DNA of 64,000 bases from Stenotrophomonas sp. WZN-1. GTDB taxonomy: Bacteria; Pseudomonadota; Gammaproteobacteria; Xanthomonadales; Xanthomonadaceae. Below, one piece after another: positions 1 through 64,000 of this stretch. The position numbers were made by a program, and so were the translations under genes. Location: the NCBI RefSeq assembly GCF_002192255.1, contig NZ_CP021768.1:3986001-4050000 (forward strand). Direction: 5' to 3'. Numbering within the stretch: position 1 is the stretch's first letter; each line of letters opens with the position of its first letter. A model generated the notes under the pieces. The model worked only from the letters and a program-made list of their open reading frames with translations, did not search any database and was not told the origin of the DNA.

Positions 1-2
1 CG

Positions 3-173
3 GCGCCGATGCCGCGGCGTGCCGGCTACCAGCGCACGCAGCTGCTGCTGTCGGCCGCGCAGCGGCCGCCGCTGCATGGTGTACTTTCGCAACTGGTTCC
101 GCAGCTGTATGCGCTGCCGGAAGCACGCAAGGTGCGCTGGTCGCTGGATGTGGATCCGACGGATCTGTATTGA
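3..173 (+). CDS. priA: Primosomal protein N' (PriA), C-terminal end only
   Basis: This is the last 56 codons of a gene that begins before the window. The frame ends with the residues VRWSLDVDPTDLY, which closely match the conserved C-terminus of PriA, the 3'-to-5' helicase that restarts stalled replication forks by loading DnaB. Only this C-terminal tail is visible, so the helicase motifs and zinc-binding cysteines cannot be checked. A GGGGTCAGAG-type inverted repeat starts directly after the stop and may act as its transcript end. Confidence 0.85.
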   Translation, partial: APMPRRAGYQRTQLLLSAAQRPPLHGVLSQLVPQLYALPEARKVRWSLDVDPTDLY

Positions 174-210
174 GGGGTCAGAGCCCACCCGTCGGGTGGG
201 ATCGGATCCC
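174..210. repeat. GGGGTCAGAGCCC-type inverted repeat, copy 1
   Basis: This imperfect palindrome starts with GGGGTCAGAGCCCACCC and ends with GGGTGGGATCGGATCCC, directly after the priA stop. Related copies lie at 3184-3222 and 18876-18916. It is a different family from the GTAG-headed REPs and probably folds in RNA as a long GC-rich stem. Confidence 0.7.
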
Positions 211-222
211 GAACGCTTTCGC

Positions 223-843
223 TTACGTCAGCGGCGACATCACGCCGCGCTGGTAGGCCGGCCGCTCACGCAGGCGCGCATACCAATCCGCCAGGTGCGG
301 AAGCTCCGGTCGCTGGATCGGCAGTTCGAACCAGGCGTAGATCAGCGAGCCCAGTGGAATGTCACCCATCGCGAATTTCTCGCCCGACAGCCATGGCTGT
401 TTCGCCAGGGTGGCATCGGCCATCGCCAGGTAATCACCGGCACGGACGATGGCGGCACTGATGCGTGCTTCGTCGCGGTCGGCCGGCGCGGTGCGCATGA
501 TGCCCCAGACCAGGTCGCTGTACAGCGGCGCCATCCGCGATGTACTCCAGTCCATCCACTTCTCGGCCTGGGCGCGCTCCATCGGGTCTTCTGCATACAG
601 GGTGCCCAGCGCGTAGCGCGCGCTCAGGTAGCGCACGATGGCGTTCGATTCCCACAGCGGCAGGCCGTTGTCTTCGATCACCGGCACCAGGCTGTTCGGG
701 TTCATCGCCTGGTATTCCGGCGTCTGCGTGCCACCGTGGCTGCCACCGACCTCGATGGATTCATACGGCAGGCCGATCTCCTCGGCGCACCACAGTACCT
801 TACGGACGTTGCTGGAATTGCGGCGGCCCCAGATCTTCAACAT
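223..843 (-). CDS. Glutathione S-transferase family protein
   Basis: This 206-residue protein has the two-domain layout of a cytosolic glutathione S-transferase. The thioredoxin-like N-terminal half (about residues 1-80) begins MLKIWGRRNSSNVRK. It contains the glutathione-site segment SLVPVIEDN followed by LWESNAIVRYL, where the cis-Pro and the Glu-Ser pair are expected. The second half is the all-helical substrate domain. Such enzymes conjugate or reduce electrophiles with glutathione in the cytoplasm; the substrate cannot be read from sequence. The reading frame is open 28 codons further upstream, but MLKIWG is where the family's first beta strand begins, so I place the start there. Confidence 0.85.
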   Translation of the reverse strand: MLKIWGRRNSSNVRKVLWCAEEIGLPYESIEVGGSHGGTQTPEYQAMNPNSLVPVIEDNGLPLWESNAIVRYLSARYALGTLYAEDPMERAQAEKWMDWSTSRMAPLYSDLVWGIMRTAPADRDEARISAAIVRAGDYLAMADATLAKQPWLSGEKFAMGDIPLGSLIYAWFELPIQRPELPHLADWYARLRERPAYQRGVMSPLT

Positions 844-933
844 GCGGGTTTTCCCTGCTGGCAATGCGAGCGGCAACGATACGCCTGATTGGGTGGAGAT
901 GTGCGTGCCGGATGCGCGATCGGGCATCTGGGT

Positions 934-989
934 GTTGCCGGCCAGCGGCCGGCACTACCGGTTCTTCTTCGGCCAGTGGCCGGAACTAC
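934..989 (-). repeat. Two SMAG-type (GTAG-headed) REP palindromes
   Basis: The first copy (934-958) has a perfect GCCGGCC/GGCCGGC-type stem and a CTAC end, which reads GTAG on the minus strand. The second (971-989) is a decayed copy with the same CTAC end. The second copy's CTAC provides the TAG stop of the NYN-domain gene at 986. Confidence 0.75.
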
Positions 990-1765
990 CTGTTCTTTTT
1001 TGGCAGCGCGCGCACGTAGGACGACTTGCCGTCCTTCTTCAGCTCGAACAGCCCGATTGCTGCCAAAAGATCACTGAGCTTGCCGTAGCCGTAGTTGCGC
1101 GGATCGAATGAGGCCTGGTTGCCGATCTGGCTGCCGACCGGCCCCAGATGCGACCAGCCATCCTCGCCCTCGGCCGAGGACACCGCACGCCGCAGCATCT
1201 TCACCAGCCGCGTATCGCTGCGCATCTCCGCCCCGCTCTTGCGCGGGCGTGCATCATCATTGACGACCGGCTCGTTCGATGCCTGTTCGCTCGATGCCTG
1301 CTCGGCATCCGGCACGCTGGCATGGGTCTGGCCCAGCGCTTCCAGATAGGTGAACTTCGAGCACGCGTTGACGAACGGTTCGGGCGTCTTCTTTTCGCCG
1401 AAGCCATACACCTTCACACCATCGGTCAGCAGGCGCATCACCATCGGGGTGAAATCGGCATCGCTGGAGACGATGGCGAACCCATCAAGGTTGCGCGCGT
1501 ACAGCAGGTCCATGGCATCGATCACCATCGCCATGTCCGAAGCATTCTTGCCCTTGCTGTAGGCGAACTGCTGGATCGGGCGGATCGCATATTCGTGCAG
1601 CACCGCTTCCCAGCCCTTCAGCCGCGGGCTCTTCCAGTTGCCATAGGCGCGGCGCACGTTGGCCACGCCGTAGCGGGCGACTTCGGCCAGGACCTCGTCG
1701 ATCTTCGAGGCCGGCGCGTTGTCGGCGTCGATCAACAGGGCGATGCGCTTTTCCGGTTCGCTCAT
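986..1765 (-). CDS. NYN (PIN-like RNase) domain protein with C-terminal OST-HTH/LOTUS-like domain
   Basis: The 259-residue protein starts MSEPEKRIALLIDADNAPASK, the characteristic first strand and acidic site of NYN/LabA-type nuclease domains. Further acidic positions follow in KNASDMAMVIDAMDLLY and in IVSSDADFTPMV, matching the family's catalytic Asp residues. The last 75 residues (QIGNQASFDPRNYGYGKLSDLLAAIGLFEL) resemble an OST-HTH/LOTUS RNA-binding module, so a role in RNA processing or decay is likely. The frame is open far upstream, but the MSEPEK start is where the conserved domain begins. The TAG stop is supplied by the GTAG head of the adjacent REP. Confidence 0.8.
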   Translation of the reverse strand: MSEPEKRIALLIDADNAPASKIDEVLAEVARYGVANVRRAYGNWKSPRLKGWEAVLHEYAIRPIQQFAYSKGKNASDMAMVIDAMDLLYARNLDGFAIVSSDADFTPMVMRLLTDGVKVYGFGEKKTPEPFVNACSKFTYLEALGQTHASVPDAEQASSEQASNEPVVNDDARPRKSGAEMRSDTRLVKMLRRAVSSAEGEDGWSHLGPVGSQIGNQASFDPRNYGYGKLSDLLAAIGLFELKKDGKSSYVRALPKKNR

Positions 1766-1888
1766 GGGCTCCTCAGGGGCCGTTGCCTGAACCCGAGTAT
1801 CGCCGATCCACGCGGGCGCTGACGTGACAGGCAGCCGCCGTGCGAAGATGCCAGGCGCTTCCCCCAATGCCCCCACTGGAGTGAGTCG

Positions 1889-3169
1889 ATGAGTCGCGAG
1901 CGCGTTCCCCACCTGGTCGTTGTCGGCGGCGGTTTTGCCGGCCTCTGGGCCACCCGTGCCCTGGCCCGCGAACGCATGCGCATCACCCTGGTCGACCGCC
2001 GCAACCACCACCTGTTCCAGCCACTGCTGTACCAGGTGGCCACCGCCGGCCTGTCCGCGCCGGATATCGCCGCACCGCTGCGCCACATCCTCGGCCACCA
2101 GCGCAACGTGGAAGTCCGCCTCGGCGAAGTGGTCGCCATCGACAAGCAGGCCCGGCAGATCCGCATGGCCGATGGCAGCACGCTGGACTACGACAGCCTG
2201 CTGCTGGCCACCGGCGCTACCCACGCCTACTTCGGCAACGACCAGTGGGCCGATGATGCCCCCGGCCTGAAAACCCTGGACGATGCCATCGCATTGCGCC
2301 GCAAGCTGCTGCTGGCCTTCGAGCGCGCCGAGGCCGAACCGGACCCGGCGAAGAAGGCCGCATGGCTGAGTTTCGCGGTGGTCGGTGGCGGTCCCACCGG
2401 TGTTGAACTGGCCGGCACTCTGGCCGAGATCGCGCGGCATACGCTGCGCAACGAATTCCGTCACATCGATCCGGCCAGCGCCAAGGTGCGGCTGATCGAG
2501 GCTGGGCCGCGCGTGCTGTCCTCGTTCCCGGAAGTGCTTTCGCTGAAGGCGCGCCGGCAGCTGGAAAAGCTGGGCGTGGAAGTGCTGACCGGTACCCCGG
2601 TGAGCGACATCGACAGCCAGGGCTTCAAGCTCGGTGAGCAGTTCGTGCCGGCCCGCACCGTGGTCTGGGCCGCCGGCGTGGCCGCCTCACCACTGGCGCG
2701 CACGCTGGACGTGCCGCTGGACCGCGCCGGCCGCGTGCAGGTACAGCCGGACCTGACCCTGCCCGATCACCCGGAGCTGTTCGTGGCCGGCGATCTGGCC
2801 GCACTGAACCAGGCCAACGGCAAGCCGGTGCCCGGCGTGGCCCCTGCCGCCAAGCAGATGGGCAAGTACGTGGCCGATGTGATCCGCGCGCGCCTGCATG
2901 GCAAGGCGGCACCGGGGCCGTTCAAGTACGCCGACTACGGCAACCTCGCCACCATCGGCCGCATGGCCGCGATCGTGCACCTGGGCCGGCTGCAGCTGTC
3001 GGGCATCCTGGCCTGGTGGTTCTGGCTGGCCGCGCACGTGTTCTTCCTGATCGGCTTCCGCAACCGCATCGTGGTGCTGCTGAACTGGGCCGTGGCGTAC
3101 TGGAGCTACCAGCGCAGCGCGCGCATCATCTTCGGTGATGATCAGGATGACCGGCGGCCGAGGCGCTAG
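1889..3169 (+). CDS. ndh: Type II NADH dehydrogenase (NDH-2)
   Basis: This 426-residue flavoprotein passes electrons from NADH to quinone at the inner face of the membrane without pumping protons. The N-terminus has a Rossmann FAD motif, VVVGGGFAGLWATRALA, followed by NHHLFQPLLYQVATAGL, the classic NDH-2 signature. A second dinucleotide motif, VVGGGPTGVELAGTLAEIARH, binds NADH. FVAGDLAAL is the usual third FAD contact. The C-terminal 60 residues carry hydrophobic stretches (LAWWFWLAAHVFFLIGF) that anchor the protein to the membrane. Length is normal for the family. A GGAGTGAG ribosome site precedes the ATG. It stands alone, divergent from the NYN gene. Confidence 0.93.
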   Translation: MSRERVPHLVVVGGGFAGLWATRALARERMRITLVDRRNHHLFQPLLYQVATAGLSAPDIAAPLRHILGHQRNVEVRLGEVVAIDKQARQIRMADGSTLDYDSLLLATGATHAYFGNDQWADDAPGLKTLDDAIALRRKLLLAFERAEAEPDPAKKAAWLSFAVVGGGPTGVELAGTLAEIARHTLRNEFRHIDPASAKVRLIEAGPRVLSSFPEVLSLKARRQLEKLGVEVLTGTPVSDIDSQGFKLGEQFVPARTVVWAAGVAASPLARTLDVPLDRAGRVQVQPDLTLPDHPELFVAGDLAALNQANGKPVPGVAPAAKQMGKYVADVIRARLHGKAAPGPFKYADYGNLATIGRMAAIVHLGRLQLSGILAWWFWLAAHVFFLIGFRNRIVVLLNWAVAYWSYQRSARIIFGDDQDDRRPRR

Positions 3170-3183
3170 GGAAGGCCTGCAAA

Positions 3184-3222
3184 GGGGTCGGATCCCTTTC
3201 CGCAGGAAAGGGCTCTGACCCC
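3184..3222. repeat. GGGGTCNGA-type inverted repeat, copy 2
   Basis: The element runs from GGGGTCGGATCCCTTTCC to GGAAAGGGCTCTGACCCC and lies 14 bases after the ndh stop. Its outer arms match the repeats at 174 and 18876, while the inner stem differs. It may serve as the end of the ndh transcript. Confidence 0.7.
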
Positions 3223-3232
3223 GTCAACACCC

Positions 3233-3254
3233 TCCACGCATGGCGTGGATCTAC
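3233..3254 (-). repeat. SMAG-type REP
   Basis: The palindrome TCCACGCATGGCGTGGA is followed by TCTAC and reads GTAGATCCACGCC on the minus strand. It is the commonest REP subtype in this window. Its CTAC supplies the stop codon of the minus-strand gene ending at 3251. Confidence 0.8.
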
Positions 3255-3706
3255 CGGTTCATCGGACCACCTGGCACCCGCCGTTTCGACCAGGTGCGGC
3301 AGAAATCCTCCTTCCTCGCGGTATCAGCAATCTGCGCGGCACTCCAATGCCGGGTGATCCAGATCGTCAACGCGGTGCTGCTCAGATGCCAGCGCAGCAT
3401 GCCGTGCCGAGGCTGTCGCCACAGGTGGCGTCGGGCAATCCAGAAGGCCTCCCGCTCCACTTCAGGCACCTTCTTCTGCATCGCGTCCTTGTCGAAGAAC
3501 TGCGCGGCGAAGCGCCAGGGGTTCATCGGCTGGTATCCCGCCCGTGGTTCACGGCTGCACGCAGCCACACCACTGGGCGCGCGGTCCGCCGGCTTCGGCC
3601 GGCCTTCCACCAGCGCCAGCCCGAGCAGGTACAGCAGGCCAGGCAGCAGCGCGATACCGGCTACCAGTACGACGACCGAGATCCATGCTTTGCCGGCGGC
3701 ACGCAT
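3251..3706 (-). CDS. Small membrane-anchored protein of unknown function
   Basis: I do not recognise this 151-residue protein. The N-terminus is a single long hydrophobic segment (about residues 8-32, VVVLVAGIALLPGLLYLLGLAL), so it is probably anchored in the inner membrane with a periplasmic or cytoplasmic tail rich in Trp and Arg. It starts 4 bases after the stop of the NTF2-like gene at 3711, so the two are likely co-transcribed. The final codons PGGPMNR and the TAG stop run into the REP at 3233-3254, which suggests that the end of the gene has been shaped by the repeat. Confidence 0.6.
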   Translation of the reverse strand: MRAAGKAWISVVVLVAGIALLPGLLYLLGLALVEGRPKPADRAPSGVAACSREPRAGYQPMNPWRFAAQFFDKDAMQKKVPEVEREAFWIARRHLWRQPRHGMLRWHLSSTALTIWITRHWSAAQIADTARKEDFCRTWSKRRVPGGPMNR

Positions 3707-3710
3707 CGCT

Positions 3711-4142
3711 CTACATCGCCTTCGGCTTCGGGTACCACAGTGCGTTGACGATGACCCAGCGCTGGTCGAAGCGGCCCATGTGGAAGTAGTCGACGAACCA
3801 TGGGGTTTCCAGCCGCACCGAGGCGGCGTTGCCGGTCACGTCCAGCACCGTGCAGCGGCGGTCCCATTGATCCTTAGGCGTCTTCAGCGCGCCCTGCTTT
3901 GTCAACGAGACCAGCTCTTCCTTCGACATGCGGCGCAGGCCCAGGCGTTCGTCGGGTGTATCGCCGAGCACCGCGCGCTTGGCCAGGTCCGGGTGCAGGG
4001 AACGGGCAACACGCTTCGGGTCGGCCTCCAACTGGCCATCGACGTAGTCGTGGCAGGTGGCTTCGATGGCCGCGAGGGTGACCGGGTCGGCGGCAGGGCT
4101 CGTTGCTGCGGAAAGAGCGACCAGCAGGGCGATCGTGGACAT
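3711..4142 (-). CDS. Putative exported NTF2-like protein
   Basis: The 143-residue product begins MSTIALLVALSAATSPAADP, which looks like a signal peptide with cleavage near residue 19-21. The rest (AIEATCHDYVDGQLEADPKRVARSLHPDLAKR, then WFVDYFHMGRFDQRWVIVNALWYPK) has the helix-then-strand pattern of small NTF2-like or lumazine-binding-like domains. These often lack a known substrate. The reading frame is open well upstream, but the signal-like segment fixes the start at 4142. It forms a two-gene unit with the membrane protein that follows. Confidence 0.65.
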   Translation of the reverse strand: MSTIALLVALSAATSPAADPVTLAAIEATCHDYVDGQLEADPKRVARSLHPDLAKRAVLGDTPDERLGLRRMSKEELVSLTKQGALKTPKDQWDRRCTVLDVTGNAASVRLETPWFVDYFHMGRFDQRWVIVNALWYPKPKAM

Positions 4143-4193
4143 CCGGGTCTCCAGCTCTGGGCGCGGGGCGATCATCGCATGGGCCGGGCAGCC

Positions 4194-4217
4194 CATCCAC
4201 GCGTGGCGTGGATCTAC
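4194..4217 (-). repeat. SMAG-type REP
   Basis: The element CATCCACGCGTGGCGTGGATCTAC has near-perfect arms, and its CTAC end gives the TAG stop of the GIY-YIG gene at 4214. Confidence 0.8.
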
Positions 4218-4489
4218 CGAAGCGTCCCGGCAGGTGCCTGCAGCCAGGCCAGCTTGCGTTCGCGCGGCTGCTGCTTGAGCTGCCATTCGGCCCGCGAGGC
4301 GGCGGCCCGGTCCGGGTACTCGCGCACGGCCAGCACGCGCAGCGGTGGCCGTGCCCGGGTGTAGCGCGCGCCCTTGCCGGCCTGGTGGGCGGCGAAACGC
4401 GCGTCCACGTCGGTGCTGATGCCGGCGTAATAGCTGCCATCGCGGCATTCGAGCAGGTACAGGAACCACGGGCGGAGGGACGGGGCCAT
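4214..4489 (-). CDS. GIY-YIG family endonuclease-like protein (YhbQ-like)
   Basis: This 91-residue protein is a stand-alone GIY-YIG domain. The family signature appears as [19 protein letters not shown], then an Arg/His segment ([21 protein letters not shown]) and a conserved EWQLKQ Glu helix. Small single-domain members such as E. coli YhbQ are thought to act on DNA, but the substrate and physiological role are unclear. The start MAPSLRPW is chosen because the conserved domain begins directly after it. The gene is divergent from the riboswitch-controlled channel gene. Confidence 0.8.
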
Positions 4490-4497
4490 GCCCGGAT

Positions 4498-4527
4498 TAT
4501 GCCGTGCTGCACTGCAGCGGATATACT
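4498..4527 (+). promoter_or_regulatory. Putative sigma-70 promoter of the glycine riboswitch transcript
   Basis: A good -10 element, TATACT, lies at 4522-4527, with a weak -35 (TTATGC) about 18 bases upstream. Transcription would start near 4534, just ahead of the riboswitch. Confidence 0.5.
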
Positions 4528-4540
4528 GGCGCCCGAATGC

Positions 4541-4735
4541 AGGAGAGAGGCGCCGCGCTGGCGCCCGCCGAAGGCGCAGGCTCCCATGATCGCTCAGGCC
4601 GGTGGGCTGGAATCCCACCAACCATGCATTCGACTCGCCGAGCTGGAGAGAGGTCACCGGGCACGCCCGGGACGATCCGCCGAAGGGGCACGCGGCCTAC
4701 GCCGCTGAACTCTCAGGCAAAAGGACAGCGGGAGC
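4541..4735 (+). ncRNA. Tandem glycine riboswitch
   Basis: Two glycine aptamers lie in series upstream of the channel gene at 4821. The first begins with AGGAGAGAGGCGCC, has the CGCCGAAGGCGCAGG core, and then CGCTCAGGCC. The second begins with CTGGAGAGAGG, has the CCGCCGAAGGGGCA core, and ends with CTCTCAGGCAAAAGGACAG, the near-invariant end of this RNA class. In known examples glycine binding switches on glycine-cleavage or transport genes. No clear Rho-independent terminator follows, so control may be at translation initiation. The boundaries are approximate. Confidence 0.9.
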
Positions 4736-4820
4736 GGCACCGGTCATCGTCATCCCGTCATTGCGCAGGCAGTGGCGGTGGTCGCGCATGGCCGGCCCCA
4801 CCGCGCCCGGAGCCTGCCCC

Positions 4821-5438
4821 ATGCTGTTGTCCATCATCTACCTGATCGCCATTTCCGCCGAGGCCATGACCGGCGCACTGTCCGCCGGTCGCCGCCGCAT
4901 GGACCTGTTCGGTGTGGTCATGATCGCCTGCGTCACCGCCCTCGGCGGCGGCTCGCTGCGCGACATCCTGCTCGGCCATTACCCGCTGGGCTGGGTGAAG
5001 CATCCCGAGTACCTGGGCTTCACCGTATGCGCGGCGCTGATCGCCACCTGGGTCGCACGCTGGATGCACCACTTCCGCCGCACCTTTCTGGTGCTCGATG
5101 GCCTGGGCCTGATCGCCTTCACCCTGATCGGCTGCTCGATCGCGCGCGAGGCGGGCCATGCGATGCCGATCGTGCTGATCGCCGGCATGCTGACCGGCGC
5201 GTTCGGCGGCGTGCTGCGCGACATCCTCTGCAACGAGGTGCCGCTGATCTTCCAGAAGGAGCTGTACGCGATCATCGCGCTGCTGACCGGCGCAGCGTAT
5301 CTGTTGCTGCTGCATTGGGGCGTGGCCGATGCCACTGCGATCCTGTGCTGCCTCGGCGGCGGCTTCGCGTTGCGCCTGCTGGCGATCCACTACCGCTGGG
5401 AAATGCCGAAGTTCGTGTACCACGACGAAGTGCATTGA
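4821..5438 (+). CDS. TRIC/UPF0126-type membrane channel, glycine-riboswitch controlled
   Basis: This 205-residue protein has seven hydrophobic segments and the duplicated architecture of the bacterial TRIC/UPF0126 (YicG-like) family. The paired motifs are ALGGGSLRDILLGHYPLGWV in the first half and AFGGVLRDILCNEVPLIF in the second; the GGxxRD loops are the family hallmark. Known members form trimeric cation-permeable pores in the inner membrane. Genes of this family are often placed behind glycine riboswitches, as here, which suggests a role in amino acid or ion export when glycine is in excess. The start MLLSIIYL is chosen because the first membrane segment begins there and longer frames run through the riboswitch. 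Confidence 0.85.
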   Translation: MLLSIIYLIAISAEAMTGALSAGRRRMDLFGVVMIACVTALGGGSLRDILLGHYPLGWVKHPEYLGFTVCAALIATWVARWMHHFRRTFLVLDGLGLIAFTLIGCSIAREAGHAMPIVLIAGMLTGAFGGVLRDILCNEVPLIFQKELYAIIALLTGAAYLLLLHWGVADATAILCCLGGGFALRLLAIHYRWEMPKFVYHDEVH

Positions 5439-5462
5439 GGTTCGCGTTCGCCGAGCATGGGG

Positions 5463-5485
5463 TTCCACGCTTTGCGCGGATCTAC
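5463..5485 (-). repeat. Degenerate SMAG-type REP
   Basis: TTCCACGCTTTGCGCGGATCTAC keeps the CTAC end and the outer stem, but the loop is changed. A separate GC-rich dyad (GGGCCGGCC / GGCCGGCCC) follows at 5555-5581 without a U-tract. Either could end the channel transcript or the convergent aroG transcript. Confidence 0.5.
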
Positions 5486-5635
5486 TGCACCACCCCGGCG
5501 ATGTACCTGGCGCTGTCGCTCATGCGCAGCGCCAGGCGCATCGCCGGTGCAGATGGGCCGGCCTCCAACTCCGGCCGGCCCTGATCGCGGCCGCACCCCC
5601 GCAGGCGCTGGCCGCCATCCACACACGTGCCGCAC

Positions 5636-6709
5636 TCAGGCGGCTTCGGACACCTTCACGTCGCGACGGGCGCGCACGGCCGCAGCCAGTCGCTCCAGCA
5701 CCGTCACGGTGGTGTCCCAGTCGATGCAGCCATCGGTGATGCTCTGCCCGTAGACCAGCGGCTGGCCTTCCACCAGTTCCTGGCGGCCACCAACCAGATG
5801 GCTCTCGATCATCACACCAACGATGCGCTGTTCGCCGTCTTCCAACTGAACGGCGATGTCCTCGATCACCTTCGGCTGGTTTTCCGGGTTCTTCAAACTA
5901 TTGGCATGGCTGGCGTCGATCATCAGGCGCGTCGGCAGCTTGGCCTTGGCCAGCACCTGGCAGGCATCGGCGACGCTGCCTGCGTCGTAGTTCGGCTGCT
6001 TGCCGCCGCGCAGGATCACATGGCAATCCGGATTGCCGGTGGTCGATACGATGGCGGTACCGCCCTGCTTGGTGACCGACAGGAAGTGATGCGGATTGGA
6101 CGCTGCACCCACCGCGTCGGCGGCGATCTTCACGTTGCCATCGGTGCCGTTCTTGAACCCGACCGGGCACGACAGCCCCGAGGCCAACTCACGATGCACC
6201 TGGCTTTCGGTGGTGCGTGCACCGATCGCGCCCCACGCCACCAGGTCGGCGATGTACTGCGGCGAGATCACATCGAGGAATTCGACACCGGCCGGCAGGC
6301 CGAGCTTGTTGATGTCGCGCAGCAGGCCGCGGGCGATGCGCAGGCCCTTGTCGATCCTGAAGCTGCCGTCCAGGTCCGGATCATTGATCAGGCCCTTCCA
6401 GCCCACCGTGGTGCGCGGCTTCTCGAAGTACACGCGCATGACGATTTCCAGTTCGCCGGCCAGCGCATCGCGCAGCGGCTTCAGGCGCTGGGCGTACTCG
6501 ATGGCGGCCTTCGGGTCGTGGATCGAGCATGGGCCCACCACCACCGCCAGGCGGTCGTCACGGCCATGCAGTATCTGGTGCAGGGCCGCGCGCGAGGCGC
6601 TGACGGTGTCGGAGGCTTCATCGTCACAGGGCAGCATCGCCAGCAGCTGGGCAGGCGGTGTCAGCGGTTCGATGGTGCGGATACGCAGGTCGTCGGTGTG
6701 CGGGGGCAT
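5636..6709 (-). CDS. aroG: 3-Deoxy-7-phosphoheptulonate (DAHP) synthase, type I
   Basis: The 357-residue enzyme joins phosphoenolpyruvate and erythrose 4-phosphate in the first step of the shikimate pathway. Diagnostic segments are VVVGPCSIHDPKAAIEYA, RVYFEKPRTTVGWKGLINDP, GARTTESQVHRELASGL, VGFKNGTDG and IDASHANSLKNP, which include the metal-binding Cys and His and the PEP-binding Arg/Lys residues. Length fits the E. coli AroF/G/H type. The start MPPHTDD is preceded by a GGAG site about 10 bases upstream. The gene lies directly behind an aromatic-residue leader peptide and terminator, so it is probably controlled by transcription attenuation. Which aromatic amino acid inhibits the enzyme cannot be told; the symbol denotes the family. 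Confidence 0.92.
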   Translation of the reverse strand: MPPHTDDLRIRTIEPLTPPAQLLAMLPCDDEASDTVSASRAALHQILHGRDDRLAVVVGPCSIHDPKAAIEYAQRLKPLRDALAGELEIVMRVYFEKPRTTVGWKGLINDPDLDGSFRIDKGLRIARGLLRDINKLGLPAGVEFLDVISPQYIADLVAWGAIGARTTESQVHRELASGLSCPVGFKNGTDGNVKIAADAVGAASNPHHFLSVTKQGGTAIVSTTGNPDCHVILRGGKQPNYDAGSVADACQVLAKAKLPTRLMIDASHANSLKNPENQPKVIEDIAVQLEDGEQRIVGVMIESHLVGGRQELVEGQPLVYGQSITDGCIDWDTTVTVLERLAAAVRARRDVKVSEAA

Positions 6710-6755
6710 TGCAGGAGATCTCCGGAACGTTGGGGGTCCCCAGCGCGGCGGCATG

Positions 6756-6785
6756 AAAAAAGCCGCCAGGTTCGCTGGCGGCTTT
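6756..6785 (-). terminator. Attenuator terminator of the aroG leader
   Basis: On the minus strand, AAAGCCGCCAG and CTGGCGGCTTT form an 11-bp stem with a 5-base loop, followed by six U residues. It lies between the leader peptide stop (6809) and the aroG start (6709). Its 5' arm contains CCGCCAG, which can pair instead with CTGGCGG inside the leader coding region (6832-6838). A smaller 6-bp hairpin (CTGAAG/CTTCAG) sits between them. Confidence 0.88.
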
Positions 6786-6808
6786 CGGGAATGCGTCTGA
6801 AGCTTTCT

Positions 6809-6886
6809 TCAGGGTGAGCGCAGTCCTTCCTCCGCCAGTGGCTTCGGAAAGTAATACCAGTAAAAGCGGGTAGCGGCTGCGTTCAT
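6809..6886 (-). CDS. Aromatic leader peptide of the aroG attenuator (25 aa)
   Basis: The translated peptide is MNAAATRFYWYYFPKPLAEE followed by GLRSP. Codons 8-13 read Phe-Tyr-Trp-Tyr-Tyr-Phe, six aromatic residues in a row. This is the expected design of an attenuation leader: a ribosome starved for charged aromatic tRNA stalls there, leaves CTGGCGG (codons 17-19) free to pair with the terminator's 5' arm, and lets transcription run into aroG. No clear Shine-Dalgarno sequence precedes the ATG. The likely promoter places the transcript start only a few bases upstream, so the leader may be read from a nearly leaderless mRNA. Sensing all three aromatic amino acids at once would suit the first shared step of the pathway. 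Confidence 0.88.
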   Translation of the reverse strand: MNAAATRFYWYYFPKPLAEEGLRSP

Positions 6887-6894
6887 GGGATGTA

Positions 6895-6922
6895 TTGATA
6901 GCACAGCTTTTGCGCAGTGCAA
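6895..6922 (-). promoter_or_regulatory. Putative promoter of the aroG leader
   Basis: On the minus strand, TTGCAC (6917-6922) and TATCAA (6895-6900) are spaced by 16 bases. They are the only reasonable sigma-70 pair near the leader ATG. The -35 overlaps a small dyad, TTGC-N5-GCAA. Confidence 0.45.
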
Positions 6923-7004
6923 AATGTTTCATCCGCAACTGGGGACACGGTTCAGTGAGGTGCACTCCAGCGCTGCCTACGCGGCAGCCGCCACGCAAAG
7001 CCGC

Positions 7005-7262
7005 TCATTTGCCATGCACTTCCACGTCCAGCAGCAGGCCTTCGTGGATGTCGGCCCAGCGCTCCAGCACGCGGTCCAGCTCCAGCCTGGCCTCGTCCAG
7101 CTGCTCGGGATTAAGCAGGGAACGGGCGGTGTAGAGGTCGGAGACCAACTGCCGCAGGACCGATTCCGGGATGGCCACCGACGGCCCTTCCCGCCCCGGC
7201 AACTGCAATGCCGGGCTGTCGCCAAGCGGGCCGAACAGCGTCACCTGGAGCGTGCTCTGCAT
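7005..7262 (-). CDS. Hypothetical small acidic protein
   Basis: I do not recognise this 85-residue protein. It is soluble, acidic and predicted to be mostly helical (VLRQLVSDLYTARSLLNPEQLDEARLELDRVLERWADIHEG), with a short beta-like N-terminus (MQSTLQVTLFGPLGDSPAL). An AGGGAAG site 6 bases before the ATG at 7262 supports translation. It lies upstream of the aroG leader on the same strand, but the aroG promoter lies between them, so they are probably separate units. Confidence 0.6.
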   Translation of the reverse strand: MQSTLQVTLFGPLGDSPALQLPGREGPSVAIPESVLRQLVSDLYTARSLLNPEQLDEARLELDRVLERWADIHEGLLLDVEVHGK

Positions 7263-7374
7263 GATCAACTTCCCTGCGGATGGATATGGGCAATGTCCTG
7301 TTTACCGCGTCCGGGTGACAGGCGCATGTGCCGCCCTGCTGCTGGCCGGGTGTCTGGGCACCTCCGCAGCAGCG

Positions 7375-7713
7375 CTACAACGCGGCCAGGTCGGCCAGGT
7401 GCTGGTCCATGCTGTCCACCGCACCGATGGCATGGGTGGTGGTGAAGTACGCATGCCAGCCGGTAGCAGCAATGCCAGCCGCCAGCGCATCAGCCTCATC
7501 GCGGCTGGCGCAGTGCCAGACCGCATAGAACTGCTCGCCGCTGCCGTGCGGCACGTCCGTGGCGATGCGGCCCATGGCCAGTGGGGCAATGCGGGCCGGA
7601 TCGAACTGCTGCATGCCGGCACCGATCCGGGCGAAGAAGGCCGCGCGCTGTTCGGGCGGGAGTGTGGTCCAGGCAGGCGTGGCGGTATAGAGCTCGATGA
7701 AGGTGTGGGACAT
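7375..7713 (-). CDS. Small conserved-looking protein of unknown function (possibly DUF6616-like)
   Basis: The 112-residue protein starts MSHTFIELYTATPAWTTLPPEQRAAFF and contains FYAVWHCASRDEADALAAGI. This is a ferredoxin-like-fold pattern of the kind seen in small dimeric alpha-beta barrel or DUF6616-type proteins. No catalytic residues stand out. It is downstream of the AlkD-like gene on the same strand, with a REP between them, so it may be the last gene of the marR-alkD unit. The start is fixed by the family-like N-terminus; the open frame upstream overlaps the AlkD-like gene. Confidence 0.6.
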   Translation of the reverse strand: MSHTFIELYTATPAWTTLPPEQRAAFFARIGAGMQQFDPARIAPLAMGRIATDVPHGSGEQFYAVWHCASRDEADALAAGIAATGWHAYFTTTHAIGAVDSMDQHLADLAAL

Positions 7714-7747
7714 GGTGGTTCTTCCTTGAGGTTGACGAGGCTGCGGA

Positions 7748-7772
7748 GTTGCCGGCCAGCGGCCGGCACTAC
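7748..7772 (-). repeat. SMAG-type REP
   Basis: The arms GCCGGCC and GGCCGGC flank a three-base loop and are followed by ACTAC. The CTAC supplies the TAG stop of the AlkD-like gene at 7769. Confidence 0.8.
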
Positions 7773-8509
7773 CGGAGCGAGCGCATCGCGCGTTTGCGGA
7801 TGTAGGCGTTGGCGACGCTGTCGTGCTCGCGCTGCCAGCGCACGCAGAGTCCGCGCAGCCACTGCGGCTGTGTCTTGCCGGCATCATTGAGCCAATTGCT
7901 GACCGAATCCTGCACGTAGCGTTCCGGGTCATCGGCCAGTGCTTCCAGCAGCGCCAATGCATGTTCCGGATGTTGCTTGAACAGGGCGATGTGCGTGGCC
8001 CAGACACCACGTGGACGCAGTGCTTCGCAGGCGAAGCGGCGCAGGTATGGCGAAGTTTCCTGTGTCCACGGTTGCAGGTACCCGAGCGCCTGCATCGGCG
8101 CGGAAACAATGTCCGTGCGTAGCGCCAGCCACGCCCATTCGCGCACGCCGAAGTGCGGGTCATCGGCCAGCGTGCGCATCTGCTGCAGCTTCTCTGCCAG
8201 CGTTGCGCGAGCATCGCTGCCGATCAGATAACAGGCCCAGCCGCGCACGGTATCGGAGCTGTGATGCTGCCAGAGCGCAGGCGCGCCCTGCCCCGCCTCA
8301 CGCAGCAACTGCGCGGCCAGGGTCATGCGCTGGGTGATGCCCTTGCCTGAGGCTTCGTGCATGCACTGCAGCGCTTCCGGTTCAAGCGCAGGCGCTACCC
8401 CTTGCAGCAGCTCGGCGAAATCCACTGCCAGGCATTCGGCCAGATGGGTGGCGGCGGCGTTGCCACTGTTGAGTGCACGCCTCCGCTCCGCTGGAATGGG
8501 CGTACTCAT
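7769..8509 (-). CDS. DNA alkylation repair (AlkD-like) HEAT-repeat protein
   Basis: The 246-residue protein is built from short helical repeats like those of AlkC/AlkD-type alkylpurine DNA glycosylases. Typical segments are SSDTVRGWACYLIG, DDPHFGVREWAWLALR, TSPYLRRFACEALRPRGVW and DDPERYVQDSVSNWLNDAGK. The last, with an Asp in a VQDSVSNWLND context, matches the conserved region around the catalytic Asp of the family. Such enzymes remove positively charged methylated bases in the cytoplasm. Its ATG overlaps the TGA of the marR gene (ATGA), so the two are translationally coupled. The stop codon lies inside a REP head. Confidence 0.75.
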   Translation of the reverse strand: MSTPIPAERRRALNSGNAAATHLAECLAVDFAELLQGVAPALEPEALQCMHEASGKGITQRMTLAAQLLREAGQGAPALWQHHSSDTVRGWACYLIGSDARATLAEKLQQMRTLADDPHFGVREWAWLALRTDIVSAPMQALGYLQPWTQETSPYLRRFACEALRPRGVWATHIALFKQHPEHALALLEALADDPERYVQDSVSNWLNDAGKTQPQWLRGLCVRWQREHDSVANAYIRKRAMRSLR

Positions 8510-9006
8510 GCTGCGGATTCCCGCCCGCCGTCCGTGTGCTGCCAGACCTTGTGCAGCAGCCGTGACAGCTGCTGCTGTTCATCCGCATCCAGGCCGTTGA
8601 ACAGGCCGCCGATCCACTGCGTGTGCTGCTCGAACAGCGCATCGGCCAAGCGCGCACCCTTTGCTGTCAGCACGATCCGCAGGCGACGGCCATCTTCGGC
8701 ATCGCTGCAACGCTGCAGCAGGCCTTCGCGCTGCAGGCCATCGAGCAGGCCGCTGATGGTGGCGCGGGTCACGCCGGCACGCTCTGCCAGTTCATGGGGC
8801 GGCAACGAGCCATCGGCTCCATGCAGCAGGAACAGCACGATGAAGCGACCCTCGCTGAGCCCGTGCGGTGCAAGCCGTGTAGCGCAATCGCGATCGATGG
8901 ACGTCGAGAGCGACAGCAACTGGAAGCACAGGCGCAGCTGCGCGACGTTGCTGTGACCGCGTCGCTGTGCTTCGCCAAGCAGGGCGTCGTGCTTTGCTTC
9001 GAACAT
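8506..9006 (-). CDS. MarR family transcriptional regulator
   Basis: The 166-residue protein has the MarR fold. A dimerising helix comes first (LRLCFQLLSLSTSIDRDCATRL). It is followed by a winged helix-turn-helix (LPPHELAERAGVTRATISGLLDGLQREGLLQRC), and the wing is SDAEDGRRLRIVLTAKG. MarR proteins usually repress their own operon and let go when they bind phenolic ligands or are oxidised. A perfect 12-bp palindrome, TTAGGCGCCTAA, lies 17-28 bases upstream and is the obvious operator. The gene is the first of an operon with the AlkD-like gene. The ATG at 9006 is preferred to an in-frame TTG two codons upstream. Confidence 0.88.
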   Translation of the reverse strand: MFEAKHDALLGEAQRRGHSNVAQLRLCFQLLSLSTSIDRDCATRLAPHGLSEGRFIVLFLLHGADGSLPPHELAERAGVTRATISGLLDGLQREGLLQRCSDAEDGRRLRIVLTAKGARLADALFEQHTQWIGGLFNGLDADEQQQLSRLLHKVWQHTDGGRESAA

Positions 9007-9022
9007 ATCCAAGCAGTTCTGG

Positions 9023-9034
9023 TTAGGCGCCTAA
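9023..9034. promoter_or_regulatory. Candidate MarR operator
   Basis: TTAGGCGCCTAA is a perfect 12-bp palindrome just upstream of the marR start. MarR dimers typically bind palindromes of this size that overlap the promoter, so autoregulation is likely. Confidence 0.6.
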
Positions 9035-9227
9035 TCATAATCGGAAGGGGTGGTGGCCAGTCAATCCACCCGTGCTGGCAGGGAGCGGTTGGCAGCGGCA
9101 ACAACTGCGGTTCGACCGCGTGCCTGCGCGCCCCGCTGGAGGCCGAGCATGGCCCGCTGACACCGGGCCATGACGTGGGCAACGGGCTGGCGTAGCATCG
9201 CCGTGCGCCCCACCAGGAGTTCCACGC

Positions 9228-10391
9228 ATGTGCCGTGCCACCCTGATGTTGCTGACGCTGCTCCCGCTGGCGGTATTGGCCGCGCCGCCACCCGTGCCCA
9301 CGCCCGCTCGCATCGATGCCGAAGCACAGCGGCTGATGCAGGCGGCCCATGCGCGCGGGATGGCGCTGGCGGTGATCGATGACGGCAAGGTGGTGCATGT
9401 GGCCGCCTACGGTGATCGCAACGCCGCAGGCGAGCCGCTGCGCACCGACACCGTGATGTACGCTGCGTCACTGACCAAGATGGCCTTCGGCCACCTGGTC
9501 GCACAGCTGGCGCAGGACGCGCGTATCGATCTGGATGCCAGCATCGCCACCGCCCTGGACAAACCGCTGCCGGACTATCCACCGGAACCGAAGAAGTACG
9601 CCGACTACAGCGTGCTGGCCAGCGATGCCCGCTGGCGCCAGCTCACGCCACGCCTGCTGCTCAACCACGCCAGCGGCTTTGCCAATTTCGGCTTTCTCGA
9701 ACCGGATGGCCGGTTGAAGTTCCACTTCGAGCCCGGCAGCCGCTACGCCTATTCCGGCGAGGGCCTGATCCTGCTGCAGTTCGTGATCGAACGCGGGCGA
9801 CTGGGCGAGGATGTGGGTGCGTTGATGCAGCAGCGCGTGTTCGATCGCTTCGGCATGGCGCGGACCAGCATGACGTGGCGTAGCGATTTTGCCGGCAACC
9901 TGGCCGATGGCTGGACTGCGGAAGGCACGGCCGAGCCGCACGACGAGCGCAGCCGGGTACGTGCAGCGGGATCGATGGATACGACCATTGCCGACATGGC
10001 CCGCTTCGCGGCGGGCTATGTGCGCGGCGAAGGACTGTCGGCTTCAATGCGCAACGAGCTGGTACGGCCGCAGCTGCCGATCACCACCGCCAGCCAGTTC
10101 CCAACGCTGCAACCGGAGCTGCCCACCGCGCAGCAGCACAGGGATCTGGCCGCGGGCCTGGGCGTAGTGAGCTTCCGTGGTCCCCAGGGCGCAGGCTTCT
10201 ACAAGGGCGGTCACGACGATGCGGTCGGCAACACCCTGGTGTGCATCGAGCGGTACAAACGCTGCGTGGTGATCCTGGGCAACGATGTACGGGCGGAGGC
10301 CACCTTCCCCGCTCTGGTGGCGTTCGTGCTGGGCGATACCGGCGTTCCATGGCAATGGGAATACGGCGCGGCGAAGGCATTCGTCGAATGA
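9228..10391 (+). CDS. Exported serine hydrolase of the beta-lactamase/class C family
   Basis: The 387-residue protein begins with a signal peptide (MCRATLMLLTLLPLAVLA, cleavage near AAPP). The catalytic SxxK motif is in YAASLTKMAFG, the YxN/S-like motif is in YAYSGEGLILLQ, and the KTG/HxG-like motif is in YKGGHDDAVGNT. This layout is shared by class C beta-lactamases, D-amino-acid-specific peptidases and esterases (family S12). I cannot assign the substrate. The central segment LLNHASGFANF is common in S12 enzymes. There is no LysR ampR-type regulator beside it, so it is probably not an inducible AmpC. Confidence 0.82.
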   Translation: MCRATLMLLTLLPLAVLAAPPPVPTPARIDAEAQRLMQAAHARGMALAVIDDGKVVHVAAYGDRNAAGEPLRTDTVMYAASLTKMAFGHLVAQLAQDARIDLDASIATALDKPLPDYPPEPKKYADYSVLASDARWRQLTPRLLLNHASGFANFGFLEPDGRLKFHFEPGSRYAYSGEGLILLQFVIERGRLGEDVGALMQQRVFDRFGMARTSMTWRSDFAGNLADGWTAEGTAEPHDERSRVRAAGSMDTTIADMARFAAGYVRGEGLSASMRNELVRPQLPITTASQFPTLQPELPTAQQHRDLAAGLGVVSFRGPQGAGFYKGGHDDAVGNTLVCIERYKRCVVILGNDVRAEATFPALVAFVLGDTGVPWQWEYGAAKAFVE

Positions 10392-10440
10392 CGGTGCGAT
10401 GACGCCTGCGTGTCGAACGCAGCGTGGATGGCTGCCTGGC

Positions 10441-11052
10441 TCAGCGCGCCTGCTCAAAGAACATCAGGTACACCAACCGGCCATTCTCCAGGCAGTCGCC
10501 GAACGCGGGCCCGGCGGTGTGCCAGAACCAGGGCCGCAGCAGCACCAGCCGGTTGAAGCGCATCGGGATGCGCATGGTCATTTCCCACTGGCTGTCGTCG
10601 TTGCTGTCGCGCTCGATGATGTCGCGATGCATGTCGCCGCCGTTGGCATAGCCCAATGCGGCCAGCTCCGCTGCATCCAGGGCCATGCGCTCGGTGCCGG
10701 TGCGGCGGTGGCGGAAGAACTCGGTGCCGCCCTCGCAGTGCTCCGGTGCACTCAGGTAGAGGATGCCCGACCAGTGCGAATGGTCGGCGTGCACCTTGGC
10801 GCGGCCGGTATCACCGGCCAGGGTGATCCGGAACTTGCCGTGCGACTGCAGCGGGTTGACCGGCCGCAGCGGTTCGTTGACCAGCCGCGAGACCGCGCCG
10901 GACAGTCCATCCAGATCCAGCCGCTGCTGCGAATTGCGGCCGGGAAACGCGCCCTCCTGCACGGGATAGGTCAGGCCCAGCGCCGCCTGGCGCAACCCCT
11001 GCGCATCGGCAGGGGAAAGGAAGTCGTCGACGATGATGAACGAGGTAGGCAT
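10441..11052 (-). CDS. 2-Oxoglutarate/Fe(II)-dependent oxygenase-like protein
   Basis: The 203-residue protein starts MPTSFIIVDDFLSPADAQGLR, a common opening of prolyl-4-hydroxylase-like folds. The expected iron-binding triad is visible as HxD in AKVHADHSHWSG and a distal His in RPWFWHTAGPAFGDCLENGRLVYLMFFE, where a downstream Arg could bind 2-oxoglutarate. It resembles the uncharacterised DUF6445 group. The substrate is unknown. The ATG at 11052 is chosen because the fold starts there. The gene follows groEL but is separated from it by a terminator. Confidence 0.72.
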   Translation of the reverse strand: MPTSFIIVDDFLSPADAQGLRQAALGLTYPVQEGAFPGRNSQQRLDLDGLSGAVSRLVNEPLRPVNPLQSHGKFRITLAGDTGRAKVHADHSHWSGILYLSAPEHCEGGTEFFRHRRTGTERMALDAAELAALGYANGGDMHRDIIERDSNDDSQWEMTMRIPMRFNRLVLLRPWFWHTAGPAFGDCLENGRLVYLMFFEQAR

Positions 11053-11098
11053 GGCCACCGAGCGTAGCGATGCGCTGCGGCGGCGGCAACCGGGCAAT

Positions 11099-11125
11099 GA
11101 AAAACCCCGCCTTGCGGCGGGGTTC
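11099..11125 (-). terminator. Rho-independent terminator of groESL
   Basis: On the minus strand, AACCCCGCC and GGCGGGGTT form a 9-bp stem with a GCAA loop, followed by U residues. It lies about 60 bases after the groEL stop. Confidence 0.88.
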
Positions 11126-11184
11126 TTCCTTGCATCGGGAAGGCGTGCCGACCAGGGTCGGCAACGACCGCCGGGGACGTGGAC

Positions 11185-12888
<1,704 letters not shown>

Positions 12889-12915
12889 TCAGGTTGAAAC
12901 AGGTCGCGCCGGGGC

Positions 12916-13203
12916 TCAGCCGATGACGGCGAGCACGTCGTCTTCGCGCAGGACCTTGTACTCGACGCCTTCGCTCTTGTACGAGCTGCCGGCGTACTGG
13001 CCATAGATGACCTTGTCGCCGACCTTCAGCGACGGAGCGCGCACGCTGCCGTTGTCCAGCGGCTTGCCCGGGCCGACGGCCACGACTTCACCCTTGGTGG
13101 ACTTTTCCTTGGCCGAATCCGGAATGACGATGCCACCGGCGGAGATTTCGTCGGCTTCGATCGGCTTGACCACAACGCGGTCGTGCAGCGGCTTGATGCT
13201 CAT
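12916..13203 (-). CDS. groES: Co-chaperonin GroES (10 kDa)
   Basis: The 95-residue lid of the GroEL chamber starts [19 protein letters not shown]. It has the mobile loop around [27 protein letters not shown], where the IVIPD segment contacts GroEL, and ends [14 protein letters not shown]. It is the first gene of the groESL operon. A CIRCE-like operator 47-73 bases upstream indicates HrcA repression. Confidence 0.97.
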
Positions 13204-13249
13204 GAGAGACCTCTTAAGTTATTGATTGGTCTAAAAAAGTCCGGCGATG

Positions 13250-13276
13250 TTAGCACTCACCCCAGGTGACTGCCAG
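13250..13276 (-). promoter_or_regulatory. CIRCE operator (HrcA site), one arm degenerate, with overlapping promoter
   Basis: The CIRCE consensus is TTAGCACTC-N9-GAGTGCTAA. Here the left arm on the plus strand is a perfect TTAGCACTC, the spacer is exactly 9 bases, and the second arm is GACTGCCAG (6 of 9 matches). On the minus strand a sigma-70-like pair, CTGGCA and TAACAT with an 18-base spacer, overlaps it exactly, so the decayed arm doubles as the -35 element. Confidence 0.8.
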
Positions 13277-13561
13277 CATTGCTCGCGAAAAAGCCCGATG
13301 AATCGGGAGCAGGACAGAGATGGAGCTGCGCCCGGACCTTTCAAGGCCGGGCGAGGAAAATTTTTCGCCGCCCCGGGATGCGCGGATTCCCGCCCTGCGT
13401 GAAGGCATTCAGGCCGGTGCAATGCGACAACCCCGCGTCCAAAACCCTCGACATTTGGTGACCCGCGTCGCACTGTCAGATATCTGACGTTCATTTACGA
13501 CAAAGTGTCACTGGATCGGCCTTAGGCTCGGCCGCGCATTCCCAATCACAAGGAGTAGTCG
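13277..13561. other. Divergent groES/endonuclease intergenic region with a 14-bp palindrome
   Basis: No gene is visible here. The one clear signal is a perfect palindrome, GTCAGATATCTGAC, at 13475-13488, 74 bases before the endonuclease ATG; it is a likely operator. The start codon at 13562 has a good AAGGAG site. The half-motif TGTCAGATATC recurs at 18854. Confidence 0.55.
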
Positions 13562-15352
13562 ATGCGATTGCTGTCCCCGCTTGCCGCCGCCTGCCTGCTG
13601 GCCCTGGCCGCTGCGCCGGCCCAGGCCGAGGTCTTCATCAATGAACTGCACTACGACGACAGCACCGCCGCCGGCGACGTCGGCGAAGCGATCGAGGTCG
13701 TGGCCACCGCCGGTGAGGACCTGTCCGGCTACCGCCTGTACCTCTACAACGGCAGCAATCCGTCGGCGGCCGTGGTCTACGCCAACAACCCGGTGCCTGC
13801 CGGTAGCGCCGCGGGCTGCGGCAGCGCGACCATCGCCGTGGTCAACTACCCGACCAACGGCCTGCAGAACGGCCCGAATGACGGCATCGCCCTGGTCGAT
13901 GCCAGCGGCAAGGTGGTCCAGTTCCTCAGCTACGAGGGCGCCATCACCGCCTCCGGTGGCCCTGCCGCCGGCATGACCAGCCAGAACATTCCGGTGGCCG
14001 AGACCAACAGCACGGCTCCGGGCACCTCGCTGCAACTGACCGGCAGTGGCAGCCAGTACGCCCACTTCACCTGGGCCGAGTCGGCCAGGCAGACATTCGG
14101 CAGCTGCAACAACGGCCAGACCTTCAGCGGTGGCGGCACTCCGGGCCCGAACACGCCGCCGTCGGTGTCCACCACCACCCCGGCGCAGGGCAGCAGCACC
14201 TTCCCGGCCGCCGCCGACCTGGAAGTGGTGTTCAGCGAGACGGTGAACCTGGCCAGTGGCGCCTTCGCCCTGAGCTGCGGCACCTCCGGCAGCGTGCCGC
14301 TGACCTTCCCGGCCAGCGGCCGCAGCGTGAAGCTGTCCACCAACACTGCGCTGGTGGCCGGTGAAGCCTGCCGCTTCGACATCCGCGCCGCGCGCATCAC
14401 CGACCTGCAGGGCGCGCACCCGGCCGCCGACAGCCGCATCGCCTTCACCGTGGCCAGCACCGGCGGCAATCCGGACCCGGGCAACCCGGGCGTGCCGGCC
14501 GGCTACTACTCCAAGGTCAACACCAGCAGCCCCAGCCAGCTGCGCTGCTCGCTGCACGCCACCATCAAGGGCCACACCGCCTACCCGTACAGCGGCTCGG
14601 GCACCAGCACCTGGACCATCCTGGAAATCGCCGACGAGGATCCGAACAATGCCGGCAGGATCCTCGATGCGTATCGCAACCACAGCTACGCCAAGGTGAC
14701 CGATCGCGCCGGCAGCGGCAGTGGCCTGAAGTACAACCGCGAGCACACCTGGCCGAACTCGCTGGGCTTTGCCACCACCACCGGTGACAAGGGCCTGCCG
14801 TACGCGCCGTATACCGACACCCACATGCTGTACCTGACCGACGCGCAGTGGAACGCCGACCGTGGCAACAAGCCGTTCGGCAAGTGCGACGCCAACTGCG
14901 GCGAGCGCGCCACCGAGGCCAACAACGGCCAGGGCGGCGGCAGCGGCGGCTATCCGGGCAACTCCAACTGGGTGCGCACGCCGGACGGCAACACGGGCAC
15001 CTTCGAGGTGTGGGGCAAGCGCAAGGGCGACATGGCGCGTGCGGTGCTGTACATGGCGATCCGCTACGAGGGCGGCAAGGATGCGGCGACCGGCCAGTCC
15101 GAGCCGGACCTGGAGCTCACCGACGACCGCAGCAAGATCGTCAAGACCAGCAGTTCGCCGGCCTACATGGGCCTGCTGTCGACGCTGATCGACTGGCACC
15201 TGTCCGATCCGCCGGATGATGCCGAGCGTGCGCGCAATGACGTGGTCTACAGCTTCCAGGGCAACCGCAACCCGTTCATCGACCACCCCGAGTGGGCAAC
15301 CCCGGCCCTGTTCACCTCGGCCAAGCCGGCCACCTGCCAGCTGGCCAACTGA
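13562..15352 (+). CDS. Secreted endonuclease I family nuclease with lamin-tail and Ig-like domains
   Basis: The 596-residue protein has a signal peptide (MRLLSPLAAACLLALAAAPAQA). Residues 23-180 form a lamin-tail-like beta domain (VFINELHYDDSTAAGDVGEAIEV). Residues 195-300 form an Ig-like domain with the PxxGSxxFPxxADLEVVFSE pattern. From about residue 315 there is an endonuclease I catalytic domain with YNREHTWPNSLG (catalytic His), DTHMLYLTDAQWN, KGDMARAVLYMAIRY and NDVVYSFQGNRNPFIDHPE. Endonuclease I enzymes cut DNA and RNA non-specifically with Mg2+. The extra domains, a Gly/Pro/Asn-rich linker and many paired cysteines fit an extracellular or surface-bound enzyme that degrades environmental or biofilm DNA. 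Typical endonuclease I proteins are about 230-280 residues, so this is a long, multidomain version. Confidence 0.9.
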   Translation: MRLLSPLAAACLLALAAAPAQAEVFINELHYDDSTAAGDVGEAIEVVATAGEDLSGYRLYLYNGSNPSAAVVYANNPVPAGSAAGCGSATIAVVNYPTNGLQNGPNDGIALVDASGKVVQFLSYEGAITASGGPAAGMTSQNIPVAETNSTAPGTSLQLTGSGSQYAHFTWAESARQTFGSCNNGQTFSGGGTPGPNTPPSVSTTTPAQGSSTFPAAADLEVVFSETVNLASGAFALSCGTSGSVPLTFPASGRSVKLSTNTALVAGEACRFDIRAARITDLQGAHPAADSRIAFTVASTGGNPDPGNPGVPAGYYSKVNTSSPSQLRCSLHATIKGHTAYPYSGSGTSTWTILEIADEDPNNAGRILDAYRNHSYAKVTDRAGSGSGLKYNREHTWPNSLGFATTTGDKGLPYAPYTDTHMLYLTDAQWNADRGNKPFGKCDANCGERATEANNGQGGGSGGYPGNSNWVRTPDGNTGTFEVWGKRKGDMARAVLYMAIRYEGGKDAATGQSEPDLELTDDRSKIVKTSSSPAYMGLLSTLIDWHLSDPPDDAERARNDVVYSFQGNRNPFIDHPEWATPALFTSAKPATCQLAN

Positions 15353-15406
15353 CCGCGCAACGCAGCGGTCCACTGCCGCCGCCGGGCCCTGAGCCGGCGG
15401 CGGCCC

Positions 15407-15412
15407 TATACT
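15407..15412 (+). promoter_or_regulatory. -10 element immediately before cutA (probable leaderless transcript)
   Basis: TATACT ends 8 bases before the cutA ATG at 15421, so transcription would begin at or within a few bases of the start codon. No Shine-Dalgarno sequence fits in the gap. A GC-rich dyad (GCCGCCG / CGGCGGC) just upstream may end the endonuclease transcript. Confidence 0.5.
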
Positions 15413-15420
15413 CGACGGTC

Positions 15421-15759
15421 ATGCCGACCGTCGACCCCGTCCTGCTGCTGTTCACCACCTGCCCGGACCGGGCCAGTGCCGAGCGCATCGCGCACGCGCT
15501 GGTCGGCGAGCGCCTGGCGGCGTGCGTGACCCGCCTCGATGGCGCGCACTCGACCTACCGCTGGCAGGGCGAGGTGACCACCGACACCGAACTGCAGCTG
15601 CTGGTGAAAACCACCGCGAGCCGCGTCGATGACGCGATTGCCCGGATCGTCGAACTGCATCCGTATGAACTCCCGGAGTGCATCGCGGTCGAAACCCGGG
15701 CCGGCCTGCCGGCGTATCTGGACTGGATCCGGGCACAGACCCGGGAGGACACTGATTGA
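15421..15759 (+). CDS. cutA: CutA family divalent-cation tolerance protein
   Basis: This 112-residue trimeric PII-like protein has the family landmarks LLLFTTCPDRASAERIAHALVGERLAACV, YRWQGEVTTDTELQLLVKTT and IVELHPYELPECIAVE. CutA is linked to copper tolerance in E. coli and is often next to dsbD, as here, where it was once named with it; its biochemical role is still debated. Its stop codon overlaps the TTG start of dsbD, so the two are co-translated. Confidence 0.93.
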   Translation: MPTVDPVLLLFTTCPDRASAERIAHALVGERLAACVTRLDGAHSTYRWQGEVTTDTELQLLVKTTASRVDDAIARIVELHPYELPECIAVETRAGLPAYLDWIRAQTREDTD

Positions 15760-18137
15760 AGACTCTGTTTGCGCGCGGCGCCGCCTTGTGCGCCCTGTTG
15801 TGGCTCTCGCTGCCGGCCTTCGCGCTGGATGAGAAGGACCTGCTGCCGGTGGACCAGGCGTTCGCGCTGACCGCCAGTGCCCCCGAACGGGGCCAGGTGC
15901 AACTGCAGTTCAAGATCGCGCCGGGCTATTACCTGTATCGCCACCGCACCAGCGTCAAGGCCGATCCCGCCTTCAATGCCGGCGCGCTGCAGATGCCCAG
16001 GGGCGACAAGCACCACGACGATTTCTTCGGCGAGGTCGAGACCTATCGCGAGCGCCTGCAGGCGACCCTGCCCGGCACGCCGACCGAGGCCGCCGGCACC
16101 ATCAGCCTGGAAGTGCGCTACCAGGGCTGCGCCGATGCCGGTGTCTGCTACCCGCCGCAGAAGCGCGTGATACAGGTCACCCTGCCTGGCGCCGGTGCGG
16201 CGGCCGCGGCGCCTGCCGCGCGTACGGGTGCGGCAAGCCCGTTCAACAACCCGCTGGCCGGTGCCGGCAACAGCGGTGGCCTGCGCCTGCCGGGCGCGGC
16301 CAACAACAGCCAGGCCCTGCCGCTGCCGTCGGAGCAGGCGTTCGGCTTCGATGCCATCGCCAGCGACGGCAACACCCTGCTGCTGCGCTTCAGCCCGGCG
16401 CCCGGCTATTACCTGTATCGCGACCGCACCTCGCTGAAGCTGGAAGGCAGCGCCGGCGTGCTGGCCGACAGGCCACGCTGGCCGGCCGCGCAATCCCATC
16501 GCGACGAGCACTTCGGCGATGTCTCGGTCTACTTCAACCAGGTGGAAGTGCCGCTGCCGCTGCGCCGCACTGTCACTGATGCGGTCGACAGCACCCTGGT
16601 GGTGACCTTCCAGGGCTGCCAGACCGATGGCATCTGCTACCCGCCGATGACCCGCCGGGTGAAGCTGTCGATTCCGGCGGGCAAGCTCTCCGCCAGCACT
16701 GACCAGGCGCCAGCGCGCAACGAGGTGATCAGCCCCCTGCGCGCCGCCGGCGCGCCACGTGAATCCGCCAGCGGCGCACCGCTGCGCCTGCTTCCGACCG
16801 TCCCCAACGATGGCAACACCGCCCCCGCTGCCACCGGCAGTGAGGGTGCAGGCAATGAGCTCGCCGCCGATGCGCGCGATGGTAACGCCCTGCGCACGCG
16901 GCCACCGGCGACCACGCCGAACCCGGACCGTTCGTTCGTCTGGGTACTGCTGCTGGCGCTGGCCGGTGGCCTGGTGCTGAACCTGATGCCCTGCGTGCTG
17001 CCGATCCTGTCGCTGAAAGTGCTGAGCCTGGCGCAGAGTGGCGAAAGCCCCGAGCGTGCGCGCAGCCATGCACTCTGGTACACGCTGGGCGTGCTGGTCG
17101 CATTCGCGGTGATCGGCGCGCTGATGGTGGGCCTGCGCGCGATCGGCAACGCGGTCGGCATCGGCTTCCAGCTGCAGCACCCGGGCGTGGTGGCCGCGCT
17201 GGCGTACATCATGTTCGCGGTGGGCCTGAGCCTGTCGGGCGTGTTCACCCTCGGCGGTGGCATCGGCAACCTCGGCCAGTCGCTGGCCAGCCGCAGCGGC
17301 CCGGCCGGTGATTTCTTCACCGGTGCGCTGGCCTGCGTGGTTGGCAGTGCCTGCGTCGGCCCGTTCATGGGCGGGGCGATTGCCTATGCCTTCATTGCCC
17401 CGCCGCTGAAGGCGATGACCGTGTTCCTGTTCCTCGGCATGGGCCTGGCGCTGCCGTTCCTGCTGATCGGCTTCGTGCCGGCGCTGGCACGCCGCCTGCC
17501 CAAGCCCGGCCCGTGGATGGAAACGCTCAAGCACGTGCTGGCCTTCCCGATGTATGCCACCGCGCTGTGGCTGCTGTGGGTGCTGGGCAAGCAGCGCGGC
17601 GTGGACGGCATGGCGCTGGTGCTGGGCGGCCTGCTGCTGTTCGCCTTCGGCCTGTGGCTGTTTGAACGCAACCGCTGGACCGGCTCGCGCGCGGTGACCC
17701 TGCTCGGTGTACTGCTGGCGATCGGTGCGCTGGTTCCTGCCTGGGGCGTGACCCAGCTGGCACCGCCGGCGCGGGCCGCACAGGCCGCCAGCGAGAACGT
17801 GGTCGAGTATTCGCCGCAGCTGCTGGACCGCCTGCGCGCCGACAACCGCGTGGTGTTCGTCAACATGACCGCCGACTGGTGCGTGAGCTGCAAGGCCAAT
17901 GAACGCGCCGTGCTGTCGCGGCCGGAGTTCAAGGAACTGCTCAAGCGCACCAACGCGGTGTACATGCGCGGTGACTACACCAATGTCGACCCGCAGATCA
18001 CCACGTTCCTGGAAGAACACAAGGCCGTGGGCGTGCCGCTGTACGTGGTGTACGGACCCGGCGCGCCACCGACGGTGCTGCCGACCCTGCTGACCCAGGC
18101 AGTGGTCGAGGAAGCGCTGCTGCGCACCGCACGATGA
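15756..18137 (+). CDS. dsbD: Thiol:disulfide interchange protein DsbD with two N-terminal domains
   Basis: DsbD moves electrons from cytoplasmic thioredoxin to periplasmic thiol proteins. At 793 residues this copy is about 230 longer than E. coli DsbD, because the periplasmic N-terminal domain is duplicated. After the signal peptide (LCALLWLSLPAFA), GYYLYRHRTS...YQGCADAGVCYPP lies around residues 65-135 and GYYLYRDRTS...FQGCQTDGICYPP around 225-297, each with its own Cys pair. The membrane domain (about 390-670) has Cys in LNLMPCVLPILSLK and in GALACVVGSACVGPFMGG. The C-terminal thioredoxin domain has TADWCVSCKANE. The start is a TTG with GGGAGG eight bases upstream, overlapping the cutA stop. 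The TGA overlaps the next gene's ATG. Confidence 0.94.
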   Translation: MKTLFARGAALCALLWLSLPAFALDEKDLLPVDQAFALTASAPERGQVQLQFKIAPGYYLYRHRTSVKADPAFNAGALQMPRGDKHHDDFFGEVETYRERLQATLPGTPTEAAGTISLEVRYQGCADAGVCYPPQKRVIQVTLPGAGAAAAAPAARTGAASPFNNPLAGAGNSGGLRLPGAANNSQALPLPSEQAFGFDAIASDGNTLLLRFSPAPGYYLYRDRTSLKLEGSAGVLADRPRWPAAQSHRDEHFGDVSVYFNQVEVPLPLRRTVTDAVDSTLVVTFQGCQTDGICYPPMTRRVKLSIPAGKLSASTDQAPARNEVISPLRAAGAPRESASGAPLRLLPTVPNDGNTAPAATGSEGAGNELAADARDGNALRTRPPATTPNPDRSFVWVLLLALAGGLVLNLMPCVLPILSLKVLSLAQSGESPERARSHALWYTLGVLVAFAVIGALMVGLRAIGNAVGIGFQLQHPGVVAALAYIMFAVGLSLSGVFTLGGGIGNLGQSLASRSGPAGDFFTGALACVVGSACVGPFMGGAIAYAFIAPPLKAMTVFLFLGMGLALPFLLIGFVPALARRLPKPGPWMETLKHVLAFPMYATALWLLWVLGKQRGVDGMALVLGGLLLFAFGLWLFERNRWTGSRAVTLLGVLLAIGALVPAWGVTQLAPPARAAQAASENVVEYSPQLLDRLRADNRVVFVNMTADWCVSCKANERAVLSRPEFKELLKRTNAVYMRGDYTNVDPQITTFLEEHKAVGVPLYVVYGPGAPPTVLPTLLTQAVVEEALLRTAR

Positions 18138-18697
18138 AGTGGCAACGGCCAGCGCTGCTGTGGACAGCGGTGCTGGCCGCCGGCCTCGGCCTGTGGGCCG
18201 GGCATCGTTTGTCACCCGGCCCGTCTGCACCGGCCGCACCAGCGACGGCTTCCACGGTGACGGCCGTGAAGCCCACGCTGCAGGTGGGCGGTCAGTTACC
18301 CGCGCTGACGTTGCCGGACCTGGCGGGACAGCCGCTGGACCTGCGCGCTCGCTTCGCCGGCCGCCCGCTGCTGATCAACGTCTGGGCCAGCTGGTGTGCG
18401 CCCTGCGTGGAAGAGATGCCCGAACTGGCCCGCTTCGCCGATGCCCAGGGCGACAACGGTGTGCAGGTGCTGGGCATTGCGCTGGATACCCCGGACGACG
18501 TGCGCGCTTTCCTGCTGCGGGTGCCGGTGGACTACCCGATCGTGGTCGAGACCCCGGGGCCACGCGATGCCAGCGTGCAGCTGGGCAATACGCAGGGCCT
18601 GCTGCCCTACAGCGTGCTGTTCGATGCACAGGGGCGGCTGGTGAAAACAAAGCTGGGGCCGTTCGAGCACGGTGAGATCGACCGCTGGGTGAGATGA
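18134..18697 (+). CDS. TlpA/ResA-type membrane-anchored thioredoxin
   Basis: The 187-residue protein has an N-terminal membrane segment (ALLWTAVLAAGLGLWAG) that leaves a thioredoxin domain in the periplasm. The active site is INVWASWCAPCVEEMPELARF, and the cis-Pro region is GLLPYSVLFDAQGRL. TlpA-like proteins reduce disulfides, for example during cytochrome c maturation, and take electrons from DsbD. The ATGA overlap with dsbD fits a partner pair in which DsbD keeps this protein reduced. The specific client is not evident from the neighbours. Confidence 0.9.
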   Translation: MKWQRPALLWTAVLAAGLGLWAGHRLSPGPSAPAAPATASTVTAVKPTLQVGGQLPALTLPDLAGQPLDLRARFAGRPLLINVWASWCAPCVEEMPELARFADAQGDNGVQVLGIALDTPDDVRAFLLRVPVDYPIVVETPGPRDASVQLGNTQGLLPYSVLFDAQGRLVKTKLGPFEHGEIDRWVR

Positions 18698-18830
18698 GGG
18701 TCCGGCAGGGTTGCACCCTGCACCCGCAGAGGCCTTCAAGCCACGGCAACGGCAACAGCAGCAGCGACAGCCAAAGCCAATGCGGCTCCGGATTGCTGAT
18801 GGCCTGGCGGGGCGCTGTGGCTGCTGGTGG

Positions 18831-18850
18831 GTGTCGACCTTGGTCGACAC
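18831..18850. repeat. REP-like palindrome GTGTCGACC...GGTCGACAC
   Basis: This 20-bp element has 9-bp arms and a 2-base centre. It resembles a GTAG-headed REP whose head has changed to GTGT. Confidence 0.55.
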
Positions 18851-18875
18851 ATCTGTCAGATATCGAAATAAATCC

Positions 18876-18916
18876 GGGGTCAGATCCGTTGTCCTGCGGA
18901 AAACGGATCTGACCCC
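18876..18916. repeat. GGGGTCAGATCC-type inverted repeat, copy 3
   Basis: GGGGTCAGATCCGTT and AACGGATCTGACCCC form perfect 15-bp arms around an 11-base loop. It is the most regular of the three copies in the window. Confidence 0.75.
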
Positions 18917-19043
18917 ACTACCGTTCCACCAGATCGCGGAAATCTGCCCAGGGTGGGGTGGCAACCTGCTGTTGCGGGTGCCGGGCGCCGCCCGGCCGAT
19001 ACCTCCTGCTTGACCGCGGGCAGGGCGCCACGGAGAATTCCGC

Positions 19044-19060
19044 GACTAATTCTCATTTGC
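19044..19060. promoter_or_regulatory. Putative Fur box
   Basis: GACTAATTCTCATTTGC resembles the xTTCTCATTTGC half of many Fur boxes in front of iron-uptake genes. It sits 46-62 bases upstream of the PepSY-reductase start. The match is partial on the left half. Confidence 0.5.
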
Positions 19061-19105
19061 TGTTGCGCAGGATGCGGGCGGCAGCCTTCAGGCCCTCCTC
19101 CTTCG

Positions 19106-21628
19106 ATGTTCAAGAACGTCCTGTTCCAACTGCATTGGCTGCTGGGCATTACCGCCGGTGCCGTCCTGGCCGTGATGGGCCTCAGCGGCGCCACGTTGTC
19201 CTTCGAGGACGAACTGCTGCGCGCGGCCAATCCCGGCTTCGCCGAAATCGCCGAGCACCATGCGGACGGCCAGCATCCCCTTGCACTCAGTGAACTGGTG
19301 CCATTGCTGCAGGCCGGCAGCGAGCGCCCCCTGCAACGCCTGCGCGTGGATGCCACCGGGCAGCGGCCGTCGGTCGCGCGCTTTGCCGGCGGCAAGGAAC
19401 ACTGGGTGTACTTCGATCCGTACAGCGGCGAGCGCTTCAGCGCCCTGCGCGGGCAGGCATTCTTCGACTTCGTCGAAGACCTGCATCGCCACCTTGCCGC
19501 GGGCGAACGCGGCAAATGGATCACCGGCAGCTGTGCGATCGCCCTGCTGTTCTTCACCCTCTCCGGGCTCTACCTGCGCTGGCCGCGACGCTGGTGGCAC
19601 TGGCGCAGCTGGCTGGCGGTGGAGTGGACGCGCAGTGGCCGTGGCTTCCTGTGGAGCCTGCACTCGGTGATCGGCACCTGGGTGCTGCTGATCTACCTGA
19701 TGAGTGCACTGACCGGCCTGTGGTGGTCGTTTGACTGGTACCGCAACGCGGCCAACACGCTGCTGGGCGTGGCGCCGGCGGCCAAGCACAAGGTGGCCAC
19801 CGACGCGGCACTGGACCTGGATCGCATCGAGGCCACGCTGTACGCGCTGCCCGGCGTGCGCTCCGGCTTCATCGACCTGCGCCTGCCGGAGAAGCCGGGG
19901 CAGGCGCTGAACGTGCGGGTGATGGCCGGTGATCCGTCGCAGCGCGGCGGCCACCACGATCGTGCGCATGACCTGCTGCAGCTCGATCCGGCCAGCGGCG
20001 CGGTTCTCGATGCCCGTCCGTACGCACGCCAGGGCGCGGGCGGACAGCTGGCCACCAGCGTGTTCGCGCTGCATTCGGGCAGCTACTTCGGCGTGCCCGG
20101 GCGGGTGGTGGTGATGCTCAGCAGCCTGGGCATGAGCCTGTTCTTCATCACCGGCTGGATGCTGTACCTGGACCGCCGCCGCAGCCAGCGTGCCGCGCGC
20201 GGGCTGCGCCGGTCGCTGCCGGCAACGACCACCGATGGCGGTGGTTCGCCGTGGCTGGTGGTGCATGCCAGCCAGAGCGGACTGGGCGAACAACTGGCGT
20301 GGCGTGCGGCCGCGCAGCTGCAGGCGTCCGGTCATGCGGTGCAGGTGCTGCCGCTGGCCCGCATGGATGCTGCGAAGCTGCAGGCCACCTCCCAGGCACT
20401 GCTCGTACTGAGCACCTTTGGCGACGGCGAGCCACCGGATGCGGCGCGCCGCGCGGCGCGGCTGCTGCTCGCGCAACGCCTGGACCTGTCCCGCCTGCAG
20501 TTCGGCCTGCTCGCGCTGGGTGACCGCCAGTACCCGCATTACTGCGGCTTCGGCCGCCAGTTCGATGGCTGGCTGATCGACAACGGCGCGCGTCCGCTGT
20601 TCGAGCGCATCGATGTCGATGCCGCTTCGGTGCCGGCGCTGCGCCAGTGGCAGCAGCAGCTGGGTGCGCTCACCGGCGTCGTCACCGATGACAGCGTGCT
20701 GCCTGCGGCGACGCAGATGCATGAGTGGCGGCTGCTCGGCCGCGACCGCCTCAACCCTGGCAGCATCGGCGGAGCCATCTGGCGTATCCGTCTTGCCGCA
20801 CCAGCCGACGTGCAGTGGCAGGCGGGTGACATCCTGCACATCGCGCCCCGCCACAACGCGCGGCATGCCGGCGCCGTGTTGAAGGCACATGGGCTGGACC
20901 CGCTGCAGCCACTGCTGGTCGATGGCCATCCGCGCACGCTGCTCGCGCTGGCCAGCGAACGCGAGCTGCCCGAGGCCGATGCTGCGCTGGCGGTGCAGGA
21001 TGCCTGCCTGTGGCTGGCCGGGCTGCCGCTGCTGCCCAGCCGCGAGTATTCGATCGCCTCCTGCACGGATGATGGCGTGGTGGAGCTGGTGGTGCGGCTG
21101 GTGCATGACGCCTCCGGTCGAGCCGGGCGGGGCTCGGGCTGGCTGTCGCTGCATGCGCCGATCGGTGCAAGCATCGTTGCCCGTGTGCACCGCAATCCTG
21201 GATTCCATCGTGTCAGTGGCGCCCCGATGGTGCTGATCGGCAACGGCACCGGCATCGCCGGGCTGCGCAGCCTGTTGCGCGAAGCTGCCCACGCAGGCGA
21301 GCACGGGCACTGGCTGCTGTTCGGTGAACGCCAGCGCGCATACGACTTCCTGTTCGCCGACGAGATCGAGGCCTTGCAGGCCGCCGGCCATCTTGCACGG
21401 GTGGACCTGGCGTTCTCGCGTGATGGCGAGGGTGGTTACGTGCAGGATCGCCTGCGTGCGGCCGTCGATGCGCTGCGCGAGTGGCTGCAGCGCGGTGCGG
21501 TGATCCACGTGTGCGGCTCGCTGCAGGGCATGGCCGAGGGCGTGGACCAGGTGCTGCGCACCGCGCTTGGTGATGAAGTGGTGGAAACGCTGCTGGAGAA
21601 CGGGCGCTACCGCCGCGACGTGTATTGA
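19106..21628 (+). CDS. PepSY membrane protein fused to a flavodoxin/FAD reductase
   Basis: The 840-residue protein has two halves. Residues 1-370 are a PepSY-type membrane module with about four membrane segments (QLHWLLGITAGAVLAVMGLSGATLSFEDEL, then ITGSCAIALLFFTLSGLYLRWPR, WVLLIYLMSALTGLWWSF and VVVMLSSLGMSLFFITGWMLYLDRR), with conserved His residues suited to heme. Residues 385-520 are a flavodoxin domain (LVVHASQSGLGEQLAWRAA, LSTFGDGEPPD, LALGDRQYPHYCGFGRQFD). Residues 540-840 are a sulfite/cytochrome P450 reductase-like FAD/NADPH unit (SREYSIASC, VLIGNGTGIAGLRSLLRE, FGERQRAYDFLFADEI). It probably moves electrons from NADPH across the membrane, for instance to reduce ferric siderophores. 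The upstream Fur-like box supports an iron role. Confidence 0.85.
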   Translation: MFKNVLFQLHWLLGITAGAVLAVMGLSGATLSFEDELLRAANPGFAEIAEHHADGQHPLALSELVPLLQAGSERPLQRLRVDATGQRPSVARFAGGKEHWVYFDPYSGERFSALRGQAFFDFVEDLHRHLAAGERGKWITGSCAIALLFFTLSGLYLRWPRRWWHWRSWLAVEWTRSGRGFLWSLHSVIGTWVLLIYLMSALTGLWWSFDWYRNAANTLLGVAPAAKHKVATDAALDLDRIEATLYALPGVRSGFIDLRLPEKPGQALNVRVMAGDPSQRGGHHDRAHDLLQLDPASGAVLDARPYARQGAGGQLATSVFALHSGSYFGVPGRVVVMLSSLGMSLFFITGWMLYLDRRRSQRAARGLRRSLPATTTDGGGSPWLVVHASQSGLGEQLAWRAAAQLQASGHAVQVLPLARMDAAKLQATSQALLVLSTFGDGEPPDAARRAARLLLAQRLDLSRLQFGLLALGDRQYPHYCGFGRQFDGWLIDNGARPLFERIDVDAASVPALRQWQQQLGALTGVVTDDSVLPAATQMHEWRLLGRDRLNPGSIGGAIWRIRLAAPADVQWQAGDILHIAPRHNARHAGAVLKAHGLDPLQPLLVDGHPRTLLALASERELPEADAALAVQDACLWLAGLPLLPSREYSIASCTDDGVVELVVRLVHDASGRAGRGSGWLSLHAPIGASIVARVHRNPGFHRVSGAPMVLIGNGTGIAGLRSLLREAAHAGEHGHWLLFGERQRAYDFLFADEIEALQAAGHLARVDLAFSRDGEGGYVQDRLRAAVDALREWLQRGAVIHVCGSLQGMAEGVDQVLRTALGDEVVETLLENGRYRRDVY

Positions 21629-21640
21629 GCCACAAGGGTG

Positions 21641-21664
21641 GTGCCGGCGAGCGGCCGGCACTAC
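21641..21664 (-). repeat. SMAG-type REP between convergent genes
   Basis: The arms GTGCCGGC and GCCGGCAC around a short loop end in CTAC. It sits between the reductase stop and the chemoreceptor stop (10 bases away) and may form a bidirectional transcript end. Confidence 0.75.
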
Positions 21665-21674
21665 CGGGGCAGCT

Positions 21675-24212
21675 TCAGGCCGCCGCGCGCGCCTGCGGCA
21701 TCGACTGCAGACGGAACGCGCCCACCGCTTCGGCCAGGGCATGTACCTGCGCCTGCATCTGCGCAGTCGAGGCCCCCGCCTCTTCCACCAGGCTGGCGTT
21801 GCGCTGGGTGCTGGCCTCCATCTGCACGATGGTCTGGTTCACCTGGGCGATGCCGGCGTGCTGGTCCTGCGACGCACTGCGGATGCCGGCCAGAAGATCC
21901 GCCAGCTGCTGCACGCTGCCGACGATCTCGCCCATCGTGGTGCCGGCCTGTTCGGCCTGCCGGTTGCCCTGCCCGACGCGCGCCACCGAATCCTCGATCA
22001 AACCCTTGATCTGCTTGGCCGCCTCGGCACTGCGCTGCGCCAGCAGGCGCACTTCAGCGGCCACCACGGCGAAGCTGCGGCCCTGCTCGCCGGCGCGCGC
22101 CGCTTCCACCGCCGCGTTGAGTGCGAGGATGTTGGTCTGGAAGGCGATGCCATCGATCAGCTGGGTGATGTCGCCGATCCGCCGCGAGGCCTCGCTGATG
22201 CCGTGCATGGTCGCGACCACCTGGCCAACAGCCTCGCCACCACGCTGGGCCACCGCTGCCGCGCCCTGCACCAGGGCATCGGCGCGACCTGCGGCATCGG
22301 CGTTGCGGCCAACGGTGTCGGTCAGCTCATGCATCGACGCTGCGGTCTCTTCCAGGTTGGCGGCCTGTTGCTCGGTGCGCTGCGACAGATCGTGATGGCC
22401 GGCAACGATCTCACCGACACCGGTATCGAGGCTGGACGTGGCCTGCTGGATGCGGGTGACGATGCGGCCCAGCTGCGCGACGGTGGCATTGGCATCGTCC
22501 CGCATGCGCGCGAACACGCCCTGCAGCTCCCCCTCCATGCGCACGCTGAGGTCGCCGCGGGCCAGCGCAGCCAGCAGTGCCTGCAGGTCACCGAGGTTGG
22601 TTTCAAAGGTGGCCAGCAGGCGATTGATGCTGGTCGACAACGTGCGCACGAAGCCCTGCTTGCCTTCCAGCGCGATGCGGCCATGCAGGTCACCGTGTGC
22701 CGCCGCATCGACCAGGGCAGCCACTTCGGTTTCCAGCAGGGTCTCCAGTGCACGACTGCGCCATTCCACCGCTACGCCGAGGAACTGCCCTTCGTCGATG
22801 ATCGGGTTGGCAATCAGCTGGTAGCGCACACCGGCATGACCGATCTCGCGCTCCTCGCGCTGACGCGCGCCGGCCAGGCTGGCCAGCGCCGGATGCAGGC
22901 GCACTGCATCGCTGCCCACCAGGTCTTCGAGCTGGCGTTCGAGTTGCTGCAGCAGTGCCGGATTGACGTAGGCCACCTGGCCCTCGGCATCGATCACCAT
23001 CAGCCCGGTCTGCGCGCTGTCCAATGCCTGGCGCACCCGGGTGTTGCCGCGCGCAACGGCACGCTCGGTCCCGATGCGCGCACGCAGGCGCTGCTGCATG
23101 TCGACCAGGCGCTGTGCCAGCTGGCCGATCTCATCATTGGCGTTGTGCACGCGCAGGGTAGTGTCGAGGCGATCGTCGGCGATGTCGCTGGCGAAGCGCA
23201 GGGTGTCCTGGATCGGCTGGCGCACCGCACGTAGCACCAGCACCAGGCTGGTGATCAACACGCCGGCGACCAGCAGCAGGGTCACTGCGAACAACACGCT
23301 CATGGTGCGTGCGCTGGCCTGCTGGCGCGCCTGTGCCTTGGCCAGCGCCGCCACCTGGGCCTGCTGGAAGGCGGACAGCGCCGGCGCCACGCCAGCGGCG
23401 GCATCCAGCAGCGATTGCGCCTCCACATCCAGGCCAACGCGGGCGGCGGTATAGCCCAGCAACGCGGCCTGATAGGCCTCCATGCCGTTGCGAAGGGCAT
23501 CCTGCGCATCGGTCGGCAGGCCCACCAGCGCGAGATCGAACGGCAGCTTCTCTTCGCTCGCACGGTCGGCATGGGTGGAGTCGCCATCAAGCAGCAGCAG
23601 TGCCTCCTGTCGGCGCATCTTCTGCAGGGACAACGCCAACGAAGGCCGCTGCAGCGCATCCACCTGCGCCTGCAGGGTATCGGCGGCCTGCTGCAGCTGG
23701 GCGGCGAGGCCGGCATCGCCACGACCCATCTCGTCGACGCGTTCAAACAGGGCGGCCACCCCCTGCGAGAACGCGCCGGCGGCTTCGGTCAGCGCCTGCA
23801 GCGCCTTGCGCCGACCGGCATCCATCGGCATCGCGCGCAGGGCCTGAAGATCGGCCTGCAGCGCCTTCTGCGTCGCCAGCAGCTGGGCGCGGTCGGCGTC
23901 GTCGAAACTGCGTGCATACTGGGTCTGCAGACGTCGCGCCTCGGCCACCCGCGTGGCCAGGCTCGCGGCCAGATCGCTGCCGTGCTGGTAGCTGGCCTGG
24001 CTGCGCGCCGCCTGTGTGCTGGCATGGGCGGTCCAGGCGTAGACGGCGGCGATCGCGACCAGGCCCAGGCCACAGACCCACAGGGTCGCCTTGAGCTTGT
24101 TGGCCACGCTGAGCCGGTGCGGCTGCAGCCACAGCAGCAGGCCGGGGGACGCCGAGCGCAGCGCGGCAAGCCGCATGCGCAGGGACCGGAGGTGGGGGAC
24201 GACGGCCGACAT
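21675..24212 (-). CDS. Methyl-accepting chemotaxis protein with PAS-like and HAMP domains
   Basis: The 845-residue chemoreceptor has a first membrane segment near residues 45-65 (ATLWVCGLGLVAIAAVYAW), a helical periplasmic sensor of about 230 residues, and a second membrane segment near 300-325 (VLFAVTLLLVAGVLITSLVLVL). A HAMP domain follows, then a PAS-like domain (QTGLMVIDAEGQVAYVNPALLQQLE), one or two more HAMP-like segments (GDLHGRIALEGKQGFVRTLSTSINRLL; RGDLSVRMEG), and the signalling domain with the conserved hairpin DGIAFQTNILALNAAVEAAR. The frame is open 26 codons further upstream; MSAVVPH is chosen because it precedes the basic lead-in to the first membrane segment. The attractant is unknown, and no che genes are nearby. 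Confidence 0.9.
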   Translation of the reverse strand: MSAVVPHLRSLRMRLAALRSASPGLLLWLQPHRLSVANKLKATLWVCGLGLVAIAAVYAWTAHASTQAARSQASYQHGSDLAASLATRVAEARRLQTQYARSFDDADRAQLLATQKALQADLQALRAMPMDAGRRKALQALTEAAGAFSQGVAALFERVDEMGRGDAGLAAQLQQAADTLQAQVDALQRPSLALSLQKMRRQEALLLLDGDSTHADRASEEKLPFDLALVGLPTDAQDALRNGMEAYQAALLGYTAARVGLDVEAQSLLDAAAGVAPALSAFQQAQVAALAKAQARQQASARTMSVLFAVTLLLVAGVLITSLVLVLRAVRQPIQDTLRFASDIADDRLDTTLRVHNANDEIGQLAQRLVDMQQRLRARIGTERAVARGNTRVRQALDSAQTGLMVIDAEGQVAYVNPALLQQLERQLEDLVGSDAVRLHPALASLAGARQREEREIGHAGVRYQLIANPIIDEGQFLGVAVEWRSRALETLLETEVAALVDAAAHGDLHGRIALEGKQGFVRTLSTSINRLLATFETNLGDLQALLAALARGDLSVRMEGELQGVFARMRDDANATVAQLGRIVTRIQQATSSLDTGVGEIVAGHHDLSQRTEQQAANLEETAASMHELTDTVGRNADAAGRADALVQGAAAVAQRGGEAVGQVVATMHGISEASRRIGDITQLIDGIAFQTNILALNAAVEAARAGEQGRSFAVVAAEVRLLAQRSAEAAKQIKGLIEDSVARVGQGNRQAEQAGTTMGEIVGSVQQLADLLAGIRSASQDQHAGIAQVNQTIVQMEASTQRNASLVEEAGASTAQMQAQVHALAEAVGAFRLQSMPQARAAA

Positions 24213-24356
24213 GACAGACTCCAGGCGGAAGGACGCACCTGTATCGGCTGGAAATGGAGCAACTTTAGGGCGTTCCTGCTTCAGTCCCACCGATTGCTGG
24301 CGGACGCGGCCTTTGTACCCGGCACAGGCGACGGGGGGATGACACCCGCGCCGCGC

Positions 24357-24387
24357 TTGACCTCAACCCCGGTTGGGGGAGCACAGT
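24357..24387 (+). promoter_or_regulatory. SoxR/MerR-type promoter-operator before the N-acetyltransferase gene
   Basis: A -35 box TTGACC overlaps the 18-bp dyad CCTCAACCCCGGTTGGGG (24361-24378), which has the size and arm sequence of SoxR/MerR operators. The spacer to the -10 position (CACAGT, weak) is 19 bases, the long spacing that these regulators correct. The predicted start lies about 20 bases before the ATG. The regulator gene is not in the window. Confidence 0.5.
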
Positions 24388-24414
24388 GGACGTCCCTCCC
24401 CCGCCCGGTGCCCC

Positions 24415-25257
24415 ATGCCGACGCTCGATGTCCCCCGCTACCTGCAACGCCTGCAGCTGGATGCACCGCCACCGCTGACGCTGGCGGGCCTGACCCTGCT
24501 GCAGCAGCGCCACAACGCATTGCTGCCGTTCGAAACCCTCAGCTGCCTGCTGCGCGATGCGGTGCCGATCGACCTGGACAGCATCCAGCGCAAGCTGCTC
24601 GACGACCGCCGTGGCGGCTACTGCTTCGAACTCAACGGCGGCCTGCTGGCGCTGCTGCAGGCGCTGGGCTTCGATGCGCAGCCGTTGAGCGCGCGCGTGC
24701 TGCTGGCCGCCCAGGACGGCGAACTGACCGCACGGACCCACCTGCTGCTGCGCGTGCAGGTGGACGGCGACGACTGGCTGGTGGATGCCGGTTTCGGCAG
24801 CCTGACCCCGACCGTGCCGCTGCGGCTGCAGGATCCGCAGCCGCAGGCCACGCCTCACGAGCGCTTCCTGCTGCAGCGCCTGCCCGGCGAGGGGGATTTC
24901 GTGCTGTCCGCCGAGTCCGGCGACGGCTGGCGGGCGATGTATCGCTTCGACCTGCACACGCCGGCACCGATCGACAACGTGGTGGGCAACTGGTACGTGT
25001 GCACCCACCCCGATTCCAGCTTCCCCGGCCAGCTGCGCGCGTCACTGACCGGGCCGGACTGGCGACGCACCATCGGCAGCGGCAGCTACACCGAGTACCG
25101 CCCTGGCCAGGCACCGGACAAGCGCCTGCTGCATGATGCTGGCGACGTGCGCGAGGTATTGCAGCTGCGCTTCGGCATGCAGTTGCCGGACGACCCACGG
25201 CTGGATCCGGCGATCAACGACTGGCTGCAGCGCTCACGCGCCGCGACCCACGTCTAG
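24415..25257 (+). CDS. nat: Arylamine N-acetyltransferase (NAT)
   Basis: The 280-residue cytosolic enzyme transfers acetyl groups from acetyl-CoA to arylamines and hydrazines. Its Cys-His-Asp triad is visible: Cys in DDRRGGYCFELNGG, His in GELTARTHLLLRV, and Asp in WLVDAGFGSLTP. The early motif HNALLPFETLSCLL is also typical. Length is normal. The start MPTLDVPRYLQRL is preferred over an upstream in-frame start because the NAT fold begins there and the promoter lies just upstream. The TAG stop is part of the REP shared with the convergent VOC gene. Confidence 0.92.
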   Translation: MPTLDVPRYLQRLQLDAPPPLTLAGLTLLQQRHNALLPFETLSCLLRDAVPIDLDSIQRKLLDDRRGGYCFELNGGLLALLQALGFDAQPLSARVLLAAQDGELTARTHLLLRVQVDGDDWLVDAGFGSLTPTVPLRLQDPQPQATPHERFLLQRLPGEGDFVLSAESGDGWRAMYRFDLHTPAPIDNVVGNWYVCTHPDSSFPGQLRASLTGPDWRRTIGSGSYTEYRPGQAPDKRLLHDAGDVREVLQLRFGMQLPDDPRLDPAINDWLQRSRAATHV

Positions 25258-25280
25258 CGTCGAGCCATGCTCGGCGCTAC
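25255..25280. repeat. SMAG-type REP carrying two convergent stop codons
   Basis: TAGCGTCGAGC and GCTCGGCGCTA are 11-bp arms (one mismatch) around a short centre, followed by C. The first three bases (TAG) are the stop of the N-acetyltransferase gene. The CTA at 25277-25279 is the stop of the VOC gene on the other strand. Confidence 0.88.
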
Positions 25281-25648
25281 AGAACAGCGCGCGCCTGCAA
25301 TGCGATCCGGTTGCCTTCGCTGTCGCGGATCTCGGCCACGCGCCAGTCGCCGGCATCGGCCGGGCCGAAGCGCAGCTCGGCCCCGGCCTGCAGCGCACAC
25401 TCAAGGCTGGCATCCAGGTCATCGACACCGATATAGATGCGCGCGCCCTGTTCGGAGGGCCGGTAGTCCGCACCCTGCACCAGCGACATGCTGGCGCCGA
25501 CGGCCTCATCGGCAAACGGCAGATACGCCATCGTGCAGTCGTGCAGCAGGATCGGTTCGTCCACCGCCACCCGCAGCCATTGCTGGTAGAAGGTGATGGC
25601 CCGGGCCAGGTCGGTGACCGGTATCTCAACGTGCAGGATGGGGTTCAT
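25277..25648 (-). CDS. VOC (glyoxalase/bleomycin-resistance) family protein
   Basis: The 123-residue protein is one vicinal-oxygen-chelate unit of two beta-alpha-beta-beta-beta modules. It opens MNPILHVEIPVTDLARAITFYQQWL and has IYIGVDDLDASLECALQAGAEL in the second module and EIRDSEGNRIALQARA at the end. Metal-binding positions (His in LHVEIPV, Glu in VAEIRDSEGN) are present. VOC proteins include glyoxalases, dioxygenases and antibiotic-binding proteins; there is no context to choose. The start is set by the first VOC strand. The stop lies in the REP head. Confidence 0.82.
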   Translation of the reverse strand: MNPILHVEIPVTDLARAITFYQQWLRVAVDEPILLHDCTMAYLPFADEAVGASMSLVQGADYRPSEQGARIYIGVDDLDASLECALQAGAELRFGPADAGDWRVAEIRDSEGNRIALQARAVL

Positions 25649-25730
25649 GGCCGCAGGATAGCCGGATACTGACATTGCCTTGCAGGACGACACTGGCATG
25701 CTGGAGCACCCTTTCCCCACGGAGTCCTGC

Positions 25731-26447
25731 ATGTCCCTGGCCGATCATCGAAGTGCGCTGGCACCGCTGGGCGTCCTGCGCGTGGCCATCAACCTGGGCA
25801 ATCCGGTACTGGCGCAGGGTGACGCGCGCTCACCGCGCGGGCCGTCGCTGGAACTGGCCACGGCATTGGCGCAGCGCATGGGCGTGCAGGCACGCTTCAC
25901 CTGCCACGACGCCGCGGCCTCAGTGGTCGCTGCAGCCAACGAGGATGCCTGGGACCTGGCCTTCCTGGCCATCGATCCGGCGCGCGCCGACCGCATCGCC
26001 TTCAGTGCCCCCTATGTGGAGATCGAAGGCACCTACCTGGTGCGCGAGGACAGCCCTGCGCAGCAGGTGGCCGACCTGGACCGCGATGGCCTGCGCATCG
26101 CGGTCGGTCGTGGCGCGGCCTACGACCTGTTCCTCAGCCGCGAACTGCGCCACGCCAAGATCGAGCGGGCCGAGACGTCGTCGGCGGCGATCACCCTGTT
26201 CGAGCAGCAGCGCCTGGATGCCGCCGCCGGCGTGCGCCAACCGTTGGTGGCATGGGCACAGGCCCATCCCGGCCACCGCGTACTGGCCGACCGCTTCACC
26301 GCGATCCAGCAGGCGGTCGCGGCGCCGGCCTCGCGCCCGGCCGATGCATTGCAGGCGCTGTTCGAGGACGTGGAGGCGATCAAGGCAGGCTCGTTGCTGG
26401 GCGAAGCCTTTGCCCGTGCCGGGCAGGCGGTTACGTTGGTACGGTGA
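25731..26447 (+). CDS. Amino-acid-binding-protein-like (SBP_bac_3) protein without a signal peptide
   Basis: The 238-residue protein has the fold of periplasmic amino acid receptors. The first lobe is GVLRVAINLGNPVLAQ, with PSLELATALAQRMGVQARF and WDLAFLAIDPARADRIAFSAPYVEIEGTYLV. The hinge and second lobe are LRIAVGRGAAYDLFLSREL and ITLFEQQRLDAAAGVRQPLV. Most family members have a signal peptide, but here the ATG at 25731 (with CACGGAG upstream) leads straight into the domain, and the slightly longer in-frame start adds no hydrophobic segment. It may act in the cytoplasm as an enzyme or sensor rather than a transporter part. No permease genes are near. Confidence 0.72.
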   Translation: MSLADHRSALAPLGVLRVAINLGNPVLAQGDARSPRGPSLELATALAQRMGVQARFTCHDAAASVVAAANEDAWDLAFLAIDPARADRIAFSAPYVEIEGTYLVREDSPAQQVADLDRDGLRIAVGRGAAYDLFLSRELRHAKIERAETSSAAITLFEQQRLDAAAGVRQPLVAWAQAHPGHRVLADRFTAIQQAVAAPASRPADALQALFEDVEAIKAGSLLGEAFARAGQAVTLVR

Positions 26448-26463
26448 ATGCAGCGCACACGCA

Positions 26464-26485
26464 GTCGAGCATGGCTCGACGCTAC
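26464..26485 (-). repeat. SMAG-type REP
   Basis: GTCGAGC and GCTCGAC arms with an ATG centre end in GCTAC. The CTA is the stop codon of the LysR-type gene. It also lies just after the SBP-like gene on the other strand, so it separates two convergent transcripts. Confidence 0.8.
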
Positions 26486-27381
26486 GAATGCGCGTCTGCC
26501 ATGTGCCGCACGTGCTCGGCGGCCTGGGCGTGCAGCCAGTCGCGGAAGGCCAGGAAGCCGCGATGGTGGGCCGAGCGCTGCGGGTAGACCAGCCAATGTG
26601 GCCAGGCGGTTTTCAGTCGCAGGCTGGACAGCGCGACCAGTTGGCCGGAATCCAGCAGCAGGCGCGCCCGCGTCACCCGTCCCAGCGCCACGCCTACCCC
26701 GTCCAGCGCCGCGCGGTGATGCGCCTCCGAATCATCCAGCACCGCCACGAAGCGTGGCGGCGGGTTCTGCCCGCTCAGCGCGAACCAGGCGCCCCACGCG
26801 CCGTCGGGATCACCCAACAGCGGCCACTGGTTCAGCGGCACGCGGCCGATCCCTCCCATGCGTTCGATCAGTGCCGGGCTGGCCATCGGCAGCAGCCACT
26901 CGTCGAACAGCGGCTCCACCACCAGGCCCGGCCACTGCCCGCTGCCCAGCCGCAGCGCGGCGTCGAACTGGCGCTGCCGCTCGAAATCAATCAGGCGCTC
27001 ACTCGACTGCAGGTTGATCTCGATCTGCGGGTACTCGGCCACGAAGTGCCCCAGCCGCGGCACCAGCCACGCCGACGCCATCGACGGTACCGCGCTGATC
27101 GTCAGCACGTGCTCGGCGCGTGCGGCATAGGGCTGGAAGGCCTCGTTGATCGCATCCAGATGCGGGCCGACCTGGTCGAGCAGGCGCTGCCCTTCCGGGG
27201 TGAGGGTGACGCCACGCGGCTGGCGGACCAGCAGCGGCTGCCCCAGCCGCTCTTCCAGCTGGCGCATCTGATGGCTGAGCGCACTGACGGTCAGGTTCAT
27301 CGACGCCGCTGCGCGTGACAGGTTGCCGAGCCGGGCGGCAGCCACGAAACCCTGCAGGGCATGAAGGGGCGGACGGGACAT
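26482..27381 (-). CDS. LysR family transcriptional regulator (GcvA-like)
   Basis: The 299-residue regulator starts MSRPPLHALQGFVAAARLGNLSRAAASMNLTVSALSHQMRQLEERLG, the GcvA-like variant of the LysR helix-turn-helix, then VRQPRGVTLTPEGQRLL. The effector domain (ISAVPSMASAWLVPRLGHFVAEYPQIEI to the C-terminus) resembles the GcvA/AmpR group. LysR proteins usually act on the divergent neighbour, which here is a 47-codon gene at 27480. The longer in-frame start upstream is unlikely. The stop codon is inside a REP. Confidence 0.88.
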   Translation of the reverse strand: MSRPPLHALQGFVAAARLGNLSRAAASMNLTVSALSHQMRQLEERLGQPLLVRQPRGVTLTPEGQRLLDQVGPHLDAINEAFQPYAARAEHVLTISAVPSMASAWLVPRLGHFVAEYPQIEINLQSSERLIDFERQRQFDAALRLGSGQWPGLVVEPLFDEWLLPMASPALIERMGGIGRVPLNQWPLLGDPDGAWGAWFALSGQNPPPRFVAVLDDSEAHHRAALDGVGVALGRVTRARLLLDSGQLVALSSLRLKTAWPHWLVYPQRSAHHRGFLAFRDWLHAQAAEHVRHMADAHS

Positions 27382-27479
27382 CAGGCTTGAATTCCTCTCA
27401 AGGCATGCTTGCGGAAATGTCGCTTTTTGCCCGTCCATGCTGCCCGTATCGTGCAATCCACTCAAGTGGAGGCACGCTC

Positions 27480-27623
27480 ATGAACATCTACGGCAGCCTG
27501 TTGTTCCTGCACGGCCACGTGGCCAGCGTCGAGTTGGCACGTCAGCTGGCCAGTCCGTCCACACCTGCCCCGCAGTGCGCGCGGCAACCGGCTGCGCCGG
27601 TTCAGCCGCCGCGAGCCCGTTGA
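27480..27623 (+). CDS. Small 47-residue protein divergent from the LysR gene
   Basis: I do not recognise this protein. Its first 25 residues (MNIYGSLLFLHGHVASVELA) are moderately hydrophobic, and the C-terminal half is rich in Pro, Ala and Arg. GTGGAGG lies 7-13 bases before the ATG, a good ribosome site. Its position directly across the 98-base intergenic region from a LysR regulator is the classic place for a target gene. It could also be a chance ORF. Confidence 0.45.
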   Translation: MNIYGSLLFLHGHVASVELARQLASPSTPAPQCARQPAAPVQPPRAR

Positions 27624-27630
27624 GCGCTCC

Positions 27631-28197
27631 TCAGCCTGCATACCAGCGCTGGACGTGTTCAGGCAGCCACGGCATCGGATCGATTTCCAAAGCCCGACAA
27701 CCGTCGAGGGTGTCACGCAGCACGCCCTCGCCGGGGCCGCCGGGCATCCGCAGGCCTTCCTCTTCCGGAAGCTGCACCGCAGCCCAGTCGTGCAGCCGGT
27801 CCATGCGCAGGCGCAGGGCGGCCCGCAGCCACGCCTTCAGTGGATAACAGCGATAGCCTTGTTCGCCCAACGCGGCAATCGCAAGCGACAAGGCCTGGTT
27901 GGCACCACGTACCCATTCGGTGCGACCTCCAGCCTTGTCCGGGATCGTCATCGGCGCCGGTGCGCGGTGCGCCTTGAACGGCGAGCGCAGCTGCAGCTCA
28001 AGATCCCGCGCATCGCGCTCGCTTTCCGCTTCCACCAGTGCACCGGCGTCCAGGTCGAAGAACTCGAACCAACGCCGGTGCAATGCGCTGATGCGTCCGA
28101 GCGGATCACGCGAAAAACCGATCTTCGCGTAGTCTTCCCACGCACAGGGGAAGATGTAGGCGAAGACACGACCATCGATGCGGATATCCGACTGCAT
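27631..28197 (-). CDS. GIY-YIG nuclease family protein (T5orf172-like)
   Basis: The 188-residue protein has a T5orf172-like version of the GIY-YIG fold near its start: VFAYIFPCAWEDYAKIGFSRDPLGRISALHRRW, where YIF and KIGFS take the places of GIY and YIG and the Arg is conserved. A Glu follows in ALVEAESERDARDLELQLRSPF. The C-terminal half (LSLAIAALGEQGYRCYPLKAWL...) is unassigned. Such domains occur in phage-related and bacterial proteins of unknown substrate. The ATG at 28197 is preferred to an in-frame TTG seven codons upstream. Confidence 0.68.
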   Translation of the reverse strand: MQSDIRIDGRVFAYIFPCAWEDYAKIGFSRDPLGRISALHRRWFEFFDLDAGALVEAESERDARDLELQLRSPFKAHRAPAPMTIPDKAGGRTEWVRGANQALSLAIAALGEQGYRCYPLKAWLRAALRLRMDRLHDWAAVQLPEEEGLRMPGGPGEGVLRDTLDGCRALEIDPMPWLPEHVQRWYAG

Positions 28198-28239
28198 GTG
28201 CGCAGGCTGCCTCGACAACAGCCCGCGTGCAACCGGGCG

Positions 28240-29793
28240 TTACCGTGGACGCTGCAGCGCCTCCTGCACCGCCGCAGCCACGTCGGTGTTGTCGATGTAG
28301 CTGCCGTCATTCCAGCGCACGTGCTGGCGGTAGCCGGCATCGACACCCCGCACGCGCTTGCCAAGCAGCTCCGCACCTGCGCCCTTGGCCCACAGCGGCA
28401 CCAGCGCATTGGAGTGGTTGCCGGTGGGCCGGAAGCTCATCCCCGGCAGGCGTCCGCGGCCGTTGTTGCGTACCGGCTCGAAGGCAACGTTCTGTGCATC
28501 CGGGCCCATCGGCATGCTGTTGTCGTGGTCGGTGGTGACGATCAGCAGGTTGCGCTCCCAACCACCGTTGCGCTCGATCCATTCAACCACAGCCGCCACT
28601 GCGTCGTTGAATTCCACGGTTTCCTCGATCAGGCGGCCGTACTGCGGCTGGTCGCTGCACTGGCCGTAGTGCCATTCGGTGCCGCAGGCGCTGGTATGCG
28701 CGGCCCAATCAGTGGCGCCGCCTTCCACCATCAGGAACAGGCCCTTGGCCGAGCGCTGCTGCAGGAACCGCAGCGCGCCACGCGTCATGGTCGCAAGATC
28801 GGGCACGCTGTCGATCTTCCTTACCCCGGAAGGCGTGGCCGCATCCTTGCCCAGCACCTGCAGCTGGCGCGCCTGCTGGAGCGTATTGGCCACGCGCGGT
28901 ACACCGATCAGCGGCCGGTCGGCCGGCAACCGCCCCTGCGCCAGTGCAGTGAACGCTTCCTTGCTGCGGATCAGGCGCCACGGTCCCGTCGGATTGCCGG
29001 CAATGGTGCTGCCCGCTTCCAGCTGCTGCCAGTCCTGCTGCGATACCCATTCCCACGGGTTCGCGCAGCCCTCGGCCTTCGACGCTCCGGCACCCTCATC
29101 ACAGGCGCGACCATCAACGCTGTAGCCGGGACCGCCGGTGCCCATCACCAGGTCCATGTGGCCCTGCGCCAGCATCTGGTGCGCAATGGCGTGATAGTTG
29201 TTGCGCGACTCGTTCTGCGCCGCGAACGCCGCCGGCGTGGCGTGCGCGAACGGCACTGAGGTCACCACACCGGTCGCCATGCCCAGCCGCTTGGCGCGCA
29301 GCGTATTGAACTCGACCGGATTGCCATCGTTGTTGTAATTGATGGCGTTGTTGTAGGTCTTGATGCCCGAGGACAACGCTGTGCCCGCTGCGGCGCTGTC
29401 GGTCGCGACCGCCGCCAGGTACTGGTAGCCGACGAACGGCAGGTCCTGCGCCGGTACCGGTTCGCTGTCCCAGGCCTTGCCCGCGTCGTAGCCCAGGGTC
29501 TGTGCGTTGTCGCGGGTCGGCCGGCTGCTGGCGTTCAACGGGAAGGTGCTGACCGCCAGGCGCTGCGGGAAATCCGCATATGGCGCGCCTTCGCGGCTGC
29601 CGTATTGCCAGTAGGCGGCGGCGTCCCAGGTGCCCCAGCCGGCACCGTCGTTGATCATCACGATCACGTTGTGCGGGCGCGCTTCGCGGGAAGCAACGGC
29701 CTCGGCGCGCAGGTTGGGCTGGCAGCCACCCAACGCGGCCAGCGCAAGCAGCAGCGAGGAAGGGAGCCATCGGCGTGGCATGCGTGCGGTCAT
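28240..29793 (-). CDS. Alkaline phosphatase (PhoA family), probable lipoprotein
   Basis: The 517-residue phosphomonoesterase hydrolyses phosphate esters outside the cytoplasm. Metal sites are seen in NVIVMINDGAGWGTWDAA, ATDSAAAGTALSSGIKTYNN (with the Ser nucleophile), FLMVEGGATDWAAHTSACG, LLIVTTDHDNSMPMG and the HSNALVPLWAKG His. The N-terminus has a signal peptide ending in LAALGGCQPN, a lipobox, so the enzyme is probably lipid-anchored. It is divergent from a DD-carboxypeptidase gene, and the 118-base region between them contains a 17-bp dyad. I see no clear Pho box. Confidence 0.9.
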   Translation of the reverse strand: MTARMPRRWLPSSLLLALAALGGCQPNLRAEAVASREARPHNVIVMINDGAGWGTWDAAAYWQYGSREGAPYADFPQRLAVSTFPLNASSRPTRDNAQTLGYDAGKAWDSEPVPAQDLPFVGYQYLAAVATDSAAAGTALSSGIKTYNNAINYNNDGNPVEFNTLRAKRLGMATGVVTSVPFAHATPAAFAAQNESRNNYHAIAHQMLAQGHMDLVMGTGGPGYSVDGRACDEGAGASKAEGCANPWEWVSQQDWQQLEAGSTIAGNPTGPWRLIRSKEAFTALAQGRLPADRPLIGVPRVANTLQQARQLQVLGKDAATPSGVRKIDSVPDLATMTRGALRFLQQRSAKGLFLMVEGGATDWAAHTSACGTEWHYGQCSDQPQYGRLIEETVEFNDAVAAVVEWIERNGGWERNLLIVTTDHDNSMPMGPDAQNVAFEPVRNNGRGRLPGMSFRPTGNHSNALVPLWAKGAGAELLGKRVRGVDAGYRQHVRWNDGSYIDNTDVAAAVQEALQRPR

Positions 29794-29828
29794 CGGAGAT
29801 CCCGTCGGGCCAACAGCGGCCCACAATT

Positions 29829-29845
29829 ACGATACGTTATATCGT
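29829..29845. promoter_or_regulatory. Candidate operator between the phosphatase and carboxypeptidase genes
   Basis: ACGATA and TATCGT are perfect 6-bp arms with a 5-base spacer. The dyad is AT-rich in a GC-rich background and lies where both divergent promoters must be. The regulator is unknown. Confidence 0.45.
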
Positions 29846-29911
29846 TTCAATATTGCAGCTTCATGCAGCCGCTGCGGGCTATCCTGCAGGCCCTCATCCA
29901 TCGCCGCATCC

Positions 29912-30706
29912 ATGCCGTCTCCTGCTCCTGCGCGCGCGCCGCTGTCCTCCATCACCATCGAAGCCAGCACCTTCGCGGTGATCCACCAGCACAACGCGGG
30001 CATCGCGCGGCAACCGGCCTCGCTGACCAAGCTGATGACCGCCTACGCCGCTTACGAATGTGTCGAAGAGAACGGAAGGGCGTGGGACGAAGCGGTCATC
30101 ATCGCCGCCGAGGATGTGCATGCGGTGGCCGGCGATGAAACGCGCATGGGCCTGCTGCCCGGCGAAAGGGTCAGCCTGGCACGCCTGCTGGAAGGGTTGA
30201 TGATCGTCTCCGGCAATGATGCGGCGCTGGCCATCGCGCGCCATCTGGACGGATCACAGCCTGCGTTCCTGGACCGCATGAACCGGCACGCGCACCAGCT
30301 TGGCCTGCGCAGCACGTGGTTCGCCAGCGTGTCCGGCATCACCACCCCGCACCATGCCTCCAGCGCGCGCGACATGGCGGTACTCGCCGCCTGCCTGCTG
30401 AACGACCATCCGCAGATCCTGGCGATCACCGCACAGCGCGCGTTCGCGCATGGCAGCTTCAGCCGCAGCAACCAGAACGCCCTGCTTGGCGAAAACGGCG
30501 TGGATGGATTGAAGACCGGCTACACCCAGGCAGCAGGCTTCTGCCTGGCCGCCACCGCATGCCGGTCAGTGCCCGGGCGTGATCAGCCGGTACGCCTGAT
30601 CACCGTGGTCCTGGGTTCTGGAAGCCGCGACGCACGCGATGCCCTTGTGCGCGAGCGTCTGGCCGCCGGGTTCGCGGCGCTGGCCGGCAACACCGCCGAC
30701 GCCTGA
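29912..30706 (+). CDS. D-alanyl-D-alanine carboxypeptidase-like protein (family S11), no signal peptide seen
   Basis: The 264-residue protein contains all three penicillin-binding motifs of low-molecular-weight DD-carboxypeptidases. SxxK is in ARQPASLTKLMTAYAAYE, SxN is in LMIVSGNDAALAIA, and KTG is in VDGLKTGYTQAAGFC. The enzyme trims the terminal D-Ala from peptidoglycan stems. It is shorter than PBP5-type enzymes (about 400 residues) and lacks their C-terminal domain and anchor. The in-frame sequence upstream of MPSPAPARAPLSS has no hydrophobic signal segment, which is odd for a periplasmic enzyme; a different start, leaderless export or a lost N-terminus are possible. Confidence 0.78.
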   Translation: MPSPAPARAPLSSITIEASTFAVIHQHNAGIARQPASLTKLMTAYAAYECVEENGRAWDEAVIIAAEDVHAVAGDETRMGLLPGERVSLARLLEGLMIVSGNDAALAIARHLDGSQPAFLDRMNRHAHQLGLRSTWFASVSGITTPHHASSARDMAVLAACLLNDHPQILAITAQRAFAHGSFSRSNQNALLGENGVDGLKTGYTQAAGFCLAATACRSVPGRDQPVRLITVVLGSGSRDARDALVRERLAAGFAALAGNTADA

Positions 30707-30711
30707 GCGGC

Positions 30712-31305
30712 TCAGCGCCGCTTGACCGTCGCCACGATCAAGCACTGCAGCTCGGCCTCGGCGTCGGCCTTGTCCAGCGCGCCCGCCGCCACGGCTTCGG
30801 ACAGGGCTTCGGCCGCACCGAGAATCGCCCAGCGCCCGGCCAGTGGCACCGTGCCATCGGCCGCAAACGGGCCCAGCCAGGTGTCGCAGTTGTCGATGAA
30901 ATCCTGCTGGTAGCGCCGCCTCACCTCGCGCAGTTCGGGTGCACCGACCAGCGCGGCAAGGATGCCCTGCACTTCACTGCCCTGGCTGAGGATGCAGTCG
31001 ATGTAGCCGGAGGCGATGGCCGCCGCACGATCGGCCAGCTGCGCCCTGGCGCGACCGATGCGCTCGTTGAAGACCAGCGTCTGGCGGCCGTCGTAGTCAT
31101 CGTAAAGCGCGGCCAGCAGCCCATTGCGGGTCACGAAGTGATCGTAGGCCACCGGCTTGGTCACACCCGCAGCCTCGGCCAGCCGCCCCAGCGTCAGCGC
31201 ATCGGTACCTTCGTCGCCGACCAGCGCCCAGGCCACGTCCAGCAACTGGCGGGCGCGTTGCTCGCGGGTCAATCGGCGGCGCGTGGGTGCGGCGTTGGCA
31301 GGCAT
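30712..31305 (-). CDS. TetR family transcriptional regulator
   Basis: The 197-residue repressor has an N-terminal TetR DNA-binding domain: REQRARQLLDVAWALVGDEGTDALTLGRLAEAAGVTKPVAYDHFVTRNGLLAALYDDY. The ligand domain is all-helical. It begins 16 bases after the stop of the quinone-reductase gene, so it is the second gene of that operon and very probably binds the 25-bp dyad upstream of it. The start MPANAAPT is chosen because it is the closest ATG to the domain. Confidence 0.88.
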   Translation of the reverse strand: MPANAAPTRRRLTREQRARQLLDVAWALVGDEGTDALTLGRLAEAAGVTKPVAYDHFVTRNGLLAALYDDYDGRQTLVFNERIGRARAQLADRAAAIASGYIDCILSQGSEVQGILAALVGAPELREVRRRYQQDFIDNCDTWLGPFAADGTVPLAGRWAILGAAEALSEAVAAGALDKADAEAELQCLIVATVKRR

Positions 31306-31321
31306 CGGTGGAGCACGTCGG

Positions 31322-31918
31322 TCAGCGCATCGGAGTACCGATTTTACGGCCGATCGCCAGCGCGGTCTGCAGATGCGCTTCGGCTGCACCGGAATCGGCG
31401 TCCAGCAGCAGGTCGGACGACAGCACGCGTGCGCCGCAGTAGTCGAAGATGCCCATGTCGATCTGGGTCTTCATCGCCGCACCGTAGCCGCGCCGTTCGA
31501 TCATGTCCGCGCCGGCCCCGCCGACGCCGACCAGGTGCACGCGCAACCACTGCAGCTTTTTCTGCACCTTGCCATCGGCACCGTCCTGGTAGGCCCAGCC
31601 CTGGGTGAACACTCGATCGATCCATCCCTTCAGCAGCGCGGGGAACGACCACCAGTACAGCGGGTAGACCAGTACCAGCGTATCGGCAACCTCCAGCCGC
31701 GCCTGCTCTGCGGCGACATCGGCCGGCGTTGCGCCGGTGCCACGGAACAGCGCCTGGTCCTGCATGTTGAAGCGCGGATCGAAGCCTTCGGCCACCAGAT
31801 CGGCGTGGGTCACGCGGTTGGCGGCATCCGACGCGGTGATGGCTTGGCCGATGCGCCTGGCGATGGCATGGGTCAACGCGCCGGATTCAGGATGGGCGGT
31901 AACGATGAGGGTGTGCAT
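31322..31918 (-). CDS. NAD(P)H:quinone oxidoreductase / flavodoxin-fold reductase
   Basis: The 198-residue FMN enzyme reduces quinones or electrophiles by two electrons. It has the flavodoxin-like motifs MHTLIVTAHPESGALTHAIA (FMN phosphate site), ADTLVLVYPLYWWSFPALLKGWIDRVFTQGWAY (signature of the KefF/NQO1/YwrO group), and HLVGVGGAGADMIERRGYG. It is the first gene of a two-gene unit with a TetR regulator. A dyad that overlaps the likely -10 (TACTAT at 31948-31953) suggests induction by an electrophile or quinone. Confidence 0.87.
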   Translation of the reverse strand: MHTLIVTAHPESGALTHAIARRIGQAITASDAANRVTHADLVAEGFDPRFNMQDQALFRGTGATPADVAAEQARLEVADTLVLVYPLYWWSFPALLKGWIDRVFTQGWAYQDGADGKVQKKLQWLRVHLVGVGGAGADMIERRGYGAAMKTQIDMGIFDYCGARVLSSDLLLDADSGAAEAHLQTALAIGRKIGTPMR

Positions 31919-31935
31919 GGGGGAGTTCCGGAATT

Positions 31936-31960
31936 CACTAACTACTAATAGTAAGTAGTG
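31936..31960. promoter_or_regulatory. TetR-type operator upstream of the quinone reductase
   Basis: CACTAACTACT, a 3-base centre, and AGTAAGTAGTG form a 25-bp dyad with 9 of 11 positions matched. It ends 17 bases before the reductase ATG and covers its putative -10. It also lies upstream of the divergent gene at 32045. Confidence 0.7.
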
Positions 31961-32044
31961 ACGCCGGGGATACCAGCACCATGCGTGGGATGCTGTTTCC
32001 GCATCCACCGTATAGTGCGGCGGTTCCCGCTGAGGTACCCGACG

Positions 32045-32578
32045 ATGCACCGATATCTGCTTTCCCTTCTGCTGGCGCTGCCGATGGCAATGGCCGTTGC
32101 GCCCGCGCTGGCCGGTGAACTCAGTCCGGAAGACTCGGCCGCATTGCGCAAGGAGGTGCAGGCGATGATGGACGCCTTCGCCCGGGGCGATACCGAGCTG
32201 ATCATCGCGCGCACCCATCCCAGCCTGAAACAGCTGGCCGGCGGCGACGAGGCCTATGCGCGGGCGACCCGCAACACGGTGAAGGCGCTGCGCAAGGCCG
32301 GCGTCACCATCATCAGCGACGAAGCGGGCGTGCCGGGCCGCACCTATGCGGCCGGTGACGAGGAAGTCTGCTTCGTACCGCGCCAGTCACTGTTGCGCGT
32401 GCGCGAAGCGCCGATGCGCAGCACGTCATTCATGGTCGCTGTGCGGCGCGTCGGTACCACGCAATGGCGCTATCTGGATGGCGCCGCGCTGCCGGACAAC
32501 CCCGGGCTGTTGCAGTTGCTGCTGCCCGACCTGGAGCCGGACGTGATCCTGCCGGAGAGTGAGACGCAAGCGCTGTAG
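32045..32578 (+). CDS. Exported protein of unknown function
   Basis: The 177-residue product has a clear signal peptide (MHRYLLSLLLALPMAMAVAPALA, then GELSPED). The mature part (VQAMMDAFARGDTELIIARTHPSLKQLAGGDEAYARATRNTVKALRKAG) resembles the start of NTF2-like domains and is followed by strands such as TSFMVAVRRVGTTQWRYLDGAAL. I cannot name a function. A good -10 (TATAGT, 32011-32016) fits a transcript start about 20 bases before the ATG. It may share control with the divergent quinone reductase through the dyad at 31936-31960. Confidence 0.65.
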   Translation: MHRYLLSLLLALPMAMAVAPALAGELSPEDSAALRKEVQAMMDAFARGDTELIIARTHPSLKQLAGGDEAYARATRNTVKALRKAGVTIISDEAGVPGRTYAAGDEEVCFVPRQSLLRVREAPMRSTSFMVAVRRVGTTQWRYLDGAALPDNPGLLQLLLPDLEPDVILPESETQAL

Positions 32579-32591
32579 GTGTAGGCGCATC

Positions 32592-32615
32592 CATCCACGC
32601 ATGGCGTGGATCTAC
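32592..32615 (-). repeat. SMAG-type REP
   Basis: CATCCACGCATGGCGTGGATCTAC; its CTA is the stop codon of the PEP-mutase-like gene on the minus strand. It separates this gene from the convergent exported protein. Confidence 0.8.
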
Positions 32616-33466
32616 TGTCCCTGCCAGCCCAAGCCCGCACCGAGGAACAGCGCGTTCAACGCAGCCCCGGAAGCCGCCTGCTGCAGGCCATCGAAGCGAC
32701 CGTCCTGCACGATCGGCTGGGTCGCCTGCATCAGCCCTCCCCATGCTGCGCGCGCCAGCGCACCGCCCAGGCTGACCCGGCGCACACCGAGTGCGGCGAT
32801 GTCCTGCAGGCTCAGCGGTGTCGGACCACCTACCAGCAGGTTCACCGGCTTCGATCCCGCAGCGGCAACCACCGCACTGATCTGTTCGCGCGTGCTGATG
32901 CCCGGTGCATACAGCACATCGGCGCCGGCCTCGGCATAGGCACGCAGACGCTGCAGGGTGTCCTGCAGATCCGGGACGCCAACGAAGAAATTCTCGGCTC
33001 GCCCGACCAGCAGCACGTCGCCGCCCGCACGATCGATGGCTGTACGTGCCGCGCGCAATCGCTCGACCGCCTGCCCGATCGGCCGCAGCGGCGCATCGGC
33101 TACGCCACTGGCATCCTCGATCGACAACGCCGCGATGCCGGTGTCGATCGCCGCGGCCACCGCCTCCTGCACCGCCTGTGGGGTGGCACCGAAGCCATCA
33201 CCGAAATCGGCGTTCAACGGCAGCGGTGTCGCTGCCGCCATCAGCCGCAGATGTTCCAGCGTGGCCTGCAGCGAAACCGCGCCATCCGGCCGCCCTTCAC
33301 TCCAGGCGCAGCCGGCACTGGTCGTGGCCAGTGCCTGGAAGCCCTGCCGCTGCAGGTAGCGCGCACTGCCCACATCCCACGGATTGGGCAGCACGAAGCA
33401 CCCGGCTGCATGCAGCTGGCGGAAGGCCGCGCGCTTGCGCGGGAGGTCGGCATCGAACGAGGTCAT
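32612..33466 (-). CDS. Isocitrate lyase/PEP mutase superfamily protein
   Basis: The 284-residue TIM-barrel protein resembles methylisocitrate lyase and phosphonomutase relatives. Key segments are CFVLPNPWDVGSARYLQRQGFQALATTSAG, the metal-binding PLNADFGDGFG, GIAALSIEDASG and LLVGRAENFFVG. The KKCGH loop of true isocitrate lyases is absent, so it is not that enzyme. Proteins of this subgroup cleave or form C-C or P-C bonds on small oxo acids, but the substrate is unknown. The C-terminal TAG comes from the REP head. Confidence 0.83.
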   Translation of the reverse strand: MTSFDADLPRKRAAFRQLHAAGCFVLPNPWDVGSARYLQRQGFQALATTSAGCAWSEGRPDGAVSLQATLEHLRLMAAATPLPLNADFGDGFGATPQAVQEAVAAAIDTGIAALSIEDASGVADAPLRPIGQAVERLRAARTAIDRAGGDVLLVGRAENFFVGVPDLQDTLQRLRAYAEAGADVLYAPGISTREQISAVVAAAGSKPVNLLVGGPTPLSLQDIAALGVRRVSLGGALARAAWGGLMQATQPIVQDGRFDGLQQAASGAALNALFLGAGLGWQGQ

Positions 33467-33632
33467 GGCGGGCTCCGGGGCGGCAGAGCTGCACCCTAGC
33501 CCGCCGTCCGGCCGCGCTCAATGGTGACGGAGGCGGCCATGCATAAGGTGATACCGGCTGCTTATTGGACACCACCGTGCGCGCTGCACGAGCGTGCTTG
33601 CCTGCCCACACAGTGCCGCCACGGAGCCCTCC

Positions 33633-34355
33633 ATGCACCCGGACCCGCAGCCCCTCGTCGACGTCGGCGACGATGACGCCCACTGGGCCGATCTGCTCTC
33701 ACCCACGCGCCGACGCCTGATCGCGTCGGCCGGACTGGCCGCCGGCGGCCTGGCCAGCGCCTCGACCGCAGCCGCGCGCAGCGATAACGCCTTGAACACC
33801 ACCGAACCCGGGCGGCCCGGCTTCCGCGCCATCGTTCCGCCAGCGCCCGAGGGCCGCAGCCCCTGGGGCCAGGCCACGGCCAGCGAACCCACCCCGCGTC
33901 CGGCCAGCGTGCGCCCCGGCGAGGCCACGCTGCCCACCCGGCCACGTGCCTACACCGACATCAAGAGCTACCACGCGCACATCTACTTCGATGAGGACAG
34001 CTTCGAGAAGGCCGCGCTGCTGCGGCGCTGGGCCGCCGAGCGCTTCCCGGTGGAGCTGGGCAACTGGAACCTTGAGCCGCGCGGGCCACACGTCACCCCG
34101 TCGTTCTATTTCGGCTTCACCAACGACCTGCTGCCGGTGCTGGTGCCCTGGCTGCAGCTCAACAGCCTGGGCCTGACCATCCTGATCCACCCCAATACCG
34201 GCGATGGCCGCGCCGACCATCTGCATTACGCGTTGTGGGTGAACCGCGCGCAGCCGGTGAATGCCTACAACTGGCCGGCGCCGAAGCCGGGGGAACGGGA
34301 GCCACTGGAGGAGGTGTTCCCGAACGTGGTGCCGACGGTGCCGCTGGAGACCTGA
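33633..34355 (+). CDS. DOPA 4,5-dioxygenase family protein with an N-terminal Tat-like extension
   Basis: The C-terminal 125 residues match the small DOPA 4,5-dioxygenase family: YTDIKSYHAHIYFDEDSF, RGPHVTPSFYFGFTNDLL, and LTILIHPNTGDGRADHLHYALWV, with the conserved His residues. Family members cleave catechol rings with non-heme iron. The first 110 residues are unusual: SPTRRRLIASAGLAAGGLASASTAAARS looks like a twin-arginine signal, followed by a Pro/Ala-rich linker. If exported, the enzyme would act on extracytoplasmic catechols. Total length is 240 residues, about twice the usual size. The start has ACGGAG upstream. Confidence 0.8.
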   Translation: MHPDPQPLVDVGDDDAHWADLLSPTRRRLIASAGLAAGGLASASTAAARSDNALNTTEPGRPGFRAIVPPAPEGRSPWGQATASEPTPRPASVRPGEATLPTRPRAYTDIKSYHAHIYFDEDSFEKAALLRRWAAERFPVELGNWNLEPRGPHVTPSFYFGFTNDLLPVLVPWLQLNSLGLTILIHPNTGDGRADHLHYALWVNRAQPVNAYNWPAPKPGEREPLEEVFPNVVPTVPLET

Positions 34356-34746
34356 GCGGGTGCGTGGCGGGGGCGGTGGGTGGCGTGCAGCGCACCTTAG
34401 GCTGCCCCTCGGTGGGTGCGTAGCGTGCTGCCCACCGAACGTCCTTCATCCACGCATGGCGTGGATCTACCGGCCGGCGGTCCGTCATCTACGCATGGCG
34501 GCGTGGCTAGCGCATCACGGCCCGTTGCGGCATCCGCCATCGCCCGGCGTTGCCGGCATCGTCGGCCTACGTGCCAGCATCCCCGGCCAGCACCACGTTC
34601 AGCGCGCCTTGATCCAGCGCCCGCCGTACGGCCACAAGCACTCCGGCCAATTTCAAACAATCGATTGAAACGATGCAAACTTCGCCGAACTGGACAGCAT
34701 CCGCCGGTTCCGCCAGACTGCCGCCCTTTCCCGTCTTCCGGATCCC
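34356..34746. other. Intergenic region with a REP and a candidate operator for aroQ
   Basis: No gene is visible in these 391 bases. A REP lies at 34447-34470, and a partial copy (GTCATCTACGCATGGCGGCG) follows. Near the end, TTTCAA-N8-TTGAAA (34651-34670) surrounds the perfect palindrome CAATCGATTG, about 77 bases before aroQ. It is a candidate operator for the aroQ-accBC region. Confidence 0.5.
34447..34470 (-). repeat. SMAG-type REP
   Basis: CATCCACGCATGGCGTGGATCTAC, the commonest subtype here, lies in the region between the DOPA-dioxygenase-like gene and aroQ. Confidence 0.8.
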
Positions 34747-35196
34747 ATGGCGAAGCTGCTGGTCCTGCACGGCCCCAACCTCAACCTGCTCGGCACCCGC
34801 GAGCCGGACGTCTACGGCCATACCACGCTGGCCGACATCGACCAGGCCATGGCCGCCCAGGCATCGGCCGCAGGGCATACGGTGGAAAGCCTGCAGTCCA
34901 ATGCCGAGCATGTGCTGGTGGACCGCGTGCAGGCCGCGCGCAGTGACGGAACCGCTTTCATCCTGATCAACCCCGCCGCCTTCACCCACACCTCGGTCGC
35001 CCTGCGCGATGCGCTGGCGGCGGTGGCGGTGCCGTTCATCGAGATCCACCTGTCCAACCCGCATACCCGCGAGCCGTTCCGCCAGCACAGCTACTTCAGT
35101 GACAAGGCGGTGGGCGTGGTATGCGGCTTCGGTGCCGACAGCTACCGGTACGCGATGGACGCGGCACTGCTGCGCATGCAGGCGGCCCGCGCGTGA
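34747..35196 (+). CDS. aroQ: 3-Dehydroquinate dehydratase, type II
   Basis: The 149-residue enzyme dehydrates 3-dehydroquinate in the shikimate pathway and forms dodecamers. The family motifs are complete: [21 protein letters not shown] with the catalytic Tyr and Arg, [18 protein letters not shown] with the Asn and His binding residues, and [19 protein letters not shown] with the catalytic His. It is followed by accB and accC, a common arrangement, with a small LprI-like gene between them. Confidence 0.95.
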
Positions 35197-35618
35197 AGAT
35201 GCTGCCGCGTGTGCTCGCCAGCCTCGCGCTGTGCGCCGGCCTGTGTGGCGTTGCCCATGCGGGCGACCGCAGTGCCGACGGCATCGACTGCGCGCAGGCC
35301 ACCGGCGGCTACGAGCGCGACATGTGCGATTCCGATCGCCTGGACGATGTCGACCGCGAATTGAACGCCGTCTACGCGCAGGCACTCGACGAACTGAAGG
35401 CACAGGCGGCCGATGGCAGCTGCAGCCGCTGCGCGGCGGCCGAACAACAGCTGGTGAAGGCCCAGCGCATCTGGATCACCCTGCGCGATGCAGACTGCGA
35501 GGCGGTCTACGCCTTCAATGCAGACGGCACCTCGCGCAACCCTGCGAAGATGCAATGCCTGATCACCCAGACGCGCGACCGTACGCGGCAGCTGCGCGAG
35601 TTCTACGAACTGCTTTGA
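35193..35618 (+). CDS. Exported LprI-type (lysozyme-inhibitor-like) domain protein
   Basis: The 141-residue protein has a signal peptide ([21 protein letters not shown]) and then a Cys-rich helical domain: [56 protein letters not shown], and [22 protein letters not shown]. This pattern matches the LprI N-terminal domain family, some members of which inhibit lysozyme. Six cysteines suggest three disulfides in the periplasm. The GTG at 35193 overlaps the aroQ stop (GTGA), suggesting coupling; an ATG two codons later is an alternative start. Confidence 0.8.
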
Positions 35619-35672
35619 CCCGAGTGCAACCGCACTCCCCACCACACTGACATCACGAGCAAAGAGGCCACC

Positions 35673-36152
35673 ATGGATCTCCGCAAAATCAAGAAGCTGA
35701 TCGACCTGCTGGAAGAGTCGAACCTGGCTGAAATCGAAATCAAGGAAGGCGAAGAGTCGGTGCGCCTGTCGCGCGCCCCGGTGGCCGGCTATGCCGCCCC
35801 GGTCGCCGCCCCGGTGTACGCCGCTCCGGCCGCTCCGGCGCCGCAGGCGATGCCGATGCAGTCGCCGACCGAAGCCTCCACCGGCGGCACCGCCAAGCCG
35901 GGCCCGGCGCTGCCGGAAGGCCACGTGCTGCGCTCGCCGATGGTCGGCACCTTCTACGCCTCGTCTGCCCCGGACAAGCCGGCCTTCGTCACCGTTGGCC
36001 AGCAGGTCAAGGAAGGCGAAACCCTGGCCATCATCGAAGCGATGAAGATGTTCAACCCGATCGAAGCCGACACGTCCGGCACCATCGTCGCCATCCTCGG
36101 CGAGAACGGCCAGCCGGTGGAATTCGACCAGCCGCTGTTCGTGATCGGCTGA
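35673..36152 (+). CDS. accB: Biotin carboxyl carrier protein of acetyl-CoA carboxylase
   Basis: The 159-residue protein carries biotin for fatty-acid synthesis. It begins [32 protein letters not shown], passes through an Ala/Pro-rich linker (about residues 45-85), and ends in the biotinyl domain with the lysine in [23 protein letters not shown] precedes it. accC follows after 10 bases. Confidence 0.97.
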
Positions 36153-36162
36153 GGGGCACGCC

Positions 36163-37530
36163 ATGCTCGACAAAGTCGTCATCGCCAACCGAGGGGAGAT
36201 CGCGCTGCGCATCCTGCGCGCGTGCCATACCCTCGGCATCCGCACGGTGGCCGTGCACTCCACGGTCGACCGCAACCTCAAGCACGTGGCCATGGCCGAC
36301 GAGTCGGTCTGCATCGGTCCGGCGCCGTCGCCGCAGAGCTACCTCAACATCCCGGCACTGATCGCCGCGGCGGAAGTCACCGACGCCCAGGCCATCCACC
36401 CGGGTTACGGCTTCCTGTCGGAGAACGCCGACTTCGCCGAACGCGTGGAAGAGTCCGGCTTCATCTTCATCGGCCCCAAGGCCGACACCATCCGCATGAT
36501 GGGTGACAAGGTCGAAGCCATCCGCGCGATGAAGTCCGCCGGCGTGCCGTGCGTGCCCGGCTCGGGCGGCCCGCTGGGCGAGGACATCGTCGCCAACACC
36601 AAGATCGCCCGTGAGATCGGTTACCCGGTCATCATCAAGGCGGCCGGTGGCGGCGGTGGCCGCGGCATGCGCGTGGTGCACGCCGAAGCCTCGCTGAAGA
36701 CCTCGATCGAAACCACCAAGAGCGAGGCCAAGGCCGCGTTCGGCAATGGCGAGGTCTACATGGAGAAGTTCCTGGAGAATCCGCGCCACGTGGAGATCCA
36801 GGTGCTGGCCGACGGCCAGGGCAACGCCATCCACCTGGGTGAGCGCGACTGCTCGATGCAGCGCCGCCACCAGAAGGTGGTGGAAGAAGCACCGGCACCA
36901 GGCATCAGCGCCGAACAGCGCGAGCAGATCGGCAAGGTGTGCACCGAAGCCTGCGTGCGCATCGGTTACCGCGGTGCCGGCACGTTCGAGTTCCTGTACG
37001 AGGACGGCCGCTTCTACTTCATCGAAATGAACACCCGCATCCAGGTGGAGCATCCGGTCACCGAAATGGTCACCGGCATCGACCTGGTGGCCGAGCAGCT
37101 GAAGATCGCCGCCGGCCAGAAGCTGTCGATCAAGCAGAGCGACGTGGTGCTGACCGGCCATGCCATCGAATGCCGCATCAATGCCGAAGATGCCGAGACC
37201 TTCGTGCCGAGCCCGGGCACCATCACCGGCTTCCATCCGCCGGGTGGCCCCGGCGTGCGCGTGGATACCCATATCTACAGTGGCTACCGCGTGCCGTCGA
37301 ACTACGACTCGATGATCGGCAAGCTGATCGTGCACGGCCCGGACCGCGAAACTGCCATCGCCCGCATGCGGGTGGCGCTGAGCGAAATGGTGGTCGATGG
37401 CATCAAGACCAACATCGCCCTGCAGCAGCGGATCATGCGTGACAAGGGCTTCCAGGCCGGTGGCCAGAACATCCACTACCTGGAAAAGCGCCTTGCCGAG
37501 CGCAAGAACAAGCCGATCGCACTGACCTGA
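36163..37530 (+). CDS. accC: Biotin carboxylase subunit of acetyl-CoA carboxylase
   Basis: The 455-residue ATP-grasp enzyme carboxylates the biotin on AccB. It starts [21 protein letters not shown] and contains [17 protein letters not shown], the ATP loop [17 protein letters not shown], the catalytic [21 protein letters not shown], and [21 protein letters not shown]. Length is standard. A strong terminator follows 22 bases after the stop. Confidence 0.97.
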
Positions 37531-37552
37531 TCGGCGCCAGGTGCTGGACATG

Positions 37553-37580
37553 AAAAGGGCGGGGATCTCCCCGCCCTTTT
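37553..37580 (+). terminator. Rho-independent terminator of accBC
   Basis: AAAAGGGCGGGGA and TCCCCGCCCTTTT form a 13-bp stem with a 2-base centre, ending in a T-tract. Its symmetry means it could also work on the minus strand for the genes ending at 37657. Confidence 0.88.
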
Positions 37581-37588
37581 CTGTTTCT

Positions 37589-37646
37589 GTAGCCGAGCCC
37601 ATGCTCGGCTTGCCGGAAAGCACAGCCGGGGCCTGCCCGGCTCTAC
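37589..37646. repeat. Pair of SMAG-type REPs in opposite orientation
   Basis: GTAGCCGAGCCCATGCTCGGCTT (37589-37610) heads to the right. AGCCGGGGCCTGCCCGGCTCTAC (37624-37646) heads to the left. The paired inverted arrangement is typical of REP doublets. Confidence 0.75.
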
Positions 37647-37656
37647 CCAGGCAGGC

Positions 37657-38031
37657 TCAGCGCGCGTCCGCCGCCGTCGCCGGGATCTGCGAGTTGGCCA
37701 GCGGCCGCACGCCATTGGGCGAGGTCGGGTCGACGATCACCATGGTTTCGGTGGAACCATCGGGCCACACCACCTGGAAGGTGCTGCCGGCCGGCAGTGA
37801 AGCGAATGGCATGCCACTCTGCGCGCGATAGACCGCAGCGACCTGGCTGGCACCGGCGCGGCGCACGTCTTCCTGCGCCTTCACCGTGGTCAGCTCCACC
37901 TTCGACAGATGCCGGTAGCGGTCCTCGTAGGTATCGATCATCAGCAGGCCGACCGCGCCGGCCGAGTAGGCCACGAACAGCGCCACCCAGAACCAGAACT
38001 TGGCCCCATGCAGGAATCGACGGTAATTCAT
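37657..38031 (-). CDS. Single-pass membrane protein of unknown function
   Basis: The 124-residue protein has one N-terminal membrane segment (FWFWVALFVAYSAGAVGLLMI, about residues 12-33) followed by a soluble domain (VELTTVKAQEDVRRAGASQVAAVYRAQSG, then STFQVVWPDGSTETMVIVDPTSPNGVRPL). I do not recognise it. Its ATG overlaps the TGA of the gene at 38028 (ATGA), so both proteins are made together and may work together at the membrane. Confidence 0.65.
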   Translation of the reverse strand: MNYRRFLHGAKFWFWVALFVAYSAGAVGLLMIDTYEDRYRHLSKVELTTVKAQEDVRRAGASQVAAVYRAQSGMPFASLPAGSTFQVVWPDGSTETMVIVDPTSPNGVRPLANSQIPATAADAR

Positions 38032-38999
38032 CGCCCGTCCCTCTTTCCAACCAATCGCTTGATCCATTCCTTCATTTTCCCAGCACCTTGCCGCGATACC
38101 GCAGCGTCATACACGAAATCCCGGAAATCCTGCGCTCCATCCTGCGAACAGATCCCTCCGTTCGCACAAAAATTGTTGACCAGCACGCTGTCCGCTCCAC
38201 AGGCTAGACCGAGTTCACAGGCCGCAAGCCGCCATGCAAGTTCACTGAGCTGCTCGCCCGCCACCAGCCCGTCAAGCGCGCGGTCACCGGCAGCACGCAC
38301 GCCCATGCCCGGCGCGATGGCCATGTAGGCCTCCGGGTCACGCGAGATGCGCACGCGCTCGACCAGGTCGCGGCGGTATTCGGCACTGTCGTGCAGCGGC
38401 TCACCTTCGGCGAACAGCGCTGCTTCCGCGGCCAGGTTGCCCTGTGCGGCCGCTTTGCGGCGCTCGGAAAGCACCAGCGCCGCGCCTAGCTTGTCGCCCG
38501 GCACGAATCCTCCGCAGCGCTGCGCCACGCGCTCGCGCGCCTCGATCATCGCCGGCGCCGCCGTCAGGCCCAACCCGCTCAGTACGTTGTTGTCCAGGCG
38601 GTAGCCACCCGGATCGAGTGCGTACTGCGCGCAATAGTCATAGACGCGGCTGAGCATCCAGCGCGCCTCGTGATTGCCGTTGTCGGCCTGTGTGCGCAGG
38701 CGCTGGGCGTAGGCATACAGGTCGCTGGCGTCTTCGATGTCGGCGCGCAGGTCCAGCGGCAGGCCCGACGGCAGCGTGTTGCCGCGCTCGAAGGCCGCCA
38801 GCCGTCGCGCCAGTGCTTCCGGCACCACCGGCAGCGGCGCTCCGCTGTCACGGCTGGCCACGGCCAGCGGCAGGTCCGGCGACGCCGATGGCGACGCCAC
38901 GCCCGCCGCATGGCCGCTGGCCCGATACCCGGCCACGCCCAGCACGGCTACCGCCGGCAGCACGAGCAACCAGGTTTTCAGGGTTGGAGCGAAGGCCAT
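38028..38999 (-). CDS. Exported or membrane-anchored protein of unknown function
   Basis: I do not recognise this 323-residue protein. An N-terminal hydrophobic segment (TLKTWLLVLPAVAVLGVAGYRA) is followed by a Ser/Pro-rich stretch and a large helical domain. The domain has several Cys residues (YDYCAQYALD, AQRCGGFVPG, LAACELGLACGADSVLVNNFCANGGICSQ), consistent with disulfides outside the cytoplasm. Segments such as NGNHEARWMLSRVYDYC and AAAQGNLAAEAALFAEGEPLHDS resemble loose Sel1/TPR-like repeats. It is the first gene of a two-gene overlapping unit and is divergent from prmA. Confidence 0.65.
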   Translation of the reverse strand: MAFAPTLKTWLLVLPAVAVLGVAGYRASGHAAGVASPSASPDLPLAVASRDSGAPLPVVPEALARRLAAFERGNTLPSGLPLDLRADIEDASDLYAYAQRLRTQADNGNHEARWMLSRVYDYCAQYALDPGGYRLDNNVLSGLGLTAAPAMIEARERVAQRCGGFVPGDKLGAALVLSERRKAAAQGNLAAEAALFAEGEPLHDSAEYRRDLVERVRISRDPEAYMAIAPGMGVRAAGDRALDGLVAGEQLSELAWRLAACELGLACGADSVLVNNFCANGGICSQDGAQDFRDFVYDAAVSRQGAGKMKEWIKRLVGKRDGR

Positions 39000-39163
39000 C
39001 GGCGGGTGCGAGCGTGCATGGCACACAGGAAAGCGCTGAGTTTAGCAAGGCCTGAGAGGCCTGTCTGAACTGCCCCCGTTCATCTCAAAGCGGCATCTCA
39101 GGCAATACGGAGACGCCCCAATGGTCTAGCATGGCCCCCTTTCCCGCGATTGCCCCCACCGCC

Positions 39164-40084
39164 ATGCCGTTCCTGGAACTGACCCTGCGCTGCACCGAAG
39201 CCACCCAGCCCCGCTATGAAAATGCGCTGGAGGACGTCGGCGCACTGGCGGTGACCCTGCTCGATGCCGAAGCCGACACCAGCAACGAACAGGCCATCCT
39301 CGAACCGGGCGTGGGTGAAACGCCACTGTGGGACACCCTGGTGCTGAGCGCGCTGTTCCCCGCCGACAGCAACGCGCTGCTGCTGCTGGCCGCACTGGAA
39401 TCGTTCGACCCGGAGCTGGACTGGAGCAATGGCAGCTTCCGTGCGGTCGAAGACGAAGACTGGGAACGCGCCTGGCTGGATCAGTTCCAGCCGATGGATT
39501 TCGGCAGCCGCACCTGGATCGTGCCGTGGAACCATGAACTGCCGGACGCTGCACAGGCCGACGATGCCGCCGTGGTGCGGCTGGACCCGGGCCTGGCGTT
39601 CGGCTCGGGCACCCACCCGACCACCGCCCTGTGCCTGCGCTGGCTGGACCAGCTGGCCGTGGACGGCCAACTGCAGGGCCAGCGCGTGCTCGACTTCGGC
39701 TGCGGCTCGGGCATCCTCGCACTGGCCGCGCTGAAGCTGGGCGCCGCCGAAGCGATCGGCGTGGACAACGATCCGCAGGCGCTGGTCGCCACCGCCGACA
39801 ATGCCGAGCGCAATGGCGAGCAGGCCCGCATGCAGGTGTACCTGCCGCAGGACGAACCGGTCGCCACCTATCCGATCGTGGTCGCCAACATCCTTGCCTC
39901 GGCGCTGGATGCGCTGGCCGAGCTGCTGGCCGCACGCGTCGCCGCTGGCGGTCGCATCGCCCTGTCGGGCATCCTGCATGGCCAGGAAGGCGAACTGCTG
40001 CAGCGCTATGCCGCGTGGTTCGACGATCTGCAGGCCACCCAGGATGGCGACTGGATGCGCATCACCGGCGTGCGCCGCGCCTGA
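39164..40084 (+). CDS. prmA: Ribosomal protein L11 methyltransferase
   Basis: The 306-residue enzyme trimethylates ribosomal protein L11. The N-terminal substrate domain ([32 protein letters not shown]) is followed by [15 protein letters not shown] and the SAM-binding domain with [43 protein letters not shown] and [13 protein letters not shown]. The start at MPFLELTL matches the family; the frame is open 11 codons upstream. It leads a group with a DUF3426-type gene and fis. Confidence 0.95.
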
Positions 40085-40126
40085 TCGTGATTGAATGACC
40101 GCTGGATCCGAGCCCGCGCCCTGAGC

Positions 40127-41285
<1,159 letters not shown>

Positions 41286-41295
41286 GCGTGCGCGG

Positions 41296-41366
41296 GTAGT
41301 GCCGGCCGCTGGCCGGCAACCCCATGAACGATGGCAGGACCGGTAGATCCACGCCATGCGTGGATG
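41296..41366. repeat. Two SMAG-type REPs between fis and cdsA-like gene
   Basis: GTAGTGCCGGCCGCTGGCCGGCAAC (41296-41320) and GTAGATCCACGCCATGCGTGGATG (41343-41366) both head to the right. They lie between convergent transcripts. Confidence 0.78.
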
Positions 41367-41383
41367 CAGCCCCGGCGGCGGAA

Positions 41384-42379
41384 TCAGCCGCCGCCGCCCG
41401 CCTTCCAGTAGTACCGCACCACATGGAAGAACACCGGCGCGGCGAAGCACACCGAATCGAGCCGGTCGAGCATGCCGCCATGGCCCTCGATCATGTGCCC
41501 CCAGTCCTTGATGCCGCGGTCGCGCTTGATCGCCGACATCACCAGGCCGCCCCAGAACCCCATCAGGTTGATCAGCAGCGACAGGCCGAACGCCTGCAGC
41601 GGCGTGAACGGGGTGATCCACCACAGCGCCGCCCCCAGCGCGCTGGCGCTCAGCACGCCACCCACGAAGCCCTCCACCGTCTTCGACGGCGACAGCTTCG
41701 GCGCGATCAGGTGCCTGCCCAGCAGCTTGCCCCAGATGTACTGCAGCACGTCCGAGGACTGCACCACGATCACCAGGAAGGCGAACAGCAGCACGTTGCG
41801 CGACGGGTCATGGCCGGGCACGTGCAGGTTCAGCAGCAGCGGCACGTGCGAGATGCAGAACACGCAGATCATCAACCCCCACTGCACCTTCGCCGTGCGC
41901 TCCAGGTAGTGCGTGGTATCGCCACCGATGGTCGACAGGATCGGCAGGAACAGGAACGCATAGACCGGGATCAGCAGCGTGTACATGCCGTACCAGTCGA
42001 TCCACACCAGGTAGTACTGCCAGGGCAGCACGATGTAGAACGCGGCCAGCAGCGCGTAGTAGTCGCCCGAGCGGGTCGGCGCCAGGGTGATGAACTCGCG
42101 CAGCGCGAACAGCGAGATGATCGCGAACAGCACGATCACCCCGGCACGGCCGAAGAACAGCGCCAGCCCGACCACGATCGCCATCACCCACCACGCGCGG
42201 ATACGCGACACCAGGTTGGCGATCACCGCACTGGGCCGCCCACGCTGGCGCCAGCGCAGGGTTTCGGCCACCAGCGTGGCCAGTACCAGCACCGCGCCGA
42301 CACCGGCGAACAGCAGGCCGGTCTGCTGGCCGACGCTCTGCGTTGCCAGATCGCCAGATACATCCAACACGAAACTCAT
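41384..42379 (-). CDS. CDP-diglyceride synthase-like protein (phosphatidate cytidylyltransferase; YnbB-like)
   Basis: The 331-residue membrane protein has about eight hydrophobic segments and the full CdsA signature near the end: SPSKTVEGFVGGVLSA and then SAIKRDRGIKDWGHMIEGHGGMLDRLDS. CdsA enzymes make CDP-diacylglycerol from phosphatidate and CTP. It is longer than housekeeping CdsA (about 270-285) and is the last gene of a six-gene phospholipid operon, so it is probably the operon's own CDP-lipid supplier, as E. coli YnbB appears to be. Its ATG overlaps the stop of the acyltransferase gene (ATGA). Confidence 0.87.
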   Translation of the reverse strand: MSFVLDVSGDLATQSVGQQTGLLFAGVGAVLVLATLVAETLRWRQRGRPSAVIANLVSRIRAWWVMAIVVGLALFFGRAGVIVLFAIISLFALREFITLAPTRSGDYYALLAAFYIVLPWQYYLVWIDWYGMYTLLIPVYAFLFLPILSTIGGDTTHYLERTAKVQWGLMICVFCISHVPLLLNLHVPGHDPSRNVLLFAFLVIVVQSSDVLQYIWGKLLGRHLIAPKLSPSKTVEGFVGGVLSASALGAALWWITPFTPLQAFGLSLLINLMGFWGGLVMSAIKRDRGIKDWGHMIEGHGGMLDRLDSVCFAAPVFFHVVRYYWKAGGGG

Positions 42380-43005
42380 GCACGTCCCCCATTCGGCGCC
42401 AGGTCCAGCAGCGCCTGCCGGCTGCGCGCCAGGAACGCGGCCTTGTCCTCGTCGGCCTGCAGCCGCAGCGGGGTGCCGAAGGTGGCCGTGCACAGCAATG
42501 GCAACGGCAGGAACCGGCCCTTCGGCATCACCCGCTTCAGGTTGTCGATCCACACCGGCACGAACTCCAGCTCCGGCCGTTGTCGCGCCAGGTGGTAGAT
42601 GCCGCTCTTGAACGGCAGCAGCGGCTCATCGCCCACATTGCGCGTGCCTTCCGGGAACAGGATCAGCGAACAGTCTTCGTCCACCGCATCGCGCAGTACC
42701 TGCAACGGGTCCTGCCGACGCTGGCCGGCCTCGCGCTCGACCAGCACACCGTTGAACACCGCATCGATCAGGTAGCGGCGCAGGCCGTCGCGCTGCCAGT
42801 ACTCGGCTGCGGCAACCGGGCGCACCTGCCGCCGCAATGCCGGTGGCATCGACGACCAGATCAGTACGAAGTCACCATGGCTGGCGTGGTTGCCGTAGTA
42901 CACGCGGCGCTCGCTGGACGGCGCGCAGCCGATCCACAGCGCGCGCGCACCGGTCACCACGTGGATCGCGCCACTGCAGGCGCGGGCAATCAGTTCGGCG
43001 AACAT
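42376..43005 (-). CDS. Lysophospholipid (1-acyl-glycerol-3-phosphate-type) acyltransferase
   Basis: The 209-residue enzyme has the PlsC-family motifs YYGNHASHGDFVLIWS (NHxxxxD) and LILFPEGTRN (FPEGTR). Between them lies RPVAAAEYWQRDGLRRYLIDAVFNGVLVERE. These enzymes add a fatty acyl chain to a lysophospholipid, in the classic case making phosphatidate, which is the substrate of the CdsA-like enzyme encoded next. It overlaps that gene by four bases. E. coli ynbABCD lacks an acyltransferase, so this locus is an extended version. Confidence 0.88.
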   Translation of the reverse strand: MFAELIARACSGAIHVVTGARALWIGCAPSSERRVYYGNHASHGDFVLIWSSMPPALRRQVRPVAAAEYWQRDGLRRYLIDAVFNGVLVEREAGQRRQDPLQVLRDAVDEDCSLILFPEGTRNVGDEPLLPFKSGIYHLARQRPELEFVPVWIDNLKRVMPKGRFLPLPLLCTATFGTPLRLQADEDKAAFLARSRQALLDLAPNGGRA

Positions 43006-43018
43006 CGGCTCCTCCCGT

Positions 43019-43456
43019 TCACGTCTGCGGCCACACCACGGCCAGCACCAGCACCACCACCTGCACCCCTGTCAGCAGGTACTGGCGCAGCAGCAGGCGG
43101 CGCATGCCGGCCCAGCGCAGGTCCCAGCCGCGCAACGGCGCGTCGGGCGCTGCGCGGCGCAGGCCGCTGTCGTGCAGCAGCTGGTCGGTACGGCGCGCAG
43201 CGGCGTCACCCTCCAGGCCTTCATCGCGCAGCAGCTGCAGCAGGCTGGCATCCAGACCAACCCGCCATGCGTGGTAGGCCTGTGCGAGCCCAACGATGAC
43301 GCTGACCAGCAGCAGGCCGGCAGCAACCATCGCCAGGCCCGGCTCGGTGCCGAGCAGCAGCAACGCCACCAGCAACAGGCCCAGCGACAGCAACGCCGGC
43401 CAACGGCCCTGCCGAAGCAGCAGCTGCATGGTCGCCAGATCGGGAACCGTACTCAC
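43019..43456 (-). CDS. Small membrane protein of the phospholipid operon
   Basis: The 145-residue protein has a hydrophobic hairpin near its start (WPALLSLGLLLVALLLLGTEPGLAMVAAGLLLVSVIVGLA) and a C-terminal membrane segment (LLLRQYLLTGVQVVVLVLAVVW), with a soluble middle (LLQLLRDEGLEGDAAARRTDQLLHDSGL). I do not recognise it. A GTG start that overlaps the stop of the phosphatase gene (GTGA) is chosen because all neighbours overlap in the same way; an ATG nine codons later is an alternative. It may be an accessory subunit of the pathway. Confidence 0.6.
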   Translation of the reverse strand: MSTVPDLATMQLLLRQGRWPALLSLGLLLVALLLLGTEPGLAMVAAGLLLVSVIVGLAQAYHAWRVGLDASLLQLLRDEGLEGDAAARRTDQLLHDSGLRRAAPDAPLRGWDLRWAGMRRLLLRQYLLTGVQVVVLVLAVVWPQT

Positions 43457-44781
43457 GTGCGTACTCCCGCTGCGGCGGTGATGGCATGCAGATGCGCCGC
43501 GCCCAGCACGATGCCGGGACGTGCCGCGCGCACGATCGCCACCGCGGCATCGGTATCGGTGGCACGACCACTGCGCAACAGCCAGGCCGCCACACTGGCA
43601 GCACTGCGCGAATAGCCCAGCGCGCAACACACCAGCAGCGGCCCCTGCATGCGCAGGCGCTCGATGGCCTCGGCCGCCGCGCGCAGCTGTTCCGGCGTGG
43701 GCACCACCAGGTCCAGCATCGGCACGCTGGCATACGCCGCGCCCGGTGCACGACCGGACAGCTCGGCACAGGCATCGACCACGCCCACCAAGGGCGTTGG
43801 CAACGCAGTACGGGGAATGCGCCCCAGCCACACGCCATCCATCACCGCCACCGGCTGCGGCGCACGCCGCGTCCACAGCCGCGAATTGATCCAGGCAGCG
43901 CCCAGGTACGGCGCCAGCAACCAGCGCGCCGCCATGGTCAGCCGCCCATCGGCGCGCTTCTGGAACACCGCCGTGCCCAGCCCGGCATAGGCCAGTGCCA
44001 CCAGCAGCAACGACACCACCGGCCACAGCAGCCACAACGCCGCGCCACGCAGAAGCACCACCGGTACCAGCAATACAGCGGCCCCCAGCAGGTACAGCGC
44101 TGCCAATCGCCAACGTTTGGCATCGCGCACGGTGCGCCAGGCGCGTAATGGCGGCGTGCCCTGCTCCGGCCACAGCCAGACGCACAGCCAGCCGGCCAGC
44201 AGGCCGGTCGGGATATCGATGAAGTGGTGCTGGAACGTGGTCAGCACCGAAACGCCGATCAGCAGCGCCCACACGTGCAACACCCAGCGCCACACGCCAT
44301 GCAGGTATTGCGCGAACTTCACCCACAGCACGATCAGCAGCACGATGTGCAGTGACGGCGCCTGGTTGAACGGCTTGTCGAAGCCCAGCAACACGTCGAA
44401 CAGCCAGCCGAACACACCGCCGATCTCCGGCCGCTCGAAGCTGAAGCGCAGCGGCCACAGCACGAAGCAGCTCACGGCGATCAGCTGTGCACTGAACAGC
44501 CGCAGCGCGTGCCGGTCCAGTTCCAGCTGACGCCTGCACAGGAAGAACGAGATCGCGTAGAACAGGTCGATCGACCAGTACGGCACGATCGTCCACGGCA
44601 CGAACGGAATCTGCGTTTCCCATCCGAACGCCATCACCGGCAGTTCGGCATGGCGGCCGGCCATCCAGTTGGCGAAGCCATAGCTGGCGAAGAAGAACGG
44701 GCCCAGCAGGGCCAGCCACAACAGGGCGCGCCGCCAGGGGCGCCCTTCCGCGGCCAGCGGGGTTGCGGCGAGCGTCGCCAT
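43453..44781 (-). CDS. PAP2-like / dual-specificity phosphatase fusion protein (YnbD-like)
   Basis: The 442-residue protein begins with a PAP2-like membrane half: FWxxQ-type segments and the phosphatase motif FNQAPSLHIVLLIVLW (SxH), then TTFQHHFIDIPTGLLAGWLCVWLW (with the histidines). The C-terminal third is a dual-specificity phosphatase fold with the P-loop LLVCCALGYSRSAASVAAWLL. The usual HCxxxxxR appears here as CCALGYSR: the nucleophilic Cys and Arg are kept, but the preceding His is Cys. E. coli YnbD has the same two-part design. It likely removes a phosphate from a phospholipid intermediate at the membrane. TGATG overlap with the upstream gene. Confidence 0.83.
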   Translation of the reverse strand: MATLAATPLAAEGRPWRRALLWLALLGPFFFASYGFANWMAGRHAELPVMAFGWETQIPFVPWTIVPYWSIDLFYAISFFLCRRQLELDRHALRLFSAQLIAVSCFVLWPLRFSFERPEIGGVFGWLFDVLLGFDKPFNQAPSLHIVLLIVLWVKFAQYLHGVWRWVLHVWALLIGVSVLTTFQHHFIDIPTGLLAGWLCVWLWPEQGTPPLRAWRTVRDAKRWRLAALYLLGAAVLLVPVVLLRGAALWLLWPVVSLLLVALAYAGLGTAVFQKRADGRLTMAARWLLAPYLGAAWINSRLWTRRAPQPVAVMDGVWLGRIPRTALPTPLVGVVDACAELSGRAPGAAYASVPMLDLVVPTPEQLRAAAEAIERLRMQGPLLVCCALGYSRSAASVAAWLLRSGRATDTDAAVAIVRAARPGIVLGAAHLHAITAAAGVRT

Positions 44782-46532
44782 CACGCGGTCCGGCGCGCCA
44801 GCGACACGGTGAAGATGCCGAAGTCATCGATGCGCTGCGCCACCTTCTCGAACCCGGCCAGGCGCACCAGCTCGTCCATTTCCTGCTGGGTACGGCGGCG
44901 CATCACCCACGCTGCGCCACCCCGGTGGCTGGTCAGTGCGCGTGCGATGAATTCCAGCTGCGGGTGCCAGGGCTGGCCGGTGTAGGCCAGGTAGCCGCCT
45001 ATCGGCACCGTCACGGCAATGCCCTGCAGCGAGCGCAGCACCGCATCGTTGTCGGGGAACAGTTCGTACAGGCCCGATACCACCGCCAGCGTCGGCGCCG
45101 GGTCCACCGTGGCCAACTGCGCCGGATCGAACGCATCGCCCTGTTCGAAGCGGGCGATGTCGGCCGCACCCAGGCGCTCGATCAAGGCCTGGCCCTGGGT
45201 CACGTTCAGATCACTGAAATCACGCAGCACGATGCGCTCGGCGCGTTGTTCGCCCTGGCCCAGTGCTTCCAGCACGTAGCGGCCATGGCCAGCGGCCACG
45301 TCCAGCACGCGAACCGGCGTGCCCTGCCCGCGCAGGCGCTGGGCAGCGTCGCGCAGCAGTTCCTGCAGGTGCTGGCCACGAATGCGGATGCCACGCCAGC
45401 CGATCGCATCCAGATAGTTGCGGTCGACCATGCGGCCCAGCGGGCCCTTGCCACGCGCTTCGTCGCGGTAGATGTAGTCCAGCGTGCTGCCCGAATCGAA
45501 ACCGGTCTGCAGTCCCAGCGCGATACCTTCGGACAACGTTCCGCCGAAACGCAGGCCCCCACGTACCACCCGCCAGCGCAGGTCGGCCAGGCTGTTGCGC
45601 TCTGGTGGCCAGGCCAGAATCTCCGATTCCTCGAAGGTCGGCCCATGGCGGTGCGCGTCGCGCCGTGACAGCTCGCGCAGCGGCTCGGCGAAACGCGCCT
45701 GGATGAAACTGCGGATGCGTGCCAACGCCGGCGCCCGATCGCGCTCGCCCAGCGTGTCGTGGAAGAAACCCGGCAAGTGCACGCGCTCCTTGATCGGGCT
45801 GGACAGGCGCTCGTAGAAGCGGTCCTGCGGGCCACGGTGCACGACGAAGTCGGAGCCGGACACCAGCAGCTGCACCGGCACGCTTATCGCCTGCGCATCG
45901 GCCACGATGCGGTCGGCCGCTTCGTACAGGCCCAGCAGCACGCGCACCGAGATCGGCCGGGTGATCAGCGGATCGGTGCGGTAGCTTTCCACCCGCGCCG
46001 GGTCATGGGTCAGCCACTGCGGCTTGACGTAGCTGTTGACGAAGAAGTTGCCGCGCAGCTTCTGCATCAGCGCCAGGCCCGGGCGTGCGAACGGCACGTA
46101 CAGTTTCACCTTGAACGCCGGCGAAGCCATCACCAGCGCGCGCAGGCGTGGTGCGTAGTCGTGCACCCAGGTCGCGGCGACCACCGCCCCCACGCTCTGC
46201 GCGATCACCACGATGTCCTGCACCGCGATGCCATGCTCGGCGCCGATGTGGGCGATGAAGCTGTCCAGGTCGCGCACCAGCGCCGGGAAGCCCGGTGCAT
46301 CGCCGCGCGCGCCTGGCGAACGGCCATTGCCGCGCGCATCCCAGGCGAAGAAGGCGGTGTCGGGCAGGTCCAGCTCATCGACCAGGTGGGTGACGCGCCC
46401 GGAGTGCTCGTGGCCGCGGTGCAGCAGCACGATGGCCTTGGTGGCCGGCGTTGCGGTGGTGCCCGCCCAGTACCGGTAGAACAGCGGTACCTGGTCGAAG
46501 CTGTGGAATTCCCGTTCCTGCGCCTGACGCAT
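44781..46532 (-). CDS. Bifunctional alpha/beta hydrolase and SAM-dependent methyltransferase (YnbC-like)
   Basis: The 583-residue protein has an N-terminal alpha/beta hydrolase (about residues 1-290): FYRYWAG, HRGHEHSGRVTHLVDEL, FFAWDARGNGRSPGARG, the nucleophile elbow VVIAQSVGAVVAATW, and the acidic LLVSGSDFVVHRG and HLPGFFHDTLGERDR. The second half (about 340-583) is a class I methyltransferase with VRVLDVAAGHGRYVLEALG. This rare fusion is the hallmark of YnbC. A hydrolase linked to a methyltransferase suggests lipid head-group editing (deacylation and methylation), but no activity is known to me for this family. Confidence 0.87.
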   Translation of the reverse strand: MRQAQEREFHSFDQVPLFYRYWAGTTATPATKAIVLLHRGHEHSGRVTHLVDELDLPDTAFFAWDARGNGRSPGARGDAPGFPALVRDLDSFIAHIGAEHGIAVQDIVVIAQSVGAVVAATWVHDYAPRLRALVMASPAFKVKLYVPFARPGLALMQKLRGNFFVNSYVKPQWLTHDPARVESYRTDPLITRPISVRVLLGLYEAADRIVADAQAISVPVQLLVSGSDFVVHRGPQDRFYERLSSPIKERVHLPGFFHDTLGERDRAPALARIRSFIQARFAEPLRELSRRDAHRHGPTFEESEILAWPPERNSLADLRWRVVRGGLRFGGTLSEGIALGLQTGFDSGSTLDYIYRDEARGKGPLGRMVDRNYLDAIGWRGIRIRGQHLQELLRDAAQRLRGQGTPVRVLDVAAGHGRYVLEALGQGEQRAERIVLRDFSDLNVTQGQALIERLGAADIARFEQGDAFDPAQLATVDPAPTLAVVSGLYELFPDNDAVLRSLQGIAVTVPIGGYLAYTGQPWHPQLEFIARALTSHRGGAAWVMRRRTQQEMDELVRLAGFEKVAQRIDDFGIFTVSLARRTA

Positions 46533-46566
46533 GCAATCTCCTGATTGTCTTTTTGTATCTGCTTGA

Positions 46567-47184
46567 TTAATTCGGCGAAACCGCCGCTTCCCGCAGTCCG
46601 CGACGGACGCGATTGATCATCGTCAGCATGCACAGCACCGCCATCGCAGCGGCCACACCGCTGACCGTCATCGCAGCACCCCAGCCGAACGCCAGCAGCA
46701 GGCCCAGCACGCCGATCACGAACGCGCGGTCGCTCTTGCCCATCGGGCCGTCATAGCGGCGGCTGGCACCGACCATCAGCCCCAGCACCCCGGCGTACTC
46801 GCTCAGCGCCGCCGTCCAGGCCAGCAGCCACAGCGCTTCCGGGCGCACGCCCGGCACGCTGAGCAGGCTCAGGTACAGCGCCGCGTCAGCGATCACGTCA
46901 CACAGCTCGTTCAGATAGGCGCCCAGCCGCGACTGCTGGCCGAACTCGCGGGCCAGCATGCCGTCCACGGCGTTGAGCGCCATGCGCAGCAGCATCCACA
47001 GTGGCAGCAGCAGGTACAGCAGGGGCTGGGCCGGCGCGCAGCACCAGACGGCGGCAGCCACCAGCAGCGAGACCACGGCGGCGGCCACGGTCACCGTATT
47101 GGCGGTGATCCCCATGCGGTACAGACCGCGTACGGCCGGACGCAACAGGTCCTGAAAACGTCCTTTCAATGCATAGATCGACAC
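46567..47184 (-). CDS. CDP-alcohol phosphatidyltransferase (YnbA-like)
   Basis: The 205-residue membrane enzyme begins VSIYALKGRFQDLLRPAVRG and has about five membrane segments. The CDP-alcohol motif is NAVDGMLAREFGQQSRLGAYLNELCDVIAD. It follows DGxxAR-x8-GxxxDxxxD except that the third acidic position is Asn (GAYLN), with Glu right after and the fourth Asp in place. It joins CDP-diacylglycerol to an alcohol, here an unknown one. The start is a GTG at 47184, which matches the length of E. coli YnbA and its N-terminus pattern. It is the promoter-proximal gene of the six-gene operon. Confidence 0.87.
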   Translation of the reverse strand: MSIYALKGRFQDLLRPAVRGLYRMGITANTVTVAAAVVSLLVAAAVWCCAPAQPLLYLLLPLWMLLRMALNAVDGMLAREFGQQSRLGAYLNELCDVIADAALYLSLLSVPGVRPEALWLLAWTAALSEYAGVLGLMVGASRRYDGPMGKSDRAFVIGVLGLLLAFGWGAAMTVSGVAAAMAVLCMLTMINRVRRGLREAAVSPN

Positions 47185-47393
47185 GATCCGAACCCGCTGA
47201 TCCTTGGCAGTTCCGGCACAGCCTACCCGATTGGAGCAGCCGCCCCCATCGAATTGCTTGCGGCCCCCCCCCGGCCTGGTTGTGCTGAAGGCGGCCGCAG
47301 GGCCATCGGCGCGGGCCGATTTTCCCCGACGGCGCCCGCCACCGGCCCCCACCGCCTACAATATCGGCCCCGCTCCGCTGCCGATTCTGTCCC

Positions 47394-48977
47394 ATGACTG
47401 CTGATCTGTTGCCCGTCCGCCGGGCCCTCCTCTCCGTTTCCGACAAGACCGGTCTGGTCGAGCTGGCCACTGCGCTGGCGGCACGCGGCGTGGAGCTGCT
47501 GTCCACCGGCGGCACCGCCAAGGCGATCCGCGATGCGGGCCTGGCCGTGAAGGACGTGGCCGACGTCACCGGCTTCCCGGAAATGATGGACGGCCGGGTC
47601 AAAACCCTGCACCCGATGGTGCACGGCGGCCTGCTGGGCCGTTCGGGCCTGGATGATGCAGTGATGGCCGAGCACGGCATCGGTGCCATCGACCTGCTGG
47701 TACTGAACCTGTACCCGTTCGAATCGGTCACCGCCAAAGCCGACTGCACCCTGGCCGACGCGGTCGAGAACATCGACATCGGCGGCCCGGCCATGCTGCG
47801 CTCGGCGGCCAAGAACTTCGCCCGCGTGGCGGTGGCCACCGATCCGTCGCAGTACGCCGAACTGCTGGCTTCGCTGGACGCCAACAACGGCCAGCTGTCG
47901 GCTGCCACCCGCTTCGCATTCTCGGTGGCCGCGTTCAACCGCGTCGCCCAGTACGATGCGGCGATCAGCAACTACCTGTCGGCGGTCACCGCCACCGACG
48001 CCACCGTGCCGGCGCGTACCGAGTACCCGGCACAGATGAACTCCACCTTCGTGAAGGTGATGGACCTGCGCTACGGCGAGAACCCGCACCAGAGCGGCGC
48101 GTTCTACCGCGATCTCTACCCGGTGCCGGGCACGCTGGCCACCTTCCAGCAGCTGCAGGGCAAGGAACTGAGCTACAACAACCTGGCCGATGCCGATGCA
48201 GCGTGGGAATGCGTGCGCCAGTTCGACGCGCCGGCCTGCGTCATCGTCAAGCACGCCAACCCGTGCGGCGTGGCCGTCGGCGCCGGCAACGGCGATGCCT
48301 ACGAGCTGGCCTACGCCACCGACCCGACCAGCGCCTTCGGCGGCATCATCGCCTTCAACAAACCGCTGGACGCGGCCACCGCCAAGGTGATCCTGGACCG
48401 CCAGTTCGTCGAAGTGCTGATTGCCCCGGACTACGAGCCGGCCGCGCTGGAATACGCGCAGAAGAAGGCCAACGTGCGCGTGCTGCGCATCCCGCACGGC
48501 GACGGCCTGAACAACTTCGACAGCAAGCGCGTCGGCTCTGGCCTGCTGCTGCAGTCCTCGGACAACCGCGGCATGACCCGCGACGAACTGAAGGTGGTCA
48601 GCAAGCTGGCGCCGACCGACAAGCAGTTCACCGACCTGCTGTTCGCCTGGAAGGTCGCCAAGTTCGTGAAGTCCAACGCGATCGTCTATGCCAAGGACAA
48701 CCGCACCATCGGTGTCGGTGCCGGCCAGATGAGCCGCGTGTACTCGGCCCGCATCGCTGGCATCAAGGCCGCCGATGCGAACCTGGTGGTCGAGGGCTCG
48801 GTGATGGCCTCCGATGCGTTCTTCCCGTTCCGCGACGGCATCGATGCCGCTGCCGCCGCCGGCATCAAGGCGGTCATCCAGCCGGGCGGTTCAATGCGCG
48901 ATGCCGAAGTGATCGCCGCCGCCGACGAACATGGCCTGGCCATGGTGTTCACCGGCGTGCGCCACTTCCGCCATTGA
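47394..48977 (+). CDS. purH: Bifunctional AICAR transformylase/IMP cyclohydrolase
   Basis: The 527-residue enzyme performs the last two steps of IMP synthesis. The cyclohydrolase domain (about 1-200) has [36 protein letters not shown] and [18 protein letters not shown]. The transformylase domain has [42 protein letters not shown] and ends [33 protein letters not shown] -10 (TACAAT, 47357-47362) lies close upstream. purD follows 61 bases later. Confidence 0.97.
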
Positions 48978-48988
48978 TCCGCATTACG

Positions 48989-49012
48989 AAGCCGGGCCCT
49001 GCCCGGCTTTTC
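48989..49012 (+). terminator. Hairpin between purH and purD (terminator-like)
   Basis: AAGCCGGGC and GCCCGGCTT form a 9-bp stem with a 3-base loop, followed by a T-rich stretch. It could lower purD expression or separate the two genes' transcripts. Confidence 0.6.
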
Positions 49013-49038
49013 TTTTCCGCACCCGAGAACCCTGTCCC

Positions 49039-50322
49039 ATGAAGATCCTCGTCATCGGCTCTGGCGGCCGCGAACACGCCCTGGCATGGAAGCTGGCCCA
49101 GTCCTCCCGTGTCACCGAAGTGATCGTGGCGCCCGGCAACGCCGGCACTGCCAGCGAAGACAAGTGCCGCAACGTGGCGGTGAAGGTGACCGATATCGAC
49201 GGCCTGCTGGCGTTGGCGCAGGCCGAAGGCGTAGCGCTGACCGTGGTCGGCCCGGAAGTACCGCTGGTGGCCGGCGTGGTCGACCGCTTCCGCGCCGCCG
49301 GCCTGCGCATCTTCGGGCCGACCGCCGCTGCCGCGCAGCTGGAAGGCAGCAAGGCCTACGCCAAGGACTTCCTGGCCCGCCACAACATCCCCACCGCGTT
49401 CTACGCCGTGCACAGCGACGTGGACGCTGCGCTGGCCTACGTGCGCGAGAAGGGCGCACCGATCGTGGTCAAGGCCGATGGCCTGGCCGCCGGCAAGGGC
49501 GTGATCGTCGCAATGTCCCTGGCCGAAGCCGAAGACGCGGTGCGTGACATGCTCTCCGGCAACGCGTTCGGCGATGCCGGCGCACGCGTGGTGATCGAGG
49601 AATTCCTCGACGGCGAGGAAGCCAGCTTCATTTCGATGGTGGACGGCGTGCATGCGCTGCCGATGGCCACCTCGCAGGACCACAAGCGCGTCGGCGACGG
49701 CGATACCGGCCCGAACACCGGCGGCATGGGCGCCTATTCGCCGGCCCCGGTGGTGACCCCGGAGGTGCATGCACGGGTGATGCGCGAGGTGGTGAACCCC
49801 ACCGTGCAGGGCATGATCGCCGACGGCATCCCGTTCACCGGCTTCCTTTACGCCGGCCTGATGATCGATGCCAGCGGCGCGCCGAAGGTGATCGAATTCA
49901 ACGTGCGCTTCGGCGATCCGGAAACCCAGCCGGTGATGCTGCGCCTGCAGTCGGACCTGGTGGAGCTGGTGGAAGCCGCCATCGACGGCCGCCTGGACCA
50001 GGTGGAAGCGCACTGGGACGCACGCCCGTCGCTGGGCGTGGTGCTGGCCGCCAGGCCATACCCGGAATCGCCGATCACCGGCGACGTGATTTCCGGCCTG
50101 GACGATGTGCCGGCCAGTGCCAAGGTGTTCCATGCCGGTACGGCATTGGATACGCAGGGCCAGGTGCTCAGTGCCGGCGGCCGCGTGCTGTGCGTGGCGG
50201 CGCTGGGCGACAGCGTGCGCGATGCGCAGGCCAACGCCTATGCCGGCGTGGCCAAGATCAGCTGGGCCAACGAATTCCACCGCAACGACATCGGCTGGCG
50301 CGCGATCGCACGCGAGGGCTGA
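49039..50322 (+). CDS. purD: Phosphoribosylamine-glycine ligase
   Basis: The 427-residue ATP-grasp enzyme joins glycine to phosphoribosylamine in purine synthesis. It starts [22 protein letters not shown], has [18 protein letters not shown], the ATP loop [41 protein letters not shown], and [16 protein letters not shown]. Length is normal. The ATG follows a purH-purD hairpin; longer in-frame starts fall inside purH. Confidence 0.97.
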
Positions 50323-50341
50323 GGCAGGTGCGGTACCAGGG

Positions 50342-50407
50342 CATCCACGCATGGCGTGGATCTACTGGTATTGCACAGCTTGGGTGGATCCACGCCATGC
50401 GTGGATG
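50342..50407. repeat. Pair of SMAG-type REPs in opposite orientation
   Basis: CATCCACGCATGGCGTGGATCTAC (50342-50365) is followed by GTGGATCCACGCCATGCGTGGATG (50384-50407), the second with GTGG instead of the GTAG head. The two can pair with each other as a long hairpin. Confidence 0.75.
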
Positions 50408-50426
50408 AGAACGCCACCAAAAAGAA

Positions 50427-50451
50427 AAAGCCCGGCAATGCCGGGCCTTTT
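50427..50451. terminator. Bidirectional terminator between purD and rpoH
   Basis: AAGCCCGGC and GCCGGGCCTT pair around AAT, with A residues before and T residues after, so it can end transcripts from both strands. Confidence 0.82.
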
Positions 50452-50473
50452 CATTGCTTCAACGCCCTCCCGC

Positions 50474-51349
50474 TTACGCGGTGAACAGCGCCTTCATCTT
50501 CTTCAGCGCATTCGCTTCAACCTGGCGGATGCGCTCGGCCGACACGCCGTACTCGTCGGCCAGCTCCTGCAGCGTCACCTTGCTGTCCGCGTCCAGCCAG
50601 CGGCGGCGGATGATGTCGCGCGAGCGGGCGTCCAGCTCGGCCAAGCCTTCGCGCAGCAGCTGCATCTGGTTGTCTTCGCTGTCGGCACGTTCGTAGGCCA
50701 TCGACGGGTCTTCGTCGTTGGCGACCAGGAACGCGGCCGGCGACGGCGGCGCGTGCTCGTTGTCCTCGTCGGTCGGCGCATCGAAACCGATATCGCGACC
50801 GGACAGCCGCGACTCCATTTCCATGACCTCACGCTCGGACACGTTCAGGTCCTTGGCCACCGCGCTCACCTCAGCCGCGTTCATCCAGCCCAGGCGCGTC
50901 TTCGACTTGCGCAGGTTGAAGAACAGCTTGCGCTGTGCCTTGGTGGTGGCGACCTTCACGATGCGCCAGTTCTTCAGGATGAACTCGTGCATCTCGGCAC
51001 GGATCCAGTGCACGGCAAAGGAGACCAGGCGCACGCCCATGTCCGGGTCGAAGCGCTTGACCGCCTTCATCAGGCCGATGTTGCCTTCCTGGATCAGGTC
51101 GCCCAGGGCAAGGCCGTAGCCGTTGTAGCCGCGGGCCACATGCACCACAAAGCGCAGGTGCGAATGCACCAGCTCGCGGGCAGCGTCCAGATCGTTGCCG
51201 TCGCGGAAGCGACGGGCCAGGTCCTGTTCGTCATCGACCGACAGCACCGGGATCTGGTGCACGGCACCGATGTAGGCGTCCAGCGAACCGAGCGCACTGG
51301 GAATCGGGAGATTGTTTGCCACAAGGGCAGTAGAGGTGTTCTGGCTCAT
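50474..51349 (-). CDS. rpoH: RNA polymerase heat-shock sigma factor (sigma-32)
   Basis: The 291-residue sigma factor directs transcription of chaperone and protease genes. Region 2 is DLIQEGNIGLMKAVKRFDPDMGVRLVSFAVHWIRAEMHEFILKNWRIVK, the RpoH box is QRKLFFNLRKSK, and region 4 is VTLQELADEYGVSAERIRQVEANALKKMKAL. It lies beside ftsE-ftsX, as in many gammaproteobacteria, but with ung and a receiver protein in between. The start at 51349 is directly preceded by a strong hairpin, and the ribosome site is weak (GGGTG), which suggests control at translation. Confidence 0.96.
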   Translation of the reverse strand: MSQNTSTALVANNLPIPSALGSLDAYIGAVHQIPVLSVDDEQDLARRFRDGNDLDAARELVHSHLRFVVHVARGYNGYGLALGDLIQEGNIGLMKAVKRFDPDMGVRLVSFAVHWIRAEMHEFILKNWRIVKVATTKAQRKLFFNLRKSKTRLGWMNAAEVSAVAKDLNVSEREVMEMESRLSGRDIGFDAPTDEDNEHAPPSPAAFLVANDEDPSMAYERADSEDNQMQLLREGLAELDARSRDIIRRRWLDADSKVTLQELADEYGVSAERIRQVEANALKKMKALFTA

Positions 51350-51360
51350 AGGCACCCATC

Positions 51361-51387
51361 TTAGCAGTCCGGCATTTGGACTGCTAA
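51361..51387 (-). promoter_or_regulatory. Strong hairpin in the rpoH 5' leader, with an anti-Shine-Dalgarno-like tract beside it
   Basis: TTAGCAGTCC and GGACTGCTAA form a perfect 10-bp stem with a 7-base loop, ending 11 bases before the rpoH ATG. Just before it, the minus strand reads CCTCCTTTA, the same as the 3' tail of 16S rRNA. No U-tract follows, so it is not a simple terminator. It may be a translational or thermosensing element, or an operator. Confidence 0.6.
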
Positions 51388-51627
51388 AGGAGGAAAAAGT
51401 TCCAGCGTCCCATTGATGCAACACTGGTCCCAAACAGTGCCCTACCGTAGCGCGATTTGATGACAGTGGCGAGCACGCTTTTCGGGATTCACAATCCCTT
51501 GGAATTCAAACAATTACCTACTGGAAACCGGCCGATTCCGGTCAAGCGGAGCTGAACGGGCCGTTCGCAGGACCCATTCAGGTCCGGGGACGTTGCCGGG
51601 TGTTCAGGCCCGGTCACCCGCCAGGGC

Positions 51628-52341
51628 TCAGAGCGCCGAACGCGGCGGCAGCGACCAGTCGATCGGGACCTGGCTGCGGCGCTGCAGGTACTCGTTGGCC
51701 ATCGAGAAATGCCGGCAGCCGAGGAAGCCACGGTGGGCCGACAGCGGCGACGGATGCGGCGACTTCAGCACGCGGTGGCGGCGGGTATCGATGACCTTGC
51801 CCTTCTGCTGCGCATAGGCGCCCCAGAGCATGAACACCAGCCCTTCGCGCTCGCGGTTGAGCACGTCCACCACGTGGTCAGTAAAGCCTTCCCAGCCGCG
51901 CCCCTGGTGCGCACCGGCCTTGCCCTCCTCCACCGTCAGCACCGCATTGAGCAGCAGCACGCCACGCTGCGCCCATGGAATCAGGCAGCCATGGTCCGGA
52001 CGCGGGATACCGAGATCGCTCTCGATCTCCTTGTAGATGTTCAGCAGCGACGGCGGCACCGGCACGCCCGGCGGCACCGAGAAACTCAGGCCGTGCGCCT
52101 GGCCACGGCCGTGGTACGGGTCCTGCCCGAGGATCACCACCTTCACCTGCTCGAACGGCGTGGCGTCGAACGCGGCGAAGATCTGCGGGCCGGGCGGGAA
52201 CACCGCCGCGCCACCGGCCTTGCGCTGGCGCAGGAAGCTGGACAGCTCGCGCATCTGCGGCTGCAACAGGTAATCGCCGACATGCAGCTTCCAGCTCGGT
52301 TCCAGCTGGATCGTCGGGGTGTCGGCTACTTCATCCATCAT
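51628..52341 (-). CDS. ung: Uracil-DNA glycosylase
   Basis: The 237-residue repair enzyme removes uracil from DNA. Motifs are [23 protein letters not shown] (catalytic Asp and Tyr), [40 protein letters not shown], and the Leu-loop [19 protein letters not shown] with the catalytic His. The start overlaps the stop of the upstream receiver gene (ATGA). The two preceding methionine codons make the start ambiguous by one residue. Confidence 0.95.
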
Positions 52342-53180
52342 CGCAACAGGGGTCCATCGTTCAATCGGGCCAGCCGCAGCTGGAACAGCACCTTGGTGAC
52401 CAGCAGCCGTTCTTCGATCGGCTTCAACACCAGGTCGTTGGCACCGGACTGCAGCAGCCCGGTCTGGTTGTGCGGATTGCCGTCGCCGGTCATCACCAGC
52501 ACCGGCAGGCGGCGCTTGCCGTAGCCGAAGTCCACGCGCACACGCTGCACCACGTCGCGACCGCTCAGTTCGCCCTTCAGGGTGACGTCGGTCAGCACCA
52601 GGTCGATGCGATGGCGACTGCGGCCCAGCGACTCGGCGGTGAGCAGGGTGAACGCTTCTTCGGCGCTGACCACGTGCAGCACGTTCAACTGCTGGCGTTC
52701 CAGCATGCGCTTGGTGGCCTCGGCCACCACGCGGCTGTCCTCGATGTAGAGGATGGTGGCGCCGGGAATGGTCTGCGGCTGCACGTAGCCGCGGATGAAG
52801 GTCGCCAGTGCCTCATGGCCCAGCGCCTTGTCGAAATAGTCGGTGACGTACTCGGTGAAGCGGCGCTGCTCCAGGTGCTGCTGGGCATCGCCGGAAACCA
52901 CGATCACCGGCACATAGGCCTGGCCGGCCGCTTCGCGCACCATCCGCGCCAGCGCCAGGCCGTCGCCATCGCGCAGGGTCAGCGAGGTCGTCACCAGGTC
53001 CACCGGGCCCTGCGCCAGCGCCTGCTGCGCATCCTCGATGCTGTCGCAGCCGATCACCTCCACGCCCGGCAGGTCGCGCTGCAGGACGTCGGCGATCAGC
53101 TTGCGCACCAGCTTCGAACCATCGACCACCATCACCCGCGTCGCGGGCCCTTCAAGGTGCTTCAGCGCTTGCGGTTGCAT
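52338..53180 (-). CDS. Tandem-receiver response regulator protein, first domain degenerate
   Basis: The 280-residue protein is two receiver domains and nothing else. The first (about 20-140, [20 protein letters not shown]) has Ser where the phospho-accepting Asp should be ([14 protein letters not shown]), though the Lys is kept (YFDKALG). The second (about 148-275, [20 protein letters not shown]) has the Asp ([15 protein letters not shown]), the Thr (VMTGDG) and the Lys (DLVLKPIEE). No output domain is present. It sits between ftsX and ung in a compact unit, 7 bases after ftsX. Its partner kinase is not in the window. Confidence 0.8.
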
Positions 53181-53187
53181 GCCGGTC

Positions 53188-54135
53188 TCAGGTGTCGGTC
53201 GGGCGGGTCTGGCGGAGGAAGTGGCCGGTGACCAGCCAGGCGCCCAGCCAACCCAGCAGCAGCGTGCCGAGCAGGACCAAGCCGCCGTGCAGCAGGTCCA
53301 GGCCGTGCAGCACGAACGGGCTGCCGTAGCTTCGCGAGAGTTCGGCCAGCGGCACGCGCAGGGCGGCACCGGCGGCGCCGATCAGGGCCAGCGCCACCGC
53401 GCCGGCGCCCAGGCCATACCAGGCGCCCAGGTACAGGAACGGGCGGCGGATGAAGCCATCGCTGGCGCCGAGCAGCTGCAGCACGCCGATCTCTTCACGG
53501 CGGGCCTGGATGTCCAGTCGCACGGTGTTGCCGACCACCAGCGCAGCACCGACGCCGAGCAGCACCGACAGCACCTGCACCAGCCGCGCGCCGAAGGCCA
53601 GCCAGGCATCCAGGCGCTGGCGCCACAGCGCATCGTGCTGCACCAGGTCGGCTTCGGGCAGGCTTTCCAGCGCGCGCGCCAGGCGTGCGTCATCCTTGCC
53701 CTGGCCGGGGGTGATCACCAGCAGCGAGGGCAGCGGATTGTCGTTGAGTGCGTCGATCGCCTCACCGAGGCCCGCATCGCGCAGTTCCTGCAGGCCCTGC
53801 TCGGGCGTGCGCACGTTCACTTCGGCCACATCGTCGCGGTCGCGCAGCTGCCCGGCCAGGCGCAGCGCGCCGGGCCCATCCACGTTGCCCTTCAGGAACA
53901 CGTTGATGTCGCGCGACTGCTGCACGCTGCCGGCGAACTGCTTGAGGTTGTCCAGGGCGATCGACAGCCCCAGCGGCAACGCCAGCGCCAATGCCATGAC
54001 CATCACCGTCAGCAGGGTCGCCCACGGCTTGCGGCATGCGCGGCCCAGGCTGAACACCACGCTGTGCACGTGGTGCTGGAACCAGACGCCCACGCGCGAG
54101 GGGGCGGCGGCTTCGCTGTTTTCGTTCTTCGCCAT
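53188..54135 (-). CDS. ftsX: Cell-division protein FtsX
   Basis: The 315-residue membrane protein has four membrane segments: WATLLTVMVMALALALPLGLSIAL, a periplasmic loop of about 110 residues, then LVQVLSVLLGVGAALVVGNTVRLDIQARREEIGVLQLLGASDGFIRRPFLYLGAWYG and two more C-terminal segments. With FtsE it forms an ABC-type complex that activates cell-wall hydrolases at the septum. It follows ftsE after three bases. Confidence 0.95.
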   Translation of the reverse strand: MAKNENSEAAAPSRVGVWFQHHVHSVVFSLGRACRKPWATLLTVMVMALALALPLGLSIALDNLKQFAGSVQQSRDINVFLKGNVDGPGALRLAGQLRDRDDVAEVNVRTPEQGLQELRDAGLGEAIDALNDNPLPSLLVITPGQGKDDARLARALESLPEADLVQHDALWRQRLDAWLAFGARLVQVLSVLLGVGAALVVGNTVRLDIQARREEIGVLQLLGASDGFIRRPFLYLGAWYGLGAGAVALALIGAAGAALRVPLAELSRSYGSPFVLHGLDLLHGGLVLLGTLLLGWLGAWLVTGHFLRQTRPTDT

Positions 54136-54138
54136 CGG

Positions 54139-54825
54139 TTACTCCGCCAGGTCCTGCGGCGAGATGTCATCCACCAGCCGGCCGTGGTCGAGGATCAGCA
54201 CGCGCTTGCGCATGCGGCGCAGCAGCGGCAGGTCATGGCTGACCACCAGCACGCTGGTGCCACGCGAGGGCAGCTCGGCGAACAGCGCCATGATCTCCGC
54301 CGCCAGGGTCGGGTCGAGGTTGCCGGTCGGCTCATCGGCCACCAGCAGCTTGGGCTCACCGACAATGGCGCGGGCGATGCCGACGCGCTGCTGCTCGCCG
54401 GCCGACAGCTGCGAGGGCAGCGCCTTTTCGCGATGGCCCAGGCCCATCCGTTCCAGCACCGAGCGCACGCGCTTGCTGATGTCGCCACGGCGGGTGCCGC
54501 GCAGAATCAGCGGCAGCGCCACGTTCTCGGCGATCGAGCGGTCCATCAGCAGGCGGTGGTCCTGGTAGACCGCCCCCACCGCGCGTCGGTGGCGGGGCAC
54601 GTCGCCACCGCGCACTTTCAGCAGGTTGCGCTCGTCGAACACCACCGCGCCGCGGCTGGGCCGCTCATCGAGGTGGATCAACTTGAGCAGGGTGCTCTTG
54701 CCCGCACCGGAATGGCCGGTGACGAACAGCATCTCGCCCGGCGCGACCTCGAAGCTGACATCGATCAGCGCCTCGTGGCCACCGGCGTACTGTTTGCTGA
54801 CATTGTCGAAGCGCAGGACACTCAT
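54139..54825 (-). CDS. ftsE: Cell-division ATP-binding protein FtsE
   Basis: The 228-residue ATPase has Walker A (VTGHSGAGKSTLLKL), the ABC signature (LSAGEQQRVGIARAI), Walker B (LLVADEPTGNLDP) and the H-loop (VLVVSHDLPLL). It starts MSVLRFDNVSKQYAGG. It pairs with FtsX at the divisome. The upstream in-frame ATG adds nine residues without homology, so it is not used. Confidence 0.96.
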   Translation of the reverse strand: MSVLRFDNVSKQYAGGHEALIDVSFEVAPGEMLFVTGHSGAGKSTLLKLIHLDERPSRGAVVFDERNLLKVRGGDVPRHRRAVGAVYQDHRLLMDRSIAENVALPLILRGTRRGDISKRVRSVLERMGLGHREKALPSQLSAGEQQRVGIARAIVGEPKLLVADEPTGNLDPTLAAEIMALFAELPSRGTSVLVVSHDLPLLRRMRKRVLILDHGRLVDDISPQDLAE

Positions 54826-54858
54826 GCCCCGATTATGCAGGAGCGGCGCCACCGATCG

Positions 54859-54876
54859 GTAGCGCCCGGGCGCTAC
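54859..54876. repeat. SMAG-type REP, perfect 18-bp palindrome
   Basis: GTAGCGCCCGGGCGCTAC is fully symmetrical and carries a GTAG head on both strands. Its right-hand CTAC gives the stop codon of the methyltransferase gene at 54873. Confidence 0.75.
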
Positions 54877-55616
54877 CCTTCCCTGCGGGCGTGCAGGACC
54901 ACCAGCGCGTTGTTGTCGCGGTATTCATCCCAGAAGCCGGCAGGCCGACCCTCGCACTCCGCCGCTGTCGGCGCCGGCACCTGCCACTGCAGCCCGGGCA
55001 GTCCCGCGCGGGCGGCCGCCTGCTCGTGCTGGTCCGCGCGCCATTGATGGTCGGTGACGCGGGCCTCGGCGGCATCGGCGAACGCGACCTCCACCAGGTG
55101 ATGATCCTCCAGCGCCTGCTGCCGGACGATGCGTGCGCCGTAGCGCGAGAAGTCGCCCCGGGCCAAGCGGAAGGCCGGATGGGTGACGATGCCCAGCAGC
55201 CGTCCGCCCGGCCTGAGGACACGGGCTGCCGCCCGGTACATGCGCTCCAGTTCCTGCAGCGTATCGGCGTGGTTGAACAGCCAGACCGCCACGGCAATAT
55301 CGAAGCGGGCCGGCAGGTCCAGGCGGGTCGCGTCGCCCTGCAGGAACTGCATGGCGTCACCGCCTTGCCCGGAAAGCCGGCGCGCCTGCTCGATCATCGC
55401 GGCGGACAGATCGACACCGAGGGCACTACGTGCCCCGTGCAACAGAAGGTGGCGGCCGAAATCGCCGGAGCCGCAGGCCAGATCGATGACATCCCGCCCC
55501 TGCAGTGGACCGGCCAGCTCCAGCAGTGTCCGGCGTTCCAGCGGACGCGATGCAGAAGCCGCCACGTGCTGCGCGTAATGCAGATCGAATGCGTCGTAAC
55601 AGGGTACGGATGCCAT
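54873..55616 (-). CDS. Class I SAM-dependent methyltransferase
   Basis: The 247-residue protein contains the SAM motif GRDVIDLACGSGDFGRHLLLHG, then GVDLSAAMIEQARR, LQGDATRLDLPARFDIAVAVWLFNHA and RVLRPGGRLLGIVTHPA. These motifs match small-molecule methyltransferases such as the UbiE/Coq5 relatives. The substrate is unknown. The frame can start one codon earlier with GTG, but ATG at 55616 is preferred. Its stop codon is in a REP. Confidence 0.83.
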   Translation of the reverse strand: MASVPCYDAFDLHYAQHVAASASRPLERRTLLELAGPLQGRDVIDLACGSGDFGRHLLLHGARSALGVDLSAAMIEQARRLSGQGGDAMQFLQGDATRLDLPARFDIAVAVWLFNHADTLQELERMYRAAARVLRPGGRLLGIVTHPAFRLARGDFSRYGARIVRQQALEDHHLVEVAFADAAEARVTDHQWRADQHEQAAARAGLPGLQWQVPAPTAAECEGRPAGFWDEYRDNNALVVLHARREG

Positions 55617-55717
55617 CACGTGACGCCTCCAGATGCGGGAGGCGCCAGCTTGGCTGGAGGCCGCGAGGCGCGGCCAGAGTCAGATGCGACAGGGTTGCGT
55701 GGCCGGCGGCTGCGCGG

Positions 55718-55851
55718 CATGCCGGCCAGCGGCCGGCACTACCCTTCAAAGCCACCCGACCGACGGTCGGGTGCTACCGGTCCGGCTTGGTGGGTGCCGA
55801 CCGTTGGTCGGCACACCCCTGATGTCGCCCGACCAACGGTCGGGCGCTACC
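55718..55851. repeat. Cluster of four SMAG-type REPs with different stems
   Basis: The copies lie at 55718-55743 (GCCGGCCAGCGGCCGGC stem), 55754-55777 (CCCGACCGACGGTCGGG stem), 55792-55816 (GTGCCGACC/GGTCGGCAC stem) and 55827-55851 (GCCCGACC/GGTCGGGC stem). Together they fill the gap between the methyltransferase and rhlB. The stems are distinct, so this is an accumulation, not one tandem duplication. Confidence 0.8.
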
Positions 55852-55854
55852 GGC

Positions 55855-57576
55855 TCAGTTGCCCGACAGCATCCGACGGATCTTGCGGCCGATGCGGGTC
55901 AGGAACGAATCGCCAGTATCGGCCGCCGTGCGCACCGGCTTGGCCACCACCTGCACCGGGGTCACCGGGCTGGCGCCATTGCCGGCGCTGGCCTGCACGC
56001 CCTCGCCACCCTCGACCGGACGGCCATGGCGACGACGACGGCGCTTGCGCGGCTTGCGCTCGCCATCCACGGCACCTTCCGGTGCCCCCTCGGCACGCGG
56101 CGGGCGCGGCGGACGCGGGGCCTGGGCGACGGCGGCTTGAGCACCTTCAGCCGGGGCAGCTGCGGCCTGCTCGCCTTCCACGCGCGGCTTGCGCGGGCCA
56201 CGCGAACGGCGCTCGCCGCCGCGCTCGCCGTCGCGACGCTCGCCACGGCCGCCGCCGGAGCGGCCACCACTGCGACCACCACCACGACGCTCTTCTTCGG
56301 CGGCACGTGCTTCGCGCGCTTCACGGAAGATCTGGCCGACGCTCTCGTTCTCCTCACCTTCCTCGCCAGCGGCCGGTGCCGGGCGTTCCGGGCGCGGCAG
56401 CGGGGTCAGCAGTTCCTTGGTGACCGGCTCGGACGGGATCTTCTGCTCGATGTAGGCCTCGATGTCCGGCAGGCCCATGGCGTAGCGTTCGCAGGCGAAG
56501 CTGATCGCATCACCCTCTTCGCCCAGGCGCGCGGTACGACCGATGCGGTGCACGTAGTCTTCGGCGTCGAACGGCAGGTCGTAGTTGTAGACGTACTTGA
56601 TGCCGTCGATATGCAGGCCGCGCGCGGCCACGTCGGTGGCCACCAGGATCTCCAGCTGGCCCTTCTGGAAGCGGTTGAGCAGGCTCTCGCGCTTCTTCTG
56701 CGGCACGTCGCCGGACAGCACGCCGACACGGTAGCCGGCCTTTTCCAGCGAACGGGCGACGCGCTCGACGAACACCTTGGTATTGACGAACACCATGGTG
56801 CGCGCGCCTTCGCTGCGCGACAGCAGGCCCAGCAGCAGCGGGATCTTCTCGTCGTCGGCCGGGAAGTAGATGCGCTGGCGCACGCGCGCGGCGGTGATGG
56901 TCTCGGCTTCGACCACCAGCTTCTGCGGCTCGTTCATGTGCTCGTAGGCCAGCTCCAGCACGCGATGGCTGAGGGTGGCGCTGAACAGCAGGGTCTGGCG
57001 GATGGTGCGTTCCGGCATGCGGCGCAGCAGGAAGCGGATGTCCTTGATGAAGCCCAGATCGAACATGCGATCGGCTTCGTCCAGCACGCAGATCTCGCAG
57101 GCGTGCAGCGAAACCACCTTGTGCTGCTTGACGTAGTCGATCAGGCGGCCCGGGGTGGCGATGATCACGTCCACGCCCTGCTGCAGCAGCTCGCGCTGCT
57201 TGTCATAGTCGACGCCGCCGTAGACCAGCGCGAAACGCAGGCCCAGGTCGGAACCGAACTTCACCGCATCCTTGTGGATCTGGATGGCCAGTTCGCGGGT
57301 CGGGGCAAGGATCAGCGCGCGCGGATCTTCCGGCTTGCGGTCGGCCAGGGCCGGGCGGGTCAGCAGGCGGTTCACGACAGCGACCAGGAAGGCCAGGGTC
57401 TTGCCGGTGCCGGTCTGGGCCTGGCCGGCAACATCACCACCGGGCAGCGCGACCGGCAGGGTCAGCGCCTGGATCGGGGTGCAGCGGGTGAATCCGGCTC
57501 CTTCAAGGCCGGCCTGCAGGGCCGGATGCAACTCGAAGGAGGAGAAGGTCAAATCGGTCAGCGGTTTGTCGCTCAT
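55855..57576 (-). CDS. rhlB: ATP-dependent DEAD-box RNA helicase RhlB
   Basis: The 573-residue helicase has motif I AQTGTGKT, Ia [48 protein letters not shown] and [14 protein letters not shown]. After about residue 400 comes a long disordered tail rich in Arg, Gly and Ala ([21 protein letters not shown], then [13 protein letters not shown]), likely RNA-binding. The tail makes it about 150 residues longer than E. coli RhlB (421). Its place divergent from trxA-rho repeats the E. coli order and supports the name. Confidence 0.92.
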
Positions 57577-58085
57577 GAGTCCGTCTTGGTATGGCCGCCG
57601 GCCCGTGGGGCGGCTGGCACTTCATCGTCTAGGGGCACCGTCGCAAACTGCGGCCCCTGCGGCGGGTTGGCAGGCTGGGACCACCCGGTCCGCGCGCCGC
57701 ACAATGCCCCAGTTTACCGCACTCGGGCAGGCAAACCGGAATGCGGCGTCTCACAACCTGCGGAGACGCCGCCTTCACCCAGCCACACCGGACTTGAACG
57801 GCCTGCCCGGGGTCGCTGGTGTCGCCCACTGCCAGCCCCATGTACAGGAAGACAGTGAAATCCGACACATACCGGCCATCGAAGCGATCACGATACGCTG
57901 GGTTCCAGCCGGCGCCTGTCCCTGCCCTGCGATAGGGGTACACTGCCGGCCGTGAGCGTCCAGGCATCCCGCCGAACGCACCGCGGCAGTGCGCCGCGAG
58001 GCAACGACGAGGGTCGCGCCACCGGGCATGGCCCAGTTCACCCACCTCCGGCATGGCCGGGTGCAATCCAAGACGAGAAACCAAG
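57577..58085. other. Divergent rhlB/trxA intergenic region
   Basis: I find no supported gene or RNA in these 509 bases. A good -10 element, TACACT, lies near 57938 on the plus strand and may drive trxA with a leader of about 140 bases. The length suggests regulatory content, but no operator or riboswitch is recognisable. Confidence 0.5.
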
Positions 58086-58415
58086 ATGAGCGACAAGGTT
58101 GTACATGTCGGCGACGCCGACTTTGATAGCGCAGTGCTGAATTCCAAGGAACCGGTGCTGGTCGATTTCTGGGCCGAGTGGTGTGGCCCCTGCAAGATGA
58201 TTGCCCCGGCGCTGGACGAACTGGCCGATGCCTACCAGGGCCGCGCCAAGATCGCCAAGGTCAACGTCGACCACAACCGCGCGCTGGCCGCCAAGTACCA
58301 CGTGCGTTCGATTCCGTACCTGGTCGTGTTCAAGGACGGCGAGAAGGTCGGCGAGCAGATCGGTGCGGTGGGCAAGGCCCAGCTGGCCGGCCTGCTGGAC
58401 AAGGCCCTGGCCTGA
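58086..58415 (+). CDS. trxA: Thioredoxin 1
   Basis: The 109-residue redox protein has the active site [16 protein letters not shown] and the cis-Pro region [25 protein letters not shown]. It supplies electrons to ribonucleotide reductase, methionine sulfoxide reductase and, through DsbD, the periplasm. The start [10 protein letters not shown] follows the family. It is upstream of rho, as in E. coli. Confidence 0.97.
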
Positions 58416-58642
58416 TCCTGCTGTTCCCGGCAGCCGCCGCCCGCGGCTGCCGGCGGGCGCCCCGCGTCCATCATGAATGCTGTTCCCGGCGACCCTTGCA
58501 AGCCGCCGCAGGCCGATGATAGTGTCGGCATATCCGGCCGCGTTCGCGTGCCGCACCCTCTGGACGCAGTTTCTTCCAGACCCATTCCCAACGTTCGCCG
58601 CCCCAGCCGGGCGCTCGCACCTTCAAGCGAGGAATAACGCTC

Positions 58643-60394
58643 TTGTCCGATAACACTTCCGAAACCGGCAGCGCCGATGCGCCCGCCGAAAAGCGCGTGC
58701 GCAAGCCCCGCGTGAGCAAGGCCGCCGCTCCGGCAGCCGCCGAAACCAGCGCCGCTCCGGCGCAGCCGACCCTGCCGCTGGCAGCCGCGCCCGAAGCGCC
58801 GGCACCGGCTGCAGCCGCCCCCGCGCCGAGCGCGCCTGCCGCTGAAGCCCCCGCCTCCGGCGGCGGTGAGGGTGGCGAAGGCCGCGAATCCGGACAGCGC
58901 CAGCAGAACCACCAGGGCGGTGGCCAGAACCAGAACCAGGGCCAGGGTCAGAACAACAACCCGTACAACCAGAACGGCCAGCAGGGCCAGGGCAATCGCC
59001 GCGACCGTTTCCGCAACCGTCGCGACCGTGACCGCAACCGCGGTGGCCGTGATGACGGCATGCCGCAGGACGGTGGCGATCAGCAGCCCTTCGTGCCGCG
59101 TCCGCACGCCAATGTGCCGGAAGGCTTCCCGGTCTACTCGCTGAGCGACCTCAAGCGCATGCCGGCACAGAAGCTGCTGGAAATCGCCGAGCAGCTGCAG
59201 ATCTCCGAAGGCGTGGCCCGTGCCCGCAAGCAGGACGTGATCTTCGCCCTGCTGAAGGTGCTGACCCGCCACGGCGACGGCGTTGCCGCCGATGGCGTGC
59301 TGGAAATCCTGCCGGACGGCTTCGGCTTCCTGCGCGCGGCCGAAGCCAGCTACCTGGCCGGCCCGGACGACACCTACATCTCGCCCAGCCAGATCCGCCG
59401 CTTCAACCTGCGCACCGGCGACCACATCTCCGGCCGCATCCGCTTCCCGAAGGATGGCGAGCGCTACTTCGCGCTGAACATCGTCGACACCATCAACGGC
59501 GAGCCGATCGAAGCGTCGAAGAACAAGGTGCTGTTCGAGAACCTGACCGCGCTGTTCCCGCGCCGCCGCTTCACCCTGGAGCGTGGCAACGGTTCGTCGG
59601 AAGACATTACCGGCCGCATCCTCGATCTGATGGCGCCGCAGGGCAAGGGCCAGCGTTCGCTCATCGTGTCCCAGCCGAAGGCGGGCAAGACGATGATGAT
59701 GCAGCAGGTCGCCACGGCCATCACCACCAACCATCCGGACGTGCACCTGATCGTGCTGCTGATCGATGAGCGCCCGGAAGAAGTGACCGAAATGCAGCGC
59801 ACCGTGCGCGGCGAGGTCATCAGCTCGACCTTCGACGAGCCGGCCGCGCGCCACGTGCAGGTGGCCGAAATGGTCATCGAGCGCGCCAAGCGCCTGGTCG
59901 AGCACAAGAAGGACGTGGTGATCCTGCTCGACTCGATCACCCGCCTGGCCCGCGCCTACAACAACGTGGTGCCGAGCTCGGGCAAGGTGCTGACCGGTGG
60001 TGTGGACGCCAACGCCCTGCATCGCCCGAAGCGCTTCTTCGGTGCCGCGCGCAACGTGGAAGAAGGCGGCAGCCTGACCATCATCGCCACCGCGCTGGTC
60101 GACACCGGCTCGAAGATGGACGAGGTGATCTACGAAGAGTTCAAGGGCACCGGCAACAGCGAAGTGCACCTGAGCCGTCGTATCGCTGAAAAGCGTGTGT
60201 TCCCGGCCATCGACATCAACCGTTCCGGCACCCGCCGCGAAGACCTGCTGATCGAGCCGGAGCTGCTGCAGAAGATCTGGATCCTGCGCAAGCTGCTGCA
60301 TCCGATGGATGAGATGGCCGCGATGGAGTTCCTGCTGGACAAGATGAAGAACACCAAGTCCAACGACGAGTTCTTCGGATCGATGAAGCGCTGA
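58643..60394 (+). CDS. rho: Transcription termination factor Rho with a Q/N/G-rich N-terminal extension
   Basis: The 583-residue protein is about 160 longer than E. coli Rho. Residues 1-155 are low complexity: an Ala/Pro-rich stretch, then a Gly/Gln/Asn-rich segment ([20 protein letters not shown]) and an Arg-rich one ([19 protein letters not shown]). The normal protein follows: Rho N-domain ([21 protein letters not shown]), RNA-binding cold-shock fold ([21 protein letters not shown]), Walker A ([12 protein letters not shown]), Walker B ([16 protein letters not shown]) and the R-loop region. The start is a TTG (58643) with AGCGAGG upstream, and the tail runs to it. A strong terminator follows. 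Confidence 0.95.
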
Positions 60395-60417
60395 TCCACT
60401 GCGTTGCATCGAAAAGG

Positions 60418-60448
60418 ACCTGCCGCTCGCTGCGGCAGGTTTTTTTTT
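60418..60448 (+). terminator. Rho-independent terminator of rho
   Basis: ACCTGCCGC and GCGGCAGGT form a 9-bp stem with a TCGCT loop, followed by nine T residues. Confidence 0.93.
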
Positions 60449-60603
60449 GCCTGCAGGGCGACCCACTTCACTTTGCCGCCGCCCGCTTTTGGCGATAATT
60501 CGCCCGATACCCTGCCCGGCCCTGCGGGCGTGGGCACCGATTCCCGCTGTCGCCCCTTCCGGAGAACCGGTCGGGTCCAGCCTCCTGCCGGATCCGTCGA
60601 CGC

Positions 60604-62178
60604 ATGCCAACGCTGTCTCCCCGCCTCAACCTGGGCAAGCTGATCCTCGCCCTGGCCCTGCTCAGCGCCATCATCGCCCTGGCCAATACCCTGCTGGCCA
60701 GCTACCGCGTGCAGCGCGACCAGCTGGTCGGCAATACCCTGGAAGCCAACCGCGTCTATGCCACCAAGCTGGCCGAGACCACCCAGAACTTCCTGCTGGC
60801 CGCGCAACAGGAGCTGGCCTACGCCGCCACCCGGCTCGGCCAGAGCGACCTGGATCCGAAGCAGGCCCAGGATGAAGCCAGCCGCCTGCAGCTGCAGACC
60901 AACAGCTTCAACTCCTCGCTGGTAGTGGACGCCGATGGCCTGGTGATCGCCACCTCGCCGCAGACCCTGCAGCTGCAGGGCGAGATCCTGCACAGCGTCG
61001 GCAACAACGCCGCACTGGCCGCGCGCCAGCCGATGATCAGTGACCCGTACCAGTCGGCCACGGGCAAGCTGCTGGTCTCGCTGTCGCACCCGATCTTCGA
61101 TCGTCAGGGCCGCTACCGCGGCTACGTCAGCGGCACCCTGTACCTGCGCCAGCGCAGCGCGCTGCATACACTGCTGGGCAAGCACTACTATCGCGACGGC
61201 TCCTACCTGTACGTGGTCGACCGCCATGGCCGTCTGCTGTACCACGCCGACGGCAAGCGGGTGGGCGACTACGTGGTCGGCAACCCGGCGGTGAAGGCGG
61301 TGGTGCGCGGCGAACGCGGCGCACAGCAGGTCCGCAACAACCTGGGCGTGTCGATGCTGGCCGGCTATGCACCGGTACCGGCCACGGGCTGGGGCATCAT
61401 CGCCCAGCGGCCGACCGAGGCCACGTTGCAGCCGTTGTCGCGGTTGATGACCGCAGTGATCTGGAACGCGATCCCGCTCGGCCTGCTGTCACTGCTGATC
61501 ACCTGGTGGTTCGCCCGGCGCATCTCGATGCCGCTGTGGCAGCTGGCGCGCAACGTGCAGGGTGGCGAGGACACCGGCAACGCGATCAACCACGTCAGCG
61601 GCATCCGCGCGTGGTACTTCGAGGTTGCCCAGCTCAAGCAGGCGGTACTGCACAGCTTCAACGCCCTGCAGGACCGCATCGGCACGCTCAACCGCGCCAG
61701 CCGCACCGATCCGCTCACCGGCCTGCTCAACCGCCGTGGCCTGCAGCAGGCGCTGGATGCACTGCAGGTGCAGGGCATTCCTTTCGCGATCCTGGCGCTG
61801 GACATCGATCGCTTCAAATCGATCAACGACAGCCACGGCCACGACGTCGGTGACGCCGCCATCGTCCATATCGCCGACCAGATGCGCCGCTACTCACGCG
61901 ACAGCGACATCCTCTGCCGTGCCGGTGGCGAGGAATTCCTGCTGCTGTTGCCGGGCATCAGCACCGACTCGGCGCGCCAGGCCGGCGAGCGCCTGCGCCA
62001 GCACATTGCAGATCATCCGTTCGAGCCGGTGGGCGCTATCACCGTCTCGCTGGGCGTGGCCCACTTCCCCAGCTTCCATGTCGATGCCGAACAGGCGCTG
62101 CGGCTGGCCGACAAGGCCCTGTACATGGCCAAGGAACAGGGCCGCAACCGGGTGGTGGTCTACCCGTACGCGGACTGA
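60604..62178 (+). CDS. Membrane-bound diguanylate cyclase with periplasmic Cache sensor
   Basis: The 524-residue protein has a first membrane segment (LILALALLSAIIALANTLLA, about 12-32), a dCache-like periplasmic sensor (about 35-275, including SSLVVDADGLVIATSP and LYVVDRHGRLLYHADG), and a second membrane segment (AIPLGLLSLLITWWFARRIS). The C-terminal GGDEF domain (about 355-520) has SRTDPLTGLLNRRG and the active-site CRAGGEEFLLLLPG. The product-inhibition site RxxD (RDSD) lies five residues before GGEEF, so it can both make c-di-GMP and sense it. It is probably a sensor that turns an outside ligand into c-di-GMP signalling. Confidence 0.93.
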   Translation: MPTLSPRLNLGKLILALALLSAIIALANTLLASYRVQRDQLVGNTLEANRVYATKLAETTQNFLLAAQQELAYAATRLGQSDLDPKQAQDEASRLQLQTNSFNSSLVVDADGLVIATSPQTLQLQGEILHSVGNNAALAARQPMISDPYQSATGKLLVSLSHPIFDRQGRYRGYVSGTLYLRQRSALHTLLGKHYYRDGSYLYVVDRHGRLLYHADGKRVGDYVVGNPAVKAVVRGERGAQQVRNNLGVSMLAGYAPVPATGWGIIAQRPTEATLQPLSRLMTAVIWNAIPLGLLSLLITWWFARRISMPLWQLARNVQGGEDTGNAINHVSGIRAWYFEVAQLKQAVLHSFNALQDRIGTLNRASRTDPLTGLLNRRGLQQALDALQVQGIPFAILALDIDRFKSINDSHGHDVGDAAIVHIADQMRRYSRDSDILCRAGGEEFLLLLPGISTDSARQAGERLRQHIADHPFEPVGAITVSLGVAHFPSFHVDAEQALRLADKALYMAKEQGRNRVVVYPYAD

Positions 62179-62217
62179 GAAGCAGCCGGCCAGGCCGGCC
62201 GCTTCACCGCGCCGGTC

Positions 62218-63120
62218 TCAGCGCTGGGCCAGCGGCGTCAGCAGGCGCAGGCCGCGCTGGGTGCCATCGACCATGTACACACCGCCGGCCGGCAGCAGAT
62301 CACTGCCCACCTGTCCGGCGGTATCCGGCTTGCGCCACGGTGCGGCCTGGCGCGGGCCGGGGATGAAGGCACGCCAGCGGCCATAGCGTTCCGGCTGGCC
62401 GTTGTCGCTGTTGTTCAGGGCGAAGGTGACCGGCACGCGCACGGTCCAGGAGTCCAGCGTGCTCTCCTCGCCGGTGGTCGGCGGCACGAAGGTCCACTTG
62501 CGGGCCGCACTGATGCTGGCCTTGGCGAGGATGTCACGCATCCTGGCCATGGTCCGTTCCGGTGCGACCACCGTCATGTTCACCTGTTCGGCAACGACAT
62601 CGGCGACGGTGCCGTCGCGCGCAACCTGGACCAGCAGCAGTACGTCACCCTGCCCACCATTGCGGAAGGCATCCTCGGGGTAGCGCGGTGGCGGCATGCG
62701 CTTCTGGGTGACCGAGTCGGTAGCCTTCGGATCATAGTCACTGAAGTCGACACTGGTCATGCTGACCTGGTAGCTGCCGTCGTCCTGCTCCTTGCCACGC
62801 AGGCGTACCCGCAACGGCGCGTGGACGGCCACCGGCTTGCCGTCGTGCAGCGTCGGTTCGAACTGCCAGCCGCGGATGGTGCCTTCCACGAACGATGCGA
62901 TGCCTGGTGCGAGCATCGCCTGCTGGTCCAGCACCAGCTTGCTGACCGACCCGTCGGCCGCCACATCGATGCTGCCCGACAGCGCCATGCTCATCTCGGC
63001 AGTGGCGCGCACCGCGCGCGCGTTCTGGGCAGCGGCGTCGGCCGGCAGCAGCGGAGCACCGGCGGTGAACGCCAGGGCCAGCGCAAGGAACAGAGGGGAA
63101 CGCATCATTGCCGGATCCAT
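62218..63120 (-). CDS. Exported TonB-like C-terminal domain protein
   Basis: The 300-residue protein has a signal peptide (MRSPLFLALALAFTAGAPLLPADAAA) and two weakly similar halves. The second half contains MPPPRYPEDAFRNGGQGDVLLLVQVARDGTVADVVAEQ, which matches the TonB C-terminal fold (YP...G.V.....DG.V). It has no membrane anchor or Pro-rich spacer, so it is not a standard TonB. The first half (SIDVAADGSVSKLVLDQQAMLAPGIASFVEGTIRGWQFEP) looks like another copy. Role unknown. Several start codons are possible between 63105 and 63120. Confidence 0.72.
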   Translation of the reverse strand: MDPAMMRSPLFLALALAFTAGAPLLPADAAAQNARAVRATAEMSMALSGSIDVAADGSVSKLVLDQQAMLAPGIASFVEGTIRGWQFEPTLHDGKPVAVHAPLRVRLRGKEQDDGSYQVSMTSVDFSDYDPKATDSVTQKRMPPPRYPEDAFRNGGQGDVLLLVQVARDGTVADVVAEQVNMTVVAPERTMARMRDILAKASISAARKWTFVPPTTGEESTLDSWTVRVPVTFALNNSDNGQPERYGRWRAFIPGPRQAAPWRKPDTAGQVGSDLLPAGGVYMVDGTQRGLRLLTPLAQR

Positions 63121-63188
63121 GGTGATGAGGTGAACCCCGAGCGTACCCCAGTCTGGACGGGACCGGCAGGCGGTTCACGCCAATCCGC

Positions 63189-64000
63189 TCAGGCCAGGCG
63201 ATGGGCCACCGCGTAGGGCGGCGTATCCGGATAGTCACCGCCGGCGAAGCGCGCCTGCAGGCCCTGCCACCACGCGGGGTCGAACAGGTGCCGGTAATGT
63301 TCGCGCACCGCGGCCAGCTCGCCCGCCGGCAGGCCCATGAACGGGCCGAAGCGTTCGGGAAACACGTCGCGTGGCCCGACATGGAACCAGGGTTCGTCGG
63401 CCATGGCTTCCTCCGGCGTACGCGGCTGCGGCCAGGCGCGGAACACGCAGTCGCTGACCAGGCACAGCTCGTCATAGTCGTAGAAGACTGCCCGGCCATG
63501 CCGCGATACGCCGAAGTTCTTCGGCAGCATGTCGCCCGGGAAGATGTTGTTGCGCGCCATGTCGGTAATCGCCTGCGCGTAGTCGAGGACCGCTGCGCGT
63601 ACCGCCTCACCGCCCTGCTCGCGCAGGTACAGGTTCAAGGGACGGAAGCGACGCTGCACGTAGCACAGTGCGACTTCCACCTGATCGCCATCGACGCGCA
63701 CGCTCTGCGCGCACTGCGCCAGCAGCTCTTCCAGCAAGGCCGGTGCGAAGCGGTCGCGCGGGAAACGCAGGTGGCGATACGGCTGCGCATCGAGCAGGCG
63801 ACCGACGCGGTCCAGGTTGAACACCAGCGCATACTTCTCTTCCACCTGCTGGCGCGACATCGACTTCGGCCAGGCGAAGCGGTCGCGGATCAGCTTGAAT
63901 ACCAGCGGATAGCTGGGCAGGGTGAACACCGCCATGACCATGCCCGGCGTGCCTTCGGCAGGCACCAGCCGCTCCTGCGGATGTTCGTTGAAGTGGCGGA
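63189..64000 (-). CDS. aceK: Isocitrate dehydrogenase kinase/phosphatase (AceK), C-terminal part
   Basis: The gene continues past the window end, so only its last 270 codons are here. The frame runs on to 64000 with [41 protein letters not shown], then [50 protein letters not shown] (the kinase Asp region) and the C-terminus. AceK switches isocitrate dehydrogenase off by phosphorylation to send carbon through the glyoxylate shunt. I see no aceA or aceB in the window. Confidence 0.93.

Follow-up and report, generated by a model that had tools for sequence, protein, structure and literature searches.

Control of DAHP synthase sets the entry of carbon into aromatic synthesis, and in the textbook scheme, as in E. 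coli, it is exerted by the TyrR and TrpR repressors together with three feedback-sensitive isoenzymes. A short ORF rich in aromatic codons, located ahead of a DAHP synthase gene in a 64-kb stretch of Stenotrophomonas DNA (64,000 nucleotides, the whole of which is referred to below as the window), raises the question of whether this gene is governed by a ribosome-mediated attenuator and, if so, which of the aromatic amino acids are sensed.

The leader ORF and the gene downstream

The leader ORF occupies positions 6809..6886 of the minus strand, with its ATG at 6886, and consists of 25 sense codons and a TGA stop codon at 6811-6809 (MNAAATRFYWYYFPKPLAEEGLRSP). The six aromatic codons in a row that an earlier note on this DNA had described in a 25-codon ORF can be read directly in the sequence as TTT TAC TGG TAT TAC TTT, encoding Phe-Tyr-Trp-Tyr-Tyr-Phe (6848..6865, minus strand). 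When all six frames of the window were searched, this was the sole run of at least six Phe, Tyr or Trp codons; one other aromatic run, of five codons, was located at 58938 on the minus strand, and no run of five or more was present in 40 first-order Markov copies of the window. The leader ORF is presumably translated.

The ATG of the leader lies 177 nt upstream of that of the regulated gene, a type I DAHP synthase gene of the aroG/aroF/aroH family on the same strand (5636..6709, minus strand; TIGR00034, 534.6 bits; PF00793, 314.7 bits), which agrees with the gene assignment previously made and is referred to here as aroG. Its Shine-Dalgarno sequence is GGAG. The best solved relatives of the encoded enzyme are Phe-sensitive DAHP synthases, which we take to be E. 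coli AroG, and the nearest named locus among the matches listed is from an uncultured Stenotrophomonas, with a protein that is 99% identical. The genome holds one TIGR00034 type I DAHP synthase, encoded by the gene with the leader, and one type II enzyme; a second PF00793 match is presumably the related KDO8P synthase. No aromatic-rich short ORF was found in the approximately 1.5 kb before the matched domains of the type II enzyme, pheA and trpE of the same genome, where the best score was two aromatic residues per seven. Convergent with aroG is an ORF assigned by Pfam to the glycine transporters (PF03458), ahead of which a tandem glycine riboswitch is found at 4530-4736 on the plus strand (40.1 and 45.5 bits).

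Conservation of the leader and of its start

The conservation of the leader was examined in the Xanthomonadaceae, where an aroG match was obtained in 37 of 61 and 99 of 297 genomes, with 8 genomes common to both sets (128 in total); 127 loci were examined, as one genome whose aroG match has no N-terminus (G336) was left out. An upstream aromatic-rich leader ORF, defined by at least four aromatic residues in seven, was present at all 127 loci, which represent 14 genera. A strict test, in which a locus had to have the leader ORF, a terminator with a perfect stem and, past the aromatic block, a leader segment complementary to 5 nt or more of the terminator 5' arm, was passed by 124 of the 127 loci and by none of 635 Markov copies of the same upstream regions. 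The failures were two loci with an interrupted T-tract (L165 and L197) and one without an exact 5-nt complement (L201). Two leaders in the genus of the window, L131 (-261) and L136 (-263), lie approximately 80 nt farther from aroG, and in the former an additional hairpin-like sequence is found between terminator and gene.

The search was extended to named loci, with the best 80 of at least 589 confirmed aroG loci being tested. Forty-nine of these 80 passed the strict test (Markov controls 0/395), so that the search for aromatic leaders upstream of aroG homologues, which the earlier note had put forward as a check, was positive both within the family and outside it. Four of the named loci (L031-L034, from Stenotrophomonas, Xanthomonas and [Pseudomonas] boreopolis) are in-family, which leaves 45 of 76 passing outside it, among them loci of Dyella, Rhodanobacter, Burkholderia, Paraburkholderia, Caballeronia, Cupriavidus, Massilia, Rugamonas, Janthinobacterium, Bradyrhizobium, Mesorhizobium, Devosia, Methylosinus and Limnohabitans. 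The remaining 31 of the 80 failed, including all seven enterics (Pantoea, two Serratia, Erwinia, Buttiauxella, Pectobacterium and Entomohabitans) as well as Photobacterium, Enterovibrio, Thauera, Methylotenera and Polynucleobacter; L076, L078, L092, L100 and L105 have an aromatic-rich ORF and failed the test. Phylum-wide, 13 of 40 further loci passed (Markov controls 0/200), a proportion that is not a frequency, as the loci were hand-picked for variety among the matches listed (220 of 397 genomes over the cut-off); two of those that failed, L246 and L250, have aromatic-rich ORFs. The beta- and alphaproteobacterial leaders differ in sequence (MSAKFYFYFFWHLRPLADREG; MITVATSYFWYFSYDSSLAAGGSRSI) and keep the same plan. 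A terminator was found between leader ORF and aroG at 177 of 181 loci, the exceptions being L076, L092, L100 and L165; this set omits 26 of the 80 named loci, which have no convincing leader ORF or, in the case of L031, repeat the family set. Both ORF and terminator, the loss of which in close relatives was to count against the attenuator, are thus kept across the 14 genera and, in plan, in the beta- and alphaproteobacteria.

A covariance model of the leader (R1) was built from Xanthomonadaceae loci, so that its matches at aroG arise partly by construction. Among 119 family genomes, 31 gave one full-length match each (E of at most 3.2e-19), and these are precisely the genomes in which aroG had been matched; no comparable match was found in the remaining 88 genomes or in the rest of the 31 (best 1e-7). 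Weaker matches from a genome scan with strict filters were considered as further leader copies at other genes, and were rejected since the seven loci opened, among the many matches listed, resembled ordinary terminators or noise. Type I aroG was unmatched in 198 of the 297 Xanthomonadaceae genomes, 88 of which were covered by R1 and gave no strong leader match; these 198 may use the type II enzyme instead.

The leaders also differ from the gene that they precede in their choice of codons. In 95 distinct family leader ORFs, Phe was encoded by TTT 213 times and by TTC 52 times (213/265), compared to 3 TTT and 278 TTC (3/281) in the first 350 codons of the aroG genes of 54 of these loci; the corresponding TAT/TAC figures were 78/189 in the leaders and 12/268 in the aroG genes. 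This difference indicates that codon choice at the stall sites departs from that of the downstream gene, and the likely reason would be slow wobble decoding or the keeping of an unstructured stretch.

A -10-like hexamer, TATCAA (6895..6900, minus strand), is located 8 nt before the leader ATG, and a -35-like TTGCAC, a weak match to the consensus (6917..6922, minus strand), is separated from the -10 by 16 nt. Of 108 distinct family upstream regions, 102 have a -10-like hexamer that ends 7-10 nt ahead of the start codon; its sequence is mostly TATCAA, and the motif was defined once the sequences had been inspected. The absence of a Shine-Dalgarno sequence, remarked upon before, is borne out by the energy of the anti-SD duplex, which is +0.9 kcal/mol at the leader ATG versus -6.6 at the aroG ATG. 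Mean energies were -0.40 kcal/mol for the leaders, -1.41 for shuffled leader upstreams and -5.22 for aroG, and values of -5 or below were obtained for 0 of 126 leaders versus 74 of 126 aroG genes. Enterobacterial trpL and pheL use a Shine-Dalgarno sequence. From the -10 spacing and the missing Shine-Dalgarno sequence, the leader mRNA is predicted to be probably leaderless. In Bradyrhizobium and Mesorhizobium loci a -10-like TATATG was seen by eye directly before the leader ATG, and the leaders of both Xanthomonadaceae and Rhizobiales are apparently leaderless; the property would not be general, because the nearest -10-like box seems farther off in Burkholderia and Oxalobacteraceae. In the genus labelled g30, 12 of 16 leaders begin with GTG (L166, L168, L171, L185, L188-L192, L194, L206 and L207), the start still being close behind the -10; to our knowledge, leaderless translation from GTG is unusual in proteobacteria.

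Just upstream of the leader promoter lies a near-palindrome, GTTGC-N3-TG-N-AAC (6926-6939, minus strand), which is a perfect inverted repeat in one genus (e.g. AGTTGC-CAAT-GCAACT in L119). In 96 of 118 distinct family upstream regions the spacing between its core and the -10 is constant to within 1 nt. The number of such sites in the window (1 versus 0.38 expected) is no evidence by itself, and the genome holds 12 compared to 8 for the reversed pattern; a search of this genome and of four relatives gave no lead to a regulator. The element resembles an operator, and repression or activation of aroG may be superimposed on attenuation.

Competing hairpins and the proposed switch

With RNA numbering that starts at the leader ATG (nt 1), the aromatic codons occupy nt 22-39, the sequence CTGGCGG nt 49-55 and the stop codon nt 76-78, followed by a terminator hairpin at nt 101-129 and a U-tract at nt 126-131. 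The hairpin, a strong intrinsic terminator formed by regions 3 and 4 (6758..6786, minus strand), has 12 pairs and a loop of 5, and its U6 tract is at 6756..6761 on the minus strand. Eight core pairs (GCCGCCAG:CTGGCGGC) are followed by three A-U pairs and one G-U pair, and these last four use four of the six Us. The earlier note's 11-bp stem plus U6 was correct in describing a terminator and incorrect in its count, the Us having been counted twice. Folded alone, the terminator has an energy of -19.8 kcal/mol (z -6.1). A consensus scan for promoters and terminators found neither at the leader; the terminator was probably missed because its Us count as stem.

Region 2, CTGGCGG (6832..6838, minus strand), lies inside the leader ORF, 9 nt after the last Phe codon and thus just behind the stall codons as had been proposed. 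It is the exact reverse complement (6838-6832 versus 6781-6775) of region 3, CCGCCAG (6775..6781, minus strand), which is common to antiterminator and terminator. The pairing previously noted is correct, while the antiterminator is much longer than the 7 bp assigned to it: when region 4 is left out, the RNA spanning regions 2 and 3 folds as one long hairpin (-27.6 kcal/mol, z -3.7), consisting in order of CUGGCGG:CCGCCAG, GGA:UCC, UGCG:CGCA and an apex hairpin, CUGAAG-AAAG-CUUCAG (6797..6812, minus strand), which overlaps the leader stop codon. A pause (1:2) hairpin is predicted by folding inside the leader ORF, and the whole leader folds into this ORF-internal hairpin, the apex hairpin and the terminator (-50.3, z -4.1).

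Support for these structures was sought in an alignment of 52 non-redundant sequences of the 128 (A1), from which L186, for which a wrong start had been chosen, was left out. In the terminator 98.1% of cells are paired and four pairs are changed on both sides, a result that none of 500 shuffles equalled and that compares to 0 or 1 such pairs when the helix is slid. For the antiterminator, 77.1% of cells are paired versus 31.7-40.0% in slid versions; ten pairs are changed on both sides, a number reached by 6 of 500 shuffles and by slid versions with 10 and 12, and one slid version has 38 two-sided-change cells versus 35 in the true register. Its core pairs, GGCGG:CCGCC, are kept in 50-52 of the 52 sequences, and because this core hardly varies it is silent on covariation; the U-A pair of CTGGCGG is lost in 27 of 52. 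The inner helices are disrupted in many sequences (75.3% and 63.2% of cells are paired), with one inner pair being G-C in 22 sequences and A-U in 16. In the apex hairpin 63.2% of cells are paired and all six pairs show some two-sided change; it is missing in some genera. The pause hairpin (79.3% of cells paired, two-sided changes in 8 pairs and 30 cells) exceeded all 500 shuffles on three measures, yet slid versions were as rich or richer (12 pairs, 32 cells). RNAalifold predicted the terminator and two further pairs from the alignment, and did not predict the antiterminator, as is expected if the latter shares a strand with the terminator.

The complementarity between regions 2 and 3 was also compared to that in synonymous-codon shuffles, which it exceeds with a pooled z of 10.7 over 42 genus labels; this value treats the labels as independent, which they are not, assumes a GC3 of 0.85, probably counts Xanthomonas and the boreopolis group twice (named and unnamed), and excludes L186 and L105. 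For single leaders, p was below 0.05 in 2 of 149 and below 0.5 in 133 of 149. The first base of the GGCGG core falls on codon position 3 in 35 genus labels, on position 1 in 3 and on position 2 in 2, and the core is absent in 2. Its occurrence in three reading frames, together with the pooled z, suggests that region 2 is kept as RNA and not as peptide.

Taken as a whole, this comparative evidence, namely the conservation of ORF, terminator and antiterminator, is why we regard the attenuator as real, and it is very probable from these sequences that the leader attenuates transcription of the DAHP synthase gene by a ribosome-mediated mechanism. That a chance ORF happens to precede an ordinary terminator or an unregulated structure would be in keeping with the blank result of the consensus scanner, which saw no promoter or terminator at the locus; conservation rejects such a chance ORF, and codon bias, terminator covariation and the Markov controls (0/1230 in all) likewise stand against this explanation, which we hold to be hardly credible.

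From the observed anatomy and its conservation we infer a co-transcriptional switch with a leaderless start and a response to each of the three amino acids. RNA polymerase would start at or next to the leader ATG, and a ribosome would load on the bare 5' end. With plentiful charged Phe, Tyr and Trp tRNAs the ribosome would reach the stop codon and cover the inner antiterminator (about nt 58-88, an assumed footprint), leaving the 3:4 hairpin and the U-tract to end transcription. Should any one of the aromatic charged tRNAs be short, the ribosome would stall within FYWYYF with the RNA from CTGGCGG onward free, the 2:3 antiterminator would form before region 4 is made, and aroG would be transcribed.

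This scheme was examined by equilibrium folding, in which ribosome footprints were imitated by masking nucleotides. In a transcript up to nt 116, the probability of the antiterminator was 1.00 with the ribosome at any of the six aromatic codons, 0.47 with the ribosome on the stop codon and 0.74 without a ribosome. As the short transcript prefers the antiterminator even when no ribosome is present, a decisive part for the pause (1:2) hairpin is not evident. The terminator prevails at equilibrium in the full transcript for every ribosome position tried (P 1.00). Equilibrium folding thus does not reproduce the switch, which would have to be kinetic, region 3 being sequestered by the antiterminator before region 4 is synthesised. 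The same order of events is assumed for trp-type attenuators, in which the antiterminator captures region 3 before region 4 has emerged.

Amino acids sensed and relation to known leaders

Phe, Tyr and Trp are all present somewhere in 125 of 126 family leaders, and the conservation of this mix favours pooled sensing; judging by the codons, the leader probably senses all three aromatic products at once. A more far-reaching reading, to which we assign a probability of roughly 0.45, is that of an undescribed and widespread aroG leader family in gamma-, beta- and alphaproteobacteria, in which a single ribosome reading consecutive Phe, Tyr and Trp codons would act as an OR gate for any aromatic shortage at the shikimate entry. 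Such leaders would serve in place of the enteric TyrR-type control in lineages that lack it, and would be retuned by clades that drop Trp from the block, as at the Oxalobacteraceae and Cupriavidus loci.

An alternative that we find plausible, if not what we would expect, is that the attenuator responds in the main to a single amino acid, with Phe or Tyr the likeliest, and that the other aromatic codons are bystanders. The aromatic block contains a single Trp codon; at the Oxalobacteraceae and Cupriavidus loci compared, the block has Phe and Tyr and no Trp; and the TTT bias of the Phe codons far exceeds the TAT bias of the Tyr codons. There is also a precedent in aroR of C. glutamicum, a leader with Phe-Tyr-Phe before aroF (DAHP synthase), where attenuation is described (PMC11802643, PMC4046766) on which Phe limitation acts and Tyr limitation reportedly does not (PMC11802643). 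It is similar to the present leader as a short aromatic ORF before a DAHP synthase gene that works, or would work, through the ribosome, and C. glutamicum is reported to have leader ORFs that lack a ribosome binding site; as far as the descriptions can be compared, it differs in being actinobacterial, in its reported insensitivity to Tyr and in that those accounts mention no Trp. Against a single amino acid stands the Trp itself, which recurs in those 125 leaders across 14 genera, in a TGG column conserved to 90% or more among the 52 aligned sequences, although the residues ahead of the block vary.

The enterobacterial trpL and pheL leaders (Rfam Trp_leader RF00513 and Phe_leader RF01859) share with the aroG leader a leader peptide, an antiterminator and a terminator with overlapping strands, and differ in that each serves one amino acid on a terminal branch. 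None of the Rfam leader families reached its gathering score at this leader: Phe_leader scored 21.3 bits against a cut-off of 55, and the five matches with E up to 10 did not include Trp_leader. A parallel in logic is offered by ilvGMEDA of E. coli, where one leader senses several end products of a shared pathway, in this case the branched-chain amino acids. Ahead of aroF in Acholeplasma, the uORFC-13-1 motif is likewise a predicted uORF with a terminator before a DAHP synthase gene; as the source describes it, it has Phe codon(s) only and a ribosome-binding site, and it belongs to another phylum (PMC8632094). Attenuation has also been proposed at gammaproteobacterial DAHP synthase genes, as putative attenuators that in two Vibrio species precede DAHP synthase-tyrA operons (Merino database in PMC1173090, Table 7) and as the hypothesis that E. 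coli aroF is attenuated by Tyr (PMC2659441, PMC8632094). These concern another isoenzyme and operon, are predicted or hypothesised, and in the texts cited come with no description of a mixed aromatic leader. In the literature searched we found no published description of a proteobacterial aroG leader with all three aromatics, and an earlier prediction is possible (Neshat 2014, Panina 2001, Vitreschak 2004, Merino database). The kind of regulation is known, DAHP synthase leaders having been reported or predicted elsewhere, and priority for the aroG leader is uncertain.

If pooled sensing is indeed carried out by one leader, as it seems to be, in groups with soil, plant-associated and opportunistic bacteria among their members, these loci constitute a natural experiment on the integration of three amino acids by a single ribosome, as well as on attenuation in which no Shine-Dalgarno sequence takes part; for strains that produce aromatics, the leader is a compact sensor part at hand.

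An additional scenario, which we think unlikely, is that the leader has an additional function in trans, either as a small RNA or through its peptide, as do rnTrpL and peTrpL of Sinorhizobium meliloti. The trpL of that organism is demonstrably leaderless, its transcript beginning with the leader ATG, and termination at the present locus would free an mRNA of approximately 131 nt, probably leaderless, with the rnTrpL architecture (PMC7298713, PMC10117765). Both leader ORFs attenuate, or would attenuate, an aromatic biosynthesis gene; in S. meliloti, according to the same sources, that gene is trpE(G), Trp is sensed and trans functions have been shown. The C-terminal part of the aroG leader peptide is conserved in several genera, which speaks for such a function, but this conservation coincides with the antiterminator strand, whose GGCGG is read in other frames elsewhere. 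Early stops speak against it as well: in L165, L183 and L191 the ORF ends within or soon after the antiterminator strand and the aromatic block is intact. These three leaders are natural tests of the distance that the ribosome must run.
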